Program-made: the position numbers and the translations under genes
In this document: positions 1 to 64,000 of the stretch, piece after piece
Layout: the number at the start of each line of letters is the position of its first letter
Numbering within the stretch: position 1 is the first letter of the stretch
IMG/VR virus record: IMGVR_UViG_3300017917_003053
Span: 89,003-153,002 of that record
Reading direction: 5' to 3' (one strand)
DNA: 64,000 nucleotides
Origin: a virus
The notes under the pieces: model-generated
What the model saw: the letters and a program-made list of their open reading frames with translations, nothing else
The model's database searches: none
What the model was told of the DNA's origin: nothing

Positions 1-3000
1 AATCAATAAATGGATTGAAATCTTTATTCAAAGATCTTATATGAGATTGTTCTAAATATAACTTGTCATTTGGATTATTAACGGCGCTAGTAAGCTTTTG
101 ACCCAATGCTGGAGGAATAGGTTCGTGTTGATAGTAGGAGATTCTGGATCTATCAGAGACTTCAACATTATCTACTAGTACTGTGTATTCTTTGATATAA
201 AATGTTTTGGCGCTTGCTGTTACGTCAATCACAACGTCAATAGGTATACAAAAATCAGAATTTCCTTCTGCTATTAATTCTCCATATATTGGTAAAGCAT
301 CATTTTTAGTATATGTAATAACAATCTCGTCATCATCATTAACGTCTTCAGCTTTTCCTCTAAAAATTTGTTTATTATTATATTTAAATATCAGAGATCC
401 GGAATTTCTTGCTTGGGTATTAAGCTTAACTTTAATAGTTAATGGTCCTGTGATTGATCCAAGATAGATCCATTCTTTATTATTATTTACCGTACCTTTT
501 GCTATTATACTGTCTCCTGACAAATACATATTATCAGTTATTTCAAGTTTTTTATCATAGTTTAATAGTTGAAATTTACGTCTTTCATTATCTGTCAATG
601 AATCGAATAGTCTCACAGTGGGAAAGAAATATGTTTGTTTGTTTTTATCATAATCATTGACAAAACTGATAGGACATCCCCAAGTAAAAGATGTGTTTTT
701 ACTGACACTAGTACGTAGAATTGAGTTATTATACCACACATCATTAATTGGTTGTCCATACCAACTTTGTTTTAAAAATAAATCTTGACGATATAAATCA
801 ACATCATTATATTTTTGTGCCATCTGAGCAGCATATCCATAGGACATATTCCCCCATTTGCCTATGGTTAATTTATTATCTAGTTCTGTTGCATTAGGCC
901 GATAAATAACAATTGATTGATTATATTGACTACTATCTAAGGTCTTATATAGATATCCTCTTTGATAGTATCTTTCATCTGGAATTTTATTAATACGAAA
1001 TTTGTTAGTATCTAATATTTCAACAACAGTAACTTGTTCTTTTTTATTAAAATCTATAGAAGATACAAGAGTAAGTTTTTCTTCTCTAATAAATGGATCA
1101 TCAATATAGTTAAGCATTCGATTTTGATTACTGCTAGAACTATTAATTTGAAGAATATCTGTGCCAGACTCTCTAACAAAACTAAAATCATTGTAAGCAT
1201 AACCATATGCGTAATCCATATTAATGTACTCAAAAGGCACATTTTCTAAAATCATAGATTCTATAGGATTATATTTAGTCTTTTTAAAACTGTTATTAAC
1301 GTAATATGAATTGCCTTCAGTTTTAATTCCCAGATATGTGCTATTGTCTATTTTATTTTTTTGTTGCTCTGTCATTCCACTAGTACTATACATAAAGTTA
1401 TATCCTGGGAGATATTGTTCTTTATACATAGCTTTAGCGTTGTAAAAATAATTATTAATACTTTCTGCTAATTCAATAGTGACCAATACTTCTGTTCCTA
1501 TACAACTATCAAATATTTTTTGTCCTTTATCATCAATGATCTGTGTCCATGCAATACCTCCGTGACATCCTCCTTCTTCATATGCACATTGAATGAAGAT
1601 ATCCATAGTTTTACCAGATTTATTGCGAACTTTCTTTGGTAATGTTAGTACAGAAGTTCTATCTCCTCCTGGTACAGTTCCGGGGTCGTCTGGGCCTCCT
1701 CCGTTGTTTAAATTGGCCACTCCTATAAAAACATCATTAACAAATACATTAAATTTGGCTCTATCACATCCGTGTCCACCTGGGCATGGACCATCTGTAT
1801 TACTATATCTGATATACAAAGAATATGATCCTCCACCAGCATAAGATGGAGATGGTATAGATAATCCATTATGAATAGGAACAATAGGAGATAAATTATG
1901 ATATTTAGCATCATATGTCCATCCTGAGTTTGGATGAAAAAATCCTTTTAATCCAGATACCTCAAGTCCTGTTAAAATTGACTTTTTAGGATATTTCTGT
2001 TGAACGCCAGATACCTCTATCGCCCATTGTGTTCCCTGGCCCGTTGGAGGCACTTTTATTTCTATAGATACTTGTGTTGGTGATTGATTTTTTTTAGTTA
2101 AACACAATGCACCCGCTGTACTTGTAAAATAAGGATCTTCATTTTCTATAGAATCATTTTGCCAAGATAATTTAAAATGAGCACTTGTAGACTCATAACT
2201 CATAAATAGTTCAGCAGGATAATCGAAGTTTAGACTGATATTTTTATCTCCACATCCTTCTATTTTATATGAACAATTTTGACCTATAGGAAATATGGGA
2301 CTATGAGTTTTTGGTAATCTTGTTCCGGGATTGGGATGTCCAGAAGGTAAAATTAGACCATAGCTATTAACTTGTTGTTGAGTGAGTCCGCCATAGAATT
2401 GTCCAGACGGCATATAGAATGTCGATGTGGATGGAACATACAATAATCCTGATTCATTAGAAAGAACTGCTTTCCCGCTAGCATTAGGGTGTAGATCCAT
2501 TAAAGAAAAACATTTACAGGTCGGACTACTCTCCGAAATAAATGGAGGACACGATGGTTTGGATTCTGATCTAAGATACGAGATAAAGATACCGCTGCTA
2601 AATTGCACTTGCGAATTATTATGTGTTTTTATTTTGATAAAGATATTACTAGGATCACCATCCATAGTTTCCGGAGACTCATCCTTTTGTATAAAGTATG
2701 GTCCGATGAAAGTTTCTTCATTAATAGCTGAAGAACATGATACATCTCTTTGTAAAGATGTGACGAAATCAACACCTCCCAAACCATGTAGTTTGATAGT
2801 GTCAAAATCTGGTTTAAAAACACCACTATTTTTTTCTGATAAATTATATCCTATAATTTGATTGCCATATTTGACATAGTTTATATTATACTGGATTTCT
2901 GTTGGGTCATCACCTTCTTCTTCTGGAGGTTGTTCAACAGAAAAAATTTCATTAGATCGTACTGCCTCTAATTTTGTTTCATTGTTTAAATAAACAGCAA

Positions 3001-3931
3001 TATCATAACCTGTAGATTGTTTTTTATCAGCTAAAAATAGATCCGTCTCCATCTTTATTTGGATATTTGGTCCGGTGGTACTTTGAAAATTTGACTTTAA
3101 AGTAGCTTCGGATCCTTCTGGAACAGTAACTTTAATATTGTATTTAGAGCTTAATTTATTAAGTAAATCTTTTTTAGTAGTAATATAATTACCTTGGCCT
3201 ATGTCAGAATATGTTTTGTCTGACATTCCAGATAATTGAGGATATAATAAGCCTAATGGTGTCCTTTCATATATTAGACCATTAGATGGACCGGATAATG
3301 TTTCGGTGATTCTATCTATTTGTGGACCAGTTGCTAAAATACCAGCATTGATACTAGCTTGTGTTGTATTATATCCTGCACTCAATAAAGATGATTTGAT
3401 TGCTAGAAATGTACCGCTTAGATTAGGAGTAATCATTGGCTGATCATTAGCAATAGCCATATCTCCATCAGAAACATATAAATCAATACCTGGAAATAAT
3501 CTCAGTTCTTTTTCTGGTAAACGACCCATATCGTAGTATCTGTACCAAAATAATACTCCGCTAGTATAGGTTTTGCAGCCATAGTATTTTGTTAAGTCTA
3601 TTGGCCAGTCTAAAGCTAATTGTAACTTACCTGTGGTTGTCCAATTTTTAAATTTGGGATTGTCTATTAAAACAAAATTTTTAATTCCTAATCCGTTAGG
3701 AGTAGATGATGTGCATGGATTATTATTGTTGGTATCAACTTTAGTCCATGTTTTTCCGTTAGCGTTATTAATAAATTTATTGAATAATACCGGTTGCCAA
3801 ATTCCACTAAATTTAGCATTAAAAGCAGGAATCAGATTCTTTAGATCATAATTTAACGTTGTATTATTATCAAACGCAGTAGATAATTCGTTAATAAATG
3901 TTGTGTCTTTGACCCTGCAATCGCAATCCAT
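1..3931 (-). CDS. Large tail-tip/baseplate-type structural protein, partial (3' end outside window)
   Basis: Reading from the ATG at 3929-3931, I find about 1,310 codons open to the window edge with no stop. The ATG follows a good ribosome site (GGAGG) that overlaps the end of the upstream gene, and the start is Met-Asp-Cys-Asp-Cys. The protein is rich in Asn, Ser, Thr, Gly and Tyr, with no membrane segment or enzyme motif I recognise. It sits last in the visible tail module, after the tape measure and several large tail proteins, which suggests a virion surface or baseplate component. A Cys-Pro-Pro...Cys-Lys-Cys cluster near residue 470 and a Gly/Cys-rich loop near residue 710 might bind metal or form disulfides. 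Function is inferred from position and composition only. Confidence 0.75.
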   Translation of the reverse strand, partial: MDCDCRVKDTTFINELSTAFDNNTTLNYDLKNLIPAFNAKFSGIWQPVLFNKFINNANGKTWTKVDTNNNNPCTSSTPNGLGIKNFVLIDNPKFKNWTTTGKLQLALDWPIDLTKYYGCKTYTSGVLFWYRYYDMGRLPEKELRLFPGIDLYVSDGDMAIANDQPMITPNLSGTFLAIKSSLLSAGYNTTQASINAGILATGPQIDRITETLSGPSNGLIYERTPLGLLYPQLSGMSDKTYSDIGQGNYITTKKDLLNKLSSKYNIKVTVPEGSEATLKSNFQSTTGPNIQIKMETDLFLADKKQSTGYDIAVYLNNETKLEAVRSNEIFSVEQPPEEEGDDPTEIQYNINYVKYGNQIIGYNLSEKNSGVFKPDFDTIKLHGLGGVDFVTSLQRDVSCSSAINEETFIGPYFIQKDESPETMDGDPSNIFIKIKTHNNSQVQFSSGIFISYLRSESKPSCPPFISESSPTCKCFSLMDLHPNASGKAVLSNESGLLYVPSTSTFYMPSGQFYGGLTQQQVNSYGLILPSGHPNPGTRLPKTHSPIFPIGQNCSYKIEGCGDKNISLNFDYPAELFMSYESTSAHFKLSWQNDSIENEDPYFTSTAGALCLTKKNQSPTQVSIEIKVPPTGQGTQWAIEVSGVQQKYPKKSILTGLEVSGLKGFFHPNSGWTYDAKYHNLSPIVPIHNGLSIPSPSYAGGGSYSLYIRYSNTDGPCPGGHGCDRAKFNVFVNDVFIGVANLNNGGGPDDPGTVPGGDRTSVLTLPKKVRNKSGKTMDIFIQCAYEEGGCHGGIAWTQIIDDKGQKIFDSCIGTEVLVTIELAESINNYFYNAKAMYKEQYLPGYNFMYSTSGMTEQQKNKIDNSTYLGIKTEGNSYYVNNSFKKTKYNPIESMILENVPFEYINMDYAYGYAYNDFSFVRESGTDILQINSSSSNQNRMLNYIDDPFIREEKLTLVSSIDFNKKEQVTVVEILDTNKFRINKIPDERYYQRGYLYKTLDSSQYNQSIVIYRPNATELDNKLTIGKWGNMSYGYAAQMAQKYNDVDLYRQDLFLKQSWYGQPINDVWYNNSILRTSVSKNTSFTWGCPISFVNDYDKNKQTYFFPTVRLFDSLTDNERRKFQLLNYDKKLEITDNMYLSGDSIIAKGTVNNNKEWIYLGSITGPLTIKVKLNTQARNSGSLIFKYNNKQIFRGKAEDVNDDDEIVITYTKNDALPIYGELIAEGNSDFCIPIDVVIDVTASAKTFYIKEYTVLVDNVEVSDRSRISYYQHEPIPPALGQKLTSAVNNPNDKLYLEQSHIRSLNKDFNPFID

Positions 3932-3932
3932 C

Positions 3933-6900
3933 CTATCCTCCACAAGAATTTGTACTTGTTAAAATCCATTCGTTTTTCATAAATGTAAAAATACCAGGTT
4001 GATTATTAGTAGATATATCATAATTTAAATAGTTATTAAATTGTATAATAATTTGTTCTGGAGTTTCAGGTTGTCCTGTCACAGCATCAAAACCTTTCGC
4101 ATAAGCATTGGATATTGTAGCTGTACCATCGCTATTTATTGTTCCTAAAGCCACAATATTTTGTTTGGATACTGGTTCATAAAATCCAGAAGCCTCATCA
4201 TAGTAACATGTAAGTTTAGCTCCTCTAGGAGCGCCATAGTTTTCGGTACTATCTCTTACGAAAACCATTCTACGTAAATTATTAGCTAATGGTGATTTCT
4301 TATCTGCACTATTTAAAAATGCTCTGGCAGGAAATGGTGGTACAAGATCGTCTTCTAATTGAATATCTACTAATCCATAAGGCTGAGGAGTGGTCCAAAC
4401 TTTTCTTGATGCATCCCATCTTAAATCAATAGGGCCAACCGGCCACATATCTGGTCTTAATCCCCAACCCTTATAAAAATTGTTTTCTTTAACGGGTTCT
4501 GTCCACTGACCTTTTGCAGCGTCCCATGTTTGATTTTTCCCTAAAATTGTACCTTGATAATTTTCATAACCTCCTGTTTGATCTTTTAAATCCTTAATAC
4601 GTAATGGATATCCATTATCATTTAGAGATTTAGGTTCTCCTGACGCATTTGGTACTGGGAAACCATCAGTATCAAATCCCCATCCGGCCATTACCAATGG
4701 ACCACGAAGCGCTAAAAACCTATGATTATTTTGGAAATACTCTACCTTTTTATTTCCCATAGTTACTGTTGATTGACTTGTTCCAACTCTGCCTGTTGCA
4801 AGGTCAAAGGCTACGGAGTTCCAGTCTCCGTCACATAAAGAATTATTTTGATCTAAATACTCAAATCCATTCTGGTCTGAATTTAGATTACCATTAATTG
4901 ATAATGAGCCTAATGGAGGCACAACGCTTCGTCCAACAATGTCTATATGGTGAGCAGTATAGTCTGAGTCTTGAGCATATTTATTACGCAATTCTCCAAC
5001 TGGCATAATGATAGGATTTAAATTGACATAATCTATTTTCTTACCTTTAGTAGTAGAGAATAATAATTGTTTTAATTTATTAGGATCTTTAATAATAGTA
5101 TTATCTGCTTTATCAGATAAAATATATGGAGGTAGTCTTCCATTAGAAGCCAAAGAGGTATCTGATTCTTGTCCCGCCACTATATCTGAGCAATAATCAC
5201 AATATAATGTCTTATCAAACCATGTATATTGTTTTGTTCCTCTACAAATTGGACAACCAGAAATTTTACCATCATTAGTGGTAACATATGGTTTATAAGG
5301 AGTAGTTGAACTAAGCATTGTCGGATAGAAAGATACCGGATGTAGCAATCCATCCAAACTCATAAACGCTTTGGTGCTATACAACTCATCAAATTCTTGC
5401 ACAATTTCTCTGGCTTCTTGTATACCAACCGTTGTCATTTGTTTTATAGAATTACCTGACCATTGTGCATTATTATTGTTTGGAGTGGGGAAGAAAGACA
5501 TTCTCCCATTAGGTTCCATTTTTCTACTATAAAATGGTGCAGAATATCCCACCAGTACATTTGCTGGACTATAACTTCTTAAGATTGAGTCCGATGCTGT
5601 GCTCCATGAACCATTTACTCTTGTTCCGGTAGCCAAACCATTTAATATTTCTGATATCTTATTAAATGATTCTCTAAATTCTTTGTTCAATTTTAGAGTT
5701 GCTTCTGAAGCTTGTTTTATTCTGTCTGCATTCTCTTTATTGAAGAGTGTAAACTTTTTAGTGAATGTTCTAAAAGTATATGTTGTACTTGCTCCTCCAT
5801 CACTAATTTGACATTGTATATTACTAACTGTTGGACCTCTAAAAACAACTCCGGCTGCTTTTAATTCGGATCCCAAATTAATAAATGGCACACCTTTGAT
5901 AGTTAAATTGCCGGTCTCTAACTTTTGTTGATAATTGTTATCTTGTCCAACTGTTAATAAAGCTATTTCATCAAGAACTCTCATTCCTCCATATTTCCAT
6001 GGAACAAAATCTGAATTAATTTCTAGTTTTACTCCTCCAATTAATGTTTCAATTTTTTTATTTTTTATAGTATCATTATCGAAAGGGAAAATAACATTCT
6101 TTAATAGATCAGGAGCACTAACCCAAGGGCCATATACTGATGTGTTATCAATAATGGGAATACCAGCAAAAAACGGAATTGCCGCCTTTGGAGCTACACT
6201 TAAATTATTGAATTGTTTATTAGCTTTATTCTGACTCACAGCATTGTCTGCATTAGCACTGGAAAATTCTTGTGCTGTTGGCCTTCTAAACATAGAATTA
6301 GCTAAAGCATTAATAGCTACATCTGATCCTGTATCATTGTATTCATTAATAAAATAGTCTGCAATAGCAGCTTGTACTGATAAAGACTCAGGATTAATAG
6401 GATTAATAAGTACTGGTTGATTAACAGAAATAATAATTTTAGGATATAATTGTCCATTATATAAATATGTTTCAAATTCTTTTTGTACAGATGACTTGAT
6501 ATAGACTTTGGAGACTCCTCCTTGGCTTATTGGCACTTGAGTTCCGAATGGATCTGTCAAAGATTTATTAGGTTGTGGTATTACTACACTCTCTCCGTCT
6601 TTTAATTGAAGTGCTGGTTCCCAAAATCCTAAAGATATAGAATCATCTCCGGATAAACTCACTACTCTAGGATTGGCACCATATGTTGCTCCAAACTTTC
6701 TAGATATATCCCATTTCCACATATGAATAGCTTGCATATTAGCATATGTTTCTAGAGACATATCATAAAGTTTTTTATATAACTCTTTACTATAATTATA
6801 TTGGACTGTATTATTAAATCCTAAAATAGGTTCTATAGATCCATCTTCTTTTAAGAGAGGATCCAGATTGGAATTACCAACTCGTAAACTATCATCAATC

Positions 6901-9524
6901 CAATTACCCGGTTCTTCCCATGCAAATTCTGTTGGTTCAAAAGAGTAATATAACTTTTGAGATCCTGATCGCAAATAGATGGGTTGGCCAGCGTCATTGG
7001 TGCCTATTTGTATTAATAATGGAGAGCCATTTGTTGCTCTAAATGGTTCATCATCTCTCCAAACTTGTGGAGATGGTACATTAACCATATATTTTTTACC
7101 ATAAAATTCATCACCAATCTTTTTAAAAAATGTCTGAAGATTGTTTATGATAGAATAAACCCGTTCATCGTTCAAAATAGATCCGTTAGGAGTAATTGAT
7201 ACCGATTCACTACCATTTTGTTTAGTTGCTCCACTAATAGCATTAATGTTAAAATTTCTAGATAATCCAGAAACTAATCCCTTAATCCAAGGGTCTGAGA
7301 AGCTAGTATAAGGTGTTATAGCAGAAGCTGTTCCCGTAAAAATAATCGGACCAAGAACATGCTTCCAAATATCTATAGGAAATCCCGGTTTTAGAATAGA
7401 ATTAAAGCAATCATATTTACTACCATCTTCTAACATGCCTGTAAGAAATCCCATGTAAGCATCCAAACCACTCATGGCTGCTCTAATTTCTGTTTCGCTA
7501 ATTCTTACATAAAAATCAGAATTACTATACGATACTCCTATAGCAGCTCCTATCTCTGCTAAACTAAAATAAACTAAATATCCTACGCCACCACCGTCTG
7601 GAACGGATCCTAATCTAGCATTCATATTTTTATGATGATGACTTACTGGTCTAATATATCCAGTCAATGGATCATTACCAAAATAAGGACATATAGAATC
7701 ATGAATATATGAAGCGTATTCGTTGCCTCCGGGTAATGCAACATTATCTTGTCCAAGAGGCGTCACAAATGTTGTTTTTATATTGGGAATATAGTTGCCT
7801 ACTGGCCTAGAGGTTCCTCCAAAAATACTAGCTTGTGTATTAAAAATTTGGGAATATATCTCTACTCTGCCAAAAGGTGTTGCTGGAGTTTGATATGCTG
7901 CTGAATAATGATCAGGATTTCTAATGTTGGTTGTATCAAAAAATCTGTAATACTGTAATACATTAGGATCATTAGCTGTTTGCGGATAATGGCTTACATT
8001 CAAAAATGCATTTACATAAGCATTATATCTTAATGTGGACTGTTTTAGAGCATGTTTAAAATTAGCAACTTGATATAGTCTTTGCTGTTTACCGCCAACA
8101 ATAACTGTTCTGATCGGATCATTATTACCTAGTTCTTCTCCCTTAGAGTATGATGTAACCGATAGACCTTGATTGGCTATATCCGTAATAAATCCTTGAA
8201 CAATATTATCCGGACTATTGGTGAGTGTATTGATGGAATTAATTTTTAGATATGGATAAATATTTTCTCCATCAATTTGCAATTGCATAGAAATAAAAAC
8301 AGATTGTCCAGTATTTTCTGCAATATTATTGATAAAAGTTAGTATATCCATCTTATTTTCTGATATGCGATAATTATATGGTATAATGCCATTATTAATG
8401 ATATCAGAAAAATCTAATCTGTATGGTATTAGATATAACTGGAGATTTAATTTGTTATAAGTAGCATATAATGACGGTTGTATAAGACCAAACCTGTATT
8501 TTTCTTTACCTTCAGCCGATGACAATAAGAAAACATCGTTCAGTGTAGACTTAAATTTTGGTGGTTTACTGACAATTCTACCATATGGTGAATATCTTAA
8601 TATCTTGTTTTTCTGATTAGTTATAGGAGCATCAGAGTTGATTAATCCATCTAATCCTGTTAAAACATTAATAGCAGTGATACCTTGTTCGCTGCGTCCA
8701 GATCTACCGTATGAATATAAAGAATCTGTGCCAGCAGGTTTGTTTCCATATTCATCGCAATGATCTTCTAAATATCCATATACATTAAAAAGATTGGGAA
8801 CATTTTGTTCTGCGATAGCACCAATATAATTACCTTCTGACGCTTTGGGAAAACCAAACTCTGTGCCAAATTGAGACCCAGCAGATTTAGAAAAAACTGC
8901 TCCGTTATAATCTCCCAAAATCATTTGGGATTGAGTTAATAAAAATGATGGTGCTTCTATATTAATTGAATATGTTAAAGTTCCAGATGATCCTCCTGTT
9001 CTCTCCCAACTTTTGACAATACCATGAAATTCAAAATCGTCATATTTAAAATATACTGCACACCCTACTATATCCACACTTCTAGATAAATCTATATTTC
9101 CATATATATCTAAAATTTCTCCATAAAATCCAGGATCAGCATCATACCAATATCTGGATACTAATTTTCCATTATATGGAATATAATATACTTTTCCTGG
9201 AATTAAAGAATTACCATTTTCATCTTTTTCAAAAGTATTGCTTCTTCTTTTATTTGTATAATCGTCATATGCTGTAGGACCGGGTCTTAATACTGTATTT
9301 CCATTAATATTTGTTAATTCTGGATATATACATTTATCTACTGCTATTTCTACAGATAATTTACTGGCTTCGGTTCCCCATGCTAATGAAGCATTAAAAG
9401 ATCGTATGCTGCCTCCTAAGAATAGCGTCTGAGCATAAACTTTAGCACAACAAATATTGTATGTGGATGATGATCCACCATTTTTTCCTTCAACGTCAAA
9501 AGTTGTTTGACATATAGTTACCAT
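3933..9524 (-). CDS. Very large tail/baseplate structural protein (1,863 aa) with zinc-ribbon motif
   Basis: An uninterrupted 1,863-codon gene of the tail module, ending 1 nt before the next ATG. The composition is that of a virion protein: Asn/Tyr/Ser/Gly-rich, no signal peptide, no membrane segment. Near residues 1,420-1,445 there is a clear C-P-I-C ... C-D-Y-C pair about 16 residues apart, the pattern of a zinc ribbon, preceded by Gly-rich sequence. Position downstream of the tape measure and distal tail genes, and the size, suggest a baseplate hub or tail-tip protein. I do not recognise a lysozyme or peptidase domain. The structural call is fairly safe; the exact tail part is not known. 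Confidence 0.75.
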   Translation of the reverse strand: MVTICQTTFDVEGKNGGSSSTYNICCAKVYAQTLFLGGSIRSFNASLAWGTEASKLSVEIAVDKCIYPELTNINGNTVLRPGPTAYDDYTNKRRSNTFEKDENGNSLIPGKVYYIPYNGKLVSRYWYDADPGFYGEILDIYGNIDLSRSVDIVGCAVYFKYDDFEFHGIVKSWERTGGSSGTLTYSINIEAPSFLLTQSQMILGDYNGAVFSKSAGSQFGTEFGFPKASEGNYIGAIAEQNVPNLFNVYGYLEDHCDEYGNKPAGTDSLYSYGRSGRSEQGITAINVLTGLDGLINSDAPITNQKNKILRYSPYGRIVSKPPKFKSTLNDVFLLSSAEGKEKYRFGLIQPSLYATYNKLNLQLYLIPYRLDFSDIINNGIIPYNYRISENKMDILTFINNIAENTGQSVFISMQLQIDGENIYPYLKINSINTLTNSPDNIVQGFITDIANQGLSVTSYSKGEELGNNDPIRTVIVGGKQQRLYQVANFKHALKQSTLRYNAYVNAFLNVSHYPQTANDPNVLQYYRFFDTTNIRNPDHYSAAYQTPATPFGRVEIYSQIFNTQASIFGGTSRPVGNYIPNIKTTFVTPLGQDNVALPGGNEYASYIHDSICPYFGNDPLTGYIRPVSHHHKNMNARLGSVPDGGGVGYLVYFSLAEIGAAIGVSYSNSDFYVRISETEIRAAMSGLDAYMGFLTGMLEDGSKYDCFNSILKPGFPIDIWKHVLGPIIFTGTASAITPYTSFSDPWIKGLVSGLSRNFNINAISGATKQNGSESVSITPNGSILNDERVYSIINNLQTFFKKIGDEFYGKKYMVNVPSPQVWRDDEPFRATNGSPLLIQIGTNDAGQPIYLRSGSQKLYYSFEPTEFAWEEPGNWIDDSLRVGNSNLDPLLKEDGSIEPILGFNNTVQYNYSKELYKKLYDMSLETYANMQAIHMWKWDISRKFGATYGANPRVVSLSGDDSISLGFWEPALQLKDGESVVIPQPNKSLTDPFGTQVPISQGGVSKVYIKSSVQKEFETYLYNGQLYPKIIISVNQPVLINPINPESLSVQAAIADYFINEYNDTGSDVAINALANSMFRRPTAQEFSSANADNAVSQNKANKQFNNLSVAPKAAIPFFAGIPIIDNTSVYGPWVSAPDLLKNVIFPFDNDTIKNKKIETLIGGVKLEINSDFVPWKYGGMRVLDEIALLTVGQDNNYQQKLETGNLTIKGVPFINLGSELKAAGVVFRGPTVSNIQCQISDGGASTTYTFRTFTKKFTLFNKENADRIKQASEATLKLNKEFRESFNKISEILNGLATGTRVNGSWSTASDSILRSYSPANVLVGYSAPFYSRKMEPNGRMSFFPTPNNNNAQWSGNSIKQMTTVGIQEAREIVQEFDELYSTKAFMSLDGLLHPVSFYPTMLSSTTPYKPYVTTNDGKISGCPICRGTKQYTWFDKTLYCDYCSDIVAGQESDTSLASNGRLPPYILSDKADNTIIKDPNKLKQLLFSTTKGKKIDYVNLNPIIMPVGELRNKYAQDSDYTAHHIDIVGRSVVPPLGSLSINGNLNSDQNGFEYLDQNNSLCDGDWNSVAFDLATGRVGTSQSTVTMGNKKVEYFQNNHRFLALRGPLVMAGWGFDTDGFPVPNASGEPKSLNDNGYPLRIKDLKDQTGGYENYQGTILGKNQTWDAAKGQWTEPVKENNFYKGWGLRPDMWPVGPIDLRWDASRKVWTTPQPYGLVDIQLEDDLVPPFPARAFLNSADKKSPLANNLRRMVFVRDSTENYGAPRGAKLTCYYDEASGFYEPVSKQNIVALGTINSDGTATISNAYAKGFDAVTGQPETPEQIIIQFNNYLNYDISTNNQPGIFTFMKNEWILTSTNSCGG

Positions 9525-9543
9525 ATAAAGTCCTATTTAATTT

Positions 9544-11316
9544 TTAGAGATAACATGCTCCTGATGTATATACCCAAGTTACATCCCAACTAAATCTTCC
9601 TTCAAAAGGATTCCATGTTTGTGTATCACTAGTCTTGAATACCAATCCCATATTTGATATCGAATAAGATGATGTTGGAACTAGTGTTGCAAACGCAGTT
9701 GCTCCTATTGGTTTAAATGCATCCATAAGTTGTTTTAATTGTTGATATTCTGGTCTTGATACATTAATAACGCACTCTGGTGATTGTGGATGACTTGATT
9801 TAAATCCTGTTGGAGTAGGATAAACAACTTCAATATTAACTTTTCTTTCAGATTTAGAATTGCCAACTTTCTCTAAAACCGGCCCAAGTGGTCTTCCTAA
9901 AACGAACGTTTCTGCCACAACATCAGTCTGCTTATTATCTGTAACAGTTAAGGTTGAACTTAACACACCGGATAACCATGATCCAGGCTTGTTATTATAA
10001 GCTACAGAATATGTAATGGAACCAGCAATTGGATTTAAAGTTTCAGTATATGATAATGGGGTTATATTTAATGGTGAAATATTTTTTGGACCAATCCATT
10101 GTACAGGTAATGATCTTCCTACTGGTGCGTTAGGAGATGGAACTGTGGACAATGCTGTAGATGCTCTTTGATATAAATAAGGCTTTACCCCGGACATATA
10201 GCCATATAAAGCATTAACAAATTTATTATTAGTACTAGTTTGGGCTGGAAAAGATGTTAAAAATTCTTTACTAATATTTCCTGTCATTAAAGAGCTTGGG
10301 AATACCACATAACCCTCTGGAGCTTGTTCTAGTCCTTTAATAGTTCCATTTAATGTAACGGTTTTTAAGAATTTTTCATCTGTAGATATTTCCCATGTAA
10401 AATCTTCTGTGTATCTGACCCCTGTTCCTAGTGCTAACCATGTATCTGTGATACCATAAGAACCAGCTGAAACATTAGATTCAATGGTTCTCATATGGTT
10501 GTATAGTCTTAAACCATCAGTTGTTGTAGTATATGGCTGATTGGTTAATTGCACACCAGTTGGGTTTGGGTTGGCTGTTGCTGTCACAGCAGAGACATAG
10601 GCTATATTTGCTCTATCTTTGACCCATTTGGATGCTTCTACAAATGCGGAACTTTTTAAAGCTGGATTTAATGGATTGTTAGGATTGCTTCTGTCAATAG
10701 CCTTACCAACGGCACTTAATCTATGGGTAATTCTATATTGTAAAAAATTACGCATAGAAAAATCTTGTATTTTAATCTCTATGTCTGTTTGTGATGGTGG
10801 TTTGGATGTGTCTATTGAAGAGCTAGATTTAAAATCATATAAAGTAGTGTTTTGTTTATGCTCAAAGTAATATACTTCTTCCAATGGTTCTATAGTCCAA
10901 CTATCATCGTAAGATTCTATCAGTGCGTTTCCTGTGGATGAGATACTTTCCAAACTTATAGTATATGGTAGTGTTACCGCCCAGTTGTTTTCACTCTTTG
11001 AAGCATTACTAGAAACAAAATATGTTCCTGAATAATTTGTCAATTGTAGATTATTACAAATAACTTCAAAAGTAGAATTTTGTTTAGCGGGATCTTTAAA
11101 GTATGATTCTATACCACTATATTGAGCCAAACAGTCACTTAAGCCTGATCCTATAAGCGTACCTTCTAACTGTAGTGTTGTTTTGTATGACAGAATATTA
11201 TTATCTATATCTCTATTTGCTGTTGTATCAATGGTTAATAGAGGTATTGGTCTGCCACTGTTAGGCGGATTGCTAAATAAACTTCCGCCATATCTTATAT
11301 TAACGGCATTTGCCAT
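9544..11316 (-). CDS. Tail structural protein, distal tail/baseplate-like (590 aa)
   Basis: A 590-residue protein starting Met-Ala-Asn-Ala-Val-Asn, in line with the 1,863-residue tail gene and 19 nt upstream of it. It is beta-rich by appearance (alternating Thr/Ser/Val/Tyr), soluble and without cysteine clusters. The central part has the look of tail-tip proteins that contact the tube: conserved-looking stretches around I-E-S-Y-D-D-S-W (residues 134-141) and L-G-T-G-V-R-Y-T-E-D-F-T-W-E (near 297-310). I infer a distal-tail or baseplate role from gene order. No enzymatic motif was seen. Confidence 0.65.
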   Translation of the reverse strand: MANAVNIRYGGSLFSNPPNSGRPIPLLTIDTTANRDIDNNILSYKTTLQLEGTLIGSGLSDCLAQYSGIESYFKDPAKQNSTFEVICNNLQLTNYSGTYFVSSNASKSENNWAVTLPYTISLESISSTGNALIESYDDSWTIEPLEEVYYFEHKQNTTLYDFKSSSSIDTSKPPSQTDIEIKIQDFSMRNFLQYRITHRLSAVGKAIDRSNPNNPLNPALKSSAFVEASKWVKDRANIAYVSAVTATANPNPTGVQLTNQPYTTTTDGLRLYNHMRTIESNVSAGSYGITDTWLALGTGVRYTEDFTWEISTDEKFLKTVTLNGTIKGLEQAPEGYVVFPSSLMTGNISKEFLTSFPAQTSTNNKFVNALYGYMSGVKPYLYQRASTALSTVPSPNAPVGRSLPVQWIGPKNISPLNITPLSYTETLNPIAGSITYSVAYNNKPGSWLSGVLSSTLTVTDNKQTDVVAETFVLGRPLGPVLEKVGNSKSERKVNIEVVYPTPTGFKSSHPQSPECVINVSRPEYQQLKQLMDAFKPIGATAFATLVPTSSYSISNMGLVFKTSDTQTWNPFEGRFSWDVTWVYTSGACYL

Positions 11317-11338
11317 ATTAAATCCTTATCTTAAATTA

Positions 11339-12625
11339 TCAAGGTGATCTAAGAGCCAATCTCCAGTTCGACCCGTCATGTATAAATGATGCGGCTGGAT
11401 AGGATCCATCGAGAGTTGTTAATAATGGATCTAAAGTAGTAGAACCATTATATATATTAATCGAATAAGATGAGTCCGTATTGCGGATCATAAATTCAGC
11501 ACCTTCCGAAACATTTAATAGTAAGAACACATCTCTGCTTGTTCCACCCGGATTCAAAAACTGATATTTGTCTGAAGTAATACCAAGATTTAAGTTATCT
11601 GTCAAAGTTATTGTTGTTACTCTTACAGAAGCTGGAATAACGGTATTTGTGATAGTTATTGTATCTGTAGAATTGTTTGCGTCTATTGATATTCCTGGAC
11701 CAGCTTGAATATTCAATGTGTCTGTATTAGAATCGGCAGAAATAGTCACCCCACTAACAGCTACATTACTAAAAGCAACATTATTGGTGTTATCAGATGT
11801 TAATTTGACAATTCTATTAGAACTATTCAAACCTAGAGGAACAGCATTGGTTGTACTATCTGTTGGGCATTGATTTTCAATAATACCAGATACTTTAAAA
11901 ATACTATATGAATTATCCCATTTCAAACTATTAGATACATCAAATCTATTGGCTGATGAGTTATAGAAAAATACATTGCCTTCACTAGGAGTTAAAGTAG
12001 ATAAGTCTACTCCTATACCTCCCTTATTCACACCAACAGCCCCTGAGATTTTTACAGGTGGTAGACTATTGTCCGTAAGATTGGACATAAATGCTGTTGA
12101 TGTAATACCGTATACATTTTGATTTAAACTACTCCAGCCCATAATCTTAAATGATGATACGAAGCCAGTTGTCCAATCATTTACAGTTTGTATTCTAACA
12201 TCTCCACCAACATCTAGGGTTGCTAAGGCTTCTGTGGACTTATTAACATTTAATCTTCCTGTACTAGGATTCCAAGTTAAAGTATCATTGACAGCTTTTT
12301 CAATGGAATGATTACCGTTATTATTGTAATTAAAGTATATTAATGGTTTTGAATTGCCTACAGAAGGTGCTGTAACTCCATCAAAAGAATTATTTGTTCC
12401 GCCATATTTAGTTTTGAGAGCTTCTTCACTACTGCCGGGTAGTCCTAAACCGATGAATCTCCTAATTTCTCCATTACTTAATTTAATATATAATCTACCA
12501 TTATTGAATCCATTAGAAGCAGCACCTAATGTAGATGCATTAATAGCAATTTCTCCTTCTGTTATTTCAGAAGAAGATGGAGTTGTGTTGGTATTTAAGT
12601 TTGTTCTATGATAATATTTAGTCAT
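11339..12625 (-). CDS. Tail fibre-like protein (428 aa)
   Basis: The N-terminus (Y-H-R-T-N-L-N-T ... E-I-T-E-G-E-I-A-I-N) resembles the short N-terminal module of phage fibres in which a GEIAxN stretch is followed by a line about the feature being set (here G-R-L-Y-I-K-L-S-N-G-E-I). The middle contains the fibre motif T-G-R-L-N-V ... A-L-A-T-L-D-V-G-G-D. The C-terminal 100 residues form a compact Gly/Asn/Ser domain ending D-G-S-N-W-R-L-A. These features point to a trimeric adhesin or fibre. It lies between two tail genes and is probably co-transcribed with both. Confidence 0.7.
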   Translation of the reverse strand: MTKYYHRTNLNTNTTPSSSEITEGEIAINASTLGAASNGFNNGRLYIKLSNGEIRRFIGLGLPGSSEEALKTKYGGTNNSFDGVTAPSVGNSKPLIYFNYNNNGNHSIEKAVNDTLTWNPSTGRLNVNKSTEALATLDVGGDVRIQTVNDWTTGFVSSFKIMGWSSLNQNVYGITSTAFMSNLTDNSLPPVKISGAVGVNKGGIGVDLSTLTPSEGNVFFYNSSANRFDVSNSLKWDNSYSIFKVSGIIENQCPTDSTTNAVPLGLNSSNRIVKLTSDNTNNVAFSNVAVSGVTISADSNTDTLNIQAGPGISIDANNSTDTITITNTVIPASVRVTTITLTDNLNLGITSDKYQFLNPGGTSRDVFLLLNVSEGAEFMIRNTDSSYSINIYNGSTTLDPLLTTLDGSYPAASFIHDGSNWRLALRSP

Positions 12626-12636
12626 TTTAAAACCTT

Positions 12637-15408
12637 TTAACTATCTGATGTTCCTGAAAAAGCCCCATAGCCAGCCACCATAGTATTTGTATATGCCAAT
12701 TTATTAGTATTTGTATCAAATACAGTCATCTTGATTGTATTTACTGTAGTAGTAGTTGGATATGATGTAGCATATGTTTGTTCTGATAATATAGACTCTG
12801 ATACTCCTTGACTGATATATAATCCTGATGAAGTGATCGAGAATCTGTTTGGTGATGACGGACCACTATCATAGGATACTGTGAATCTATCATTGTTATA
12901 CTCTACATAATAATAAGCAGAACTAAATAGTCTAGTTGTTCCGGATACATGTAGGTTATAGTTTGGAGTAGTATTAATGCCGATTCTATTAAACTCACTA
13001 TCTGCTATAAACAGATTATCTGTACCAGATCCAAGTATATTAAATGCTTTACTTAGAGGAGCCTTATTATTGTTGATCAATACAGTACCTTGTCCTGTTG
13101 GAAATACTGTATTACTACTTCCTAAGTATAAACCACTATTTGCATTCCAATATACTCCAGTTGTTGATACTAGATTGGTTCCATCATAAACCAGCATTGC
13201 ATTATTTGTCATAGATGAAGACAGTTTAGCAAGATTATTGGGTATGATGGACGATGGAGTTACAAATGTTAAATAGCCATTTGGTTGATATGTGGCTATT
13301 GCTCCTGATACCGGAGCAGACGAAGTACCAGAATTAATAATAATATTTTGGACATATATATTATCTGTAGATAAAGTGCCGCTTACATCTAATGAGTATG
13401 ATCCAGGAATTTTGTTTAATCCAATGCCATTATTTCTAATAAAAATACCAGAATTTTTGGATGCCCCATAGATATCTATATTAGATAATAAACCAGAATT
13501 AACTACAATGTTTGTAGACGTAACAGCTAATGCTGGATTATTGATACCAATAACAATATTATTACCAGAAGTTGATAGATTTTGTCCTATTGCTATTCCA
13601 CTATTACCAAGAATAGTATTACTATTACCTACTGAAACTGAATAATTTCCATTGATGAGATCGTTATTACCTACACAGGTTGTGTTAACACCACTAATAA
13701 CATTAGAGTTACCTATTGATGTACTATAAATACCAGAAACTACAGATTGTAAACCTACTACAGTAGTCAAATCTTTAGCATTATTGTTCAGTCCTACTAT
13801 TGTTCCAGATGAACCCACAAAACTATTATTTGATCCTATGTTAGTGATATTTGTGCCGCTAACATATGTATTATGTCCTATATCAACCATATTGGTTCCG
13901 GACACATTAGATCCATTACCAAAAACAGATATGTTTGATCCAGTTACTGTATTTGTGCCTATAGTATAAAGTTGATTGCCAGATACAGTAGCAGAGTGTG
14001 CCGCTACTATATTTCCACTGCCAACAAGTCTACTAGAGTTACCAAGTACGATATTAGTGTTAGATGATGCTCCAGATATACTAGAATTATTTCCTCCGAT
14101 TAAATTATTGTATCCACTATTTATAACTCGATTACCAATTAGAATGTTATTGTTATCAGTGCTTTGTGTACCAAGACCTAAACTTATCTTAGTAGGATGA
14201 ACAGAAACAATGTTTGTAGATACGCCAGAAAGATCTACATTAAATAGTAGCTCTCCACTAGTACTATTGATAGTTGTGCCTAATATTCTACTCTTAATTT
14301 GAGCATAGTTTACTTGTTGGGCGTTGCTATTTCTACCAGCTAAATTAATAATGGCTGGATAGTCGCCAATTTCTGATCCGTTGGTAGAATTATGATATAG
14401 TGTGAGTTGTGTGCCGCTTGGACACTCAGAAGATGTTTCTAATCTTAGTGTTTCATTCGCACAGCGACCAACTAAATGTAAAATAGAGGAGGGGTTATTA
14501 GTATTAAGACCAAGGCGACCTGTTGATGCGTCATAATAAAGTTGATTGACAGTTCCCGTACCTTTTACTTGAAAATCAGCATTATAAGCTTGGTTATTAA
14601 TAACTATGTTTTGTCCAGAAATTGCTGGCAAAATTATATTGGCAGATGATACTGAGGAGCTTCCCACCAATAAGTTTTTGTTATCCCAATGAAGATTATT
14701 TGTTCCAGCAAAATCAACCTCGTTGAGTTTAAATTGTATATTTCCAGATGCTCCTGCTGGTAATCCAGCACTATCTACTTGAAGTTGATTATTCAGTTCA
14801 TACCAGCCTGATCCATCTGATACTATAGAGGTATATTTAGTCTCTGGAGTTAAAGTTAGAGTGGAAGAACCATCAATTAGTTGTGATCCAGATGCTGTTA
14901 TAACTATATCATTAGTAGAACTATTTAAAGATCTAAAAGATAGTATTAGGTTTTTGTTGCCAGACGCAGAAGGTAGATTGACCACCACGTTGGATCCACT
15001 GGCAACGATACCATATGTTGTTTGTACAGTATCTGCTGTGAATGTTGTATTTTTTAGTGTGAAATTATTACCACCATGATTTATTCTTTCTGCATCTATC
15101 ACAGCGGTCACACTTTTTGTACCTGTGCTTAAAGTGACCTTAGCATTATTATTAGAAGATTTATAAATAGTGGTTATGCTATCATATCCACCTCTAGCAA
15201 GAATAATCTGACCAGCATTATTGATAACCTTACCTAAACCATATTCCCATTCTTCAGCAGAACTGTGTCTTAAATAATATGGGACATACTTATCTAATAA
15301 ACTAGATAATGATGTATGATAAGCTAATGGTGATCCTAAAAGTAGATCATTTAATCCATCGCTACTGGTTGTATTGCCAACATTATTATCATAGTAATAT
15401 ACTGTCAT
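12637..15408 (-). CDS. Tail fibre/adhesin with YadA-head-like repeats (923 aa)
   Basis: A 923-residue fibre. Residues about 400-600 consist of many tandem units of roughly 14-15 residues of the kind S-G-x-N-x-x-x-I-G-x-x-N-x-V, the pattern of the left-handed trimeric head of YadA-type adhesins. Before and after it are the usual fibre motifs (residues near 305-320: G-R-L-G-L-N-T-N-N-P-S-S-I-L-H-L-V-G; near 845: I-G-I-N-T-T-P-N-Y-N-L-H-V-S-G). No chaperone-type endosialidase tail domain is evident. It probably forms a receptor-binding fibre; the receptor is unknown. Confidence 0.75.
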   Translation of the reverse strand: MTVYYYDNNVGNTTSSDGLNDLLLGSPLAYHTSLSSLLDKYVPYYLRHSSAEEWEYGLGKVINNAGQIILARGGYDSITTIYKSSNNNAKVTLSTGTKSVTAVIDAERINHGGNNFTLKNTTFTADTVQTTYGIVASGSNVVVNLPSASGNKNLILSFRSLNSSTNDIVITASGSQLIDGSSTLTLTPETKYTSIVSDGSGWYELNNQLQVDSAGLPAGASGNIQFKLNEVDFAGTNNLHWDNKNLLVGSSSVSSANIILPAISGQNIVINNQAYNADFQVKGTGTVNQLYYDASTGRLGLNTNNPSSILHLVGRCANETLRLETSSECPSGTQLTLYHNSTNGSEIGDYPAIINLAGRNSNAQQVNYAQIKSRILGTTINSTSGELLFNVDLSGVSTNIVSVHPTKISLGLGTQSTDNNNILIGNRVINSGYNNLIGGNNSSISGASSNTNIVLGNSSRLVGSGNIVAAHSATVSGNQLYTIGTNTVTGSNISVFGNGSNVSGTNMVDIGHNTYVSGTNITNIGSNNSFVGSSGTIVGLNNNAKDLTTVVGLQSVVSGIYSTSIGNSNVISGVNTTCVGNNDLINGNYSVSVGNSNTILGNSGIAIGQNLSTSGNNIVIGINNPALAVTSTNIVVNSGLLSNIDIYGASKNSGIFIRNNGIGLNKIPGSYSLDVSGTLSTDNIYVQNIIINSGTSSAPVSGAIATYQPNGYLTFVTPSSIIPNNLAKLSSSMTNNAMLVYDGTNLVSTTGVYWNANSGLYLGSSNTVFPTGQGTVLINNNKAPLSKAFNILGSGTDNLFIADSEFNRIGINTTPNYNLHVSGTTRLFSSAYYYVEYNNDRFTVSYDSGPSSPNRFSITSSGLYISQGVSESILSEQTYATSYPTTTTVNTIKMTVFDTNTNKLAYTNTMVAGYGAFSGTSDS

Positions 15409-15410
15409 AA

Positions 15411-18400
15411 TTAATACCCTTCGTTTTGTCTGCTCTTTTGATCAAATGCGTCTCTAATTGCTCTTTGAACCAGATTTCCTAATGGTCCATTCAGAACATC
15501 AGCAAGTACTGAAGCTCCATTAATTGTAACATTCACAGGAATTGGTGATGGAACCTCCAATGTTACAGTTGATGGTATAGCATTTTGCAGTTGTTCGATA
15601 AATCGGTCTAGTCTGTTACCAAGTGCCTCTATACTGACTGATGGATTGATCTGATTATTAGATACACCGTTTGTGCGAACCTGTGTTGGATCAGGACCGG
15701 TTTCAGAGAGATTGTTTAATTTTTTAACAGCATTCATAAATGCCAGATTAAGACTCTCTGCACCCTTCTTGAGAATATCCGATAAATAGGTCATATTTGA
15801 ATCTAAGGCAGATGTTCCCTGTGTACCATCGGCCAAATATGCTACTCCACCCTTAGAATAATAACCGTTATTGATAGACTGTAATAAACCTAAATGTTTT
15901 TGAGAAGCTTGTCTATTAACTACAAATTCTCCTGGGCTTAACATAGCTGGAACTGTGTCTGTTCCTTTTGGTTGATATGGAACTATTGTTCCACCATTAG
16001 CATAAATTGTTCCTCCGCGTTTTCTATATTGAGCAGGAGATAGGGTTGGGTTATTAAATCTTCTTATTTTTTCTTGTTCATATGATCGTTTTGCCTGATC
16101 TTTTTTATCTTGAGCTAAGAATGATGCTTCTTCTTTTCTCCAGTCTGCAAAAAACTTTAATTCATCTTGTGTAGGATTGGCTCCTTTTCTTCTGGCTTTT
16201 TCTTCTTCAAATCTTTTGCGAGCATCTTCTTTTGCCTTTTGAGCATCTTCTTTTTTCCAAATAGGATCCCAAGTTGATAATACCATCTTACTTTTTTGAT
16301 CGATATCTGCTTGATTTCTTCTTCTTTCCATCTCTTTATCATTTGCAACTCTTCTATCATTTAATGCTTTGTCTCTAGGAGTTTTGAAAGGAATATAACT
16401 GCCACCTTCGACATAAATTACACCTCCTTTATTAAAATAACTACGATCAGGCAAACTACTTGGATTAAGAGCATCAAATACGGTGCTAGAATCTCTTCTC
16501 AATCCTTCTGGAGGAGGACCATTTTCAAATTTTGTTCCATCCCATTTCACTCCATTTTTAATAGTTCCCCATACTCTATTTATAGCTGTTATTTCTTCTG
16601 TAGCTCGTTTATTTTGTACTCCAAGTACCTCGGCTGGTAATAATCTTGTATTCTTACCATACTGCATTTTACCATCTTGAGTATTAAAGGTTGGAGCCCC
16701 TCTACCCAAGCGTATTCCAAGACTGGTATTATTTTGAACTTGTCTTAAATAATTTTCTCGTTTTGTAGCTTTTCTGTATAGTTCACCAATATTAGCTCCT
16801 TGATTAATTTTTGAAAAAATATCTTTTACCTTTTCTCTATCATTCAACGTAGTGTTAAATGCATCAGGACCAAATAAATTAGGAGCTTCCATCATTTGAT
16901 CTTGTAATTCTGCAACTAGTTTTTCTCCAAAGTTTTTACTTTGTTCTTGACCAACTAAATAATTAATTTTAGGAATAATTCTATCAATTCCTGGTTTGTA
17001 CCCATTTACTTCCTCTTTAGCTCTTAAAGATGCTTCTCTAATATTTTGTACTCCAGAAATTTCTCCTACATAATCACCTCTGGGAGTTAAAATAACATAG
17101 TCGCCTGGTTGTGCTTTTTTAAATGCTCTGTTGAATCTTTGAGAAACAATAGATCTTTGGAAGTTAAGAGGACTTGGATCTACTCCTCCGAGTCTTCCTC
17201 CATCAGCATAATATCCCGAATTGATAGCTTGTAGCACACCTAAATTATCTTTAGTAGATTTTGCATTCACCACAAACTCACCGGGACTAAGCATAGCAGG
17301 AATAGTGTCTGTGCCTTTTGGTTGAAAATTAATATATTTTCCATCAGCAGCATATACTATACCACCAGTGCTCAAAGCTCTAGAACCTTTTATAGTTTCT
17401 GATAATCTATTGAGATTTCTGCCCAATGCAGAAAATTGTTGGTTATTAGTAGTTTGATTTTTATCAATAGATGTATCTAATGATGGAATCTGATTATTTT
17501 TAGTACTTAGAGTAGTACTATTTATAGTTTGAGATAATCCTTTAACGCTGTCTATTTTATTACTTAAAACAGTTTGGTTGATCAGGCCGCTTCTAGCCAT
17601 ATCTTGCTGTTTAGCTTTATCTGTTCGTTCTGATACTCCAGAAAGATCTGGTTGACCGCCAGCAGCAAGGTAATTAATTTTTCCTCCTCTGCTATTATTA
17701 ATTGCTGTTAATAAACTAAGATTATCTTTTGTAGATTTAGCATTAACAACAAATTCTCCTGGACTGAGCATGGCTGGTATAGTATCTGTTCCTTTGGGAA
17801 CAAAATTGACATACTTACCATTTGCAGCATAGACTAAACCACCAGTAGCAAAACCTCTACCTCCTCCGCCCTGTGGAGCAGCACCTAATCTGATTGCTAC
17901 ATCATTCATAGCCTTAACAAAAGCTTCTTGAGTTTTTGCTAAACTATCTAATATGCTTTTACCAACTTTTTCTAATAAATCTTTTTGAATATTTCTATCA
18001 TTTTCATTTTGCAGTCTAACTGCCTCTACCTGAGCATTTTTCAACTCGTCCATGCGAGCTTGTAAAGCCTTTAATACTGGATCATTCTTTGCTCTATCTT
18101 CTGGATTTTGTCTTAATGTTGCTAATAATTTTTGGAAGAAAGGATTTCTCTCTAGACCAGCGCCTTGAGCCCTTGCAAAATTTTCTAACAAGTCTGCTTT
18201 CATTACATCCAATTCTGGGCCGTCCACTCCAGCAATTTGAGTTAATTCGCCAAAGAGTCCTAAAGCTTTTTTGTTTTCATTGGCAAATGCTGTTTGAGCA
18301 TCGCTCATGGCTTCTTGAGCTGTCTTTCCTTGTTGAATAGCCTGTACATATGCTTGTTGTGCTACCTGGGATTGTTGAATAGTAGTAATTTGTCCACTTA

Positions 18401-21400
18401 ATGTACTATTTAATAAATTAAATGTTTGTGATAGTTCCATTAATTCTTGTGGTGTACTACCAACTAATTTCTCTGCAAATGCGCCAGATGCTTGTTTTTG
18501 TGATTCCAGTTGAGAAACTCGTTTTTGCATTTCTGATGTGACATCGCTAATGGCTCCCTCTAAAGCACCTGGGAGATTTTCTAACTCTTTGGTAGTTTTA
18601 TCTATGGTTGAATTAACTTTTGCAAGTTTTAATTGTAGATTAGCAACTTCTTTAGCTGCTGCTGGATTAACAGAAACTTCTGATGATTTTCTATCTATTT
18701 GAGCTTGTAGTGCTTGTTGTTCTTTTTGAGCACGAGATCTCATATTAGCTATATTTTGTGGAGTAAAATCTCCTTGATTCTGTATTCCTAATCTAGCTCT
18801 GTTTCCAGCAAAACGAGCATTGATCCTTTCGCCTATAGAGACTTTTTGACCTAATGCTTCTTTTGTAGATAAACCACTCTGAGCTTGCATTTCTATAAGT
18901 GCTGATGTTCTATCAGCCCTTCTCTGCTCAATTTCTACTACTCTTTCTGCTACCTTGCCTAATTCATCTAGATGCTTGGCTACATTTTCATTGTTCTTGA
19001 TAAGTAATTGTCCAGCTTGCTGTGCAGCTTTGTTTAATGGACCAGCAGCTTTATCTATTAATTCAGAAGGATCTATAGTAGTTCCAGCTTCATTTGCTTG
19101 TTTAACAGCTTCATCTACGGTATTTCTAACTCCAGCAACTAAAGTTTGTGCCATACTACTATTTGGCCCAAATGTAGCTAATATATTATTAGTTAAACTG
19201 CGAGTTACTGATCCTCCAATATCTTCATTACTACCTCCAGCATTGTATACTGCGTTTGCATCTCTATTGGCTTGTTCTGTTGCTCTCGCTCCAAATTCAG
19301 CAACTTTGCCTACTAGTTGTCCTGATGTACCCATTCTAGCAGCAGAATTTGTTATAGCCGCTTGTCTTTCTCCAGCAGAATAAGCATTTGGATTTTGTAA
19401 TACATTATTTGTTCTAGATAAAGTTGAACTAGTTAATGATGCTTTTCCACTAAAAATTTCATCAGCCTTATTGCCAATTTCACCTAATTCAAAACTGGAT
19501 CTATTTAATACTTCTTCCATAGCATTAAAAGATTTTTCTAAGCTAACAACAGCTTGCATCATTACTACAGAAAGTTTCTTAGAAGCTTCTGCTGCGGCTT
19601 TTGCTTGTGCGGCAGCGGATGCCTCAGCAAGGGATCTTTTAGCAATGCTTTCTGACATTACCGCTAATTCTTTATTGGTTTCTGCTTGTAAAGCGTCTGC
19701 TTCTGCTCCTCTTCCACTATCTCTTAATTTTTTAATTTCGTCTGCTCTTTGAATCTGGAATGTAGCATATCTTTCATCCGCTTCAGCAATATTAGATGTT
19801 AGCATCTTGAATTGATCAGGACTCATAGTTTTACTAACCTGATCAAAGGTTTTCCCAGTTCTCATCATTTCTTGAACTAAAAATTGTTGAGCTTGATCAG
19901 CTCCAGACTTTTGTGTATCTGCTCTTCGTTTTCCTGCGTCCATAGCAGTCTCGTCTGCATAGCCAAACATTTTACCAAATGTACTTGCTCTTTGTCTCTT
20001 TATTCCTGCTCCCGCTGAGGCTTCAGCAGATGATGCATCGCTGAAGGACTTAAGAAATGAGTTTCTTCCTGTAACGTTTCCAGGATTAGTCATATATGCT
20101 TGCAGAGCTTTACCGCTTTTATCTGTTGCTGTTTGAGATGCCGCTATCTTTTGACTCTGAGCGTATTCTTCATTAGCTTTTTCTGCTTCTCCAATACCCA
20201 TAACAAAACCAGCTAATGCTCCTGTTGCTGCTCCGATACCTGTGCCAAGAGGACCAAACATACTGCCAACAGTGGCTCCTATAGAAGCCATATTAGCAAC
20301 ACTACCTCCTATGGCCGCTGTTGATCGTCCTGCCTCTGTCTTTTCTCCTCCCATAGCCTTAGATATAGCATCAACGCCTAATCCTCCAACCATTGTGAGA
20401 GCCATACCAGCCATACCAAATCCACCACCTCCACCAGCACCGCCAGCCCCTCTGCCTCCAGAAGCAAATCTTCCTAAGCCAATAGCATTAAGTGCTCCTC
20501 CTCCTATACTGCTAATCAATCCTCCAGCACCTCTGCCAGCAGCCATAATGCTAGATTTACCAACTTGTAATAGGCCTGTTCCAGCATTTTTTGCAGCCTG
20601 TGTTAGCATCTGCAACGGATTAGTTGCACTTTTAAGACTTGCTGCAAATTGAAGTCCGGCATTAGACATATTAGAAACGCCAGATGTCATGCCCATAACA
20701 TTTGACCTACGATCAACAACATCTTGTCCTCTTTGATATTGTCCAACATTACTGGCTATTTGATCTATTCTGGCCTGACTAGCGGCAAAGCCTGTTGGCC
20801 CAACAGGACTTCTTACTGGTCTACTTTCTGTTGTTCCTGTGGCTAAGTTTGTTGGGCTTGGTGGTCCAACTGGAGGCGATGATCCAGCATTAGCAACTCT
20901 GACTTTTTTGCCTTGTCTACTTCCACCTCCTCCGGATTGTGCTAATGTAGCAGCTTCTGTAGCAGCAGCATTGATATCCGAGGCTCCTTTTTCTAATTTA
21001 GAAGTAAAGATTCTCATTGCTTTTAACATTTGGTCTGTTGGTAATCCACTTACCATAGACTCTAAAACATTGAAAGCATCAACATTATCCATGATGGCTT
21101 TACTGAGTTTTGCTGTGTCTTTTGGAGATAATCCACCCAAAGCTGGTGTTAGTTGAGCGGGAAAACCTCCAGCAGCAAACTTTTGTATGCCTCCAACACT
21201 ACCTCCCTTATTAAATCCTTGAATTTTATCTGCTCTATTTAATTGATGAAGTCTACTTGCTCCTATTCTGCTAGCAGCTTTTTTATTGATAACAAATTCA
21301 CCAGGAGTTAATAGTGCAGGAACAGTGTCCTGTCCTGATATTCCTCCTCCTGTTGCTTTTCTTTTTCTTGTTTTGGTTTTAACTGCTGGAACAAGATTAG

Positions 21401-24400
21401 GATTTTCAGCAAATAAAAATCTATCTACTTGATTCAAAAATTTAGGTATTCCCTTGCCTCTTTCACCCTTTTTACCGGTATCTCCTACTGTTCTTGTGGC
21501 ATCTGTTGGTATCATTGGAGGTATACCAAATAAAGATGCTAATTTAGTACTTAATCCTTGGCTAAAGTCAATAGCTTTAAATTCTTTAGATGAGTATGGA
21601 TTACCAGCTACTCCTATAGCACCCTCTAATGCTGCTCCGATTACTCCTTCTACGCCAGCATCTTTCATAATTTTTTCGATGACTGGGCCGGTCTGAGGAA
21701 CAGCACCAATCTGTTGTGCCATGCTTGATCCTACTCTAGAAATAGAATCTTGGAATCCTTTAATGATATCGTCTTCATATTGAGAACTAAAATTAGAAGG
21801 TAATACTCCACCCCATACTGTTACTTTATTACCTTTTGGAGTAATTTTTGGAGCACCAGCAACCGGAGTGCCGTATAATCCTACTAGTCCTACTGGGATA
21901 CCTGCTTGTTGTTCAGCGTCTAGGGGTACTTGAGAAGAATTTTTCTCTAATAATTTTTTAATTTCAAGTTTTTTAGCTTCTTTTTCTTCTTTAGACATGC
22001 TCCTAATTTTACTACTACTATATTGTTGTTTAAAAGCAGAATTAATTTTTCCTGCTGTCACACCACCACCATTAATAAATCTGGACACTCTGGATGCTCT
22101 CGGACCTTTTGATCTCATAGCATCATATGCCTCTTGTTTACTTCCTCCTCCTGTAAATATCATATTGCCAATTGGAATGCCGAATAATTCATTAATATAT
22201 TCTGCAAGTCCTGGGGTTCTTTTGGATTTACTAATAATACTTAAATTAGAAGGATTAACTTGTCCATCTTGAATAGATTTTTGAAGCATTCTACCAAACT
22301 GGGTAAGTCTGGCATTTTTTGCATCTTCTAGTCTATTGGTAGGATCTCTGAAGTATTTAGATAATACAGCATCTTTTTGTCCAGAAGTTTTAGCTTTACC
22401 ATATGCGGCATCTCCAACAGTACGTTTTAGGGTTCTATCAAAATCTAATGCACCATAGCCGCTAGCAAGAATTTTGTCTAAAGCTATTTTGTTTGGTAAC
22501 ATAGCTCCAGCAGCATTAGATGTTATATCATCTACTAATGGAGCATTTGCAAAACCACCTTTAGCAAATTGTTCAACATCCATCCATAAATTTTTATTAA
22601 CACCTAATTTAACGAATTTAGTTTTATCAACTCTAAATTTTGATCCTGGTCTTAGGATAAATTCATCTTCACTCTCTGGTGGATTTTGATATAATGTTTG
22701 TCCAGTAATATTGTCTTTTTTAATACCTCCTCTAACTGCTGTTCCTTTTAATTGCTCAACAACATCTACTCCTTTAGCTCCTTTTTTAGTCTTAATATTC
22801 ATCATAGCGGCCCAATTATCTTCAGATCTTTCTGCATTATCTAAAAATATTTTGGCTTTAGCAAAATCTTTACTTGTTGATACAAAACCTGGGAGACGAA
22901 AACTTTTACCAATAATTTTCATCGTTTCTTGAGAATAATATTTCTCTTGATCAAAAAAATTGGTTCCTTTTGGTATGGCTGGATTTTTATTTAATCCTGT
23001 CTGCATAGCCATCATATCAAATGCTGATCTAGAAATAGAACTATATAGTTGTTTTGGAGCAGATGTTCCTAGTGATCTTAGATCTTTTGTTTCTTTAGCT
23101 AGTTGACTTCTTTCAGTTTTAGACAGATCTTTCTTTCTAGAAAATCTAGTATTGTCGAAATCTCCACGATAATAATTTTGTAATGTATCTTTGGCTTGTC
23201 CTCCATTAGCATATCTGTTCATTCTATGAAGATTGCCTACACCGATAGCTTTTACAGCATTTTTTCTTATAACAAATTCCCCCGGAGTCAACATCGCTGG
23301 AAATGTATCAGAGTTACCTTCTCCTGGAACAACACCTCCAGTAGCAAAACCTCTAACAAATCCACCATTGTTTTGACGGCGTAAACCTCCTGCAAAGCCA
23401 GCACCAAAGCGAGTTAAAGCAGAGACTCCTCTAAAAGCTGCAATGGCAGTTAATGCTGGTAATACTGTCTTAGCGCTATCTGCTAATCTGATAAGAGCAC
23501 TGGCTAAATCTAAACTTAATCTAACGAATGTTTGAAAAGTAGCACTTTCTCCTAATGATCTGATTAGTGCTGTAAATTCTTCTCTAACTTTTGTGATTTG
23601 ATTTGCTAAACTTAATTGTGCTGTTGCAGCATCCTTGGCTAATGATCCTTGCCCTTGTTGTGCCACCTTCAATGCCGCCTGTGCTGTGGCGAATTGTTGG
23701 ATAAGAGGAATAACTTTACCAATCTGACGGAAACCACCAAGTTCTTCAACAATTTGACTGAATCTTAAATCTCGTGGATCTAATTTACTTAAACCATCAC
23801 TTAGTCTACGTACAGCTTCATACGGTCCAACGAATTTTCCTTCTAAATCAGTTAATGTTACTCCATATTGTTTTAGAGCATCTATAGTATCTTTTCTTTG
23901 AATACGAGTAAAAATAGTTCTTAAACCGGTAGCGATAGTTTCTGCACTTTCACGGGTTGTAGCACGAACACTTGTAAATACTGCCAAGAATTCATTTAAT
24001 GCATCTTTGCCTTCACTAACCCCTCTACTAGCTGTGGCAAACACACCACCAGTACGTTGAATAGCTGTAATTAAGTCACTAGCTTCTACAGCAAATTTTG
24101 CAGCAACAGCGTTAACACTACCTAAAGCATCTTCGAGTTGTCCTGCACTAATACCAAACTGTCTCATCAAAGCAATAGAACCTTCTACAGTATCTGATAA
24201 ACTATCGAATGATGGAGCTAGAGCACTTAATGCCAAAGCTTTAAGGGCTTTCTCTGTATCTTTGGCTGTTAAACCCGCCTGAGCTAATGTACTAGATACC
24301 GTAATTAAATCTTTAGAGGCTATGCCAAGGCCAGTAGAAAGACTAGTGATTTCTTTTACTAATGGACTTAACTGTGATAAACTAGAATCAGTAACTTGTG

Positions 24401-24923
24401 CCACTCTAACTAACTCTTTATTGAATCCGATAAATTCGCTTGTGGCGGATGAAAGAGCATTGGTGAACTTGTATATTACCCCAGTAACCGTAGCAAACGC
24501 TGCGAATCTTCTTACTGCTAATGCTGACTGTCTACCGAACTCTTCAAAACCTGTGGCTGTCTGATTCAAGGTTCTATTAGTTTGAGTTAAAGTATTATTG
24601 ACATTTCCTGCACCAGCGTTAATTCTATTTAAATTTCTGGGTATATTGCCAATGTTGTTATTTGCTGCTGCGGCTGCTCTTCCAAAAGCACTTAATGATG
24701 CTGCGGCATTTCTGGCTGCATTTTGTGTAGCATTTAAAGAAGTATTTAGTCTGTTGATAGATTGTTGTAAATTGTTAACATTTCTAGTAGTATTATTATT
24801 GATATTAACATTTACATCTGCTGTAATACCAGATAATTGTCTTCTAATATTCGCAATTACTGGTCTGATATTTGCAGGACCTCTTAAATTTAATTCTGCG
24901 GTTAGATTAAATGATCTAGACAT
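15411..24923 (-). CDS. Tail tape measure protein with inserted enzyme-like domains (3,170 aa)
   Basis: The largest gene in the window. Residues about 1-130 are Asn-rich coiled coil; about 150-510 match the phage tail tape measure core (alpha-helical, with the T-L-A-Q-A-G-L and F-x-V-E-A-S-D-L type signatures). Five copies of a linker of the form P-A-(M/L)-L-(T/S)-P-G-E-F-V-(I/V)-(R/N) occur near residues 540, 1202, 2382, 2540 and 2990. Between linkers 1 and 2 lie an ADP-ribosyltransferase-like segment (about 600-775: F-V-S-T-S near 682, E-D-E-F-I-L near 755), a HAD-like segment (D-F-D-R-T-L near 824; I-I-S-K-S near 898; G-G-G-S-K near 922) and a third unassigned domain. Glycine-rich hydrophobic segments near 1,465-1,580 could cross a membrane. 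A hairpin precedes the gene. Confidence 0.9.
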   Translation of the reverse strand: MSRSFNLTAELNLRGPANIRPVIANIRRQLSGITADVNVNINNNTTRNVNNLQQSINRLNTSLNATQNAARNAAASLSAFGRAAAAANNNIGNIPRNLNRINAGAGNVNNTLTQTNRTLNQTATGFEEFGRQSALAVRRFAAFATVTGVIYKFTNALSSATSEFIGFNKELVRVAQVTDSSLSQLSPLVKEITSLSTGLGIASKDLITVSSTLAQAGLTAKDTEKALKALALSALAPSFDSLSDTVEGSIALMRQFGISAGQLEDALGSVNAVAAKFAVEASDLITAIQRTGGVFATASRGVSEGKDALNEFLAVFTSVRATTRESAETIATGLRTIFTRIQRKDTIDALKQYGVTLTDLEGKFVGPYEAVRRLSDGLSKLDPRDLRFSQIVEELGGFRQIGKVIPLIQQFATAQAALKVAQQGQGSLAKDAATAQLSLANQITKVREEFTALIRSLGESATFQTFVRLSLDLASALIRLADSAKTVLPALTAIAAFRGVSALTRFGAGFAGGLRRQNNGGFVRGFATGGVVPGEGNSDTFPAMLTPGEFVIRKNAVKAIGVGNLHRMNRYANGGQAKDTLQNYYRGDFDNTRFSRKKDLSKTERSQLAKETKDLRSLGTSAPKQLYSSISRSAFDMMAMQTGLNKNPAIPKGTNFFDQEKYYSQETMKIIGKSFRLPGFVSTSKDFAKAKIFLDNAERSEDNWAAMMNIKTKKGAKGVDVVEQLKGTAVRGGIKKDNITGQTLYQNPPESEDEFILRPGSKFRVDKTKFVKLGVNKNLWMDVEQFAKGGFANAPLVDDITSNAAGAMLPNKIALDKILASGYGALDFDRTLKRTVGDAAYGKAKTSGQKDAVLSKYFRDPTNRLEDAKNARLTQFGRMLQKSIQDGQVNPSNLSIISKSKRTPGLAEYINELFGIPIGNMIFTGGGSKQEAYDAMRSKGPRASRVSRFINGGGVTAGKINSAFKQQYSSSKIRSMSKEEKEAKKLEIKKLLEKNSSQVPLDAEQQAGIPVGLVGLYGTPVAGAPKITPKGNKVTVWGGVLPSNFSSQYEDDIIKGFQDSISRVGSSMAQQIGAVPQTGPVIEKIMKDAGVEGVIGAALEGAIGVAGNPYSSKEFKAIDFSQGLSTKLASLFGIPPMIPTDATRTVGDTGKKGERGKGIPKFLNQVDRFLFAENPNLVPAVKTKTRKRKATGGGISGQDTVPALLTPGEFVINKKAASRIGASRLHQLNRADKIQGFNKGGSVGGIQKFAAGGFPAQLTPALGGLSPKDTAKLSKAIMDNVDAFNVLESMVSGLPTDQMLKAMRIFTSKLEKGASDINAAATEAATLAQSGGGGSRQGKKVRVANAGSSPPVGPPSPTNLATGTTESRPVRSPVGPTGFAASQARIDQIASNVGQYQRGQDVVDRRSNVMGMTSGVSNMSNAGLQFAASLKSATNPLQMLTQAAKNAGTGLLQVGKSSIMAAGRGAGGLISSIGGGALNAIGLGRFASGGRGAGGAGGGGGFGMAGMALTMVGGLGVDAISKAMGGEKTEAGRSTAAIGGSVANMASIGATVGSMFGPLGTGIGAATGALAGFVMGIGEAEKANEEYAQSQKIAASQTATDKSGKALQAYMTNPGNVTGRNSFLKSFSDASSAEASAGAGIKRQRASTFGKMFGYADETAMDAGKRRADTQKSGADQAQQFLVQEMMRTGKTFDQVSKTMSPDQFKMLTSNIAEADERYATFQIQRADEIKKLRDSGRGAEADALQAETNKELAVMSESIAKRSLAEASAAAQAKAAAEASKKLSVVMMQAVVSLEKSFNAMEEVLNRSSFELGEIGNKADEIFSGKASLTSSTLSRTNNVLQNPNAYSAGERQAAITNSAARMGTSGQLVGKVAEFGARATEQANRDANAVYNAGGSNEDIGGSVTRSLTNNILATFGPNSSMAQTLVAGVRNTVDEAVKQANEAGTTIDPSELIDKAAGPLNKAAQQAGQLLIKNNENVAKHLDELGKVAERVVEIEQRRADRTSALIEMQAQSGLSTKEALGQKVSIGERINARFAGNRARLGIQNQGDFTPQNIANMRSRAQKEQQALQAQIDRKSSEVSVNPAAAKEVANLQLKLAKVNSTIDKTTKELENLPGALEGAISDVTSEMQKRVSQLESQKQASGAFAEKLVGSTPQELMELSQTFNLLNSTLSGQITTIQQSQVAQQAYVQAIQQGKTAQEAMSDAQTAFANENKKALGLFGELTQIAGVDGPELDVMKADLLENFARAQGAGLERNPFFQKLLATLRQNPEDRAKNDPVLKALQARMDELKNAQVEAVRLQNENDRNIQKDLLEKVGKSILDSLAKTQEAFVKAMNDVAIRLGAAPQGGGGRGFATGGLVYAANGKYVNFVPKGTDTIPAMLSPGEFVVNAKSTKDNLSLLTAINNSRGGKINYLAAGGQPDLSGVSERTDKAKQQDMARSGLINQTVLSNKIDSVKGLSQTINSTTLSTKNNQIPSLDTSIDKNQTTNNQQFSALGRNLNRLSETIKGSRALSTGGIVYAADGKYINFQPKGTDTIPAMLSPGEFVVNAKSTKDNLGVLQAINSGYYADGGRLGGVDPSPLNFQRSIVSQRFNRAFKKAQPGDYVILTPRGDYVGEISGVQNIREASLRAKEEVNGYKPGIDRIIPKINYLVGQEQSKNFGEKLVAELQDQMMEAPNLFGPDAFNTTLNDREKVKDIFSKINQGANIGELYRKATKRENYLRQVQNNTSLGIRLGRGAPTFNTQDGKMQYGKNTRLLPAEVLGVQNKRATEEITAINRVWGTIKNGVKWDGTKFENGPPPEGLRRDSSTVFDALNPSSLPDRSYFNKGGVIYVEGGSYIPFKTPRDKALNDRRVANDKEMERRRNQADIDQKSKMVLSTWDPIWKKEDAQKAKEDARKRFEEEKARRKGANPTQDELKFFADWRKEEASFLAQDKKDQAKRSYEQEKIRRFNNPTLSPAQYRKRGGTIYANGGTIVPYQPKGTDTVPAMLSPGEFVVNRQASQKHLGLLQSINNGYYSKGGVAYLADGTQGTSALDSNMTYLSDILKKGAESLNLAFMNAVKKLNNLSETGPDPTQVRTNGVSNNQINPSVSIEALGNRLDRFIEQLQNAIPSTVTLEVPSPIPVNVTINGASVLADVLNGPLGNLVQRAIRDAFDQKSRQNEGY

Positions 24924-24944
24924 AAAATATCCTTATTAAAAATA

Positions 24945-24980
24945 TAACGCCAAATCACCCATAACGATGATTGGCGCTAT
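24945..24980. terminator. Hairpin between chaperone-position gene and tape measure
   Basis: An inverted repeat with arms ATAACGCC-A-AATCA and TGATTGGCGCTAT encloses about 10 nt; on the minus strand it is followed by ATTTTTAAT just ahead of the tape measure ATG at 24923, and on the plus strand by A-rich sequence. It may partly terminate transcription or set the expression ratio between the gene before it and the tape measure. It is not a textbook terminator because the T run is short. Confidence 0.5.
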
Positions 24981-25011
24981 ATATAAAAATGCAAAAGTTA
25001 AATTATGAATA

Positions 25012-25878
25012 TCAAACTGTAGCATCACCACCGTCTGTTGATTCAACAGGAGTGGGAGCCTTGGTTTCTTGTTTGATTTCGTCTGGTGGCAATATTGGAT
25101 TGCCGTCCTCGTCCAAGAATGGTTTTGTTTCAACAACATATTCTCCTGTTTCGTTGACCCTATTGCCATCTCTGTCTACAAAATTACCATTTTCATCTAT
25201 TAATCTATTATTTTCGTCAATTAATCTTCCATCAGCGTCTATTAATCTACCCTTTTTGTCAATTCTTCTAAGCTTATCGTCAACAAACTTATACTTAGTT
25301 AAAAATTTATTTTCTGGTAAGTTCTTTTCAAAGTTATTATCTAAACCATAGATCATGTTAGCCAAATTTTGAGCACCTAAAATGGCCACAGGATCATCAG
25401 ACTTATTAAGATACTCTTCCAAATTGCTAAAATATTTTTCTCCACTATCTTTATACACCACGCAGGACGATACTAAATAGTTAAATCTTGCATTATCCGC
25501 TTGACCTTCAGCACTATGATTATCTAAACTAGTGCGAACACTAATTAAGTCTTTAATTTTATCTCGAATTTCTTGCATTTCAAAAGCTAGTTGTTTGGCC
25601 TCATTTATTCCGAAACCTCCCTTAGCTAACCTTCTTTCTCCATCAAGTAATTGTTTTTGCATGTTAGAATATTCTGCTTGTTTTTCATCATTCCATAATC
25701 CCTGATCTCGAAGCAGATCGTCTAATTTAGCTCTTACCACACTCTTGCTCTTTATGGCGTCTGTAAAGGCTTGATTATATACCTTCTGAGCTTCTCTTTG
25801 ATCATTTAATGAAGGGGATTTAACAAGGAATTCCACATCTTTATCGTTAACTTTTGCAGTAAAGGTCTTAGTTTGCAT
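25012..25878 (-). CDS. Tail assembly chaperone-position protein with heptapeptide repeats (288 aa)
   Basis: Located directly before the tape measure, where tail assembly chaperones usually lie. I place the start at the second ATG (25878), since the first is only 1 nt from the AAGGAG ribosome site while the second has 7 nt spacing. The N-terminal 190 residues are helical and charged. Residues about 205-265 contain successive seven-residue units like R-L-I-D-E-N-G, ending in an acidic tail. The gene overlaps the preceding 106-residue gene by 11 nt. I saw no obvious slippery heptamer at the junction, so a lambda G/GT-like frameshift is not supported. Confidence 0.6.
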   Translation of the reverse strand: MQTKTFTAKVNDKDVEFLVKSPSLNDQREAQKVYNQAFTDAIKSKSVVRAKLDDLLRDQGLWNDEKQAEYSNMQKQLLDGERRLAKGGFGINEAKQLAFEMQEIRDKIKDLISVRTSLDNHSAEGQADNARFNYLVSSCVVYKDSGEKYFSNLEEYLNKSDDPVAILGAQNLANMIYGLDNNFEKNLPENKFLTKYKFVDDKLRRIDKKGRLIDADGRLIDENNRLIDENGNFVDRDGNRVNETGEYVVETKPFLDEDGNPILPPDEIKQETKAPTPVESTDGGDATV

Positions 25879-26188
25879 TGTCATTCTCCTTATTGGTTGG
25901 TCTCATTTTGAATTTATAATTATATCTAACTTCTGGTCCATTTCTTAATTGCTTAGAAATATCACTTGCCAAGCCTCTGATTTGCTGATTACCATGGTTC
26001 AGAATATTATTTCTTACATCCTGCCACATATTATCAAAATGTATTTCGGAATCTGATAGAGGCTCATCCATATTTTTATGATGCGCCCACAGATAGCCAA
26101 AAACATTCTCAAATCTGGCCAAAGCTCCTATCATGGTTGTTTCTAGTCTTTTGATTGCTAATTGTAGAATTATCTGTTCTTCATTCAT
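25868..26188 (-). CDS. Small helical tail-module protein (106 aa)
   Basis: A 106-residue, mostly helical protein beginning Met-Asn-Glu-Glu-Gln and ending in a charged, Asn-rich tail. It lies between the 342-residue gene (4 nt apart) and the chaperone-position gene (11 nt overlap), so all three are probably translated from one message. No family recognised. By position it could be one part of the tail assembly chaperone set. Confidence 0.6.
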   Translation of the reverse strand: MNEEQIILQLAIKRLETTMIGALARFENVFGYLWAHHKNMDEPLSDSEIHFDNMWQDVRNNILNHGNQQIRGLASDISKQLRNGPEVRYNYKFKMRPTNKENDNAN

Positions 26189-26192
26189 GAGA

Positions 26193-27221
26193 TCATCCAG
26201 TTCTTACTGAGTTTGTTTGCATTAAAATTTGTCTTTTAACATCCGGTAAATGAAATTCGTCTAGTCCATCTGTAGATTGTGAAATAGCCCGTGCTCGTTG
26301 TTTAATGATTCTATTTGAGTCAGAAGAATTTAAATCAAAGATATTACTAGCGTCTTCTTGACTTGAAACAACAAATACTTCTTTAGCATTTTTATGTTTA
26401 CTCAATAAATCTTCGCCGGTTTTTTCTTTCTTTAAGTTCTCCATTTTCTGTTTTTGATCCAACATCCATCCGTCAAGCATATCGTCATCTTCTATAACAA
26501 AATCTTGAGGACATTCTGTATTCTCATAGATTCTATCATACATAATACTTATATTAATAAGTGTTTTTTGCTCGTCTGTCAATTGACATGCTGGTTTATT
26601 AAAAACATTATTTTTATTGCTATTCCATAATGTCTTCCAATATTCGCTTCTAGCAATTTTTTTATATGTATCAATATTAATAAAGTTTTCTGTAATATGT
26701 GATGTGATATTCATAAAAGATTCATGGTCAGGATCATTATCAAATACTCTCTCTTTATTATGTTTATAATAAATACTATGAATAAATATATATTCATTTT
26801 TTTGAAAAGCAGCATAGTCTTCCAAAGTTAGATAGTCAAAACTATGTTTTTTTTTGAAAAGTTTATTAATGGAATCTTTTGACCATTCGATATTTTTTTT
26901 GATCTTTTTCACTTTTTCTTTCTGTAGTCTGTTCAGATATAGACTAAGTTTTAATTTTTCCAAATTTTTTTCTGTAGTCTTTAGTAATTCCTCGTCCTCT
27001 GTTGTCCAAACTTCAATTTTTTCCAAAAATTTTTTAAGTCCTTCTTGTGTCATCCATGATTCGAATTTATTATTTTGTATGATTTCTTCATACAATAATT
27101 CTGCTTCATATTTAATTTCAACTGATGGACTTATATATATATACTCAATATCATTAGTCTTAAAATATAAGTGTCCTAGAGATATCCTATGGACGAGTAA
27201 CTGAATATTGTCCGTACTCAT
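26193..27221 (-). CDS. Tail-module protein of unknown function (342 aa)
   Basis: A 342-residue protein with a lysine-rich central coiled coil (about residues 70-130) and the segment D-D-D-M-L-D-G-W-M near residue 255. I recall the D-D-D-M-L-D-G-W pattern from conserved proteins that sit between tail tube and tape measure in other phages, but cannot check this. It lies 6 nt downstream of the 49-residue gene. Its role may be in tail assembly; it has no membrane segment, signal peptide or cysteine cluster. Confidence 0.6.
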   Translation of the reverse strand: MSTDNIQLLVHRISLGHLYFKTNDIEYIYISPSVEIKYEAELLYEEIIQNNKFESWMTQEGLKKFLEKIEVWTTEDEELLKTTEKNLEKLKLSLYLNRLQKEKVKKIKKNIEWSKDSINKLFKKKHSFDYLTLEDYAAFQKNEYIFIHSIYYKHNKERVFDNDPDHESFMNITSHITENFINIDTYKKIARSEYWKTLWNSNKNNVFNKPACQLTDEQKTLINISIMYDRIYENTECPQDFVIEDDDMLDGWMLDQKQKMENLKKEKTGEDLLSKHKNAKEVFVVSSQEDASNIFDLNSSDSNRIIKQRARAISQSTDGLDEFHLPDVKRQILMQTNSVRTG

Positions 27222-27227
27222 TCATTG

Positions 27228-27377
27228 TCAGCTATCTTTTTTAACTAATTTTTCTAAGTCTATGATTTCTTTTTCTTTATCTTGCAGCTTTTTTTGTAAT
27301 ACGTCTATTACTCTTTGTGCTGACATTATATCTATATATAGTCTACCTATCAGACTAAACATCTGTTCTTGATCCAT
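27228..27377 (-). CDS. Small coiled-coil protein (49 aa)
   Basis: A 50-codon frame with an excellent ribosome site (AGGAGG, 5 nt from the ATG), starting Met-Asp-Gln-Glu-Gln-Met-Phe. The second half is a heptad-like helix rich in Lys, Glu, Ile and Leu. It sits between the tail tube gene and the 342-residue gene, with tight spacing on both sides, which supports a real gene. Function unknown; a tail-assembly helper is possible. Confidence 0.7.
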   Translation of the reverse strand: MDQEQMFSLIGRLYIDIMSAQRVIDVLQKKLQDKEKEIIDLEKLVKKDS

Positions 27378-27413
27378 TTGGTCCTCCTGTTTATTCCGTA
27401 GTTAATCGTCTAA

Positions 27414-28472
27414 TCAGCTTGCAGCAACACCACTGACTTTGAAGTCATTGAATGTTTGGAAGCTGTATGTTATAGTAGCATTTCCACCACCGGTGTCACC
27501 ACCAGTATAGTTAACTGAAGTTAGTTTATTTTTACTACCTAAATCTATAACATAATCAACACTACCATCAGCATTATTTGAATCGCAAATCATAATCTTA
27601 ATTTGTTTATTAGTAAGATTACTTGCTGATGCAGCAGAGCATCCGCTTTGTGAATCAAAGTCATCAGCGTCGATCTTATCGCCTTCTGTTGCTGTGATTT
27701 CAAATTCTGATGTGACTTCTACGGGGAACTGAATATATCTATAGTATGGTGATCTCTTACCAAGTTCATTGATAGCTTCACGACCAAGATTGCAACTTAA
27801 TGTGATACTATTAACGTGTAAGCCTGAACCCGCAGCAAATGAGCCGGGAAGACCACCGCTACCGCTTGGAAGAATACTATTATCCTTATTTAATGACCAA
27901 CGACGAGAAACTTTTCTTGTTTGGTCTCCATTATCAACAACTCCGGAATTAAAGGATGTGATACCACCACCAGTTGTTAATCCCCACTTCTTATGATTAC
28001 CAACTAGTGTCACATCTTCTGTAAAATTACCGTCTGATACTAGATTATAACTAACACTACTAACATACATACCTGTGCAAACAACATAGTATGCTGCGGC
28101 ACCGCTAGCTCCTGTCTTTGTATCGTCCCAGATACCAAGAGCAAGGTCGCATCTGCGGTCAGCGATATTTGTTAATGTAAGATTATCACTGCTATCGGCA
28201 GTATTTCCGTCTAGAGCTAAATTATATACTGGACGAGTACCATCTAGAACCTTATTGAGTGTAACTTCAACGTCTGGTACTTCTTCAACGTTGTCATAAA
28301 GCTCTAATTGGCCTAATTGATAAACTTGTTCTAGATTAAAGTTGGTTGTCATACCAACACTTTGAATGCCTCTTAGTACTCTTTCAGTACCATACTGATA
28401 AGAACCATTAATTGAACGGCATGGTTTGATTTTTACAGCTTGTACGGCATAGAAAATACGATTGTTTGCCAT
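27414..28472 (-). CDS. Major tail tube protein
   Basis: A 352-residue protein in the place of the tail tube gene, between head-tail joining genes and the tape measure module. The N-terminus (M-A-N-N-R-I-F-Y-A-V-Q-A-V) followed by a beta-rich body with R-G-I-Q-S-V-G-M-T-T-N-F is typical of a tube protein that polymerises into hexameric rings. Codons here (more C/G-ending, e.g. CGA and GTC runs) look more biased than in neighbouring genes, as expected for an abundantly made virion protein. No sheath gene accompanies it, which supports a siphovirus tail. Confidence 0.75.
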   Translation of the reverse strand: MANNRIFYAVQAVKIKPCRSINGSYQYGTERVLRGIQSVGMTTNFNLEQVYQLGQLELYDNVEEVPDVEVTLNKVLDGTRPVYNLALDGNTADSSDNLTLTNIADRRCDLALGIWDDTKTGASGAAAYYVVCTGMYVSSVSYNLVSDGNFTEDVTLVGNHKKWGLTTGGGITSFNSGVVDNGDQTRKVSRRWSLNKDNSILPSGSGGLPGSFAAGSGLHVNSITLSCNLGREAINELGKRSPYYRYIQFPVEVTSEFEITATEGDKIDADDFDSQSGCSAASASNLTNKQIKIMICDSNNADGSVDYVIDLGSKNKLTSVNYTGGDTGGGNATITYSFQTFNDFKVSGVAAS

Positions 28473-28490
28473 GGTAACCTCTATTTTGAA

Positions 28491-29456
28491 TTAGACTATA
28501 ACTTCGACGGTTAATCTAGTGATACACCAAAACATGGTTGCTGTTGTATTTTTTTGAATATCAAGAAAATTGACTTCTTTAATATATAAACGATTCCAAA
28601 CAAAATCATTATTACTAATAATTTGACCATAATTTAATCCATTAGGATTTTTTGATCCATTATTATTTAATCCATATAAATTATTATTGACAATTTTAGT
28701 TAAGTCATATAATAAAATAGTTTTGTCTTTTTGTAATCTTAATATGTCCATTAAAGTGTTGCAATCACTATAATTTTCAGTATATATGTGCAATAAAATA
28801 TCTTGTTGTCTATACGATACTAAAGATCCTAGCTCATAAGGAGAATTAGAATTCCTAGGAATTGTTTCTAGCACTATTGCTGGTAGTTGTACACGATGAG
28901 AAGAAGATACCGCATAATTCCCTTTATCTGGTTGTGATATTTGAGAATCTGGCTTAAATGCCATAGGCTGTAAAGTACTCCATAGATTATTATTAGACTT
29001 GATAATTTCACACCATCTGTAACTATAAGACATTTCAACCTTTGTTGAAGCATTTAAAGGTTTTGCAAAAATAACTTGACCATTTTCATAGTCTAATCTA
29101 TATTCTATAGCACCAGATCCTGATGGAGCAGGGTACAGGGTGTTGGCAATATATACTCCGCTAATATTGACAGGAGATGTATTTTTATATGATATTCCGG
29201 ACTCCCAGACCCAATCTTTCTTCGGTGTCTGCCACACAGTATTGGCAAGATAAGATGGATCTTTGGTTGGTTTTAAGGTATGAAATGTTGTTTTGTATAA
29301 GCCAGAAGTGGGGATATTTACATTTACGAATCCACCAACATGTAATAGTCCATAGTCTAGAAAACTTTTTAGGTTTTCTTCTACTGTTGGTATTATCATG
29401 TTATCTTGCAGACTAGTCACTCCGTGAAGTCTGTACATATTTTGGTTGCAACTCAT
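28491..29456 (-). CDS. Head-tail joining/tail completion-region protein (321 aa)
   Basis: A 321-residue protein upstream of the tail tube gene and overlapping the preceding gene by 4 nt (ATGA type). The body is beta-rich with an aromatic motif M-S-Y-S-Y-R-W-C-E-I near residue 154-163 and an N-terminal Cys-Asn-Gln-Asn. I recall similar proteins at the neck region of other siphoviruses but cannot name the family. Tail terminator or neck protein is the best positional guess. Confidence 0.55.
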   Translation of the reverse strand: MSCNQNMYRLHGVTSLQDNMIIPTVEENLKSFLDYGLLHVGGFVNVNIPTSGLYKTTFHTLKPTKDPSYLANTVWQTPKKDWVWESGISYKNTSPVNISGVYIANTLYPAPSGSGAIEYRLDYENGQVIFAKPLNASTKVEMSYSYRWCEIIKSNNNLWSTLQPMAFKPDSQISQPDKGNYAVSSSHRVQLPAIVLETIPRNSNSPYELGSLVSYRQQDILLHIYTENYSDCNTLMDILRLQKDKTILLYDLTKIVNNNLYGLNNNGSKNPNGLNYGQIISNNDFVWNRLYIKEVNFLDIQKNTTATMFWCITRLTVEVIV

Positions 29457-30100
29457 ATATTTTGTTCTATATTTTTTTGTATAATTTGGAAAAATAAGTC
29501 TTCATTAATACTGGATATAGCTCTAGTGATCCAGTTGTTGTCTTTTACACCGGCAAACTGAGGCGGAACACCCCAGTTTTCATTAGATTCAACCATTATG
29601 GCCATACCTGTTCTAGAATTAGGATTCGGTCCTAATTTTACTTCAAAATTTTTAACTATAGGAGCAGTCCCCTGTGTTAAAAGCCACTTTAACCAAGGTA
29701 ATGTATATCCTTTGGCGTCTTGTACTATGCCGTCTGGACCACCCATAGATGCATTTACTTTATCTTCATCTATTAATATATATTTGATATTACCACTTAT
29801 TCCCTTGGTCCCTACTTTAACAGGATTTCTTAAAATTTTACCTTCACATATATCTTCTATTACTCTGTCAACTATAATAGTATCTGGTATTCCAAATTCA
29901 TATCTTAATTGACCGGTTCTAAGTGAGGCATACTCTGGTTCTTTTTTAAGATTATCTATTGTTAGAGCTTTAAGATCTTGCTGAATTCTATTAAGAGATT
30001 TTGATATAGCTGTATCTAATACATCTTTGATACTATCTAAGATAGCTTTTTTAATTTGTCCATCTGTTTCTAATAACTTAATATTTATACGCAGTGTCAT
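29453..30100 (-). CDS. Neck/tail completion protein (HK97 gp10-like position), 215 aa
   Basis: I choose the ATG at 30100, which overlaps the TGA of the upstream gene (ATGA); an upstream TTG would add four residues. The N-terminal 65 residues form amphipathic helices (I-K-K-A-I-L-D-S-I-K-D-V-L), followed by R-T-G-Q-L-R-Y-E-F-G-I, and near residue 165 S-R-T-G-M-A-I-M-V. This arrangement (helix, then an RTGxL element) is that of small tail completion proteins acting at the head-tail junction. The match is by eye. Confidence 0.6.
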   Translation of the reverse strand: MTLRINIKLLETDGQIKKAILDSIKDVLDTAISKSLNRIQQDLKALTIDNLKKEPEYASLRTGQLRYEFGIPDTIIVDRVIEDICEGKILRNPVKVGTKGISGNIKYILIDEDKVNASMGGPDGIVQDAKGYTLPWLKWLLTQGTAPIVKNFEVKLGPNPNSRTGMAIMVESNENWGVPPQFAGVKDNNWITRAISSINEDLFFQIIQKNIEQNI

Positions 30101-30618
30101 GGCCTTGTCCAATTTGTAAGAATAAATTTATGCTCTCCCAAACCCATTGGAATAGGAGGTCCTGCTTTAGAGTATTGATTATTATCATATGCCTCGTTAT
30201 CTGCAACAACCATCTGTGTAGCATTTTGTAGTTTTGGCATAAGAGTGATAGAACACAGAGTCTGGGCCGCCAAATTGGGTATTTGTATATTTTTTGGTCC
30301 CCAATTTAACCAATATTTACTATCTAATATGACTCCTAGATATACCGTTTCTTCAGCATCATAAATAATTTTTCCAAAACCATTACATACTGGACATATA
30401 GATCCTTCTGGAAAAGGTAACGGTCCTGATCCATTATATTTATTGAATGATTTATCAACAATTGGATTATATAAACAATTTGTACAAAAAGACTGATCTG
30501 TAGTATTATACTTTAATTTACATGGAACAGCTAATGCTGTAGATGATAGTAGACTTTCTATAGCTTGATTGTATAAGTTTTTAAAATTTGCATCAATAAG
30601 TCCACTAAAAATATTCAT
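30097..30618 (-). CDS. Head-tail connector-region protein with zinc ribbon (173 aa)
   Basis: The ATG at 30618 lies 1 nt after the stop of the upstream gene, which decides this start over an ATG further upstream. Residues about 50-105 contain C-T-N-C ... C-P-V-C-N-G-F-G, a four-cysteine ribbon with the DnaJ-like C-x-x-C-x-G-x-G end, around a P-L-P-F-P-E-G-S segment. I recall this combination as a conserved head-tail connector-area protein in siphoviruses. The remainder is beta-rich. It overlaps the downstream gene by 4 nt. Confidence 0.65.
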   Translation of the reverse strand: MNIFSGLIDANFKNLYNQAIESLLSSTALAVPCKLKYNTTDQSFCTNCLYNPIVDKSFNKYNGSGPLPFPEGSICPVCNGFGKIIYDAEETVYLGVILDSKYWLNWGPKNIQIPNLAAQTLCSITLMPKLQNATQMVVADNEAYDNNQYSKAGPPIPMGLGEHKFILTNWTRP

Positions 30619-30619
30619 G

Positions 30620-30898
30620 TTATATTTCCGATAATGGTATTTTTTTCCACGTATTAGTTGCAACGCATAGATACATATACTCTCTGTCCCACCTAATTTC
30701 TCCTGGTTGACCAGCATCAACAGATGATTGCGGAGGTGTTCCTGCTATAATTCTAGACATAGACTGTAGACTAGTTTCTACAATTTTAATTTCTGGCATT
30801 TTTTCTGTTACAATAGCATTGGTAGTCAAATTACCTTCAACATCAGACATTGTAACATTAATCAAAGACTGTGCTGTATTTACTATTACATTTGACAT
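30620..30898 (-). CDS. Small virion-module protein (92 aa)
   Basis: The ATG at 30898 shares a base with the stop of the upstream gene (TAATG) and follows a GAGGG ribosome site at 6 nt. The C-terminal stretch P-G-E-I-R-W-D-R-E-Y-M-Y-L-C-V-A-T-N-T-W-K-K looks like the short beta module found at the end of many fibre and head-decoration proteins. It may accompany the preceding 145-residue protein. Function not established. Confidence 0.6.
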   Translation of the reverse strand: MSNVIVNTAQSLINVTMSDVEGNLTTNAIVTEKMPEIKIVETSLQSMSRIIAGTPPQSSVDAGQPGEIRWDREYMYLCVATNTWKKIPLSEI

Positions 30899-31335
30899 TA
30901 GCATCCCTCACATGGGGTTTCTTCTGTTGTCTCTGGAAACATCTCAGGAGATGTAGAATTAGATGGATTTACAGTCATGACACCTTTTACCAATTTAATT
31001 ATAAAGTCTCCAGCGCCACTATATAATTCATTTGGAGCTTTTAAATCCACATCATACAACGCACTACTAAAATCAAACTGACCGGTTGTAGACGATGGAA
31101 GTTTTAATGTAAGTTTTCCTTCATCTCCACTAATGGTTAAACTATAATTACTATTAACATTTCCGGTAAAATAAGTAATTGTAGTATTTGCTAAAGATCC
31201 ATCTATTGGAGTAAAACTAAATCTACCTTGCCAATTTGTTAAATTAATAATTTCATTAGTATCATCTAAATATGTAAATGATATATAAAAAATAGAACCT
31301 CTATCTAATGGAAAATTATAAGTTGGTGCTGCCAT
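30898..31335 (-). CDS. Ig-like/BppU-N-like virion protein, paralog of the 43,803 gene (145 aa)
   Basis: A 145-residue beta-sandwich-type protein with I-N-L-T-N-W (residues 30-36), D-E-G-K-L-T-L-K-L-P, Y-D-V-D-L and an F-I-I-K-L-V-K-G-V-M-T-V strand. The same elements in the same order occur in the 138-residue protein encoded at 43803-44219, so the two are paralogs. The pattern resembles small N-terminal modules that anchor adhesins to virions. It ends in a Cys-Glu-Gly-Cys tail. Stop overlaps the next ATG. Confidence 0.65.
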   Translation of the reverse strand: MAAPTYNFPLDRGSIFYISFTYLDDTNEIINLTNWQGRFSFTPIDGSLANTTITYFTGNVNSNYSLTISGDEGKLTLKLPSSTTGQFDFSSALYDVDLKAPNELYSGAGDFIIKLVKGVMTVNPSNSTSPEMFPETTEETPCEGC

Positions 31336-31349
31336 AATTTGTTACCTGA

Positions 31350-31865
31350 TTAAGAAAAAAATGTACGACCTCTTTGACTCGAATACATACCAAGAATACT
31401 TGGATCAAATTTATTACCAGCAAATGGACTAAGAATAGCTTTGACAGATGACGCATTGGCCACATCCCAATGTTCCACAAAATCATTATACAAGGCACAT
31501 GGGCCTTTTTCTAAAATTTCTTTCCATCCAGCTAAACTGCCACCAACAGAAAAAGCAGCCGGTCCTAAAGAAGCTCTTAATCCTTCCATAGCAGCTTTTG
31601 TTCTGAATGTGCTTTGGTCTATAATACATGCTGCTTTTAATGCTGTTAAACTAATAAATATCTCATCTCTATCAGAAGTAGGATCTGGAGTTATGGTATT
31701 ATTTAATACGTCTACTTCATATTGATGATCCAACACAACATCAAATTGTACATATTTAGCTGCCACTGTTAATACTTGCACAATTCTTTCATCAGAGTAT
31801 GATGGATTATCTGACCAATCATTAATCAGAGTTCTAACAATAACTGGCAATTCTAAATTCCACAT
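31350..31865 (-). CDS. Head-tail connector (gp6/adaptor-like), 171 aa
   Basis: A helical 171-residue protein with an N-terminus (L-P-V-I-V-R-T-L-I-N-D) and R-D-E-I-F-I-S-L-T-A-L-K-A-A-C-I-I that match what I know of phage connector proteins that bind under the portal. A recurrent minus-strand motif (31891-31907) sits 26 nt upstream of the ATG, so it may begin a new late transcript after the fibre island. Confidence 0.6.
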   Translation of the reverse strand: MWNLELPVIVRTLINDWSDNPSYSDERIVQVLTVAAKYVQFDVVLDHQYEVDVLNNTITPDPTSDRDEIFISLTALKAACIIDQSTFRTKAAMEGLRASLGPAAFSVGGSLAGWKEILEKGPCALYNDFVEHWDVANASSVKAILSPFAGNKFDPSILGMYSSQRGRTFFS

Positions 31866-31890
31866 AATTATCTCCAGATTTTAAGGTTTC

Positions 31891-31907
31891 TTAGTATGAT
31901 ATACACC
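31891..31907 (-). promoter_or_regulatory. Candidate late promoter motif, copy 1
   Basis: On the minus strand the 17-mer GGTGTATATCATACTAA lies just upstream of the connector gene. The identical 17-mer occurs at 35715-35731 and related copies at 44277, 49601 and 63424, all shortly before minus-strand genes. A phage-coded sigma-like factor is encoded at 54107-54775, and this is the best candidate site for it. Confidence 0.5.
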
Positions 31908-32273
31908 CTATTCTGATATGGTGTTTGGTGCAGGAGATGGCGGCTCTGGGTCTGGTTTTATGACAGTTACAGTGCCGTCCTCATTCATAGTAAACTGGCC
32001 AATTAAACTTAATCCTGGAATAATACTATCTGGTTTAATATTGCTAACAAATTGACCTAAAGCATAATGTAATTCAAACACTTCTTTTGCATTATTGCCT
32101 AACGCAGCGGCTATATCTTCTGGTGGAACTCCTCTTGGATTATCCCAAAATAATTTAGCTCCATCATTGAATGACTTTGTCATTATAGCAAAACAATTTT
32201 TTGCTTGACTGATGATTTGTCTGGCTGCCATCTCAGCCTCATTAGGCGACATGTTCAAGTCTAATATACTCAT
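31908..32273 (-). CDS. Unknown virion-module protein (121 aa)
   Basis: A helical 121-residue protein with the stretch A-K-N-C-F-A-I-M-T-K-S-F-N-D-G-A-K-L-F-W-D-N-P (residues 24-46) and a Pro/acidic C-terminal tail. It closes the fibre island. I do not recognise a family. The stop lies next to the repeated late motif. Confidence 0.55.
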   Translation of the reverse strand: MSILDLNMSPNEAEMAARQIISQAKNCFAIMTKSFNDGAKLFWDNPRGVPPEDIAAALGNNAKEVFELHYALGQFVSNIKPDSIIPGLSLIGQFTMNEDGTVTVIKPDPEPPSPAPNTISE

Positions 32274-32302
32274 ATTAAAATCTCCAGTTTAATTTGTTAA
32301 AT

Positions 32303-35300
32303 TTAAGAGCCTCCAGCACCGCTACAACAACTAATAATTTTCCAAACATAATAGCTTGTATTATAATCTTGAATGCATTGAACCATACATGATTGTCCAG
32401 GATAAAGAGCAAAATTGCTACCATTAGGTGTCATAAAACTACCATTAATTGTCGGATTATGACTTAAATATATAATATATGTAGAATCTACATTATGTAA
32501 TATTTTGATTTCTCCTAAATTGTCAGGATCGCTAGGTGATGGAAAATAATCTATGGAAGAATTATTAAATAAACTATCTGTAAAGAATCCTATGGTCATG
32601 TATTCTATTATATCTGGAACATTAGATAGATCATTATTGAGATCATAAAGTGGATAAAATATAAATTTACCAAATAATCTATTGATTTTAGTTCCTTTAA
32701 GCTCTGGCTCAACGCCATCTCCAGTAACATTCAATTTGCTAGAAATATTCACTCCATTAGTGGAAGATATAGTTACAGTGCCTCCGGTATTGGGATTTAA
32801 TAACGTATTGTTTTCTATTCTAAGATTTCCCACATTTAATCTGGAAGATACGATCCCTGTTCCCACAACATGTAATTGTCCACTTGGAGTTACTGTATTG
32901 ATTCCAACATTTCCATCGTTACGAGCATATAAAAGTGGACTGCTTCCACTATTTGTAACAATCAATGCTGCACTAGAACTATTAGCCCCTGATCCAGCAA
33001 TATGCAGTCTTGTATTCGCATAAGGTTGTCCAGCAAATAATTTAACTGAATTTCCAGCATATGATGTATCTGTTGTTGGCAATCCTATTCCAATTGTTCC
33101 TGATGTTGTCATTCTCATCATTTCTGTAGCTGCTGGTAAAAATCTAATAGTTTGACTAGTATTTGCAGCATTATATCCGTGACCAATATGAATTTGTGTT
33201 GACATACCTAACATATTGAGATAACCACCTTGGCTACTCAATTGGATATTAGCACCTCCTCCATTCATTACTAAATCGCCACCATTTGTGGCACCAACAT
33301 ATAATGTTTTGTCTCCAGCAGCTTGAGATTTAAAATATATTGTTCCCAAATTATTACCAGTACCTCTAACATAAATGTCTCCAGCAACATCAAGGTGTCC
33401 GCTAGGAGTTGTAGTACCGATTCCTAAATATCCAGAACCATTTAGTCTCATGTATTCTGTACTTGCTGGTCTGAATATAATACTTTGATTAGCGAGTGTC
33501 TGGGCCGATGCATGACCTATTCTGACAGGACCATTACCAGCATAAATATCTATATCTGCACTTTGATTACCAACTTTAACACTGGCATTTGATGCGTCTA
33601 GATACAAGTTACCATTTGTGTCTGCTCTTACCCTCAAAGAGGTATCTGATGATGCCGATGTTGATTTAAAATATACGGTTCCTAGATTATTGCCCGTTCC
33701 TCTAATATAGGCATCTCCGCCAACATCCAGTACTCCAGATGGAGTTGAAGTTAAATTAACACCAATAGCACCAGTAAAATTATTCACACGAGTTTTAGGT
33801 GTCCATACTCCAGCAGAATGGTATCCAAATTCTGTATATCTATTAGTAGAAGAATCATTAGAAGTAGATATAGCTAGATGATTACCTTCTTTACCAAGAG
33901 TATAATCATTAGCAGTACCTCCTCCTCTAAATAATTGTAATTTATTGCCTACACTTCCAGTGTAATTATCTGCTAATCTTAAATTACCATCTATTACTAG
34001 TCTTTCAGGAGGTGCTGTAGCTTGTGTACCACTACCAACTCCTATAAAACCATTTGATCTCTGAATATTTAAACAATCAATCCAACTTGTACTACCTCCT
34101 TTACGGGATAGTCTAAAATCTCCTTCTGTGCCACGATAAAACATACCCCAGCCAAAAGTAGATGAACTGTTGTCTGCATTTGTTACAGAAAAGAACGGAC
34201 TACTATCAGTATTACCGTATCCTAAAATTGTATTAGATGATGTTGCTCCAGAAATAAATACTGATCCAAAATTTGATACTTGTCCAGAAATATGTAGTAT
34301 GGATATAGGGTTGCTGGCAACATTTAATCCAACCCTACTTCCTGTATCATATAATATACTATTTGTTAGACCAGAAGTGCTACTGAATCTGCTAATATAT
34401 CCACTAGTTCCAGTACCTGTAATTGGATTTGTGATAGTAGTCTGTAATCCGTTTGTATTTATAGTAATGGTACCTGGACCATTTGTTATAGAGATACCTG
34501 TGCCAGCACTTAATGTATTAACTATTAAAGATGTACCACTACCAATTAATAATTGACCATCAGAATATGATGTTCGGCCTGTGCCTCCCTTATTAATAGG
34601 TATGGTTGTTGCATTCCATCTTCCAGCATTGATATTTCCACTATTATCTACGGCAAAATCTGCTGTATCAATAGTTGTTATATTTTGTCCAGCACCAAAA
34701 AATCCATCATTTCTAATAGCAAACACAAGATTGCTATTTCTGTACACTCCAAAAGCAGTACCAGAGGCATCATTGATCGCTACTGCAACACCTAAACTAT
34801 TAGGGCTTATACTTACTCCTCTTAATGAGCTTAATCCACTATTAAAAACACTAGCATCTCCAAAAGTTTTGGGTCCGTTTACAGTTTGTGTTCCTGTTGT
34901 ATATACTATTGTTGATGGTAATAATCCGCTTACGCTACTACCAAAATTACTTATATCTGAAGATGTGTGGATATGGCCGCTGATACTCACCCCAGTTCCA
35001 TTGACTTGCAAAGCTTGAGTAAAATTTCCTGTTCCTATAACATGAAGTTGTGATGTTGGTGAAACTGTGCCTATACCTATTAATCCACTATTATTAATCC
35101 TTAATTTTTCTGTTCCACTGGTGCTGATTGCCAACACATTTGCTGCTGGTGAAAATAATCCTGTATCAGAATCATTTACGAATTCAAAAGATGGATTAGC
35201 AGCACTTCCAGAACCTGCTATTATAGAACCCGTTGAACTAATATCTCCTGTAAAAGTGCTAGTTCCGACAACATGAAATTTACTAGCAGGAACACCCGTT

Positions 35301-35695
35301 CCAATGCCAATGTTACCTCCACTGGTAATAATAAGATCATTTTGTCCAAATCTCCCAGCAACTACTCTATCATCACTAAAAACTTCAAATACTGGTAATC
35401 CAGCATTATTATTGACACTCATTAAACTACCACTTAAGTTATCAATAACACTAAATAGAGAACCATTAGTTCCTTCTATATTTAGTATAGTAGCCCCAGA
35501 TATTGAAGAATAAGTGTGAAGAGTAGCGTTTGGAGCACTAGTATTTATACTTAGTCCACTACTTGATAGGACTAAATAACCAGATGGATTAGTAATATTT
35601 ATAACGTTACCAGATCCATCAATTCGGCCAACTCTGGTCGAACCGGGATAAAAGTCTATGATTCCACTAGTTGGTGTTATAATCACATCTGGCAT
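32303..35695 (-). CDS. Large fibre protein with duplicated modules (1,130 aa)
   Basis: A fibre with many G-I-G-T/x-x-P-S-x-x-L-H-V-x-G modules, the usual repeat of phage and bacterial trimeric fibres. Two stretches of about 100 residues are clear internal duplicates: both begin P-S-G-(V/H)-L-D-V-x-G-D and continue (Y/I)-x-R-G-T-G-N-N-L-G. The last 110 residues form a different C-terminal domain (K-I-N-R-L-F-G-K-F-I-F-Y-P), with no endosialidase-chaperone signature. Preceded 20 nt upstream by a late-motif copy. Confidence 0.75.
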   Translation of the reverse strand: MPDVIITPTSGIIDFYPGSTRVGRIDGSGNVINITNPSGYLVLSSSGLSINTSAPNATLHTYSSISGATILNIEGTNGSLFSVIDNLSGSLMSVNNNAGLPVFEVFSDDRVVAGRFGQNDLIITSGGNIGIGTGVPASKFHVVGTSTFTGDISSTGSIIAGSGSAANPSFEFVNDSDTGLFSPAANVLAISTSGTEKLRINNSGLIGIGTVSPTSQLHVIGTGNFTQALQVNGTGVSISGHIHTSSDISNFGSSVSGLLPSTIVYTTGTQTVNGPKTFGDASVFNSGLSSLRGVSISPNSLGVAVAINDASGTAFGVYRNSNLVFAIRNDGFFGAGQNITTIDTADFAVDNSGNINAGRWNATTIPINKGGTGRTSYSDGQLLIGSGTSLIVNTLSAGTGISITNGPGTITINTNGLQTTITNPITGTGTSGYISRFSSTSGLTNSILYDTGSRVGLNVASNPISILHISGQVSNFGSVFISGATSSNTILGYGNTDSSPFFSVTNADNSSSTFGWGMFYRGTEGDFRLSRKGGSTSWIDCLNIQRSNGFIGVGSGTQATAPPERLVIDGNLRLADNYTGSVGNKLQLFRGGGTANDYTLGKEGNHLAISTSNDSSTNRYTEFGYHSAGVWTPKTRVNNFTGAIGVNLTSTPSGVLDVGGDAYIRGTGNNLGTVYFKSTSASSDTSLRVRADTNGNLYLDASNASVKVGNQSADIDIYAGNGPVRIGHASAQTLANQSIIFRPASTEYMRLNGSGYLGIGTTTPSGHLDVAGDIYVRGTGNNLGTIYFKSQAAGDKTLYVGATNGGDLVMNGGGANIQLSSQGGYLNMLGMSTQIHIGHGYNAANTSQTIRFLPAATEMMRMTTSGTIGIGLPTTDTSYAGNSVKLFAGQPYANTRLHIAGSGANSSSAALIVTNSGSSPLLYARNDGNVGINTVTPSGQLHVVGTGIVSSRLNVGNLRIENNTLLNPNTGGTVTISSTNGVNISSKLNVTGDGVEPELKGTKINRLFGKFIFYPLYDLNNDLSNVPDIIEYMTIGFFTDSLFNNSSIDYFPSPSDPDNLGEIKILHNVDSTYIIYLSHNPTINGSFMTPNGSNFALYPGQSCMVQCIQDYNTSYYVWKIISCCSGAGGS

Positions 35696-35714
35696 TAGTA
35701 TTCTCCATATTTAG

Positions 35715-35731
35715 TTAGTATGATATACACC
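35715..35731 (-). promoter_or_regulatory. Candidate late promoter motif, copy 2
   Basis: Same 17-mer as at 31891-31907 on the minus strand, located 20 nt upstream of the 1,130-residue fibre gene and touching the end of the lectin-like gene. Exact repetition of an AT-rich 17-mer at two equivalent positions argues against chance. Confidence 0.55.
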
Positions 35732-36423
35732 TATAGACTAAAACGGCCTTTGATAGCATTATAATTTTGACTAATTTCTATAACCGATAAAACTTTATTA
35801 TATAAAGTTATATTTGATATATCGCCAACTAAATGTTGAGTATAAGCATCATCTCTAGTACCTACTCTTAAAGTTCCAGAAGCTGTTCCAGTAGCCGAAC
35901 CTCGTGTTGTTGAGGCAACTTGTATTCCATCAAAATATCCAATTAAATTTGTTCCGTCAAATGTTAATCCAATATTATGCCATAATCCATCTGTAGCCTT
36001 TGTGGTACTATATGTGGTATATACGTCGTTATAGCTCGTCCCTGCCGCGAACCATAAAGCGCTAGCAGTGTAAGCGCTTAATTCAAAGTCAGAATTACTC
36101 ATTCTTAATATAGTTTGCCAAGAATTATCTTGTAAACTAGTTCTATACCAAACAAAAATACTTAGTGCAGAAAGCGCTGGGATATTTGCAATATCAAACC
36201 TACTATAATTAGTACCAACAATTCCTCCATTAAAAGTAAAATATCCATTGCTATTATATAAAGGATATGTTGGGGACTGAGATCCAGCTTTGGCACCACT
36301 ATAAGAACTTGAAATTAAATTATTCCATGTGCTACCGCTACCAGGATAGCTTTTAGTATTTTTAGCATCTAGGTACATGATTAAAGAATCTGTAATAATT
36401 CTAGGGCCATTGCTATAACTCAT
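35731..36423 (-). CDS. LamG/concanavalin A-like lectin protein (230 aa), paralog 1
   Basis: The order of motifs is that of the LamG_3 lectin fold: L-I-M-Y-L-D-A-K-N near residue 14, W-N-N-L, Y-F-T-F-N-G-G, L-S-I-F-V-W-Y near 88, W-H-N-I-G-L-T-F-D near 150, and a terminal K-V-L-S-V-I-E-I ... N-Y-N-A-I-K-G-R-F. The protein encoded at 37975-38679 follows the same plan, so the two are paralogs. Likely a carbohydrate-binding virion protein in the adhesin island. Start overlaps the stop of the upstream gene by 4 nt. Confidence 0.75.
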   Translation of the reverse strand: MSYSNGPRIITDSLIMYLDAKNTKSYPGSGSTWNNLISSSYSGAKAGSQSPTYPLYNSNGYFTFNGGIVGTNYSRFDIANIPALSALSIFVWYRTSLQDNSWQTILRMSNSDFELSAYTASALWFAAGTSYNDVYTTYSTTKATDGLWHNIGLTFDGTNLIGYFDGIQVASTTRGSATGTASGTLRVGTRDDAYTQHLVGDISNITLYNKVLSVIEISQNYNAIKGRFSL

Positions 36424-36602
36424 ATAATTTCCTGTATATTGATAATAGTTTTAATATCATACAATAGTTTTATTTGCTCTATAGCCAACTCTTCTGATTC
36501 TGATAGCAACGTAGTACATAACCGAATTTCACTTATCTCTTCATCTGACAATAAAGGATTGAATTTATCATATATAATGCATAATATTTCAAAAGTTTTC
36601 AT
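36420..36602 (-). CDS. Small acidic helical protein (60 aa)
   Basis: A 60-residue, acidic and helical protein (M-K-T-F-E-I-L-C-I-I) packed between two adhesin genes with ATGA overlaps at both ends, which is good support for translation. No family recognised. Tight coupling to both lectin-like neighbours suggests an assembly helper or linker for those fibres, but that is inference. Confidence 0.6.
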   Translation of the reverse strand: MKTFEILCIIYDKFNPLLSDEEISEIRLCTTLLSESEELAIEQIKLLYDIKTIINIQEII

Positions 36603-37975
36603 AATGTTGTTAATCTAATAAGTTGAGAAGCATTTAAATATGTTGGTACATAAAATATTTTTTTATAACAGGCCATTCCTGGCATACTCAATATATTAAA
36701 TTTTTGTGGTATCAAACTATTTGACGAAGTGCCTGTTGTTCCATTCATAGCGCACATTAATGGAGCATATTGTCTATTTGCGATTATCATTTTATTATTT
36801 ATTGCAGAAATTTGTACAGGGGCGCCAGCATTAAAGTCAAACGCTGCTTGTCCTGGAGGTCTATATAAATACGTCACATATCCAGATGCTCCAGCATTAG
36901 TATTAATTCTCATTGTGGCCGTATTTCCTGAGTTATACTTAGAGGTGGATCCTAGTGCTATTACGTTTCCGACTATTGTAGATATAAAAAAGTAAGGAGT
37001 GGTAAACTCAACATATACAGAACAAGAATCAGCACTATATCCTGCTAACAAATTGTTTTCTGTTGCGTCTGTGGACCCTATGATGCAAGTATCTCCAAAG
37101 CAAGTCCCCGCTGAACCTGTAGTTTTGATATATGCTGCAAAACATGTGTGATAATTAAAAGTGGTTATGTATATATCAGCCATAGCTCCCCAAAATAATA
37201 ATCCATCATTAGCGTTGGTTAACGATATAGATGACGATGATGATGTGGGAGTGAAAGTAATAGTATAATTTGCTGAGTTAATTGTAATTGCATCTTCTAT
37301 ACTTAGTATGCATCTGTACCAGCCATTTCCCATATTGCATATGTGTTTATATATAAATTGTAATCCATTTTGATTAACTGGTGTTGGATAATGTGCTCCA
37401 AGTCCATTAGTATTATTTCCTAAAGTTCCAGTAGATAAATTATAATAACAATCAACAGTATTGGTTCCGTTATCAATTTTAATGTTTAAATTTTGACATT
37501 CTGCTGCTTTGGCCATTATACTCACAGTTAATTGTCTTTTAAGCGTAGTACTAGCATTACCAGCTGCTGTTAAAATATAACTTAAATTTCCTCCAGATGA
37601 TGATAAACTGAGTTTAGAACCATTTGATACTCCATCTGGAGACAGTGTGGATGTAGAACTTAGCGAAGAATTCGTCTTAACCCAAACAGCTTGAGAAAAA
37701 TCTTCACTATAATTAAAATAGTTATATGAAGTTCTTTGATTATCAATATATAATCCTCTATATTGCAAAACTCCATTACTGTCATATTCATAAGTAAATC
37801 TTGGTTCATTTGCTCCTGCTGTTTTTATATATCCATCACTGCCAACATAAGTTGCTATACTATTTCTACTAAATGTAATTGGACCACCAATAGCTCCTGC
37901 GCTTGGATTAATGCTCTGCTGAGATACAAAATCTCTATAAAAAGTAGCTTTTACATTTCCATATTGAGTCGCCAT
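36599..37975 (-). CDS. Fibre/carbohydrate-binding virion protein (458 aa)
   Basis: The N-terminal 80 residues show the widespread phage fibre module: F-S-R-N-S-I-A-T-Y near 35, E-P-R-F-T-Y-E-Y near 57, and R-T-S-Y-N-Y-F-N-Y-S-E-D-F near 81, followed by A-V-W-V-K. The rest is beta-rich, with domains resembling carbohydrate-binding modules. It starts one base into the stop of the upstream lectin gene (TAATG). Receptor or glycan binding is likely; target unknown. Confidence 0.7.
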   Translation of the reverse strand: MATQYGNVKATFYRDFVSQQSINPSAGAIGGPITFSRNSIATYVGSDGYIKTAGANEPRFTYEYDSNGVLQYRGLYIDNQRTSYNYFNYSEDFSQAVWVKTNSSLSSTSTLSPDGVSNGSKLSLSSSGGNLSYILTAAGNASTTLKRQLTVSIMAKAAECQNLNIKIDNGTNTVDCYYNLSTGTLGNNTNGLGAHYPTPVNQNGLQFIYKHICNMGNGWYRCILSIEDAITINSANYTITFTPTSSSSSISLTNANDGLLFWGAMADIYITTFNYHTCFAAYIKTTGSAGTCFGDTCIIGSTDATENNLLAGYSADSCSVYVEFTTPYFFISTIVGNVIALGSTSKYNSGNTATMRINTNAGASGYVTYLYRPPGQAAFDFNAGAPVQISAINNKMIIANRQYAPLMCAMNGTTGTSSNSLIPQKFNILSMPGMACYKKIFYVPTYLNASQLIRLTTL

Positions 37976-38679
37976 TATAATCCAAACCTTCCTTTGAGAG
38001 CATTATAATTTTGTAAAATTTCAGTCTGAGTTAATTTTCTATTATAGACTTGAGTAAAAGAATTATATCCTGCTAAATCTTTATATCCAGATTGATATCT
38101 ACGACCTATCTGAGTGCTAGTTAAGCTAGTAAAGTTTGGAACTGATGCGTGATTTTTGGTTGGAGAAAATACTCCATTTCTAAAATAAATACTAGTTTGT
38201 GCAGTTCTATCAAATATAACTCCTATGAATACTAATAAGTTATTTACAAAAGTATTAGCTCCAAAATTATGAGAAGTTCCACCGCCATAAAAATCTAGAT
38301 TTAACGATCCAAAATTGATTTGAAAGAATATTGATTGTCCAGAGGCCGATCCTCCTGATCCTCCTGACTGATAGAAAAAATTACCATAATTATCACCAAA
38401 CGTAATTAATTGATGGGCGCATACTATAGTAAAATCACCCTGATCAATTCTCATAGCATTGGATGTAGGTAAAGATATATAATCATCTACGGTATCAAGA
38501 TATATTGATCCACCATTTGTGCTGGAATAGACAGCACCATTCATTAATGTTCCATGATTATTTCTACCACTTAGATCATACAAAACAGTACCATTACCAG
38601 GATAGCTTTTACTGTTTGCAGCATCCAAATGTAAAATAAGACCACTATTTGCTATACTTGGCCCACCATAAATTGACAT
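37975..38679 (-). CDS. LamG/concanavalin A-like lectin protein (234 aa), paralog 2
   Basis: Starts at the ATG at 38679, 1 nt beyond the stop of the upstream fibre gene, with an AGGAGA ribosome site. It carries the same motif order as the gene at 35731: L-I-L-H-L-D-A-A-N, Y-P-G-N-G-T, L-S-G-R-N-N-H-G-T, and a C-terminal K-L-T-Q-T-E-I-L-Q-N-Y-N-A-L-K-G-R-F. A LamG_3-type fold, probably a second adhesin with different specificity. Confidence 0.75.
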   Translation of the reverse strand: MSIYGGPSIANSGLILHLDAANSKSYPGNGTVLYDLSGRNNHGTLMNGAVYSSTNGGSIYLDTVDDYISLPTSNAMRIDQGDFTIVCAHQLITFGDNYGNFFYQSGGSGGSASGQSIFFQINFGSLNLDFYGGGTSHNFGANTFVNNLLVFIGVIFDRTAQTSIYFRNGVFSPTKNHASVPNFTSLTSTQIGRRYQSGYKDLAGYNSFTQVYNRKLTQTEILQNYNALKGRFGL

Positions 38680-38680
38680 T

Positions 38681-41176
38681 CTAGTTCTCCTTTTCGACAA
38701 CTAGACTCTCCACATCCTTACGAACTCCTGTAAGCGTCCAAAAGAATTCTAATTCTCCCAATGTTTTTGCTCTATTTGCTTTAACTATAAATTTATCATT
38801 TTTTAGATCAATTTTATCAACATATATAGTTTTGGCATGTTTATAATTGGTAATCTGAATATTTAAAGTATCATCATCATGAATCAAGTCTTTTAAATAA
38901 TCAGGCAGAATGACGCTTCCTGCCCCTTTAATAACCTTACCTCGTCCTGTAAGACGAACTCCGTGATATGGACTTTCCAAACTTCCATACTCTAAACTAT
39001 AGCCATTTTTAGAAGGATGATCTATTCGGAAACTTTTTGTTGTAGCGCCAAAACTACCATTTACTTGTAATCTATATCCTGGATTAGTGGTTCCTATACC
39101 AACATTACCAGAAGTATCTATAACCATTCTATGAGATCCTGCTGTATTGGATCTTATATTAAAGTATCCTGATCCTGCGTTATTGCTAGTATTAACACCA
39201 ACACTCCAGTCACTAACGCTATCTATTAACCTTAATTGAGTATCATAACCTAAACTATTATTTAGTCTTATTGTTGTTTGTGAACCGGAGACATGAATTC
39301 TATCAGCAGGATCAGCATTAATTCCTAGGTTGCCAGCAGAACTGATTATTAATCTGTCTGCTCCACCAGTATCGTCTCGTAATCTAAAAGAGCCAGCATT
39401 AGTTCCATCAGCATAAGAAGCTAATCTAAATACTCTACCTAAAGTATTATAGTTACCTAAAGCAATACCAAAATGTCCGTTTGTGTTACCGCTTAATGCA
39501 ATACTGGAGTTGTCATATCTTTGTAGTCTTGAAGAACAATTAACGAATTTTAGTGCTCCGCTAACTTCTAGAGCTTCGGCTGGATTGGTGGTGCCTATAC
39601 CAACATTTCCTTGTACTATCAGTCCATCGGTAGGAGGAGTAAAATTGTAACTAGATCCTATAGCAACTCCACCACTAATTGCTACTAATCCGCTAGGGGC
39701 TGTAAATCCAACGCCAAATGATCCTCCTCCATTACAAACCCAACTACGATTAGCGCCACCGCCAGCAAGAGAATTGCTAAATTGATATCTTGTAACCGAG
39801 TAATCTGCTGCGAAACCAGTAATAATATTGTTTAACTGAATACTTCCTCTAGCAATCATATTTCCATTAACGTCTAATTTGAAGCCATTTTGAGGAACTG
39901 TAGTATTAATACCAACATTACCTAAGCCATTAACGTGTAATCTATCAACGCCGCTGGTTGCGATACTAATTCCATTAACAGCAGGACTATAGAAACCAGT
40001 TGATATATTTCCGCTAAATGATATTGATGGAGAATTAAGAGAACCAGAATTAACTGTTATTCCACTACTAAAAAATCCGCTGCCAATAACATGCAATCTA
40101 CAAGAGGGATTAATTGTTCCAATTCCGATGTTAGTATTATTGTCATAGATTAGACTACTAGAAATGCTATTATCATTTATCCATTTAGATAAATATCCAG
40201 ATACTCCAGTACCAGTAACAGGATTTGTCAGTGTGGACTGTTTGCTATTTAATTGAGTTTGAACATTGCTAGTAATACCGCTTAAATAACTTAATTCTGT
40301 CAATGATGGTGAAATTAATGAAACTATATTTTGATTATTATCAAATACTGCAAGAGTGTCTGGTGTTTGATTTGGTAGTCTTAAGTTTGCTTCTACCCAA
40401 GTATCATTATTTAAAAAAATAGTAGAGTCATTAATAATCATACTAGCAGTAGACGATGATATATTAAGAGGATCAGCACCGCTGATTGATGAGGTTATAA
40501 TACTGGTAAAGTTTCCACTACTGCTTGGAACCCATAATCCACTATCACTATTATATTGCAGAAATTGACCGTTGGTTGCTCCTGTTGTAGCAACATTATG
40601 TAATTCTTCTAATTCAAAACCATTTTGTACTTTAACATTAATAACCCCTTGTGTTTGATGAACTCTTACTAAAGTTCCAACACTTACTATATGGTTAGGA
40701 GCATATGGTTTAGTAGTTGTAATTCCACCAGAAACTGTGGGACTAAGCCATAGAATGGTTCCTGGATTTACTCCACTGAAAGAAGATAGAGTATTAAGAT
40801 TTTTTAGTGTTCCATCAACAATTACTTGACCTACAGATCCATTAGATATATCATTTACTACAATACCATAAGTTTTACTACTAGTAGCTTCACTATTAGC
40901 AATAGATAATACTATTCTGGGAATATCCCCTTGAGCACCGCTAAGATAAACAACACTCATCTTAGGAATAGTACTACCAGTATCATTTCTAACAATAGTT
41001 GTTAGATTATCATTTAATGCTGGTAAATCTGCCCATTGTTTTGTACCATCGCCAATTTTTAATACATTAAGATTTGTAATAAATCCGGGCTCACCTGAAG
41101 CTAAAACTGTTGTGTTAGCAATGTCCCATTCATTATATGTACCATTACGATATTGGATTAAGGTTTTTCTGGGCAT
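38681..41176 (-). CDS. Virion fibre with tail-fibre N-terminal module (831 aa)
   Basis: The start (I-Q-Y-R-N-G-T-Y-N-E-W, then L-A-S-G-E-P-G-F and L-K-I-G-D-G-T-K-Q-W) is the common N-terminal module of phage fibres. The body contains at least five G-(I/V)-G-T/I-N-x-x-P-x-x-(R/A)-L motifs. The last 100 residues (Y-H-G-V-R-L-T-G-R-G-K-V ... L-T-G-V-R-K-D) are a distinct C-terminal domain, similar in look to the end domain of viral fibre proteins but without the catalytic Ser/Asp pair I would need to call an endosialidase chaperone. Likely an adhesin of the island. Confidence 0.75.
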   Translation of the reverse strand: MPRKTLIQYRNGTYNEWDIANTTVLASGEPGFITNLNVLKIGDGTKQWADLPALNDNLTTIVRNDTGSTIPKMSVVYLSGAQGDIPRIVLSIANSEATSSKTYGIVVNDISNGSVGQVIVDGTLKNLNTLSSFSGVNPGTILWLSPTVSGGITTTKPYAPNHIVSVGTLVRVHQTQGVINVKVQNGFELEELHNVATTGATNGQFLQYNSDSGLWVPSSSGNFTSIITSSISGADPLNISSSTASMIINDSTIFLNNDTWVEANLRLPNQTPDTLAVFDNNQNIVSLISPSLTELSYLSGITSNVQTQLNSKQSTLTNPVTGTGVSGYLSKWINDNSISSSLIYDNNTNIGIGTINPSCRLHVIGSGFFSSGITVNSGSLNSPSISFSGNISTGFYSPAVNGISIATSGVDRLHVNGLGNVGINTTVPQNGFKLDVNGNMIARGSIQLNNIITGFAADYSVTRYQFSNSLAGGGANRSWVCNGGGSFGVGFTAPSGLVAISGGVAIGSSYNFTPPTDGLIVQGNVGIGTTNPAEALEVSGALKFVNCSSRLQRYDNSSIALSGNTNGHFGIALGNYNTLGRVFRLASYADGTNAGSFRLRDDTGGADRLIISSAGNLGINADPADRIHVSGSQTTIRLNNSLGYDTQLRLIDSVSDWSVGVNTSNNAGSGYFNIRSNTAGSHRMVIDTSGNVGIGTTNPGYRLQVNGSFGATTKSFRIDHPSKNGYSLEYGSLESPYHGVRLTGRGKVIKGAGSVILPDYLKDLIHDDDTLNIQITNYKHAKTIYVDKIDLKNDKFIVKANRAKTLGELEFFWTLTGVRKDVESLVVEKEN

Positions 41177-41205
41177 GTTTGTACTTTTCCATAATTGGTT
41201 ATTTT

Positions 41206-41240
41206 CCTATGATATAATAATTACAAGACAAAAGTTGTCT
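41206..41240. terminator. Hairpin between two fibre genes
   Basis: A short perfect inverted repeat, AGACAA-AAG-TTGTCT, lies in the 77 nt gap between the 742- and 831-residue fibre genes, followed on the minus strand by AT-rich sequence. It may act as a weak terminator or as a processing stem; there is no long T run. Confidence 0.35.
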
Positions 41241-41253
41241 AATAATTTATATA

Positions 41254-43482
41254 TTATGGAGTACCACCATTAATCCAGCCCCAATATGATACTACTCCGT
41301 CAGTTTGCAGTATCATACCACTAGTAGTACCAGCAGGAATATTGACTCCAGTTACGGAGATATTATATAAACCGCTCATTCTACCTGATGGTACTGTTCC
41401 TGTGCTAAGATTAGAAGCGTTAAGGCCGGTTAGTGATCCACCATCTCCTCCAAAACTAGTTGCTGTTAATCTGCCAGTTGAAGGATTAAATGTCAATGAG
41501 GTATTGACCTTTTGAACATTATTACCTGTTGTATTGTCAACAAAGGTTAGGTATCTGCTAGCATTGGTACTATCAGAACTTACTGCTGTTTGAGTAGCAT
41601 TAGTAGCAGTACCACTTAGTGTTGCTGTAATGGTTCCAGCACTAAAGTTACCAGAAGCATCACGAGCAACAACCTTACTGGCTGTATTTGCATCTGTAGC
41701 ATCTACACCTAGAGTTAGTGTTGCTCCTTCACTACCAGCAGCGCCACCAGTAAGATAACTACCGTTAGCTATACTAGCAACATAATTACCTACAGTATGT
41801 GTACCAAGAGTAATTCTATCATTACCAATACTTGCATTAATACTTAGTGTTGGGCCTGTTACTAAATTAGTAAGTGTTCCACTAGCAGTTCCGCTAATGG
41901 CTCCAGTGATAGCTACAGTAATAACTGGACTTGGAAGAGTTCCAGAAATGATATTTGACCAACTTAATAGGGCGTCAACCTCTCCCTTTGTTCCACTAAA
42001 TACTTCGTTGGTATTTGTTGCTTGTCTTAAAAAGACAAACTTATCACTGTTATCTTGATAACCGAAGAAACCAACTCTATTAGCGCCATCATGATATTTA
42101 AATTCGATACCTCTATCTTTACTATCATTGATAGCTGTTCCAGAACCTCCTAAAGTAAAGATTGGGTCATCAATAACTACTACTGTACTTTGTACCAAAG
42201 CTCCAGTGCCATTGATAACAAGATTACCACCAATTCTTAAATTACCAGTAACGTTAACATCTGGAGATTCAACTGTGATTGATGTTCCACTGGCTAAAAT
42301 TTTATTAGTTGTGACATTACTTGTTGACAGAGCGTTAGAGGTTACACTTTGTAAGCCGGTAATAGTATTATTCAAACCAACATTAACATTGCCAGCAACT
42401 CCATCTGCATTAGTTAAGACTAAATTATTATTAGATGTTGTTAGGGTTCTATTATAGAAATTACCAGCATTATCTCTAACAATAATACCAGTACCAGTAA
42501 AGTTATGTAGATTTAATGATTGTCCAGATAGTGCGATTGTTAAAGAATTTGCGCCGGTAATGAACTGAACACCTGTACCAGCAAGTATGCTAGTATTAAC
42601 GCAGTCTGCAACACCACTGCAAAAATTAGGAATATCAACAAATCCACTACCAGGAGTATAAGTATGTTTGTGTCCACTTAGACTGACTGGGAACAGAGTT
42701 GATCCAAGAGTACCTCCTGTTGGACCAACAAATGGAGTTTGATTATAGTATACAGATCCACTATATAAAATTGGATTGCCAGAATATGTTATTGGACCTC
42801 TTGCAAGAATGGATGCTGTACTAGATATATCTATACCACCAGCACTAACATACAAAGTACCATAAACGTCCAAATCTGTGGTAACAACTCTGCCTCCAGT
42901 ACCAGCATTTAGATTAACATTTCCAGATGTTGTACCAATACTTAGACCATTAACTCCACTAACACTACTAATTCCTGTAATATTGCTGTTAAGACCAATA
43001 GTTGGATTGCCAGATGAACCATCGGCATTGGTCAATACAATGTTTGCTCCGCTAGACAAAACTCTTTCATAAATATTTGAAGCACCATCTGTAACAATAA
43101 ATCCTTTGCTACTTAGAGCTGCTATATCTCTAAGTTTTTTATTCAAGGATAATGAATAGTATGATCCAGACGGATCTGCTGTTCCTAGACTAACTAATGT
43201 TGCAGATATGCCGCTCCCTGATGGCGCTATAATACTATGAAAAATATTGCTATTAGTACCAGAAGGATCAATAATGATACCACTTCCGGGAATTAAATCT
43301 CCACCACCTGCCGAATTAAGATTGTTCCAGTGTGTTGTACCGTCACCAATCTTAAAAATCTTCCTCTGTGTGTCATAACCTAATTCACCTTCATATAAGA
43401 TACCGTTGCCAAGAGAATTTGCAGCATTTGACCACTCTACTGTTGTTCCTCTTCTGATTTGAATTCTTGTTTGAACTGGCAT
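41254..43482 (-). CDS. Virion fibre with tail-fibre N-terminal module (742 aa)
   Basis: The N-terminus (R-I-Q-I-R-R-G-T-T-V-E-W ... L-Y-E-G-E-L-G-Y ... F-K-I-G-D-G-T-T-H-W-N-N-L) is the common fibre entry module. The middle is a long repetitive region of short beta motifs rich in Gly, Ser, Thr and Asn. The 5' part includes N-I-T-G-I-S-S-V-S-G and similar units that occur twice (about 175 and 390). C-terminus: a short Gly-rich W-G-W-I-N-G. Likely trimeric fibre. Confidence 0.75.
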   Translation of the reverse strand: MPVQTRIQIRRGTTVEWSNAANSLGNGILYEGELGYDTQRKIFKIGDGTTHWNNLNSAGGGDLIPGSGIIIDPSGTNSNIFHSIIAPSGSGISATLVSLGTADPSGSYYSLSLNKKLRDIAALSSKGFIVTDGASNIYERVLSSGANIVLTNADGSSGNPTIGLNSNITGISSVSGVNGLSIGTTSGNVNLNAGTGGRVVTTDLDVYGTLYVSAGGIDISSTASILARGPITYSGNPILYSGSVYYNQTPFVGPTGGTLGSTLFPVSLSGHKHTYTPGSGFVDIPNFCSGVADCVNTSILAGTGVQFITGANSLTIALSGQSLNLHNFTGTGIIVRDNAGNFYNRTLTTSNNNLVLTNADGVAGNVNVGLNNTITGLQSVTSNALSTSNVTTNKILASGTSITVESPDVNVTGNLRIGGNLVINGTGALVQSTVVVIDDPIFTLGGSGTAINDSKDRGIEFKYHDGANRVGFFGYQDNSDKFVFLRQATNTNEVFSGTKGEVDALLSWSNIISGTLPSPVITVAITGAISGTASGTLTNLVTGPTLSINASIGNDRITLGTHTVGNYVASIANGSYLTGGAAGSEGATLTLGVDATDANTASKVVARDASGNFSAGTITATLSGTATNATQTAVSSDSTNASRYLTFVDNTTGNNVQKVNTSLTFNPSTGRLTATSFGGDGGSLTGLNASNLSTGTVPSGRMSGLYNISVTGVNIPAGTTSGMILQTDGVVSYWGWINGGTP

Positions 43483-43500
43483 ATAAGTATCTCCGGTTAA

Positions 43501-43806
43501 TTAGGGTGTACCACAATCAAAATCATAATCATAATCGTCTAAAAATGCTGATAGGCCATCTGTTCCAATGCCGTAAGGCTCTCCAAAATCTATTCTTTGT
43601 ATTGAAAAATTTCCAACAATTTTTGTGACGGGTATATCGTCTGGTAGATCACTAGCTAGCACTACTGCACTATTAGTAATTTCTACATTATAAACATCAT
43701 ATCTTTCTATTTCAATATTATCTGTAACATTCTCTAAGAAGCTAGTTTCTATTTCTATAGTATGTACAATTGGTTCTTGAATTTCAATAATAAAATCTAC
43801 GCTCAT
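43501..43806 (-). CDS. Small acidic virion-module protein (101 aa)
   Basis: Starts at the ATG at 43806, overlapping the stop of the upstream gene (ATGA), with GGAG 8 nt before it. An acidic protein with repeated beta-strand pattern (E-I-Q-E-P-I-V-H-T-I-E-I-E), ending in D-Y-D-Y-D-F-D-C-G. It is probably translationally coupled to the 138-residue Ig-like protein and may form a complex with it. No family recognised. Confidence 0.6.
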   Translation of the reverse strand: MSVDFIIEIQEPIVHTIEIETSFLENVTDNIEIERYDVYNVEITNSAVVLASDLPDDIPVTKIVGNFSIQRIDFGEPYGIGTDGLSAFLDDYDYDFDCGTP

Positions 43807-44219
43807 GTTGAGCACTCCAATAAGTCTGATGACTGACTAAATCTCTTAATTATTGTAACAGTACCATACAATAATCTGATGACGTATTTACCACCTTCTG
43901 TTAACTCAGAACCGTAGAAATAATCAGGAGACTGTAATTCCAAATCGTATTTTGCTGTATTAAATGTATATGTATTGGTTTTTGAGGCTGGGATCATCAA
44001 AGATAATTTCCCAGACTCTGGATCAATGATGAACTTATATACACCATAGTCATCATTCTCTGTAGTAAAAAGCATGGTGTTATTTGTATTGGTCTTCCAT
44101 ATCAATCTGGCACACCAATTAGTCAAATTAATAGGATCCCCATTAGGATCTTTATAAATTAGAGATAATTTAAATGATGTACCTTGTTCTATAGCAAAGT
44201 CGTATTTGCTTGCAGCCAT
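43803..44219 (-). CDS. Ig-like/BppU-N-like virion protein, paralog of the 30,898 gene (138 aa)
   Basis: Motifs I-N-L-T-N-W-C-A-R-L (30-40), E-S-G-K-L-S-L-M-I-P, A-K-Y-D-L-E-L-Q-S-P and Y-V-I-R-L-L-Y-G-T-V-T-I appear in the same order as in the 145-residue protein at 30898-31335. Such proteins occur at the base of adhesins in other phages. It is the first gene after the capsid unit, starting the fibre island, and a late-motif copy lies 58 nt upstream of the ATG. Confidence 0.65.
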   Translation of the reverse strand: MAASKYDFAIEQGTSFKLSLIYKDPNGDPINLTNWCARLIWKTNTNNTMLFTTENDDYGVYKFIIDPESGKLSLMIPASKTNTYTFNTAKYDLELQSPDYFYGSELTEGGKYVIRLLYGTVTIIKRFSQSSDLLECST

Positions 44220-44276
44220 AATATGGGCCCTATTTGGTTAATGGCCTACTTAATATAAGCGCTTATTATTGAATTC

Positions 44277-44292
44277 TAGTATAGAATACACC
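44277..44292 (-). promoter_or_regulatory. Candidate late promoter motif, copy 3
   Basis: Minus-strand GGTGTATTCTATACTA between the capsid terminator and the first gene of the fibre island. It matches the GGTGTAT ... ATACTA pattern of copies 1 and 2 with the same spacing. Its place just after a terminator and before a new gene group is where a promoter is needed. Confidence 0.55.
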
Positions 44293-44304
44293 AATGTATA
44301 TCTA

Positions 44305-44341
44305 TATAAAAAAAGAAGGACCGGAGATTTCTCTCCGATCC
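44305..44341 (-). terminator. Rho-independent terminator of the capsid unit
   Basis: On the minus strand a 10-bp stem (GGATCGGAGA with TCTCCGGTCC) and a GAAA tetraloop is followed by TTC and seven Ts. The stem is complete with one G-U pair, and it lies about 30 nt after the major capsid stop codon. A strong terminator here limits capsid transcript length and separates it from the fibre island. Confidence 0.85.
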
Positions 44342-44371
44342 AACTCTTTTTATTAATTGCCAGTAATGATA

Positions 44372-45400
44372 TTAGAGAGCGCCGAGTAGAACTCTACGAT
44401 TATCTAGCACAGCAAAGCCTTGCTCTGCCCAACCGTAGAAACCGGCTCTCTTTTGACGATGTAGAGTATCGTCTTCGAAGATCTGGACTTCTTGGCGAAC
44501 TGGCATTATAAAACTATCTCTCTTGCGAAGGTCGAGACCAACAACAAGTTCAACCTTGTCATCACTACCACTGTAATTTTCTGGTAGTGTACCATTCAAT
44601 ACGTTGGTATAGAATAGTTGATATTCTTGACCTTCACCAAGTTCATCACGATCATGGAGATTGATACCGAAGACACGGTTTAGTGTGCCGTCAGCAGCAG
44701 TGTAGATCTCACGACGAGTAACTTCGTCAACTTGATCAACACCCCAATTACGGATGTCTTCCATAGCTTCTGGAGAAACGTAGAGATCTGTTAGCATACC
44801 ACGGTTATTGCTAGCAGAGTTACCACCACCGTTTCTACGCATAACAGTCTTCATAAGACTTACGAGACGCTTGGTGAATTGGCCTGGAGCAGCATCGCTA
44901 TCGTATACTACGATATTGCGATCAACACCAGCAGCCAATAGTGTGTGCCAACCGTCATCGTTCATCTTCTTAACGAAAGAAGCTTCGAGAACTTCCATTG
45001 CACGACCAACAACATCCCAACGAGCATCACGGGCATACTTTAAGAGATAGTCGATTGAAGAACCGATGTCATAGGTTGGAACCATGACGTAATCGCCTTC
45101 AACGTGACGCTCTGGAATATATCCGTGGTTAGGAATAGTATAAGCAACGAAATTTCTCTCGGTGCCTGGAGCAAGGAAGTCTAATGGAAATTCAGGAGTG
45201 GCACTTTGAGCAAGTTGAATTGGCTCGAAGATACCATCAAGAATATCGCCATTGAGAATACCTTGGCGAAGTGGCAACTCTAGTGCTTTTGCAAATTCAG
45301 CATTGGCCGCAAGAGCCTCTTCTTTCTTTAGTGAGCCAGAACGAACAAGAAGATCTGTTAATTCTGGAGTTGGTTGAAATACTTTAGTGTTACCTGACAT
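44372..45400 (-). CDS. Major capsid protein (HK97 fold)
   Basis: A 342-residue protein following the protease and decoration genes and closed by a strong terminator, as expected for the most abundant virion protein. The sequence has the spread of charged and aromatic residues of an HK97-fold capsid protein, with F-V-A-Y-T-I-P-N-H-G-Y-I-P near 86-98 and a C-terminal D-L-R-K-R-D-S-F-I-M-P-V segment. Codon choice is distinctly more biased than in its neighbours (CGA, ATC, TTC-rich), also as expected. Assignment is by gene order plus recognisable pattern. Confidence 0.85.
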   Translation of the reverse strand: MSGNTKVFQPTPELTDLLVRSGSLKKEEALAANAEFAKALELPLRQGILNGDILDGIFEPIQLAQSATPEFPLDFLAPGTERNFVAYTIPNHGYIPERHVEGDYVMVPTYDIGSSIDYLLKYARDARWDVVGRAMEVLEASFVKKMNDDGWHTLLAAGVDRNIVVYDSDAAPGQFTKRLVSLMKTVMRRNGGGNSASNNRGMLTDLYVSPEAMEDIRNWGVDQVDEVTRREIYTAADGTLNRVFGINLHDRDELGEGQEYQLFYTNVLNGTLPENYSGSDDKVELVVGLDLRKRDSFIMPVRQEVQIFEDDTLHRQKRAGFYGWAEQGFAVLDNRRVLLGAL

Positions 45401-45418
45401 GTTTTTCTCCCTTATAGA

Positions 45419-45868
45419 TTAAAGATTTACAGAGACTTTTGCATAACCATCGGAGTCTTTGGCACTCAAAAACTGACCGATCTTAACAGCACCTGTTGCT
45501 TGTACTGAACTGACGTAGCCGCTTGCGGCAACATAAGCATCAGCACCGGCAGTTGGAGTGCCACTGACTAAATTAGTTACTACTTGACCATTACGAAGAA
45601 CAGCGACCTTGCCGCCTACTTGTACTTCGTCACGGTGCCAGTTGATGTGTTGTCTTGTTAGATCAAGACTTACAACATCATTTAATAAAATACCTACTGG
45701 CTTGGCGCCTGATGGATTAGCAGCATAGCCAACTACAGCATTTGCATCATCCATACTAACGCCAGAACCACCTGTCACTACTGAAACAACACCGCCGCGC
45801 TCGGCAGCTGAAGTAGCGAAAAATGAGATGTCTGAAAGGAATTCGATACGATCTGGTTTAAGAGCCAT
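45419..45868 (-). CDS. Head decoration/capsid stabilising protein (149 aa)
   Basis: A 149-residue beta-rich protein directly upstream of the major capsid gene. It has the pattern of small head decoration proteins: a central A-N-A-V-V-G-Y-A-A-N-P-S-G-A-K-P-V-G-I-L-L-N-D-V near residues 42-65 and a Gly/Val-rich G-G-K-V-A-V-L-R-N-G-Q-V-V segment. The gene sits between protease-scaffold and capsid genes, the usual place. No enzymatic motif. Confidence 0.7.
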   Translation of the reverse strand: MALKPDRIEFLSDISFFATSAAERGGVVSVVTGGSGVSMDDANAVVGYAANPSGAKPVGILLNDVVSLDLTRQHINWHRDEVQVGGKVAVLRNGQVVTNLVSGTPTAGADAYVAASGYVSSVQATGAVKIGQFLSAKDSDGYAKVSVNL

Positions 45869-45870
45869 TT

Positions 45871-47349
45871 TTATTCTCCCTTATTGAGTTTTTTACCTAG
45901 TCTAGCACAAACGAATTCTACTAATGCTGCACGAGTTGATTCTACTTGAGAATTTTCGTCGCTGCCTACTCCAAGATTAAGTTCTGTCTCAGCCTCAACA
46001 TTTTCTAGTGCTTCTTCTGTATCAACTTCTGAAGCTTTTGGTTTGGCTTCTTCGTCTTTCTTCTTCTTGTCTAACCAAGGAGGCATCTTTGCAGCAAATA
46101 GACTTGTCATAGCACTGAAAGCGTCATCGTCTAATGACTCAAATTTGTCGGCTGTGGCTGAGGCTGAATCATTATCTAGACCAGCTTCGATTAGAGATGC
46201 CATTCTCTTCATTTTCTTTTCTTTCTTGGCCATCTCTTCTTCTTTTTTCATATAGCCAGCAATTACTTCGTTAGCAGTTTCAAGTTCTGACTTAACCTTA
46301 TTCATTTCTTCTTCTTTTTTCTTCATCTCTTCGTCCATCTTCTTTGCAGCAAGTTCTTTATCTTGATTAGCCGCATCAATGGTGGCCTTAGCTTCTGCTA
46401 AAGCGAGTTCGTGAGCCTTAATTGTATTTTCTAGTTCGACAGTTTTATCTTTAAGGGCTGAAACATCAGCAAAGGCATTCATTTTTTCTGCGAGTTCAGC
46501 GATCTGATTTTCTAAATTCATAGTGTTATTCTCCGCATTTGAGTTAAACTGATTATTAGATACACCTGCAATTGTTAAATCGTCTTTTTTTTCTGTAGAA
46601 TTTTTATCTAATTCATTCATGATCATGTTTCGACTAAAGATAATACTATCTGGATTAGCTGGTTTATTAACAAAACCTTTACCAGAAAATGTAATATTTC
46701 TTAATACTCTGCCTATCTTATAATTTTCATGTTCTCCTTGGCCACCATAAGCTCTAAGGAATTTTGTTAGATATGCTGTGTCTTCATTTCTAGCTAAAAC
46801 TTTATATGATCCGGTACTTTTATCTATTATGCCATAATCAAAATTTTTAAAATAACATTCCATACTTACAAATTTTTGGCCAGATTCTATTTCTCCTATA
46901 AGTTGTGCAGATCTTGCTCTCAACTCTGGGCTGGAAAATGATTTATAAATAACAGAACCTGTTAATATATGGAATTTTTCTGGAATATTTTCAATTGGGG
47001 TACTTTCGTCAATTAGTATTCCATCTTCTGTTATTGGCCAATTAGATGTAATATGTCCTATGATTGTATTTTCATCATGCTCTAAATTTGTGGGTTTATC
47101 TTCTGGAGTATTTCTTGCTGCCCATACTTCTGTTTTATCAAAAATATCGTCATTTTTATTCCAACTGCTACTAACAAGAATCGACTGTACATAGTAAAGA
47201 TCACTATCGTTAATAGCTGCTATACTCTTGATATGCTTAATTGTAGATTCAGAATTGCATGGCTCGGCCATGGTTGCATAAGAGATAGAGGCGGAGGCTT
47301 GGAGTTTTTCTTCTAAACCGTCTTGAATTTCTTGAGCAAAAATTTTCAT
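45871..47349 (-). CDS. Prohead protease fused to scaffold (492 aa)
   Basis: The N-terminal half (residues about 55-235) fits a prohead maturation serine protease: a His in L-E-H-D-E-N-T-I-I-G-H-I (His91) and a Ser in K-F-V-S-M-E-C-Y-F (Ser162) are the likely catalytic pair. The C-terminal half (about 270-440) is a long charged coiled coil of Lys/Glu/Ala typical of a scaffold, ending in an acidic tail. The protease probably cuts scaffold and itself during capsid maturation. Fusion of both roles in one chain is known in other tailed phages. Lies between portal and decoration genes. Confidence 0.8.
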   Translation of the reverse strand: MKIFAQEIQDGLEEKLQASASISYATMAEPCNSESTIKHIKSIAAINDSDLYYVQSILVSSSWNKNDDIFDKTEVWAARNTPEDKPTNLEHDENTIIGHITSNWPITEDGILIDESTPIENIPEKFHILTGSVIYKSFSSPELRARSAQLIGEIESGQKFVSMECYFKNFDYGIIDKSTGSYKVLARNEDTAYLTKFLRAYGGQGEHENYKIGRVLRNITFSGKGFVNKPANPDSIIFSRNMIMNELDKNSTEKKDDLTIAGVSNNQFNSNAENNTMNLENQIAELAEKMNAFADVSALKDKTVELENTIKAHELALAEAKATIDAANQDKELAAKKMDEEMKKKEEEMNKVKSELETANEVIAGYMKKEEEMAKKEKKMKRMASLIEAGLDNDSASATADKFESLDDDAFSAMTSLFAAKMPPWLDKKKKDEEAKPKASEVDTEEALENVEAETELNLGVGSDENSQVESTRAALVEFVCARLGKKLNKGE

Positions 47350-47376
47350 AATAACCTCTATTTATTAGAAATATAC

Positions 47377-49563
47377 TTAATTTGAATACACCGAAGAATA
47401 AAAAGAAGCTTTGGCTTGTTTAAGTTCTTCTACAGATAATTCTTTATGCAGTTGATGTTCTAGGTTATTTAGCCAATTACTATACGCTGACATAACTGTA
47501 TTAAATTCTGTATTATTTATATTACTAAATGCTGACATAATTTTATCATCAGTAATTTGAGCGAATGGTTGAAAACTAAACAGAACTTTAGTTCTAGTAT
47601 TTTCTGCTTCAATTGTTTCTTGTTTAGATAAGCTTCTTAAGTTTTTCTTATTATAAAAATCCAATAAAATAGGATTAAGAACGTCACTAATTTGATCCTG
47701 AGCTTGTGTGGCCCAAATTAAAAGACCAGCTCCTGTTTGTGGGGCAAAATTTTTCTGCTTTCGTTTCTGTGAGTCTTTGGAAAGTTTGGGTCTGCCTTCT
47801 CCTGATTCTTTTGGCAAAGATTCTGGCGAATCTTTTGCCAACTTTGTTGGAATCTGAGGAGCTTTCATTTCGAGGGCGGGTTTCTCTCCAGATTTTTTCT
47901 TCTCTAATTCCAGTCCAACCTGACTAGGAGTAACCGATCCTGATTGTAATGCAATCTTCTTAAGAGAATTTTCTACTTGAGGATCGTGCCACGGTCCTGC
48001 TTTTCTGATCATTCTAGAACTGTCTCTTTCTCTATTTTCTCTATTAAGGCGACTCTTCTCCATTTCTGGATCAAAACCAAATCTGCTTTGTAATAATTCA
48101 TCGCTGATTAGATTTCGATCTGCTAGTTGAACCAGTAATGCTTTTTCTGCATCTTCATTACTAAGATCCATTCTATCAAACTCAATCTTAGCAGGATATC
48201 TAAAGCCCATAGCTTTTTGTACTAGTGCAATTTCATTTTCCCAAAATTTAGTTAAAACATCTCGACCATACTGAAGTCTTTGTGTTAATGTTTTGAGACT
48301 GATAAAGTTATTGGTTGTTCCTGATGCTCCAAATGTTCCTGTTAATGTTGGAGGAATACCTAAACCAGCATAAATAGAATTAAGGTGAGGAACATATTTG
48401 GCTTCGCCTAAGAAATTATGAACATTAGTATTGCTTTCTAATAATTCAATATCTGGTCCCCAAACAATATCCATCGTTCCGCCACCAACATTATTTCCTA
48501 AAATATCTGCTAGTTTTGCGGTAGCTGCCTTAGTGGGAGCGATCTTATGTTCTAGATTACCTAATTTAAAAATTCTTATATTGGAGATTGCACCATCCAA
48601 AGCAGCCATATCTGCTAATTTGAGTTTTTCTATAATAGTTATATCATCCATAATAGCATAGATCATAGGATACGCCCATGCTTGCCAATCATCTTTTTTA
48701 TAGTGAAAAACCAGAGTTTTATCTGGATCAAGAGGATATGGTTTTTTGTTTTTAGCGGCTTCAATAATTTGAGTTGGCAAATTACTAATAATATTTTTAT
48801 CAGCTTCTGTCTTTGGTGAATTAATTAATTTCCTGATTCCAGCTGGTAAAATGATTTGATATTGTTTTTTTTGTACAAATGATGCTAACGGACCAGATGC
48901 TACCTCTACTACCAAAGGATCAATAAATGTATATCTCCAAGGTATTTCTCTTTTTTCAATTTTGATATCGTCTATGTCATTAATTTGTAGATCTGGCGAA
49001 CCTAGAGTTCTGTATAGTGTTTCCGTAACTTTAAGATTAATCTTGGCTGTTTGTTTATTGATAATAACATTGCCAGTTTTGTAAAGATTGTTTAAGAATC
49101 TTTCACTTCTATCTTTACCATCAATTTTTTTGAACCACTTGCGATAAAATCTTTCGATTCTCTTATTTCTGTGAGATAGCTTGATACCCTGAACAGCAAA
49201 GTCTCCCATGAGATCAATAATATTTTTTACTAAACCTACTCTTTGATATATTTCTTCTGCTCTAGCAATAATCTCTTTTTGCTTTACGGGAACTGCTTCG
49301 TCTGGTCTAAAATAATCGTAGTCTGATCTGAGTAATCCTGGGCGTCCACCACTATTTGTGGTCAATCCAGAGTAATCTCTAAAACGAGCACTCATACCAG
49401 CAGATGCTCTATTTTGTACCCCAGTAAATTCGCTTAATGAATCTGAAGCAGATTTTAATGCTTCTTTTTTGCTTTCTAAATCGTCACCCCAAGCAATATA
49501 TGCTTGTTCTCCTGCTAAAGATGCGTCTTTGATAGCTTCACTTTTTGGGTATTTTTTGGCCAT
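47377..49563 (-). CDS. Portal protein (728 aa)
   Basis: A 728-residue protein in the portal position, between large terminase and protease-scaffold. Recognisable pattern: an N-terminal disordered region, then K-N-I-I-D-L-M-G-D-F near 115, Y-R-K-W-F near 140, a G-N-V-I-I-N-K-Q segment and a central region with I-P-P-T-L-T-G-T-F-G near 410. The last 200 residues are Lys/Pro/Ser-rich followed by helices. Portal forms the dodecameric channel for DNA. A candidate late-motif copy sits 38 nt upstream of the ATG. Confidence 0.8.
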   Translation of the reverse strand: MAKKYPKSEAIKDASLAGEQAYIAWGDDLESKKEALKSASDSLSEFTGVQNRASAGMSARFRDYSGLTTNSGGRPGLLRSDYDYFRPDEAVPVKQKEIIARAEEIYQRVGLVKNIIDLMGDFAVQGIKLSHRNKRIERFYRKWFKKIDGKDRSERFLNNLYKTGNVIINKQTAKINLKVTETLYRTLGSPDLQINDIDDIKIEKREIPWRYTFIDPLVVEVASGPLASFVQKKQYQIILPAGIRKLINSPKTEADKNIISNLPTQIIEAAKNKKPYPLDPDKTLVFHYKKDDWQAWAYPMIYAIMDDITIIEKLKLADMAALDGAISNIRIFKLGNLEHKIAPTKAATAKLADILGNNVGGGTMDIVWGPDIELLESNTNVHNFLGEAKYVPHLNSIYAGLGIPPTLTGTFGASGTTNNFISLKTLTQRLQYGRDVLTKFWENEIALVQKAMGFRYPAKIEFDRMDLSNEDAEKALLVQLADRNLISDELLQSRFGFDPEMEKSRLNRENRERDSSRMIRKAGPWHDPQVENSLKKIALQSGSVTPSQVGLELEKKKSGEKPALEMKAPQIPTKLAKDSPESLPKESGEGRPKLSKDSQKRKQKNFAPQTGAGLLIWATQAQDQISDVLNPILLDFYNKKNLRSLSKQETIEAENTRTKVLFSFQPFAQITDDKIMSAFSNINNTEFNTVMSAYSNWLNNLEHQLHKELSVEELKQAKASFYSSVYSN

Positions 49564-49600
49564 AATTTTTAATACTAATGTAATTCTAATGTAATATAAT

Positions 49601-49614
49601 TACTCTTATACACC
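49601..49614 (-). promoter_or_regulatory. Candidate late promoter motif, degenerate copy 5
   Basis: Minus-strand GGTGTATAAGAGTA, 38 nt upstream of the portal ATG and just before the terminase stop. The GGTGTAT half matches copies 1-4, but the second half is altered. It might be a weak member of the class, and could be chance alone. Confidence 0.3.
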
Positions 49615-51633
49615 TTATTTTTTGATACTACAATATATAGATTCATTAGCTGCTGAGGTAAACCATTCTGGACCTTTATACATTTGACCGTCATGCTTTA
49701 CCATATCTAATCTATTACCTCCAACTACATCATAAGATATTGGCTGTAATGTTCTAGTGATTTGTCTTGCTAACATATTTGCTATTAATAATGAACTATA
49801 TCGGTCTTTTCTTAATCGACCCTTTTTACCATTCTGTAATTTAACTTCCGGAGTATCCCACCTGTCTCTAGCGTTAGGTCCTGTGCTAGTCTGGGTCATC
49901 ACTATAGTTGTTAGTTCATTTTTAAGTTCTTCAATCTCTAGTATACATTCACTTAAGCTATCATATAGATTTTCTAGATCAGAACCCATAATATCCTTAC
50001 CCTCTGCATCAAGAGCTAATCCTAAAGTAAGATTATCAAATCTTGGGAATAATAAAACTTTATCTTCTAGGTCTTTGCGTAAACCGTGATTAGCTTGACT
50101 TGTCCAATCTGCTTTGGCAAATTGTATTAATTCTATGATATGTAAACCTTGTTGATCATCAGTATCTTTGGGTTTATCGTAATCAATGATCGGCCATATT
50201 AAACTTTCGCCCTCTTCCAGTTTGCTGGGATCATGTAATGCTTCTTCTATAGCAACACCTCCACCCTGAGCATCTAAACCAATACGTTCACACGGAAAGA
50301 TTTTCATGAGATTACGAATTTTTCTAGCACAAAATCCATAAAAATCGTGTTCGGCTACTAATCCAGTTTTTTGTCTTTCTTTAAAATTATTTCTATTAGT
50401 AGTCCAACAATAAACCACTCTATTATGATCTGGATGAGCTTCTAGTATAGTAATACTAAAATTATCTTGTTCGGATGCTGGATCGATACCATAGATGTAT
50501 TTGTGATTAAGATTACCTTTAATCATAGGATCAAAAATAATAGCTTTTTCCCCAATGTAAATTGGTTTTGCTTCACTAACCACACAGCTTTCTATTAAAC
50601 TTCTCTTAAAGAAACCGTCGCTATCTTTGGTAAAACATGCAGCATATTCCATATTATATATACCGGTATGAATTGTAGCTTTGGCTCTAGATACTTGTTT
50701 GTCATCCATGAAGCCTTTTGGAATAAGTTCATAAGGAATACGAATAATGCTATAATCTTTCCAATTAAAGTTAGACGGCACCTCTCCTTTGAAGAGTTCT
50801 TCAAGTTTTCTAGTATCTCCCTTGCTTTCGATAATGGAATGATATCTATTCCAATACTGTGCAAAATGTTTAAAGCTGTAATCTGCGGTACCGGCTATAA
50901 TAGCTTGATTTCCCATTTTCTTTTCTAAAGATTCTAAATCTTGATTCCATACTCCGCTATCTATCATAGCTTGTTTTTTGGCTTGTTCTTTTACGTTTTG
51001 AATAGGATTAGCACTAACAGCAGCGAAGCCTGATACAACTGTTTCATAAATATCAGGACTAATAGATGCAAATTCGTCAGCGATAATAATATGTGCTCTT
51101 AAACCTCTAATTTTACTACCGTCGCCCATAGGAATTGCCATAGCCCAACTATCACCTAATCGTAATGTGCATCTATCAACATCTCGACGTGGGCCATCAT
51201 CATTCCCGCTAAAGATACTTCGGAGAATAGGACTATTTCTCCATATTGTTTCCATATATTCAAAGATAACTTTACTCTGTCTGAAGGCAGCACCAACAAT
51301 AACAATTTTTGTACCTGGAACAAATATGCATTTTAATACTGCATACAAAGATAACATAAAACTTTTACCGAAACCACGACTAGCAATATACATAGGAAAT
51401 GGTCTATACCAGAACTCTTGTAAAATAGCAATTTGTATAGGATGTAATTCTATACCAAATAATAGTTTACATGTAATACCAAAGTATGCAGGATTCTTTA
51501 AAAGTCTCATCAGATGTAAATCTGGATTCTCTATGTCCTCTTTGGTACGATGAATCATCAGATTCTTGTCAATATTTATTAAGGATAAGTCTCCTAGACC
51601 TAACCATGCATCATCAAAGATTTTTTGTGTCAT
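49615..51633 (-). CDS. terL: Terminase large subunit
   Basis: A 672-residue packaging ATPase-nuclease. Residues 85-91 (S-R-G-F-G-K-S) form the Walker A loop; 182-188 (I-I-I-A-D-E-F) the Walker B with D186/E187. The C-terminal half holds an RNase H-type nuclease pattern: Y-G-I-D-P-A-S (about 395), G-L-D-A-Q-G-G-G (about 440) and a later aspartate in D-L-E-N-L-Y-D. Length and motifs fit. It overlaps the ERCC4-type nuclease gene by 20 nt. DNA is moved into the prohead through the portal. Confidence 0.9.
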   Translation of the reverse strand: MTQKIFDDAWLGLGDLSLINIDKNLMIHRTKEDIENPDLHLMRLLKNPAYFGITCKLLFGIELHPIQIAILQEFWYRPFPMYIASRGFGKSFMLSLYAVLKCIFVPGTKIVIVGAAFRQSKVIFEYMETIWRNSPILRSIFSGNDDGPRRDVDRCTLRLGDSWAMAIPMGDGSKIRGLRAHIIIADEFASISPDIYETVVSGFAAVSANPIQNVKEQAKKQAMIDSGVWNQDLESLEKKMGNQAIIAGTADYSFKHFAQYWNRYHSIIESKGDTRKLEELFKGEVPSNFNWKDYSIIRIPYELIPKGFMDDKQVSRAKATIHTGIYNMEYAACFTKDSDGFFKRSLIESCVVSEAKPIYIGEKAIIFDPMIKGNLNHKYIYGIDPASEQDNFSITILEAHPDHNRVVYCWTTNRNNFKERQKTGLVAEHDFYGFCARKIRNLMKIFPCERIGLDAQGGGVAIEEALHDPSKLEEGESLIWPIIDYDKPKDTDDQQGLHIIELIQFAKADWTSQANHGLRKDLEDKVLLFPRFDNLTLGLALDAEGKDIMGSDLENLYDSLSECILEIEELKNELTTIVMTQTSTGPNARDRWDTPEVKLQNGKKGRLRKDRYSSLLIANMLARQITRTLQPISYDVVGGNRLDMVKHDGQMYKGPEWFTSAANESIYCSIKK

Positions 51634-52096
51634 TTGATTCTTCTATTTCGAATACTTTTTTCATTAGAGATAATGCCATTTTACTTGCATTGGTAGGATT
51701 ATCACAAAATAAAATTTTGATATTATTTTTAAGTTGTAACTCTAATAAATTTTTGATAATAAAACCAGGAGAAATTTTTAATTTACTCCACATGTGTTTT
51801 GGTACATTACTGCCAACTGGATATCTATAAATATCATTAAGACTAAATTCTAACATTAAAAATGAATACTTATAACTATTCATTCTTTCTATTACATCTT
51901 TAAATCTACTTTCTGTTATATTATTAGCAATTTCACTAACGCTCTTTTTTCTTTCTATACACAGTAAATGTTCATAGCCTTCAACGCTATAGTCGCCGGT
52001 ATCTAACTTTTTATGTTCTGCTATAGTGCGTTCAAAATGCCACGGCTGTTGCTCTCTTGTATCTATGATAACTTTAAATTTATTATAATCTACCAT
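51614..52096 (-). CDS. ERCC4/XPF-type nuclease (160 aa)
   Basis: Residues 11-20 (I-D-T-R-E-Q-Q-P-W-H), 31-36 (L-D-T-G-D-Y) and 47-51 (I-E-R-K-K) form the ERCC4 nuclease core: an acidic residue in the first strand, a GDY turn and the E-R-K signature. The protein ends in a helical tail. Small single-domain ERCC4 nucleases in phages may resolve branched DNA; next to the terminase it could clear junctions during packaging. It overlaps both neighbours (14-20 nt), so it is part of the same operon. Confidence 0.8.
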   Translation of the reverse strand: MVDYNKFKVIIDTREQQPWHFERTIAEHKKLDTGDYSVEGYEHLLCIERKKSVSEIANNITESRFKDVIERMNSYKYSFLMLEFSLNDIYRYPVGSNVPKHMWSKLKISPGFIIKNLLELQLKNNIKILFCDNPTNASKMALSLMKKVFEIEESNDTKNL

Positions 52097-52358
52097 TTTT
52101 TTGTGCCACTATTTTATAGAAGACACCCTCGTAAATTTCTTCCATACCTTTTATAAGCTTATGATGTAGCTTACATAAAGTAATACCGTTATCAACAACA
52201 AAACGTAATGCTGGATAATTTGCCCATGTTTTAATATGATGAGCATTTAATCCAGTCTTTTTATTACACCCTGGCCACTGACAAGAGTGGTTATCTCTAG
52301 TATAGACCTTCTTTCTCCATTCTTTATATAGTGGATCTTTATAGTTTCTGAATGTCAT
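52083..52358 (-). CDS. HNH endonuclease (91 aa)
   Basis: A compact HNH protein with C-Q-W-P-G-C near residue 27-32, the A-H-H-I-K core near 44-48, then N-G-I-T-L-C-K-L-H-H-K. HNH nucleases next to terminase genes are known partners in DNA packaging in long-tailed phages; it could also be a free-standing homing nuclease, but its overlaps with both neighbouring genes favour an integral role. Confidence 0.8.
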   Translation of the reverse strand: MTFRNYKDPLYKEWRKKVYTRDNHSCQWPGCNKKTGLNAHHIKTWANYPALRFVVDNGITLCKLHHKLIKGMEEIYEGVFYKIVAQKNGRL

Positions 52359-53319
52359 GATCCACCATATCTTTTACCAGATTCATAAATGATATTTCTG
52401 GTTTCCATCCCAAGTATGTTTGAGCTTTTTCTGGTGCTCCTCGTAAATATTCTACTTCTGCTGGACGATATAATTCTGGATCAATCTCTACATAATCTTT
52501 ATGATTTAATCCAGCGTATTCAAATGCTAATTCTAAAAAGTTTTGAACACTCCATGTGTGACCAGTAGCAATAACATAATCTGCCGGACTAGTTTGCTGT
52601 AACATTAGCCACATTGCTCTAACATAGTCTTTAGCGTGACCCCAATCTCTTTGAGCATTTAAATTGCCTAACTTTAATTTCTCTGTTGTTTCTCCTCTTT
52701 TTACCTGACCAATATATTTGGTTATCTTACGAGTTACAAAATTTTCGCCTCGTCGTGGACTTTCATGATTAAAAAGGATGCCGCAGCAACCAAATACTCC
52801 GTAGCCTGTTCTGTAAATTCGCACCATATTGTGCGCCGCTAGCTTTGCTACTCCATATGGACTCTGTGGCAACAATGGTGTGTTTTCATCCTGATATTTT
52901 AGTCCTGCTATATTAGTACTGTAATTAAAACCAAACATTTCGCTAGTGCTTGCCTGATAAAATTTGGTACTAAATGAATAATTCCTAATGGCCTCTAGGA
53001 GGTTCACTACTCCAATAGCATCAATTTCAAACGTTGTGGTGGGTTGTTTGAAACTGGTGCCAACATGACTTTGAGCGGCCAAATTATAAACTTCATGTGG
53101 CTGGTAACGATTGATAACGTCGTTGCATCCGCTAGGATCAGTAAGATCAAATTCTTCCAAAATGAAGTTTGGATTGTTGAGCAGATGGGAAACTCTGTTA
53201 AGGGTATTTGTGCTACTGCGGCGAAATAGGCCAACCACAGTATAATTTTTCTCTAAAAGTAAGTCGGCCAAATAACTTCCGTCTTGTCCATTAACTCCGG
53301 TGATAATTGCTTTTTTCAT
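52339..53319 (-). CDS. gmd: GDP-mannose 4,6-dehydratase
   Basis: A 326-residue short-chain dehydrogenase of the sugar-nucleotide branch. The NADP-binding glycine motif is at residues 8-14 (G-V-N-G-Q-D-G); T125/E127 (S-T-S-E-M-F-G) and Y155/K159 (S-P-Y-G-V-A-K) are the catalytic set; N-H-E-S-P-R-R-G-E-N-F-V-T-R-K is the Gmd signature near 186. It converts GDP-mannose to GDP-4-keto-6-deoxymannose, the step towards fucose, rhamnose-type or perosamine sugars. The phage may alter host surface glycans or decorate its own virion. No partner reductase is visible in this window. Confidence 0.9.
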   Translation of the reverse strand: MKKAIITGVNGQDGSYLADLLLEKNYTVVGLFRRSSTNTLNRVSHLLNNPNFILEEFDLTDPSGCNDVINRYQPHEVYNLAAQSHVGTSFKQPTTTFEIDAIGVVNLLEAIRNYSFSTKFYQASTSEMFGFNYSTNIAGLKYQDENTPLLPQSPYGVAKLAAHNMVRIYRTGYGVFGCCGILFNHESPRRGENFVTRKITKYIGQVKRGETTEKLKLGNLNAQRDWGHAKDYVRAMWLMLQQTSPADYVIATGHTWSVQNFLELAFEYAGLNHKDYVEIDPELYRPAEVEYLRGAPEKAQTYLGWKPEISFMNLVKDMVDHDIQKL

Positions 53320-54131
53320 GATTCGTCCTTTAGTACGCTTTCTGGTGTGAAAAATGGTCGGTCTACTGAATTGTCTGCATAATTGTGATATTCTTCTAAT
53401 TTATTTTTATATTTTTCTGTTGCCAATTTAAGTATTTCCATCTCTCGTCCTTCTCGTTCTCTGATATCTTCATCCTCTAACATGCGTATTAATCCTACCC
53501 AACTACTCTTACCATCCTCAATTCTTTTGATACGTTGTTCACGAGTGGCCTTAAGATCCTTACTAATCTTTTGTTGTTCATTTAATAGTTTAGTATACTC
53601 ATTAGTATAGTTAGCAATACTATTTCTAGCAAAACTTAATTGAGTTTCCATATTGACCAGTTTCGCCGTGTCTCTTTGATCTTCTGGCTTGTCGTATTCT
53701 TTATCAACATCCTTTTGTAATTTTTCCGTCATCATAATGTGACGCTTTCGTTCCTTCATGCTTCGATTAATCAAAATATCAATAGTGATAAATTGTTTGA
53801 TCTGAAGTTCTTCAGCAGGAAGAACATCTTCTCTGAACTGTTTAATTAAGCCTATCCACGTATTTTCAAAGTATTCTAGCTCGCCTGTTTCAGCATCAAA
53901 CTGACGGGCGATTTCTGGCCAAAATGTTTTACTATGTAATTTATATCGTAGTGTTTCGTTGTCTTTTTTCTCGTCGTTGCTCAGGTATAAATTATTTTCT
54001 TCAATGTACCTTTTGATGGGAGCTTCACTACGATTTAATGATTCTGCTATTTGTTCTATAGTTAGACTTTGAACATTATCTCTTATGTATTGTTCTTCAT
54101 CTAAACTTAGTTGTCCTCTTTTTTTAGGCAT
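53316..54131 (-). CDS. HTH coiled-coil protein, candidate small terminase (271 aa)
   Basis: Residues about 10-48 (S-L-D-E-E-Q-Y-I ... L-T-I-E-Q-I-A-E-S-L-N-R-S-E-A-P-I-K-R-Y) form a helix-turn-helix. The rest is almost entirely charged coiled coil, with two Trp-containing helices (about 92 and 215, each ending W-I/V-G-L-I-K/R). The HTH plus coiled-coil design and a position shortly before the large terminase fit a small terminase subunit, but no match to a specific family can be claimed. Overlaps its upstream neighbour by about 25 nt and its downstream neighbour by 4 nt. Confidence 0.5.
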   Translation of the reverse strand: MPKKRGQLSLDEEQYIRDNVQSLTIEQIAESLNRSEAPIKRYIEENNLYLSNDEKKDNETLRYKLHSKTFWPEIARQFDAETGELEYFENTWIGLIKQFREDVLPAEELQIKQFITIDILINRSMKERKRHIMMTEKLQKDVDKEYDKPEDQRDTAKLVNMETQLSFARNSIANYTNEYTKLLNEQQKISKDLKATREQRIKRIEDGKSSWVGLIRMLEDEDIREREGREMEILKLATEKYKNKLEEYHNYADNSVDRPFFTPESVLKDES

Positions 54132-54775
54132 GAATAATCTTTCATAAGAATGGATATGTGATTTTTTAGTTTGTCTAAGAGTGGCTTGTTAACTTTTACT
54201 CCATGCTTCAATTTTAAATAGATTTCTCTATATTCTGAAATAACAATATTATCATCTAAAAAGTTGATGATCTCTTGGTTTTGCAGAAGTGAGGCTGTGT
54301 CATATTTGTCTGGGATAGGAGTATCATTATTTTCATCATCATGATGAATGCTCTGGGGTTTCATAATGTTTTTTTTATTTTCATTACGATTGCTCCAATT
54401 GGCATATAGTTCACAATCATTTTTATTAGAATATTGTAAACACTGACTTTTACTGGAGGTGCAATGTTTATCATAAAGGGGACAACTCAAGCATGGTTTG
54501 TCGGGCCTTTGATAATTATTACGTTTATAATTAAATAATCTATTTCTAACGTGGGTCCAGAGAAAGTTTTCTAATGGGCGCTTTTGATCATATTTTTGCA
54601 AGCCTTCTATAGCAAATATAGCTGCTTGTTGTTTCATATCATCAAAATCGTGATAACCAAATTTAAATTTGTACGCTAATCTTTTACTGATATTATCTAG
54701 TACTTTTAAAAAATCTTCTTCTGTTACGCCATATTGTTCATATATATTATTCTTGTTTATTTTTTTCTTCGTCAT
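54107..54775 (-). CDS. gp55-like late sigma factor with Cys-rich insert (222 aa)
   Basis: Residues about 40-85 (F-D-D-M-K-Q-Q-A-A-I-F-A-I-E-G-L-Q-K-Y-D, then F-L-W-T-H-V-R-N-R-L-F-N-Y-K-R) follow the sigma-70 region 2 pattern found in T4 gp55-type late sigma factors. A cysteine cluster follows (C-L-S-C-P-L-Y-D-K-H-C ... C-L-Q-Y ... D-C-E-L-Y, about residues 93-130), which may bind zinc. No region 4-like DNA-binding domain is obvious. It would direct host polymerase to late promoters; the repeated minus-strand motif is a candidate target. Confidence 0.65.
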   Translation of the reverse strand: MTKKKINKNNIYEQYGVTEEDFLKVLDNISKRLAYKFKFGYHDFDDMKQQAAIFAIEGLQKYDQKRPLENFLWTHVRNRLFNYKRNNYQRPDKPCLSCPLYDKHCTSSKSQCLQYSNKNDCELYANWSNRNENKKNIMKPQSIHHDDENNDTPIPDKYDTASLLQNQEIINFLDDNIVISEYREIYLKLKHGVKVNKPLLDKLKNHISILMKDYSCLKKEDN

Positions 54776-54902
54776 CTAATAATTCCGCTATAGACTTGCC
54801 TTCTGGCAACTCTAAGTCTTTTTGAATTTGGTCATTTAAACTAGCTTCAGCCTTGGTTTCTAGTACAGAATCAACAAATTGTGGGTTTTGATCATTTATC
54901 AT
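54747..54902 (-). CDS. Small acidic protein (51 aa)
   Basis: A 52-codon frame starting Met-Ile-Asn-Asp-Gln at 54902 with an AAGAGGC ribosome site, overlapping the start of the sigma-factor gene. It is acidic and helical, ending D-D-E-E-K-N-K-Q-E. As the first gene of the leftward operon it might act on the sigma factor or be a coupling leader. Unknown function. Confidence 0.6.
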   Translation of the reverse strand: MINDQNPQFVDSVLETKAEASLNDQIQKDLELPEGKSIAELLDDEEKNKQE

Positions 54903-54912
54903 GATGAGCCTC

Positions 54913-54940
54913 TTGCTATTTTGGTCAACACTACTATAAT
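54913..54940 (+). promoter_or_regulatory. Divergent promoter, rightward
   Basis: TTGCTA, 16 bp, then TATAAT, in the intergenic gap between the leftward and rightward gene sets. The TATAAT is perfect and the spacing is the same 16 bp seen in most other promoters on this side. Likely drives the 70-residue DNA-binding protein gene. Confidence 0.55.
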
Positions 54941-54981
54941 AAACAGTTACACATTTTGTGCAATTTATGGAGATTATAAAA

Positions 54982-55194
54982 ATGGCGAATTACAAGAAAT
55001 GGCTCGATAACGAACTAGATTTTATCAGGAACAATCAAGATTCTATGAATGATGAGGTTTTGGCCACTAAATTAAGTGAAATGACTGGCCAAACTATTAC
55101 GCGAAGCATGATTCGTCGCCAAAGACGAAAGTTGGATATTAAAAAGAAACGAGGCCGTCCACGCAAAGAGAAAGTGAGTGAACTTCATGGTTAA
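54982..55194 (+). CDS. Small DNA-binding protein with AT-hook-like end (70 aa)
   Basis: The ATG at 54982 with GGAG upstream is chosen over an ATG 24 nt earlier that lies nearer to the promoter start. The protein begins M-A-N-Y-K-K-W and holds a short helix-turn-helix-like stretch (D-E-V-L-A-T-K-L-S-E-M-T-G-Q-T-I-T-R-S-M-I) and a basic R-G-R-P-R-K-E-K end, an AT-hook type motif. Probably a regulator or nucleoid-type protein made early. First rightward gene at the divergent promoter region. Confidence 0.65.
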   Translation: MANYKKWLDNELDFIRNNQDSMNDEVLATKLSEMTGQTITRSMIRRQRRKLDIKKKRGRPRKEKVSELHG

Positions 55195-55402
55195 AGTATT
55201 ATACGCGGTTATTTTTATGTTAGCATATTGTTCGTCAGAATGTTTTGCTAACTGTTGCTGGGTTCAACAACAACCTCAAATTGTGGTGCAGGAAGTTAGG
55301 CCAGTTGTATATTATCAGCCGGTTCCTGTAACATATTATTACTATGTGCCGGTCATGCTGCCAGCACCAGTTTACAATCCTTGGGTGCGATACTGCTACT
55401 AA
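55187..55402 (+). CDS. Secreted Tyr/Pro/Val-rich small protein (71 aa)
   Basis: The ATG at 55187 overlaps the end of the previous gene; a GTG 9 nt upstream is possible. The first 20 residues form a signal peptide (V-L-Y-A-V-I-F-M-L-A-Y, cleavage likely after E-C-F-A). The mature part starts with a double Cys and has V-V-Y-Y-Q-P-V-P and T-Y-Y-Y-Y-V-P-V stretches. It likely acts in the periplasm or at the cell surface. I recall Tyr/Pro-rich secreted small proteins from planctomycetes, not verified. A Rho-independent terminator follows. Confidence 0.6.
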   Translation: MVKVLYAVIFMLAYCSSECFANCCWVQQQPQIVVQEVRPVVYYQPVPVTYYYYVPVMLPAPVYNPWVRYCY

Positions 55403-55431
55403 ATAGCAAACTTCGACTCATGGATATAAAA

Positions 55432-55462
55432 GGGGCGTGTGGAAACACTCGCCTCTTTTTTT
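55432..55462 (+). terminator. Rho-independent terminator after secreted protein gene
   Basis: GGGGCGTGTG pairs with CACTCGCCTC across a GAAA loop (one T-T mismatch and one G-U pair), then seven Ts. It ends the first rightward unit. Confidence 0.8.
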
Positions 55463-55580
55463 ATAAACTCACAGAAAGAAACTGGCCAATTCTATATGAG
55501 GGTGCTTATTTTTTTTGGACCACCGGGCGTTTTCTGAAAAATCGTACGTTTTCCATACAAAAACAAAAAAACCCCCCTTT
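55463..55580. other. Intergenic, no gene seen
   Basis: I see no ribosome site or credible frame here. It is AT-rich with two homopolymer-like runs (T8 near 55,509 and C6 near 55,572) and leads into a compound intergenic element. Confidence 0.5.
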
Positions 55581-55626
55581 CGCTCCGCCGTTTTTGATGT
55601 AACTCCTTTCGTACCATAGACTTACG
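55581..55626. repeat. Compound intergenic element, copy 1
   Basis: A GC-rich block (CGCTCCGCCG) followed by TTTTTGATGTAACTCCTT and CATAGACTTACG. The same architecture recurs at 56645, 57056, 58424 and 60597, with shortened forms at 59210 and 63804. Copies sit in gaps before small early genes. Confidence 0.6.
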
Positions 55627-55695
55627 ACTAATATGGTGATCGATACGATCTTCTGTTTAAGAGCAAATGCTATACCACAAAGAAAAAATATTTTT

Positions 55696-55709
55696 GGCAC
55701 AATATTTGC
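55696..55709 (+). promoter_or_regulatory. Sigma54-like -24/-12 element, copy 1
   Basis: TTTTTGGCACAATATTTGCT contains the GG-N10-GC spacing that defines sigma54 promoters and matches TGGCAC-N5-TTGC. It sits upstream of an inverted repeat and a strong sigma70-like promoter. Function not shown; sequence match only. Confidence 0.5.
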
Positions 55710-55718
55710 TGTACATAA

Positions 55719-55736
55719 CCTTACGATATTGTAAGG
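55719..55736. repeat. Inverted repeat CCTTAC/GTAAGG, copy 1
   Basis: CCTTAC, six bases GATATT, GTAAGG. Copies with the same arms and nearly the same loop (GACATT) occur at 56763 and 59301. It overlaps the expected start site of the sigma54-like element, and could be an operator or a leader hairpin. Confidence 0.6.
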
Positions 55737-55747
55737 AAAGATTTTTG

Positions 55748-55775
55748 TTGACTTCTAAAGTTGGCATGGTATAAT
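55748..55775 (+). promoter_or_regulatory. Class A promoter for the 42-aa gene
   Basis: TTGACT, 16 bp, TATAAT, then GTCGATATAA. Members of class A share the GTCGATA after the -10. Confidence 0.8.
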
Positions 55776-55801
55776 GTCGATATAAAGGAAAAGGAAAGAA
55801 A

Positions 55802-55930
55802 ATGACAACGCTAATCGTGATCGGAAACAAGTACAAGGTTTATGCGGAAATGGGAAACGGCAAGCGTAGGCTGCTGGGAACGTTCAAGAGTAGCGATGAG
55901 GCTATTCGTTTTATGAACAACGTACGATAA
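55802..55930 (+). CDS. Small basic protein (42 aa)
   Basis: A 43-codon frame following an AGGAAAAGGAAAG ribosome stretch, start M-T-T-L-I-V-I-G-N-K-Y-K-V-Y. It ends A-I-R-F-M-N-N-V-R. Mostly beta-strand then helix, basic. No family recognised. It has its own class A promoter. Confidence 0.6.
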   Translation: MTTLIVIGNKYKVYAEMGNGKRRLLGTFKSSDEAIRFMNNVR

Positions 55931-55950
55931 AAATCGTAAGTTTTTCCCCA

Positions 55951-55978
55951 TTGACGATTCAAGAATCCTTGGTATAAT
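55951..55978 (+). promoter_or_regulatory. Class A promoter for the 52-aa gene
   Basis: TTGACG, 16 bp, TATAAT, followed by GTCGATATAAG. Confidence 0.8.
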
Positions 55979-56013
55979 GTCGATATAAGAAATAAGAGAG
56001 AAAGAAAGAGAGA

Positions 56014-56172
56014 ATGAACATGAGAAAGTATTTTGGTTCGGATGATGGTTATGATCGGTATCGTGATAACCGTGATGGATACGTTGACGCTCAAGCCAAA
56101 CTTGACGAACAGTATCGCGAACACCTTCGCTTCGTTGAAGAAATGAAGAAGAAGGAAGCCAAGAAGGCTTGA
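56014..56172 (+). CDS. Small charged protein (52 aa)
   Basis: A 53-codon frame with a GAGAG ribosome site and its own promoter. The sequence is strikingly Asp/Arg/Tyr-rich at the start (S-D-D-G-Y-D-R-Y-R-D-N-R-D-G-Y) and becomes a Lys/Glu helix. Its TGA overlaps the -35 box of the next promoter, showing how tightly units are packed. Unknown function. Confidence 0.6.
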   Translation: MNMRKYFGSDDGYDRYRDNRDGYVDAQAKLDEQYREHLRFVEEMKKKEAKKA

Positions 56173-56196
56173 CAACTAAAAAATAAGCGATATAAT
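56169..56196 (+). promoter_or_regulatory. Sigma70-like promoter for the 49-aa gene
   Basis: TTGACA, 16 bp, TATAAT. The -35 overlaps the stop codon of the previous gene. Lacks the GTCGATA extension of class A. Confidence 0.8.
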
Positions 56197-56218
56197 CGAG
56201 GAAAGAAAAGGAAAACAA

Positions 56219-56368
56219 ATGACCATTCAAATCCAAAACACTGTTCGCCGGTTGGTTGCTCGTCATGGATATTCGGCCACGTTTGTGCAGAATATGGGAG
56301 AGGGTATCTATCTGTACAGTATCGGTGGAATCATGTATCGTATTCGTGGTGATGGTACGATTCTCTAA
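56219..56368 (+). CDS. Small basic protein (49 aa)
   Basis: A 50-codon frame after a GGAAAA ribosome stretch: M-T-I-Q-I-Q-N-T-V-R-R-L-V-A-R-H-G-Y-S-A, basic N-terminus then a Gly/Tyr/Ile-rich strand region. Might be a nucleic-acid-binding fold, unsupported. Own promoter. Confidence 0.6.
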   Translation: MTIQIQNTVRRLVARHGYSATFVQNMGEGIYLYSIGGIMYRIRGDGTIL

Positions 56369-56371
56369 GCC

Positions 56372-56399
56372 TTGACAAATAAAAAGATATTGGTATAAT
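56372..56399 (+). promoter_or_regulatory. Sigma70-like promoter for the 63-aa gene
   Basis: TTGACA, 16 bp, TATAAT, directly after the stop codon of the upstream gene. Confidence 0.8.
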
Positions 56400-56421
56400 G
56401 GAAACAACCCCAAAGGAAAAG

Positions 56422-56613
56422 ATGATGAATAGCCTTGACAAGATTCTGGCCTCTATGCGTTCTGGTAAGTATGGTAGCGTGATCGACCCGAAGGGTAATG
56501 CTCACGTGGGCATCATTAACGCTATCATGCGTGAGGATGGTAGTGGTAAGAACTGGCTCGTTACACTGAGCAATCGTACAGTAAGTGAACAGGTGTTCAT
56601 TCACGCCACCTAA
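56422..56613 (+). CDS. Small protein (63 aa)
   Basis: Start at the ATG at 56422 (an ATG overlapping the -10 box at 56398 would lie upstream of the transcript start). AAAGGAAAAG serves as ribosome site. Sequence M-M-N-S-L-D-K-I-L-A-S-M-R-S-G-K-Y-G-S-V, ending S-E-Q-V-F-I-H-A-T. No family recognised. Its stop is inside a 7-bp C/G hairpin. Confidence 0.6.
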   Translation: MMNSLDKILASMRSGKYGSVIDPKGNAHVGIINAIMREDGSGKNWLVTLSNRTVSEQVFIHAT

Positions 56614-56630
56614 TGGGGGTTATCCCCCAT
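56613..56630. terminator. C/G-rich hairpin after the 63-aa gene
   Basis: ATGGGGG-TTAT-CCCCCAT, a perfect 7-bp stem that overlaps the stop codon. No T run follows. Similar hairpins occur near 57,036, 57,527 and 58,363; they may be partial terminators or RNA-stabilising stems. Confidence 0.4.
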
Positions 56631-56644
56631 ACCGAGGGGATTCG

Positions 56645-56688
56645 GGCCGCCGGTTTTGACGTAACTCCTTACGCCATAACGACTTAGG
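56645..56688. repeat. Compound intergenic element, copy 2
   Basis: GGCCGCCGGTTTTGACGTAA then CTCCTT ... ATAACGACTTAGG. Nearly the same block as copy 3 (57056). Confidence 0.65.
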
Positions 56689-56738
56689 GCTAATCTGAAC
56701 ATCGTATCGATCAGGTGTTTAGTAGAATAAAATATATT

Positions 56739-56752
56739 GGCATGGTATTTGC
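56739..56752 (+). promoter_or_regulatory. Sigma54-like -24/-12 element, copy 2
   Basis: TTGGCATGGTATTTGCTG, GG-N10-GC exact. Same arrangement as copy 1: it is followed by the CCTTAC/GTAAGG repeat and a class A promoter. Confidence 0.5.
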
Positions 56753-56762
56753 TGTAGAGAAA

Positions 56763-56780
56763 CCTTACGACATTGTAAGG
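56763..56780. repeat. Inverted repeat CCTTAC/GTAAGG, copy 2
   Basis: CCTTAC-GACATT-GTAAGG, 10 nt after the sigma54-like -12 element. Confidence 0.6.
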
Positions 56781-56789
56781 AAAGTTTTT

Positions 56790-56817
56790 TTGACTTCTAA
56801 AGAATCTATGGTATAAT
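56790..56817 (+). promoter_or_regulatory. Class A promoter for the 57-aa gene
   Basis: TTGACT, 16 bp, TATAAT, then GTCGATATAAG. The first 16 nt of the promoter (TTGACTTCTAAAG...) are shared with the promoter at 55748. Confidence 0.8.
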
Positions 56818-56849
56818 GTCGATATAAGAGAAAGAAAGAGAGAAAGAGA

Positions 56850-57023
56850 ATGAATCCTAAGACTATCAATGATGCTCGTGCTGTTGTGTGGACTTCCTCA
56901 GTAGAGATTGCCAATACCTACTGCCTGTATATCGACGGTGTACTGGTACTGAACAGCCTTCCACTAGATGAGTTCTACCCCCTCTTGCGTAGGGCTATCG
57001 ATGGTGTGAAGAACATGGCATGA
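56850..57023 (+). CDS. Small protein (57 aa)
   Basis: 58 codons, M-N-P-K-T-I-N-D-A-R-A-V-V-W-T, with a GAGAAAGAGA ribosome stretch. It ends D-G-V-K-N-M-A. Contains Y-C-L-Y-I-D-G-V-L-V-L, a strand-turn-strand segment. No family recognised. Confidence 0.6.
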   Translation: MNPKTINDARAVVWTSSVEIANTYCLYIDGVLVLNSLPLDEFYPLLRRAIDGVKNMA

Positions 57024-57035
57024 ACATATGTTTAC

Positions 57036-57052
57036 TCCCCCATTAGGGGGGA
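57036..57052. terminator. C/G-rich hairpin after the 57-aa gene
   Basis: TCCCCC-ATTA-GGGGGGA, no T run. Located just before compound element copy 3. Confidence 0.4.
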
Positions 57053-57055
57053 TTC

Positions 57056-57100
57056 GGACCGCCGGTTTTGACGTAAACCCTTGTGACATAACAACTTAGG
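57056..57100. repeat. Compound intergenic element, copy 3
   Basis: GGACCGCCGGTTTTGACGTAA then ACCCTTGTG ... ATAACAACTTAGG. The GCCGGTTTTGACGTAA part is identical to copy 2. Confidence 0.65.
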
Positions 57101-57168
57101 AACAGTATCACCTAATCCAGACCGCTAGCAAACCCCGTGCCACGGAATAGAAAATCGAAGTGCTGGAA

Positions 57169-57281
57169 TATTGAGCAGTTAAGATAGGCGAGGTGTTGCA
57201 AAATGCTACACTACCATAGTTTTAGGCCGAGTTATGCGTAGCAAAATGCTACACCACTGTAGCAAAATGCAACGCTCAATA
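57169..57281. promoter_or_regulatory. Bracketed triple-repeat region, possible activator site
   Basis: Three 17-mers fit GTWGCAAAATGCWACRC, starting at 57195, 57238 and 57259 (43 and 21 nt apart, close to whole helical turns). They are enclosed by TATTGAGC (57169) and GCTCAATA (57274). The last copy ends about 73 nt upstream of the perfect sigma54-like element at 57348, the usual distance range for activator sites. Confidence 0.5.
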
Positions 57282-57306
57282 TCTAAGCACAAAAAATGTC
57301 ATAGCG

Positions 57307-57322
57307 TTTTCCCCGAGGAAAA
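57307..57322. repeat. Perfect hairpin TTTTCC/GGAAAA
   Basis: TTTTCC-CCGA-GGAAAA, in the gap between the triple repeat and the sigma54-like site. Role unknown. Confidence 0.4.
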
Positions 57323-57341
57323 CACCATTTCAGAATATTTC

Positions 57342-57370
57342 TTGATTGGCACGGCGATTGCTCTTATATA
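57342..57370 (+). promoter_or_regulatory. Overlapping sigma70-like and sigma54-like promoters for the 41-aa gene
   Basis: TTGGCACGGCGATTGCTC (GG at 57348, GC at 57360) fits TGGCACG-N4-TTGCW fully, the best of the five sigma54-like sites. A weaker sigma70 candidate (TTGATT, 17 bp, TATATA) overlaps it. The triple repeat sits upstream. Confidence 0.6.
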
Positions 57371-57395
57371 GGGTATAAGAAAGAGAGAGTTAGAT

Positions 57396-57521
57396 ATGAG
57401 ATGGTTGGTTTTTAATAGTCGGATGGATGTGATTGGTACGGTTTTTGCTGATAACTACACTGCTGCCTTTATCGAGGCTCGTCGTATGTTTCGGAATGTG
57501 GACTATATTCAGGAAATCTGA
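57396..57521 (+). CDS. Small protein (41 aa)
   Basis: 42 codons starting M-R-W-L-V-F-N-S-R-M-D-V-I-G-T. A GAGAGAG ribosome stretch precedes it. Ends N-V-D-Y-I-Q-E-I. It is the only small gene whose promoter is best explained by a sigma54-like site, so its expression may be regulated differently. Unknown function. Confidence 0.55.
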   Translation: MRWLVFNSRMDVIGTVFADNYTAAFIEARRMFRNVDYIQEI

Positions 57522-57522
57522 A

Positions 57523-57543
57523 ACTTCCCCCGAAATGGGGGTT
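57523..57543. terminator. C/G-rich hairpin after the 41-aa gene
   Basis: CCCCC-GAAAT-GGGGG with flanking AA/TT pairs, immediately after the stop codon. No T run. Confidence 0.4.
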
Positions 57544-57569
57544 GCGACGGCGGAAAAGTTTGGTATAAT
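57542..57569 (+). promoter_or_regulatory. Sigma70-like promoter for the 44-aa gene
   Basis: TTGCGA, 16 bp, TATAAT. The -35 lies inside the end of the hairpin. Confidence 0.7.
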
Positions 57570-57596
57570 GCTAGAAAGAAAGAAAGAGAGTTAGTT

Positions 57597-57731
57597 ATGA
57601 ATGAGTTGGTTTTTTTCGTTTCCGATTGCTGTGGTTGTGAGAGTAACCCGGATTATGGTATCTGCTCTGCTTGTGGTGAGCATTGTGAAATCGTAACCGA
57701 AGTCTATAAAATCGAAAAAGAAATCGCTTGA
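57597..57731 (+). CDS. Small Cys-rich, probable zinc-binding protein (44 aa)
   Basis: 45 codons. Residues 11-30 hold C-C-G-C ... C-S-A-C-G-E-H-C; the pattern fits a small zinc ribbon. It ends V-Y-K-I-E-K-E-I-A. Ribosome site GAGAG. Zinc ribbon proteins this small in phages often bind host polymerase or nucleases, but that is inference only. TGA overlaps the next -35. Confidence 0.6.
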   Translation: MNELVFFVSDCCGCESNPDYGICSACGEHCEIVTEVYKIEKEIA

Positions 57732-57755
57732 CCTTTCAAGTCTACCCTGTATAAT
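57728..57755 (+). promoter_or_regulatory. Class A promoter for the 66-aa gene
   Basis: TTGACC, 16 bp, TATAAT, GTCGATAAG. Confidence 0.8.
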
Positions 57756-57792
57756 GTCGATAAGTAAGAAAGAGAAAGAAAAGGAAAAGAAA

Positions 57793-57993
57793 ATGGAACT
57801 GACTGCTAACGAACTGCGTGATATTCACCTTGCCATCATCTATCGTGAGAATCGGATTCTGGATACCATCCTTCCGATCATGAAGAGTGAAGAAAAGGAA
57901 GCCTATGTTGAGGAAGCCTCTAGGCTCCACGCTCTGCGTGAGAAGGTTTGTCGGATGACTCTGGAAGCCGAACTGGGTTTCAGCCTCTCTTGA
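57793..57993 (+). CDS. Small helical protein (66 aa)
   Basis: Starts at the ATG after AAGGAAAAG (57793); an ATG at 57754 is inside the promoter. Fully helical: M-E-L-T-A-N-E-L-R-D-I-H-L-A-I-I, then K-S-E-E-K-E-A-Y. No family recognised. The TGA overlaps the -35 of the next promoter. Confidence 0.6.
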   Translation: MELTANELRDIHLAIIYRENRILDTILPIMKSEEKEAYVEEASRLHALREKVCRMTLEAELGFSLS

Positions 57994-58018
57994 CAGCACA
58001 AAAAAAGTTTGCTAGAAT
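57990..58018 (+). promoter_or_regulatory. Sigma70-like promoter for the 109-aa gene
   Basis: TTGACA, 17 bp, TAGAAT. One of three promoters here with a 17 bp spacer. Confidence 0.7.
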
Positions 58019-58050
58019 CCATCATCATCAGTAACCCAAAGGAAAAGAAA

Positions 58051-58380
58051 ATGGCTACCAAGTTCAAGATTATCGAAGATGCCAAGCGTCAGGCTCGCAT
58101 GTGCTTTTTGGGAATCGCTATTCCCCACCAGCCTAGCCTTGCCGATGGAGTTTACGGGCCGATCCGTAGCGAGAAGGTTTTGAAGTTCAACCGTAAGGCT
58201 CTCCGTCGTGCTGGTAGCGTCAAGACCGAAAAGGCTGACCCCCGCTACAAGGGGGGTGATGATCTGATGATCGTAAAGGTTGGCAAGCCGGGTTCAGCAG
58301 AACGCAAGGCCGCACTGGCCGAACAATATGCTGCGATCCTCGCTTGTGGTGAGGAGATCTCCCCCTTTGCGGAGGGGTGA
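58051..58380 (+). CDS. Unknown basic protein (109 aa)
   Basis: Starts at 58051 after AAAGGAAAAG. Basic, with K-F-K-I-I-E-D-A-K-R-Q-A-R-M-C-F, a Pro/Gly loop, and an Ala/Lys-rich end. Not recognised. A C/G-rich hairpin overlaps its stop. Confidence 0.6.
   Translation: MATKFKIIEDAKRQARMCFLGIAIPHQPSLADGVYGPIRSEKVLKFNRKALRRAGSVKTEKADPRYKGGDDLMIVKVGKPGSAERKAALAEQYAAILACGEEISPFAEG
58363..58379. terminator. C/G-rich hairpin at the end of the 109-aa gene
   Basis: CCCCT-TTGCGG-AGGGG, overlaps the stop codon, no T run. Confidence 0.35.
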
Positions 58381-58423
58381 TCTTTTGTACACTACACTTT
58401 AGTGGGGGTGGATGTCAAAATGG

Positions 58424-58472
58424 CAGCCGGCGGGTCGAAATCGTTGTAAGTGCTTGTGAGATAACGACTTAG
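58424..58472. repeat. Compound intergenic element, copy 4
   Basis: GCCGGCGGGTCGAAATCG then TTGTAAGTGCTTGTGAG and ATAACGACTTAGA. The GTAAG ... CTTA(G) halves are partly complementary, so copies of this element can fold. Confidence 0.6.
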
Positions 58473-58487
58473 AACATAAATTCAAAT

Positions 58488-58501
58488 GGCATCATATTTG
58501 C
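58488..58501 (+). promoter_or_regulatory. Sigma54-like -24/-12 element, copy 4
   Basis: ATGGCATCATATTTGCTTT, GG-N10-GC exact. No CCTTAC/GTAAGG repeat after it. The class A promoter at 58566 follows. Confidence 0.45.
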
Positions 58502-58565
58502 TTTTAGCATAGTCTGTGCCAAAACTTGGTCAAAATTTCTTGACATCAAAATCTAGATTTTTCTC

Positions 58566-58593
58566 TTGCAATCTCAAGTCTAGGCTGTATAAT
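58566..58593 (+). promoter_or_regulatory. Class A promoter for the 105-aa gene
   Basis: TTGCAA, 16 bp, TATAAT, GTCGATATAA. Confidence 0.75.
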
Positions 58594-58620
58594 GTCGATA
58601 TAACCACTAAGGAGAAGAAA

Positions 58621-58938
58621 ATGACTCACGCCGAAGCGACTAAGATGGTTTTGGGAAAGCGTAACCGTAGCCAGCGTAAGGTTGGCAACAATACCTACGC
58701 CTACATTCAGGCTGATGGTAGCGTTGCTATCGAACTGCATGGTACTAACGTGGTGGTGATTTATCCCGACGATAGTGTGATGCTGAACAGTGGTGGATAT
58801 CGTACGCATACTACCAAAAAGCGTATCAACCAGTATTCACCCGTTAAGGTTTACCAGAAAAACTTTGAATGGTTCCTGTCGGATGGTACAGAGTTTGAGG
58901 ATCGTATGATCGTAACCCCCGATTGGGTGGTGGTGTGA
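58621..58938 (+). CDS. Conserved small phage protein of the LHGTNVV...LNSGGYRT type (105 aa)
   Basis: Starts at 58621 with AAGGAGAAG. The core N-T-Y-A-Y-I-Q-A-D-G-S-V-A-I-E-L-H-G-T-N-V-V and V-M-L-N-S-G-G-Y-R-T-H-T-T-K-K-R-I is a pattern I know from many phages of unrelated hosts, where it is a small protein of unknown function. Own class A promoter. Ends W-V-V-V. Confidence 0.7.
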   Translation: MTHAEATKMVLGKRNRSQRKVGNNTYAYIQADGSVAIELHGTNVVVIYPDDSVMLNSGGYRTHTTKKRINQYSPVKVYQKNFEWFLSDGTEFEDRMIVTPDWVVV

Positions 58939-59116
58939 TGTATAAACTTACTATTTATGATCTGTTAAAATATTCTGTTAAAAAATGGAACTAAAGAAAG
59001 GGGCTAAGGATGGCCGATCTATATATGGACTGGACTAGTTTCGGTGTGGGATTTACTCTTGGTATTATTTGTGTTTGGTTTGTTTGTGATCTTGTTTTTC
59101 CAATAAGGAAGTGAAT

Positions 59117-59194
59117 ATGCGTACAGGTGATGCAATCGTTCTTTCTATTTCATTCGTGATCGGATGTATAGCGGCTTGGATTGTGAACAGTTGA
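59117..59194 (+). CDS. Small single-pass membrane protein (25 aa)
   Basis: 26 codons after AAGGAAG: M-R-T-G-D then a hydrophobic stretch (A-I-V-L-S-I-S-F-V-I-G-C-I-A-A-W-I-V) long enough for one membrane span. Length makes it uncertain. It follows an 18-codon and a 26-codon frame that I do not support. Confidence 0.4.
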   Translation: MRTGDAIVLSISFVIGCIAAWIVNS

Positions 59195-59209
59195 CGCAAA
59201 GCCTTGCTG

Positions 59210-59240
59210 CGTAAGGACTTACGATAGACTCGCCGGGCCG
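59210..59240. repeat. Compound intergenic element, short form (copy 5)
   Basis: CGTAAG-GA-CTTACG perfect palindrome, then a GC-rich CGCCGGGCCG. Element order here is reversed relative to copies 1-4. A sigma54-like site follows. Confidence 0.5.
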
Positions 59241-59250
59241 CGATTTTTTT

Positions 59251-59264
59251 GGCATGATATTTGC
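59251..59264 (+). promoter_or_regulatory. Sigma54-like -24/-12 element, copy 5
   Basis: TTTTTTTGGCATGATATTTGCTA, GG-N10-GC exact, between the short compound element and inverted repeat copy 3. Confidence 0.5.
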
Positions 59265-59300
59265 TACATAGCAAGCGGTGTGCCAAACGCATGTCCGAAG

Positions 59301-59318
59301 CCTTACGACATTGTAAGG
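59301..59318. repeat. Inverted repeat CCTTAC/GTAAGG, copy 3
   Basis: CCTTAC-GACATT-GTAAGG, same loop as copy 2. Confidence 0.6.
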
Positions 59319-59341
59319 AAAAAATATTTGTGGTGGTAGGC

Positions 59342-59369
59342 TTGACAAGCCGATAATCTACTGTAGAAT
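59342..59369 (+). promoter_or_regulatory. Class B promoter for the 70-aa gene
   Basis: TTGACA, 16 bp spacer containing GCCGATAAT, TAGAAT. Class B promoters share (G)CCGATAA inside the spacer. Confidence 0.75.
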
Positions 59370-59394
59370 CAGTGCATCACCCGGAGAGAAAAAG

Positions 59395-59607
59395 ATGCTC
59401 AACTCTTTTGACGATGTTAACCGGATTCTGGACGAACTGGCAGCGGCGGAGATTCTTGAGCCGATGGTCGAGCCGATTGATGAGAGCGATTGTCACCCGA
59501 TGGATTGGGCCGAAGTTACGGGTCTGGCCGATGAGTTGGTCGATGAGATTTATCCAGAGCCGCAAACTATGCTTGACGCGGATGGATTTGTGTGGTATGT
59601 TACTTGA
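59395..59607 (+). CDS. Small acidic protein (70 aa)
   Basis: 71 codons after CCGGAGAG. Acidic: L-N-S-F-D-D-V-N-R-I-L-D-E-L-A-A-A-E, with many Glu and Asp. Possibly translated together with the next gene, 15 nt downstream. No family recognised. Confidence 0.6.
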   Translation: MLNSFDDVNRILDELAAAEILEPMVEPIDESDCHPMDWAEVTGLADELVDEIYPEPQTMLDADGFVWYVT

Positions 59608-59622
59608 AAAGGAGAAAGACAG

Positions 59623-59859
59623 ATGAGTCACCCTGACCCTTGCTACGATCCCGATAACTCTTATGAGGATGATAACATGGACTACCATGATGATACTGCC
59701 GATGCTATCTATGATGATTACAATGATTTCTATGATGATAGCATGGATGGTGACCACGATTCCGCAATGACTAGTTGCGGTTGGGGAACCGATGAGGATT
59801 ACGGACATTTTGGGGACGATATTGATTCCTTTCACGACTACTATGGAGATGATTGCTGA
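59623..59859 (+). CDS. Extremely acidic Asp/Tyr-rich protein (78 aa)
   Basis: 78 residues with about 25 Asp and 2 Glu and no Lys or Arg, plus many Tyr and His. The whole chain carries very high negative charge. Ribosome site AAGGAG. Such proteins in phages include DNA mimics that block restriction or DNA-binding host proteins, but also metal-binding proteins, so the role is open. Stop overlaps the next start (TGATG). Confidence 0.65.
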   Translation: MSHPDPCYDPDNSYEDDNMDYHDDTADAIYDDYNDFYDDSMDGDHDSAMTSCGWGTDEDYGHFGDDIDSFHDYYGDDC

Positions 59860-60098
59860 TGAGACAGTCTAAGTGTGTTGTAACGGTTACGGATACTTTT
59901 GGTGGTGAGCCTAACTATGGTTGGGTTAAGCGTTATGAGTTTGCTCCTCGTAATGCAGAGTCTCAACGTAGTGTGATTCGTCAGGCTAAGGCTCTGGCAA
60001 ACATGACCGCAGTAAAGGCCGATACTTATGATTATGGTGATGGCTATACGGTGAAGCCGCGAGGCTACAACCAAGTCATTTTTGTGGATTTTGAGTAA
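59859..60098 (+). CDS. Conserved small phage protein (79 aa)
   Basis: ATG at 59859 overlaps the previous stop by one base. The pattern C-V-V-T-V-T-D-T-F-G-G-E-P-N-Y-G-W-V-K-R-Y-E-F and K-P-R-G-Y-N-Q-V-I-F-V-D occurs in other phages as far as I recall, role unknown. Probably co-translated with the acidic protein. Confidence 0.65.
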   Translation: MRQSKCVVTVTDTFGGEPNYGWVKRYEFAPRNAESQRSVIRQAKALANMTAVKADTYDYGDGYTVKPRGYNQVIFVDFE

Positions 60099-60107
60099 AG
60101 TCAGGAC

Positions 60108-60135
60108 TTGACAACGGTCGATAGTAAGGTATACT
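60108..60135 (+). promoter_or_regulatory. Class B promoter for the 135-aa gene
   Basis: TTGACA, 16 bp with GTCGATAG, TATACT. Confidence 0.75.
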
Positions 60136-60168
60136 TCACGAAGGTTTCAACTACTAAGAAAGGTTTTT

Positions 60169-60576
60169 ATGAACGAAGTTTTTATGTATGGTTTTTTTGG
60201 TTTCGCTGTTCTCTCTGGCATTCTTGCTTTCTGCTTGTTCCATCTGTATTGTGGTCTTCGTGCTAGTCTTTCTTGTGCATCGGTTGGCGATATTTATAAC
60301 TTTGAATATCTTCAGCCAGTTACTGGTACTTATGAGCGATTCATGGCTAAGGTTATCGATGTTCATCAGTTCACCGATGACTATCTTGCTAGGCTGAATA
60401 GTAAGAGTCGTTATCGTAAACATGATAATAACTTCAAGCGTACTAAGCATCTTGTTACTGCTCAAATGCCGGATGGTACTATTCGTAACTTTTATGCTGA
60501 ACGTACTCGCAATGTGCGTCGTCCCCTCCTTGGTGGGGTAGCATTCAAGACCGGCTTGGCAAGCCTCCTCTTCTGA
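60169..60576 (+). CDS. Membrane-anchored protein (135 aa)
   Basis: Residues 5-28 (F-M-Y-G-F-F-G-F-A-V-L-S-G-I-L-A-F) form one membrane span near the N-terminus. The rest is a basic cytoplasmic or periplasmic domain with R-T-K-H-L-V-T-A-Q-M. Unknown function. Hairpins with C/G arms lie inside and at the end of the gene. Confidence 0.6.
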   Translation: MNEVFMYGFFGFAVLSGILAFCLFHLYCGLRASLSCASVGDIYNFEYLQPVTGTYERFMAKVIDVHQFTDDYLARLNSKSRYRKHDNNFKRTKHLVTAQMPDGTIRNFYAERTRNVRRPLLGGVAFKTGLASLLF

Positions 60577-60596
60577 GGGGGTTCTGCCAAAATGGC

Positions 60597-60645
60597 AGCC
60601 GGGCCGCCGATTTTAACGTAACTCCTTGTGTATCAACCACTTAGG
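60597..60645. repeat. Compound intergenic element, copy 6
   Basis: GCCGGGCCGCCGATTTTAACG, then TAACTCCTTGTG and ACCACTTAGGA. The GCCAAAATGGCAGCCGG lead-in also resembles the one before copy 4. Confidence 0.6.
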
Positions 60646-60663
60646 ACGATTAAAGTTTTTCTC

Positions 60664-60691
60664 TTGACACGCCGATAATATCCTGTATGAT
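60664..60691 (+). promoter_or_regulatory. Class B promoter for the 56-aa gene
   Basis: TTGACA, 16 bp containing GCCGATAATA, TATGAT. The predicted start is the A of the following ATG. Confidence 0.75.
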
Positions 60692-60697
60692 ACCAGT

Positions 60698-60868
60698 ATG
60701 AATACTTATGATTGCTATGTTGGAAGTTCGTGGCGTGTTTTCAAACATGGTCGATTTATTGGCTATGTTGTGGCCTTTAGTGAGTATTATGCTTGGCAAA
60801 AGGCTAAGGATAAGTATGGTAATGATTTGAGAATAGAAAAGGTTTTGGCCCCATCTTCTAACGGTTAG
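60698..60868 (+). CDS. Small, probably leaderless protein overlapping tRNA-Glu (56 aa)
   Basis: 57 codons, M-N-T-Y-D-C-Y-V-G-S-S-W-R-V-F. There is no room for a ribosome site between the -10 box and the ATG; the expected transcript starts at the ATG. It resembles a small beta protein. Its last 22 nt lie inside the tRNA gene. Confidence 0.55.
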   Translation: MNTYDCYVGSSWRVFKHGRFIGYVVAFSEYYAWQKAKDKYGNDLRIEKVLAPSSNG

Positions 60869-60918
60869 GAAATCGGATTTTCGCTCCGAGAATCGGGGTT
60901 CGAGTCCCCGTGGGGTCA
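60847..60918 (+). tRNA. tRNA-Glu (UUC)
   Basis: A full cloverleaf: acceptor GGCCCCA with TGGGGTC (one G-U), D arm TTC/GGA, anticodon stem TCGGA/TCCGA with a seven-base loop TTTTCGC (anticodon UUC, Glu), T arm CGGGG-TTCGAGT-CCCCG. The discriminator is A and no CCA is encoded, so host CCA addition is needed. Phage tRNAs often match codons of the phage. It lies directly before the structured RNA unit. Confidence 0.9.
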
Positions 60919-61002
60919 TTAGAAAGTGTATCAGCATATCCTATCGGATTGCCGGTCGTGCTGATAGTCAGCCAACATAAAAGATTCTTGAAGAGATAGG
61001 GG

Positions 61003-61030
61003 TTGACAGGACGATAATAGAGTGTAGAAT
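61003..61030 (+). promoter_or_regulatory. Class B promoter for the structured RNA
   Basis: TTGACA, 16 bp containing ACGATAATA, TAGAAT. No coding frame starts after it; the next credible gene begins 611 nt later under its own promoter. Confidence 0.75.
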
Positions 61031-61036
61031 ACAAAG

Positions 61037-61610
61037 TATAACGTGTGGGCCAGAGCGAGGCAACGAACTGATCACTCGACCTTTGGTGGTGCAACTCCAC
61101 CTCCATACGCTTGTCACCAACGAAACTCCGATTCATTCGGTGTGCTACCCTCCATAATGAGATCATAGCCTATATTGGTGACACAAACTTGCGTAGGTCT
61201 AGCGACTAGATTGGGATAACCTGTACGATAAACCTACGGCTGTTATGCAGCGTGGGGTTGCCTAGCGGGGTTATACGTTAGGATAGTATACCAATCTATG
61301 GGGGTGCGATTCCACCGCTACGCGCTAATACTTTATGGGTGACGGTTTTCCGTATGACGAGGCAAAGCACAGCAGAGCGAAGGAAACTTCCATGTGGCCT
61401 CCGAAACTGCGAAAGCAGGAGTAGAAATAGGTGCCACCCATAAAAAATATGCCAGTAGCCGTTACTTAGAGTCAGATAGTTGAGTCATGACCAATCTATG
61501 CTGATTTCCGTGGGCGGTTTCCACCAGTTTTTACCTTGCTCCAAGGGTTCATAATATCGGAGTATTGGTGGATTATAGGGATGGATCGTAAAAGTCCCGC
61601 TGGTTTTTTC
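61037..61610 (+). ncRNA. Candidate large structured phage RNA (about 574 nt)
   Basis: A transcription unit with its own class B promoter and a T6 end, but no credible coding frame. Perfect helices include TGTCACCAA (61112) with TTGGTGACA (61175), 9 bp; TTTATGGGTG (61332) with CACCCATAAA (61435), 10 bp; CGTAGGT (61192) with ACCTACG (61232), 7 bp; GAGGC (61359) with GCCTC (61397). Hairpins include CTGC-GAAA-GCAG (61407) with a GNRA loop, ACGG-TTTT-CCGT (61342), CCGA-TTCAT-TCGG (61128) and TCTAG-CGA-CTAGA (61198). A T-arm-like stem with a TGCAACT loop (61085) lies near the 5' end, and a CGTGTGG/CCATACG stem (61042/61103) brackets it. The 3' end pairs ACCAG (61523) with CTGGT (61600). Size and tRNA neighbourhood resemble GOLLD and ROOL RNAs, without a sequence match I can assert. 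Confidence 0.65.
61600..61610 (+). terminator. 3' end of the structured RNA
   Basis: CTGGT followed by TTTTTTC; CTGGT can pair with ACCAG at 61523-61527. A T run after a stem fits termination, though the stem is long-range. Confidence 0.45.
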
Positions 61611-61613
61611 TTA

Positions 61614-61641
61614 TTGACTTGCCGATAACTAATGGTATAAT
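61614..61641 (+). promoter_or_regulatory. Class B promoter for the 67-aa gene
   Basis: TTGACT, 16 bp containing GCCGATAACT, TATAAT. The ATG is 7 nt after the -10, at the predicted start base. Confidence 0.75.
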
Positions 61642-61647
61642 ACGAGT

Positions 61648-61851
61648 ATGAAAGTTACCGCTAAACAAAACGCTCGCAAGTGGACAAAAGAACGTCTCAA
61701 GAGACATCCCGGCTTGTGGGAAGTTGAGCAGGAAGAGAAGTTTGTGCCTTGCTGGCCGGGAGAAGCGGCCATTCTGATTAAGAATACAACTGATGGGTGG
61801 AGCGGCTGGTTTCCGATAAAAGATATTGACATTGTAGAGAACGAAGGGTAG
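61648..61851 (+). CDS. Small basic protein, probably leaderless (67 aa)
   Basis: 68 codons: M-K-V-T-A-K-Q-N-A-R-K-W-T-K-E-R-L-K-R-H-P, Trp-rich (five Trp), then strands ending I-V-E-N-E-G. Basic N-terminal helix suggests nucleic-acid contact. No ribosome site fits between promoter and ATG. Its stop lies inside the next -10 box. Confidence 0.6.
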   Translation: MKVTAKQNARKWTKERLKRHPGLWEVEQEEKFVPCWPGEAAILIKNTTDGWSGWFPIKDIDIVENEG

Positions 61852-61854
61852 AAT
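61826..61854 (+). promoter_or_regulatory. Sigma70-like promoter for the four-gene unit
   Basis: TTGACA, 17 bp, TAGAAT. Drives a run of four overlapping genes, the only longer operon on this strand. Confidence 0.7.
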
Positions 61855-61873
61855 AGGACTAAAGGAGACAAAG

Positions 61874-62146
61874 ATGTTTGGAACACGATTTGGTCAAACG
61901 AAGTTTGCTTTTACTGACCGAGTGACTCGTACTGTGAGTGGTGATTCTCTTACTTTTAGTGGTAAGAGTATTAGTGGTAAGCCTTTTTCTATTACTGTTA
62001 AGCATAGTGATGCTAACGAGTGGATTAATGGCGGACTGATTCAAAAGTGTTTTCCGTATCTTGATGCGGATAATCGTGAGATTCTTATGACGGGTATTGA
62101 TAGCGAAACTTGGAACGAAATGTTCCCACCGGAGGATGAAGAATGA
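61874..62146 (+). CDS. Small protein, first of a coupled four-gene unit (90 aa)
   Basis: Strong AAAGGAG ribosome site. M-F-G-T-R-F-G-Q-T-K-F-A-F-T-D-R-V-T-R, beta-rich with Asp/Glu at the end. Stop overlaps the next ATG (ATGA). Unknown function. Confidence 0.6.
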   Translation: MFGTRFGQTKFAFTDRVTRTVSGDSLTFSGKSISGKPFSITVKHSDANEWINGGLIQKCFPYLDADNREILMTGIDSETWNEMFPPEDEE

Positions 62147-62373
62147 CAGTTGCCGAACTGATTGAGCAGTTGAAGAACTATCCCGGCGATATGAGGGTAT
62201 TGACTCTTGGGTATGAGGGTGGGTATAATGACATTATGCTAGATAATAATGACATTGTATTTAATGTACCTAGAGGGGAAGGTGCTTGGTATTATGGTCC
62301 GCATGAATGCGTGAAGTTTACCGAAGAGAAAACTGGTACTCCATGTGTGATTATCTGTAGGAGCAGAAAATGA
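62143..62373 (+). CDS. Small conserved-type phage protein (76 aa)
   Basis: M-T-V-A-E-L-I-E-Q-L-K-N-Y-P-G-D-M-R-V-L-T-L-G. This entry (helix, PGD, strand) is common to small proteins found in many phages. Overlaps both neighbours by 4 nt. Role unknown. Confidence 0.65.
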   Translation: MTVAELIEQLKNYPGDMRVLTLGYEGGYNDIMLDNNDIVFNVPRGEGAWYYGPHECVKFTEEKTGTPCVIICRSRK

Positions 62374-62588
62374 ACTGGCATTATGATAATCCTATTGAAG
62401 ATGGCGAGTATATCTGTTGTCTAGCGGGTTATTCTGTACCTATGATCCTTTCGTGGAATAAGGATCGTGGTGGTTGGAGGATGCCCGTTCAACTGACCTA
62501 CCAAGTAGTTGATCGGATTCTGCTTGATTCTGAAAACGTTGTGTGCTATACTAGTCTGAATGAGATTCCTATGCCGGAGGGTTGGTGA
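62370..62588 (+). CDS. Small Trp/Cys protein (72 aa)
   Basis: M-N-W-H-Y-D-N-P-I-E-D-G-E-Y-I-C-C-L. Strand-rich with a Gly-Gly-Trp turn. 4 nt overlap before it and a 1 nt overlap with the next gene (TGATG). No family that I can name. Confidence 0.6.
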   Translation: MNWHYDNPIEDGEYICCLAGYSVPMILSWNKDRGGWRMPVQLTYQVVDRILLDSENVVCYTSLNEIPMPEGW

Positions 62589-62848
62589 TGGAATGGATTA
62601 GTTTTTTCGGTCCTCGTCGTCCTATTAACGGACAGAAGGTTTATTACTTCGGTGAGTATATTGGTGTGTGGCGTGGAGAGTATGCTTATTCTCCAAATGA
62701 TCCAGTAAGTCCACATCTTATATTTTGCGATGAATCTTTTGGTGTTGTGGATCGTATGGATGCCCCTTGGTGGCAGGTTTATGAAGGACAACCCAAACCT
62801 CCACCTCCAGAACAAACTTACCCGCCAGATTATCCTTGGAAAAACTGA
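62588..62848 (+). CDS. Small protein (86 aa), end of unit
   Basis: ATG at 62588 overlaps the previous stop. M-E-W-I-S-F-F-G-P-R-R-P-I-N-G-Q-K, ending in a Pro-rich tail. Its last 19 nt overlap the 3' end of the antisense HNH gene. Unknown function. Confidence 0.6.
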   Translation: MEWISFFGPRRPINGQKVYYFGEYIGVWRGEYAYSPNDPVSPHLIFCDESFGVVDRMDAPWWQVYEGQPKPPPPEQTYPPDYPWKN

Positions 62849-63396
62849 TTACTTTTCTTGATATTCTCTATAGCCCATAAAGGCTGTAAATTAGAATAGT
62901 GAAAACATTGTTTTTGTTGAATAGGATCAGAGAGATCAAATGAAGCACACGGCTTGATATGATCAATATGCCACTTTCCGTAATTATCCCAACCCATACC
63001 TTCCGTAAACATTGATGATAAATAAACTTTTAATTCTTCGATAGAACATCCTATTAGAGCCATCGTTGATTCAGATTTACTATTACGTTTAATGGCTTTA
63101 TAAATTCTACCTCTCAAGTTTATCTTAATTTTGTAATCTAGATCTGTTTGCCTACGGTGTTTTGAACGTTCTCTTTTACGAGCATTGACTTTATCTTTAT
63201 TGAGTTTTTCTAGCTCTCTTTGTCTACTTTTATATTTCAAATAATATGAGGCTGCGTATTCTTTATACTTACCTTTACGAGACATAGAACGACATTCTTT
63301 ACATTGATGAGCATATCCATTTTTTCTAGTGTTACGTTTATGAAAATTAATTACTGATAATTCTTGTTTACATTTATTACAAATTTTTGTATCCAT
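62830..63396 (-). CDS. HNH endonuclease with zinc-ribbon N-terminus (188 aa)
   Basis: N-terminus C-N-K-C ... C-K-E-C (residues 5-38) forms a zinc ribbon; a basic middle (R-K-R-E-R-S-K-H-R-R) leads to H-I-D-H-I-K-P-C-A-S-F near 143-153, then N-L-Q-P-L-W. Free-standing HNH homing nuclease type. It is the only minus-strand gene in this region and more AT-rich than its neighbours, a sign of later insertion. A late-motif copy lies upstream. Confidence 0.8.
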   Translation of the reverse strand: MDTKICNKCKQELSVINFHKRNTRKNGYAHQCKECRSMSRKGKYKEYAASYYLKYKSRQRELEKLNKDKVNARKRERSKHRRQTDLDYKIKINLRGRIYKAIKRNSKSESTMALIGCSIEELKVYLSSMFTEGMGWDNYGKWHIDHIKPCASFDLSDPIQQKQCFHYSNLQPLWAIENIKKSNQFFQG

Positions 63397-63423
63397 TTTA
63401 TCTCCTAGGATTAGGCCGGAATA

Positions 63424-63437
63424 TAGTATTATACACC
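63424..63437 (-). promoter_or_regulatory. Candidate late promoter motif, copy 4
   Basis: Minus-strand GGTGTATAATACTA, 28 nt upstream of the HNH ATG. Two bases shorter than copies 1-3 but keeps both halves. Confidence 0.45.
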
Positions 63438-63482
63438 AAAATGATCCATAGTGGATGCAAAATTATTACAAAGGACTTAAAT

Positions 63483-63695
63483 ATGGCTAAAAACTTCAAA
63501 GATTTGCATACTATCGACGCAAAGGATATGACCCGCGATCAGGCTATGATTTATGTGATTAACTTCTTTAACTCTCGTATGGCTACTATGAGTAATAGCC
63601 ACAGAAATAAAGTTAAAGAGGTTATTGGACTGCATGAGATTGGTACTAGCGAACTGGTTAACAAGTATCTGGAGTTGGTTCTTGAAAACTCTTGA
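63483..63695 (+). CDS. Small helical protein (70 aa)
   Basis: 71 codons from the ATG at 63483 (ribosome site AAGG-A). M-A-K-N-F-K-D-L-H-T-I-D, then a helical stretch with I-Y-V-I-N-F-F-N-S-R-M. Unknown. Overlaps the next frame by 14 nt. Confidence 0.55.
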   Translation: MAKNFKDLHTIDAKDMTRDQAMIYVINFFNSRMATMSNSHRNKVKEVIGLHEIGTSELVNKYLELVLENS

Positions 63696-63804
63696 CAATA
63701 TTTGTACTTGTGGCAACTGTAATGAACTGTGCTATATGCTAGATAAGCATGAAGTGTTCTGGAGTTTTTGTGCCGATTGCTACTGGTGGTATCTAAGGTA
63801 TTGA
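63682..63804 (+). CDS. Small Cys-rich zinc-ribbon-like protein, TTG start (40 aa)
   Basis: TTG start at 63682 with GGAG at 7 nt spacing. C-T-C-G-N-C-N-E-L-C and C-A-D-C-Y-W-W-Y give a six-Cys pattern for zinc. Overlaps the preceding gene by 14 nt in another frame. Confidence moderate because of the TTG start and short length. Confidence 0.45.
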   Translation: MKTLDNICTCGNCNELCYMLDKHEVFWSFCADCYWWYLRY

Positions 63805-63836
63805 TACGTAAGGACTTAGAGCAAATCCGGCGGGCC
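63804..63836. repeat. Compound intergenic element, short form (copy 7)
   Basis: ACGTAAGGACTTAGAGC then CCGGCGGGCCG. Followed by TGGCATACC, where the expected second half of a sigma54 site is lost. Confidence 0.45.
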
Positions 63837-63872
63837 GAAAATGGCATACCAAATTTTTTTTAAAGAATCCTC

Positions 63873-63900
63873 TTGACTACGCCGATAATAGATGTATACT
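63873..63900 (+). promoter_or_regulatory. Class B promoter at the right edge
   Basis: TTGACT, 16 bp containing GCCGATAATA, TATACT. Confidence 0.75.
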
Positions 63901-63910
63901 TAGGGAAACA

Positions 63911-64000
63911 ATGGACGGGGATAGCCACAATGATATCAAAAGAGGCTATCTGAAATGCTGGTCGAGTATGGCGGAAGCCGACATTGTTTTTCCTAATCCT
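63911..64000 (+). CDS. Small gene running past the window, short leader
   Basis: ATG at 63911 is about 4 nt from the predicted transcript start and lacks a ribosome site. The frame (M-D-G-D-S-H-N-D-I-K-R-G-Y-L-K-C-W-S-S-M) is open to the window end. Might be another short-leader gene, or an untranslated RNA. Confidence 0.35.
   Translation, partial: MDGDSHNDIKRGYLKCWSSMAEADIVFPNP

Follow-up and report, generated by a model that had tools for sequence, protein, structure and literature searches.

The IMG/VR virus record from which the window comes is 153 kb long, and the window is its final 64 kb. The array that we describe lies among small genes close to the end of the record, downstream of a tRNA-Glu gene (60846-60919), and comprises the following features (positions are those of the window).

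61003-61030, + strand: array promoter TTGACAggaCGATAATagagtgTAGAAT, sigma70-like, TTGACA-N-CGATAATA-N-TAGAAT
61037-61610, + strand: non-coding transcription unit, 574 nt between the promoter at 61003-61030 and the next promoter
61042-61109, + strand: unit T, probably tRNA-like; 7-bp acceptor-like stem CGTGTGG/CCATACG and one long hairpin
61085-61101, + strand: T-arm of unit T, GGTGG-TGCAACT-CCACC, from sequence and fold
61113-61182, + strand: unit D; closing helix (T)GTCACCAA/TTGGTGAC(A) and two inner hairpins
61191-61323, + strand: unit A, a core unit; closing stem GCGTAG/CTACGC and a pseudoknotted inner domain
61197-61206, + strand: D-like hairpin of unit A, with a T-arm-like hairpin at 61300-61316
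61207-61214 with 61291-61298, + strand: helix P2 of unit A
61216-61222, + strand: 5' strand of the unit A pseudoknot, pairing with 61268-61274
61268-61274, + strand: 3' strand of the unit A pseudoknot, within the loop of hairpin P5
61332-61444, + strand: unit C, closed by the 10-bp perfect helix TTTATGGGTG/CACCCATAAA, with the hairpin GCGAAAGC (GAAA loop)
61451-61603, + strand: unit B, the core 3' unit, closed by GCCAG/CTGG(C/T)
61604-61609, + strand: U6 end of the array, immediately 3' of the closing helix of unit B
61614-61641, + strand: promoter of the following protein gene, a motif match
63873-63900, + strand: promoter of standalone unit F, a motif match
63906-63991, + strand: standalone unit F, a further structured RNA gene belonging to the repertoire of the array

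The units follow one another in the order T-D-A-C-B, all on the + strand. Every unit has a closing helix of its own, and short A/U-rich linkers such as ACAATACAA connect them. The sequence-only reading had proposed a promoter at 61003-61030, about 574 nt without a credible frame, a T6 run and the promoter of the next gene; all of these are present, the first promoter at exactly the position given. The longest + strand ORF within 61037-61610 is 41 aa, and the single long minus-strand ORF (102 aa) overlaps the tRNA-Glu gene. We rejected a protein-coding gene on the shortness of the + strand ORF and on the alignments of homologs, which contain indels and compensatory base changes and in which no conserved translated frame appeared. 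Three of the domains proposed from the sequence are real and correspond to unit D (61112-61183, closed by a 9-bp helix), unit C (61332-61444) and unit B (the 3' domain). A fourth, at 61192-61238, is structured but is merely the 5' part of the larger unit A, and unit T was absent from the list.

This part of the window contains five copies of the promoter motif (starts at 59342, 60664, 61003, 61614 and 63873). The motif precedes the first unit in 59 of 63 clusters, in most of them by 5-42 nt. This group promoter has a conserved spacer (TTGAC-N-CGATAA-N-TATAAT) and provides a handle for finding transcription units across the phage group. The CTGGTTTTTTC end is likewise present in relatives whose array terminates at B. 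Genes that flank the array in the window also lie at most 3 kb upstream of 36 of 37 arrays and downstream of 26 of 35, and the arrays occupy a common genomic slot across relatives. An endonuclease VII/HNH-like gene (PHROG 1035) lies on the minus strand at 62830-63396, 1.2 kb downstream, between the array and standalone F, and is a possible candidate driver of local recombination. We also observed a recurrent intergenic element at 60938-60975 (roughly CCTAATCC-NNNC-GGATTTG-CGGTCTTGGCGATAGTCAGCGA), the core of which is present in 57 distinct copies across loci (e.g. L161, L301, L341, L348) against about 5 expected. It is often positioned immediately 3' of standalone F, C and tRNA genes and is possibly a 3'-end or terminator element. 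A Pistol self-cleaving ribozyme (L234:5102-5164, 51 bits) was found about 3.4 kb downstream of one array.

The predicted fold of the whole stretch is modestly unusual (z = -1.94, with 3 of 100 shuffles equally good), and at this value folding alone is insufficient as proof of a structured RNA. The structure is well above chance because homologs conserve the fold and covary. For unit A, we aligned 62 matches to a covariance model built from nested helices only, the E-values of which are rough; this model (R1) scores 109.8 bits on the window copy. The 50 distinct rows of the alignment have standard pairs in 95.1% of pair cells, a figure to be read with the alignment being fitted to its own nested helices, and 25 of 46 pairs changed on both sides. 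The two-sided changes amount to 153 cells compared with 38.4 in shuffles, with none of 500 shuffles as high; the shuffle control ignores relatedness, which is partly covered by a slid control in which shifting the partner by 1-3 columns lowers pairing from 95% to 33-42%. The pseudoknot of unit A is paired in 97.0% of cells though it lies outside the alignment model, and one of its pairs is C-G in 27 sequences and G-C in 22.

Unit B (40 to 42 homologs) has 20 two-sided pairs compared with 13.3 in shuffles, its pairs being derived also from alignment folding, and retains a hypervariable helix in 36 of 39 sequences. Unit D keeps 250 of 252 pair cells among 12 distinct homologs, with 3 pairs changed on both sides; unit C is paired in 159 of 160 cells of 5 full homologs (4 two-sided pairs), and unit F in 741 of 810 cells of 54 distinct homologs (7 two-sided pairs). 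The folds of D and C are more stable than shuffles (z = -3.7 and -3.3). Units B, E, F, G, I, K and M all covary above shuffle controls. We found no homologs of unit T, which is present in this genome alone, and its structure (z = -1.8) comes from a single sequence; an HMM match in L180 that might have been a second copy appears to be coding sequence. The check for covariation among homologs called for by the sequence-only reading thus gives strong support for structure, and we find that selection acts strongly on the RNA structure of the units.

The sequence-only reading had assigned the stretch to the GOLLD or ROOL class or to a new one, and it is the new class that holds, as neither family model gave a match over its cut-off. 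A scan of all 4,227 Rfam families at permissive and gathering thresholds returned, apart from tRNA and the Pistol ribozyme noted above, only a few chance matches below threshold, with none for HEARO or OLE. In dedicated searches of 19 whole records from array-bearing or related phages, the best GOLLD (RF02032) score was 14.7 bits against a cut-off of 150, and ROOL (RF03087) gave no match at E 10, as was also the case in control genomes. Identity with GOLLD, ROOL, HEARO or OLE is therefore rejected. No relative was found among cultured phages by blastn with the window or a relative as query, or among plasmids, and a scan of GTDB genomes for the core pattern of unit A gave no match. The terminase of the window has many close IMG/VR relatives; against cultured phages, for the most part Bacillus phages and Microcystis phage MaeS, its identity is at most about 25%. 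Related terminases occur in contigs that had been binned to Alphaproteobacteria, Flavobacteriales and SAR202, three taxa unrelated to one another. Because these bins disagree and the identity to cultured phages is so low, we assign no host.

Comparison of whole records by blastn located homologs of the stretch in more than 10 relatives, as pieces and in other combinations. The array-bearing relatives number in the dozens, all of them uncultivated IMG/VR phages. Using profile HMMs for 16 units and a collection enlarged by pattern scans, we identified 105 distinct unit clusters (71 arrays and 34 standalone F), with the contigs being selected by pattern so that these frequencies are not population estimates. 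Sixty-three of the 71 arrays contain at least two units, in 43 different orders and with all units on the same strand. The unit A model was found in 12 of 48 records searched, most of which are fragments. The arrangement is ordered: A is upstream of B in all 52 arrays having both, cassettes C, G, J, N, O and Q are confined to the slot between A and B, units E, M, F and R lie upstream of A, and H and I lie downstream of B. K and D are mostly found before A and twice after B. Unit A is duplicated in L161, L232, L246 and L279.

Units are exchanged between arrays. The pairwise identities of A and B are nearly uncorrelated across 61 arrays (Spearman 0.09, Mantel p = 0.085) although the two are neighbours or lie only a few hundred bases apart; we conclude that recombination between A and B is close to free. 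Within A, the correlation between the 5' and 3' parts is 0.71 (p = 0.001), and within B that between its two parts is just 0.15, indicating that exchange also takes place inside unit B. D or E can be more than 95% identical between arrays whose A units are less than 75% identical. Units also occur outside the arrays: C is a gene of its own in L361, with a promoter and a T-run; F is mostly standalone, in most cases with its own promoter, and is sometimes first in an array; and in some loci M-D, M alone or B alone is present while the A...B core is missing. The proposal of one large structured RNA does not survive these comparisons, in which independent units are swapped, dropped, duplicated or found standing alone. 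The locus is almost certainly a modular non-coding RNA array and not a monolithic RNA, and its units are probably separate autonomous effectors.

The principal alternative is that the units stay joined as one large scaffold RNA, the transcript folding or multimerising as a particle with the cassettes as arms or cargo. GOLLD and ROOL fold or multimerise as RNA particles, as visualized by cryo-EM, with a homo-oligomeric cage as the hallmark of GOLLD. The stretch resembles GOLLD in being a large structured phage RNA near tRNAs, and ROOL (a phage RNA of about 570-660 nt near tRNA islands) in size and position; in addition, A is always upstream of B, and GOLLD also has a conserved 3' region and a variable 5' region, sometimes with tRNAs in the linker (PMC12286853). 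The units described here are separable and reorderable, unlike GOLLD, no modular units are described for ROOL, and homology to either was not found. The occurrence of C and F as single genes and of M-D, M or B without the core also argues against a scaffold, as does the independent variation of A and B, which is unlike that of contacting parts of one fold. We therefore regard a scaffold as unlikely and retain the reading of separate units.

Several units resemble tRNA. Unit K has the acceptor, D-arm GUAGCGUAAUGGUAGC and T-arm GGUGGUUCGAUUCCACC of a tRNA body and scores 30.3 to 33.3 bits against the tRNA model RF00005 (gathering threshold 29; L211, L234, L247), and in its alignment the normal anticodon arm (7-nt loop, 5-bp stem) is replaced by variable inserts of several unrelated kinds. 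Unit I contains tRNA domains (observed at L161:12484-12560 and in L232, L268 and L272) for which ARAGORN mostly reads an odd or missing anticodon. The closing stem of unit A is flanked by two small hairpins that exist in two versions: a 4-nt loop plus a T-loop of the UGCGAUU type, as in this window, or a longer loop containing AUGC, accompanied by a hairpin with GCRU. The two hairpins change version together in the alignment, which suggests a loop-loop contact similar to the tRNA elbow. Units T and A of the window gave no match to RF00005 even at E 10, and they are probably tRNA-like as judged by the layout of their stems and a T-loop motif. No tRNA likeness is visible in units B, C, D, E, F and G.

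Such a T-loop is no proof of a non-decoding role. A phage tRNA that seems normal (an apparent tRNA-Trp in L197) has a loop of the UGCAAUU type as well, and for this reason we dropped the GUGC-type T-loop as a mark of a non-decoding tRNA. A general T-loop hairpin pattern retrieved mostly unrelated tRNAs and coding sequence, but also L161. Separately, tRNA-like hairpins with a UGCAAUU T-loop were observed in seemingly non-coding positions of other viral contigs (L118:2489-2545, L124:2210-2266), and L124 contains a weak match to the unit A model elsewhere (14.5 bits, E 0.04).

In a second alternative, the units are unusual tRNAs or translation helpers (tmRNA-like or suppressor-like) that act on the ribosome and favour phage protein synthesis. 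Real tRNAs are nearby, K has a full tRNA body, and ACCA or GCCA follows about half of the 62 matches to unit A. This proportion led us to reject a conserved NCCA end of unit A, and the CCA end is not conserved; a tmRNA match and a tag frame are both absent, anticodon arms are replaced or absent, and most units are not tRNA-like. A translational role is thus improbable. A third alternative holds that the units are selfish or neutral RNA cassettes of little benefit to the phage, spread by homologous recombination through the shared linkers or by homing endonucleases. The high rate of exchange, which reaches even the inside of B, and the nearby endonuclease VII/HNH-like gene are consistent with this proposal; the compensatory base changes, which indicate strong selection on structure, together with the dedicated promoters and fixed slots, make it distinctly improbable. 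A cis-regulatory leader or attenuator is suggested only by the position of the stretch directly upstream of a gene and is very improbable given the U6 end, the separate promoter of the next gene at 61614 and the variation of downstream genes among relatives.

The best overall explanation, to which we give slightly less than an even chance, is that the array is an arsenal from which the phage draws stable, tRNA-like RNAs to bind host proteins involved in RNA handling or defence. We infer host-protein binding because each unit is kept as a fold while the set is exchanged fast, in the manner of host-interaction genes, because several units keep the tRNA body and lose the decoding end, and because counter-defence is an established or proposed use of phage tRNAs and of RNA mimics (PMC10264068, PMC11555353, PMC10651486). 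The sequence itself shows a dedicated RNA operon, in which a single promoter drives the five independently folding units T-D-A-C-B up to the terminal U run, and the units are interchangeable cassettes in fixed slots around the conserved A...B core. In this proposal, the linkers would be cut to release the units as separate stable RNAs, as in tRNA operons or the T4 stable RNAs, and, with less confidence than for this processing, the units may then act in trans as effectors that bind host RNA-handling proteins. K, I and probably A and T would present a tRNA body that is unable to decode. The likeliest targets would be defence proteins that cleave tRNA or sense RNA, or else other enzymes that bind tRNA, and shifting defence repertoires may drive the rapid exchange of cassettes. 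A specific role as decoys or in counter-defence, which is argued by analogy, is possible and is held tentatively. Equally speculative is an integron-like arsenal, in which a fixed slot would combine RNA effectors from a common pool of at least 16 new RNA families, several of them having a payload in place of the anticodon arm on a tRNA chassis, with each unit perhaps addressing a different host protein.

The closest known systems in spirit are the T4 RNAs rnaC and rnaD (species 1 and 2), stable phage non-coding RNAs of 139 and 119 nt that lie head to tail with the tRNA cluster. T4 rnaC (L368:909-1047, minus strand) has the T-arm CCGGGTTCGAATCCCGG in an enlarged tRNA-like body with a large replaced middle, the same design idea as in unit K without homology. 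A search of the T4 region with the 16 unit HMMs and the unit A covariance model gave a best HMM E-value of 0.017 and no covariance model match. The T4 RNAs differ in lying beside true tRNAs in one cluster, where cassette shuffling or slots are not known. To our knowledge, the function of GOLLD, ROOL and T4 RNA C and D has stayed unexplained for decades.

Phage tRNAs counter tRNA-cleaving defences, and phage tRNA arrays and anti-defence tRNAs share with the present locus the head-to-tail order of small structured RNAs, the tRNA bodies and a proposed role in counter-defence (PMC10264068, PMC11555353); in contrast, most units here are not tRNAs, and the tRNA-like ones are without a normal anticodon arm. 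Phages also deploy RNA mimics of CRISPR repeats (Racrs), a further case in which non-coding phage RNAs act on host immunity by mimicry (PMC10651486), whereas the units described here are longer multi-helix folds. The SegB homing endonuclease is reported to amplify anti-defence loci in a setting with a tRNA-cleaving defence system (PMC13096335). A literature search in which subscription journals were thinly covered found no described modular phage RNA array, and we therefore rate the unit families and the combinatorial architecture as new and treat the function as hypothetical. The locus is a new kind of viral RNA locus.

The array adds about 16 structured RNA families that are absent from Rfam, save for the tRNA-like parts within K and I, and shows modular shuffling at the level of RNA. 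Evolution has pre-divided the locus into pieces of 70 to 160 nt that are autonomous, can be swapped and have defined borders, and the function can therefore be tested unit by unit. The findings also suggest that a tRNA body can act as a natural scaffold carrying a non-decoding payload. Should the units counter host defences, the locus would be a multi-component RNA counter-defence locus.
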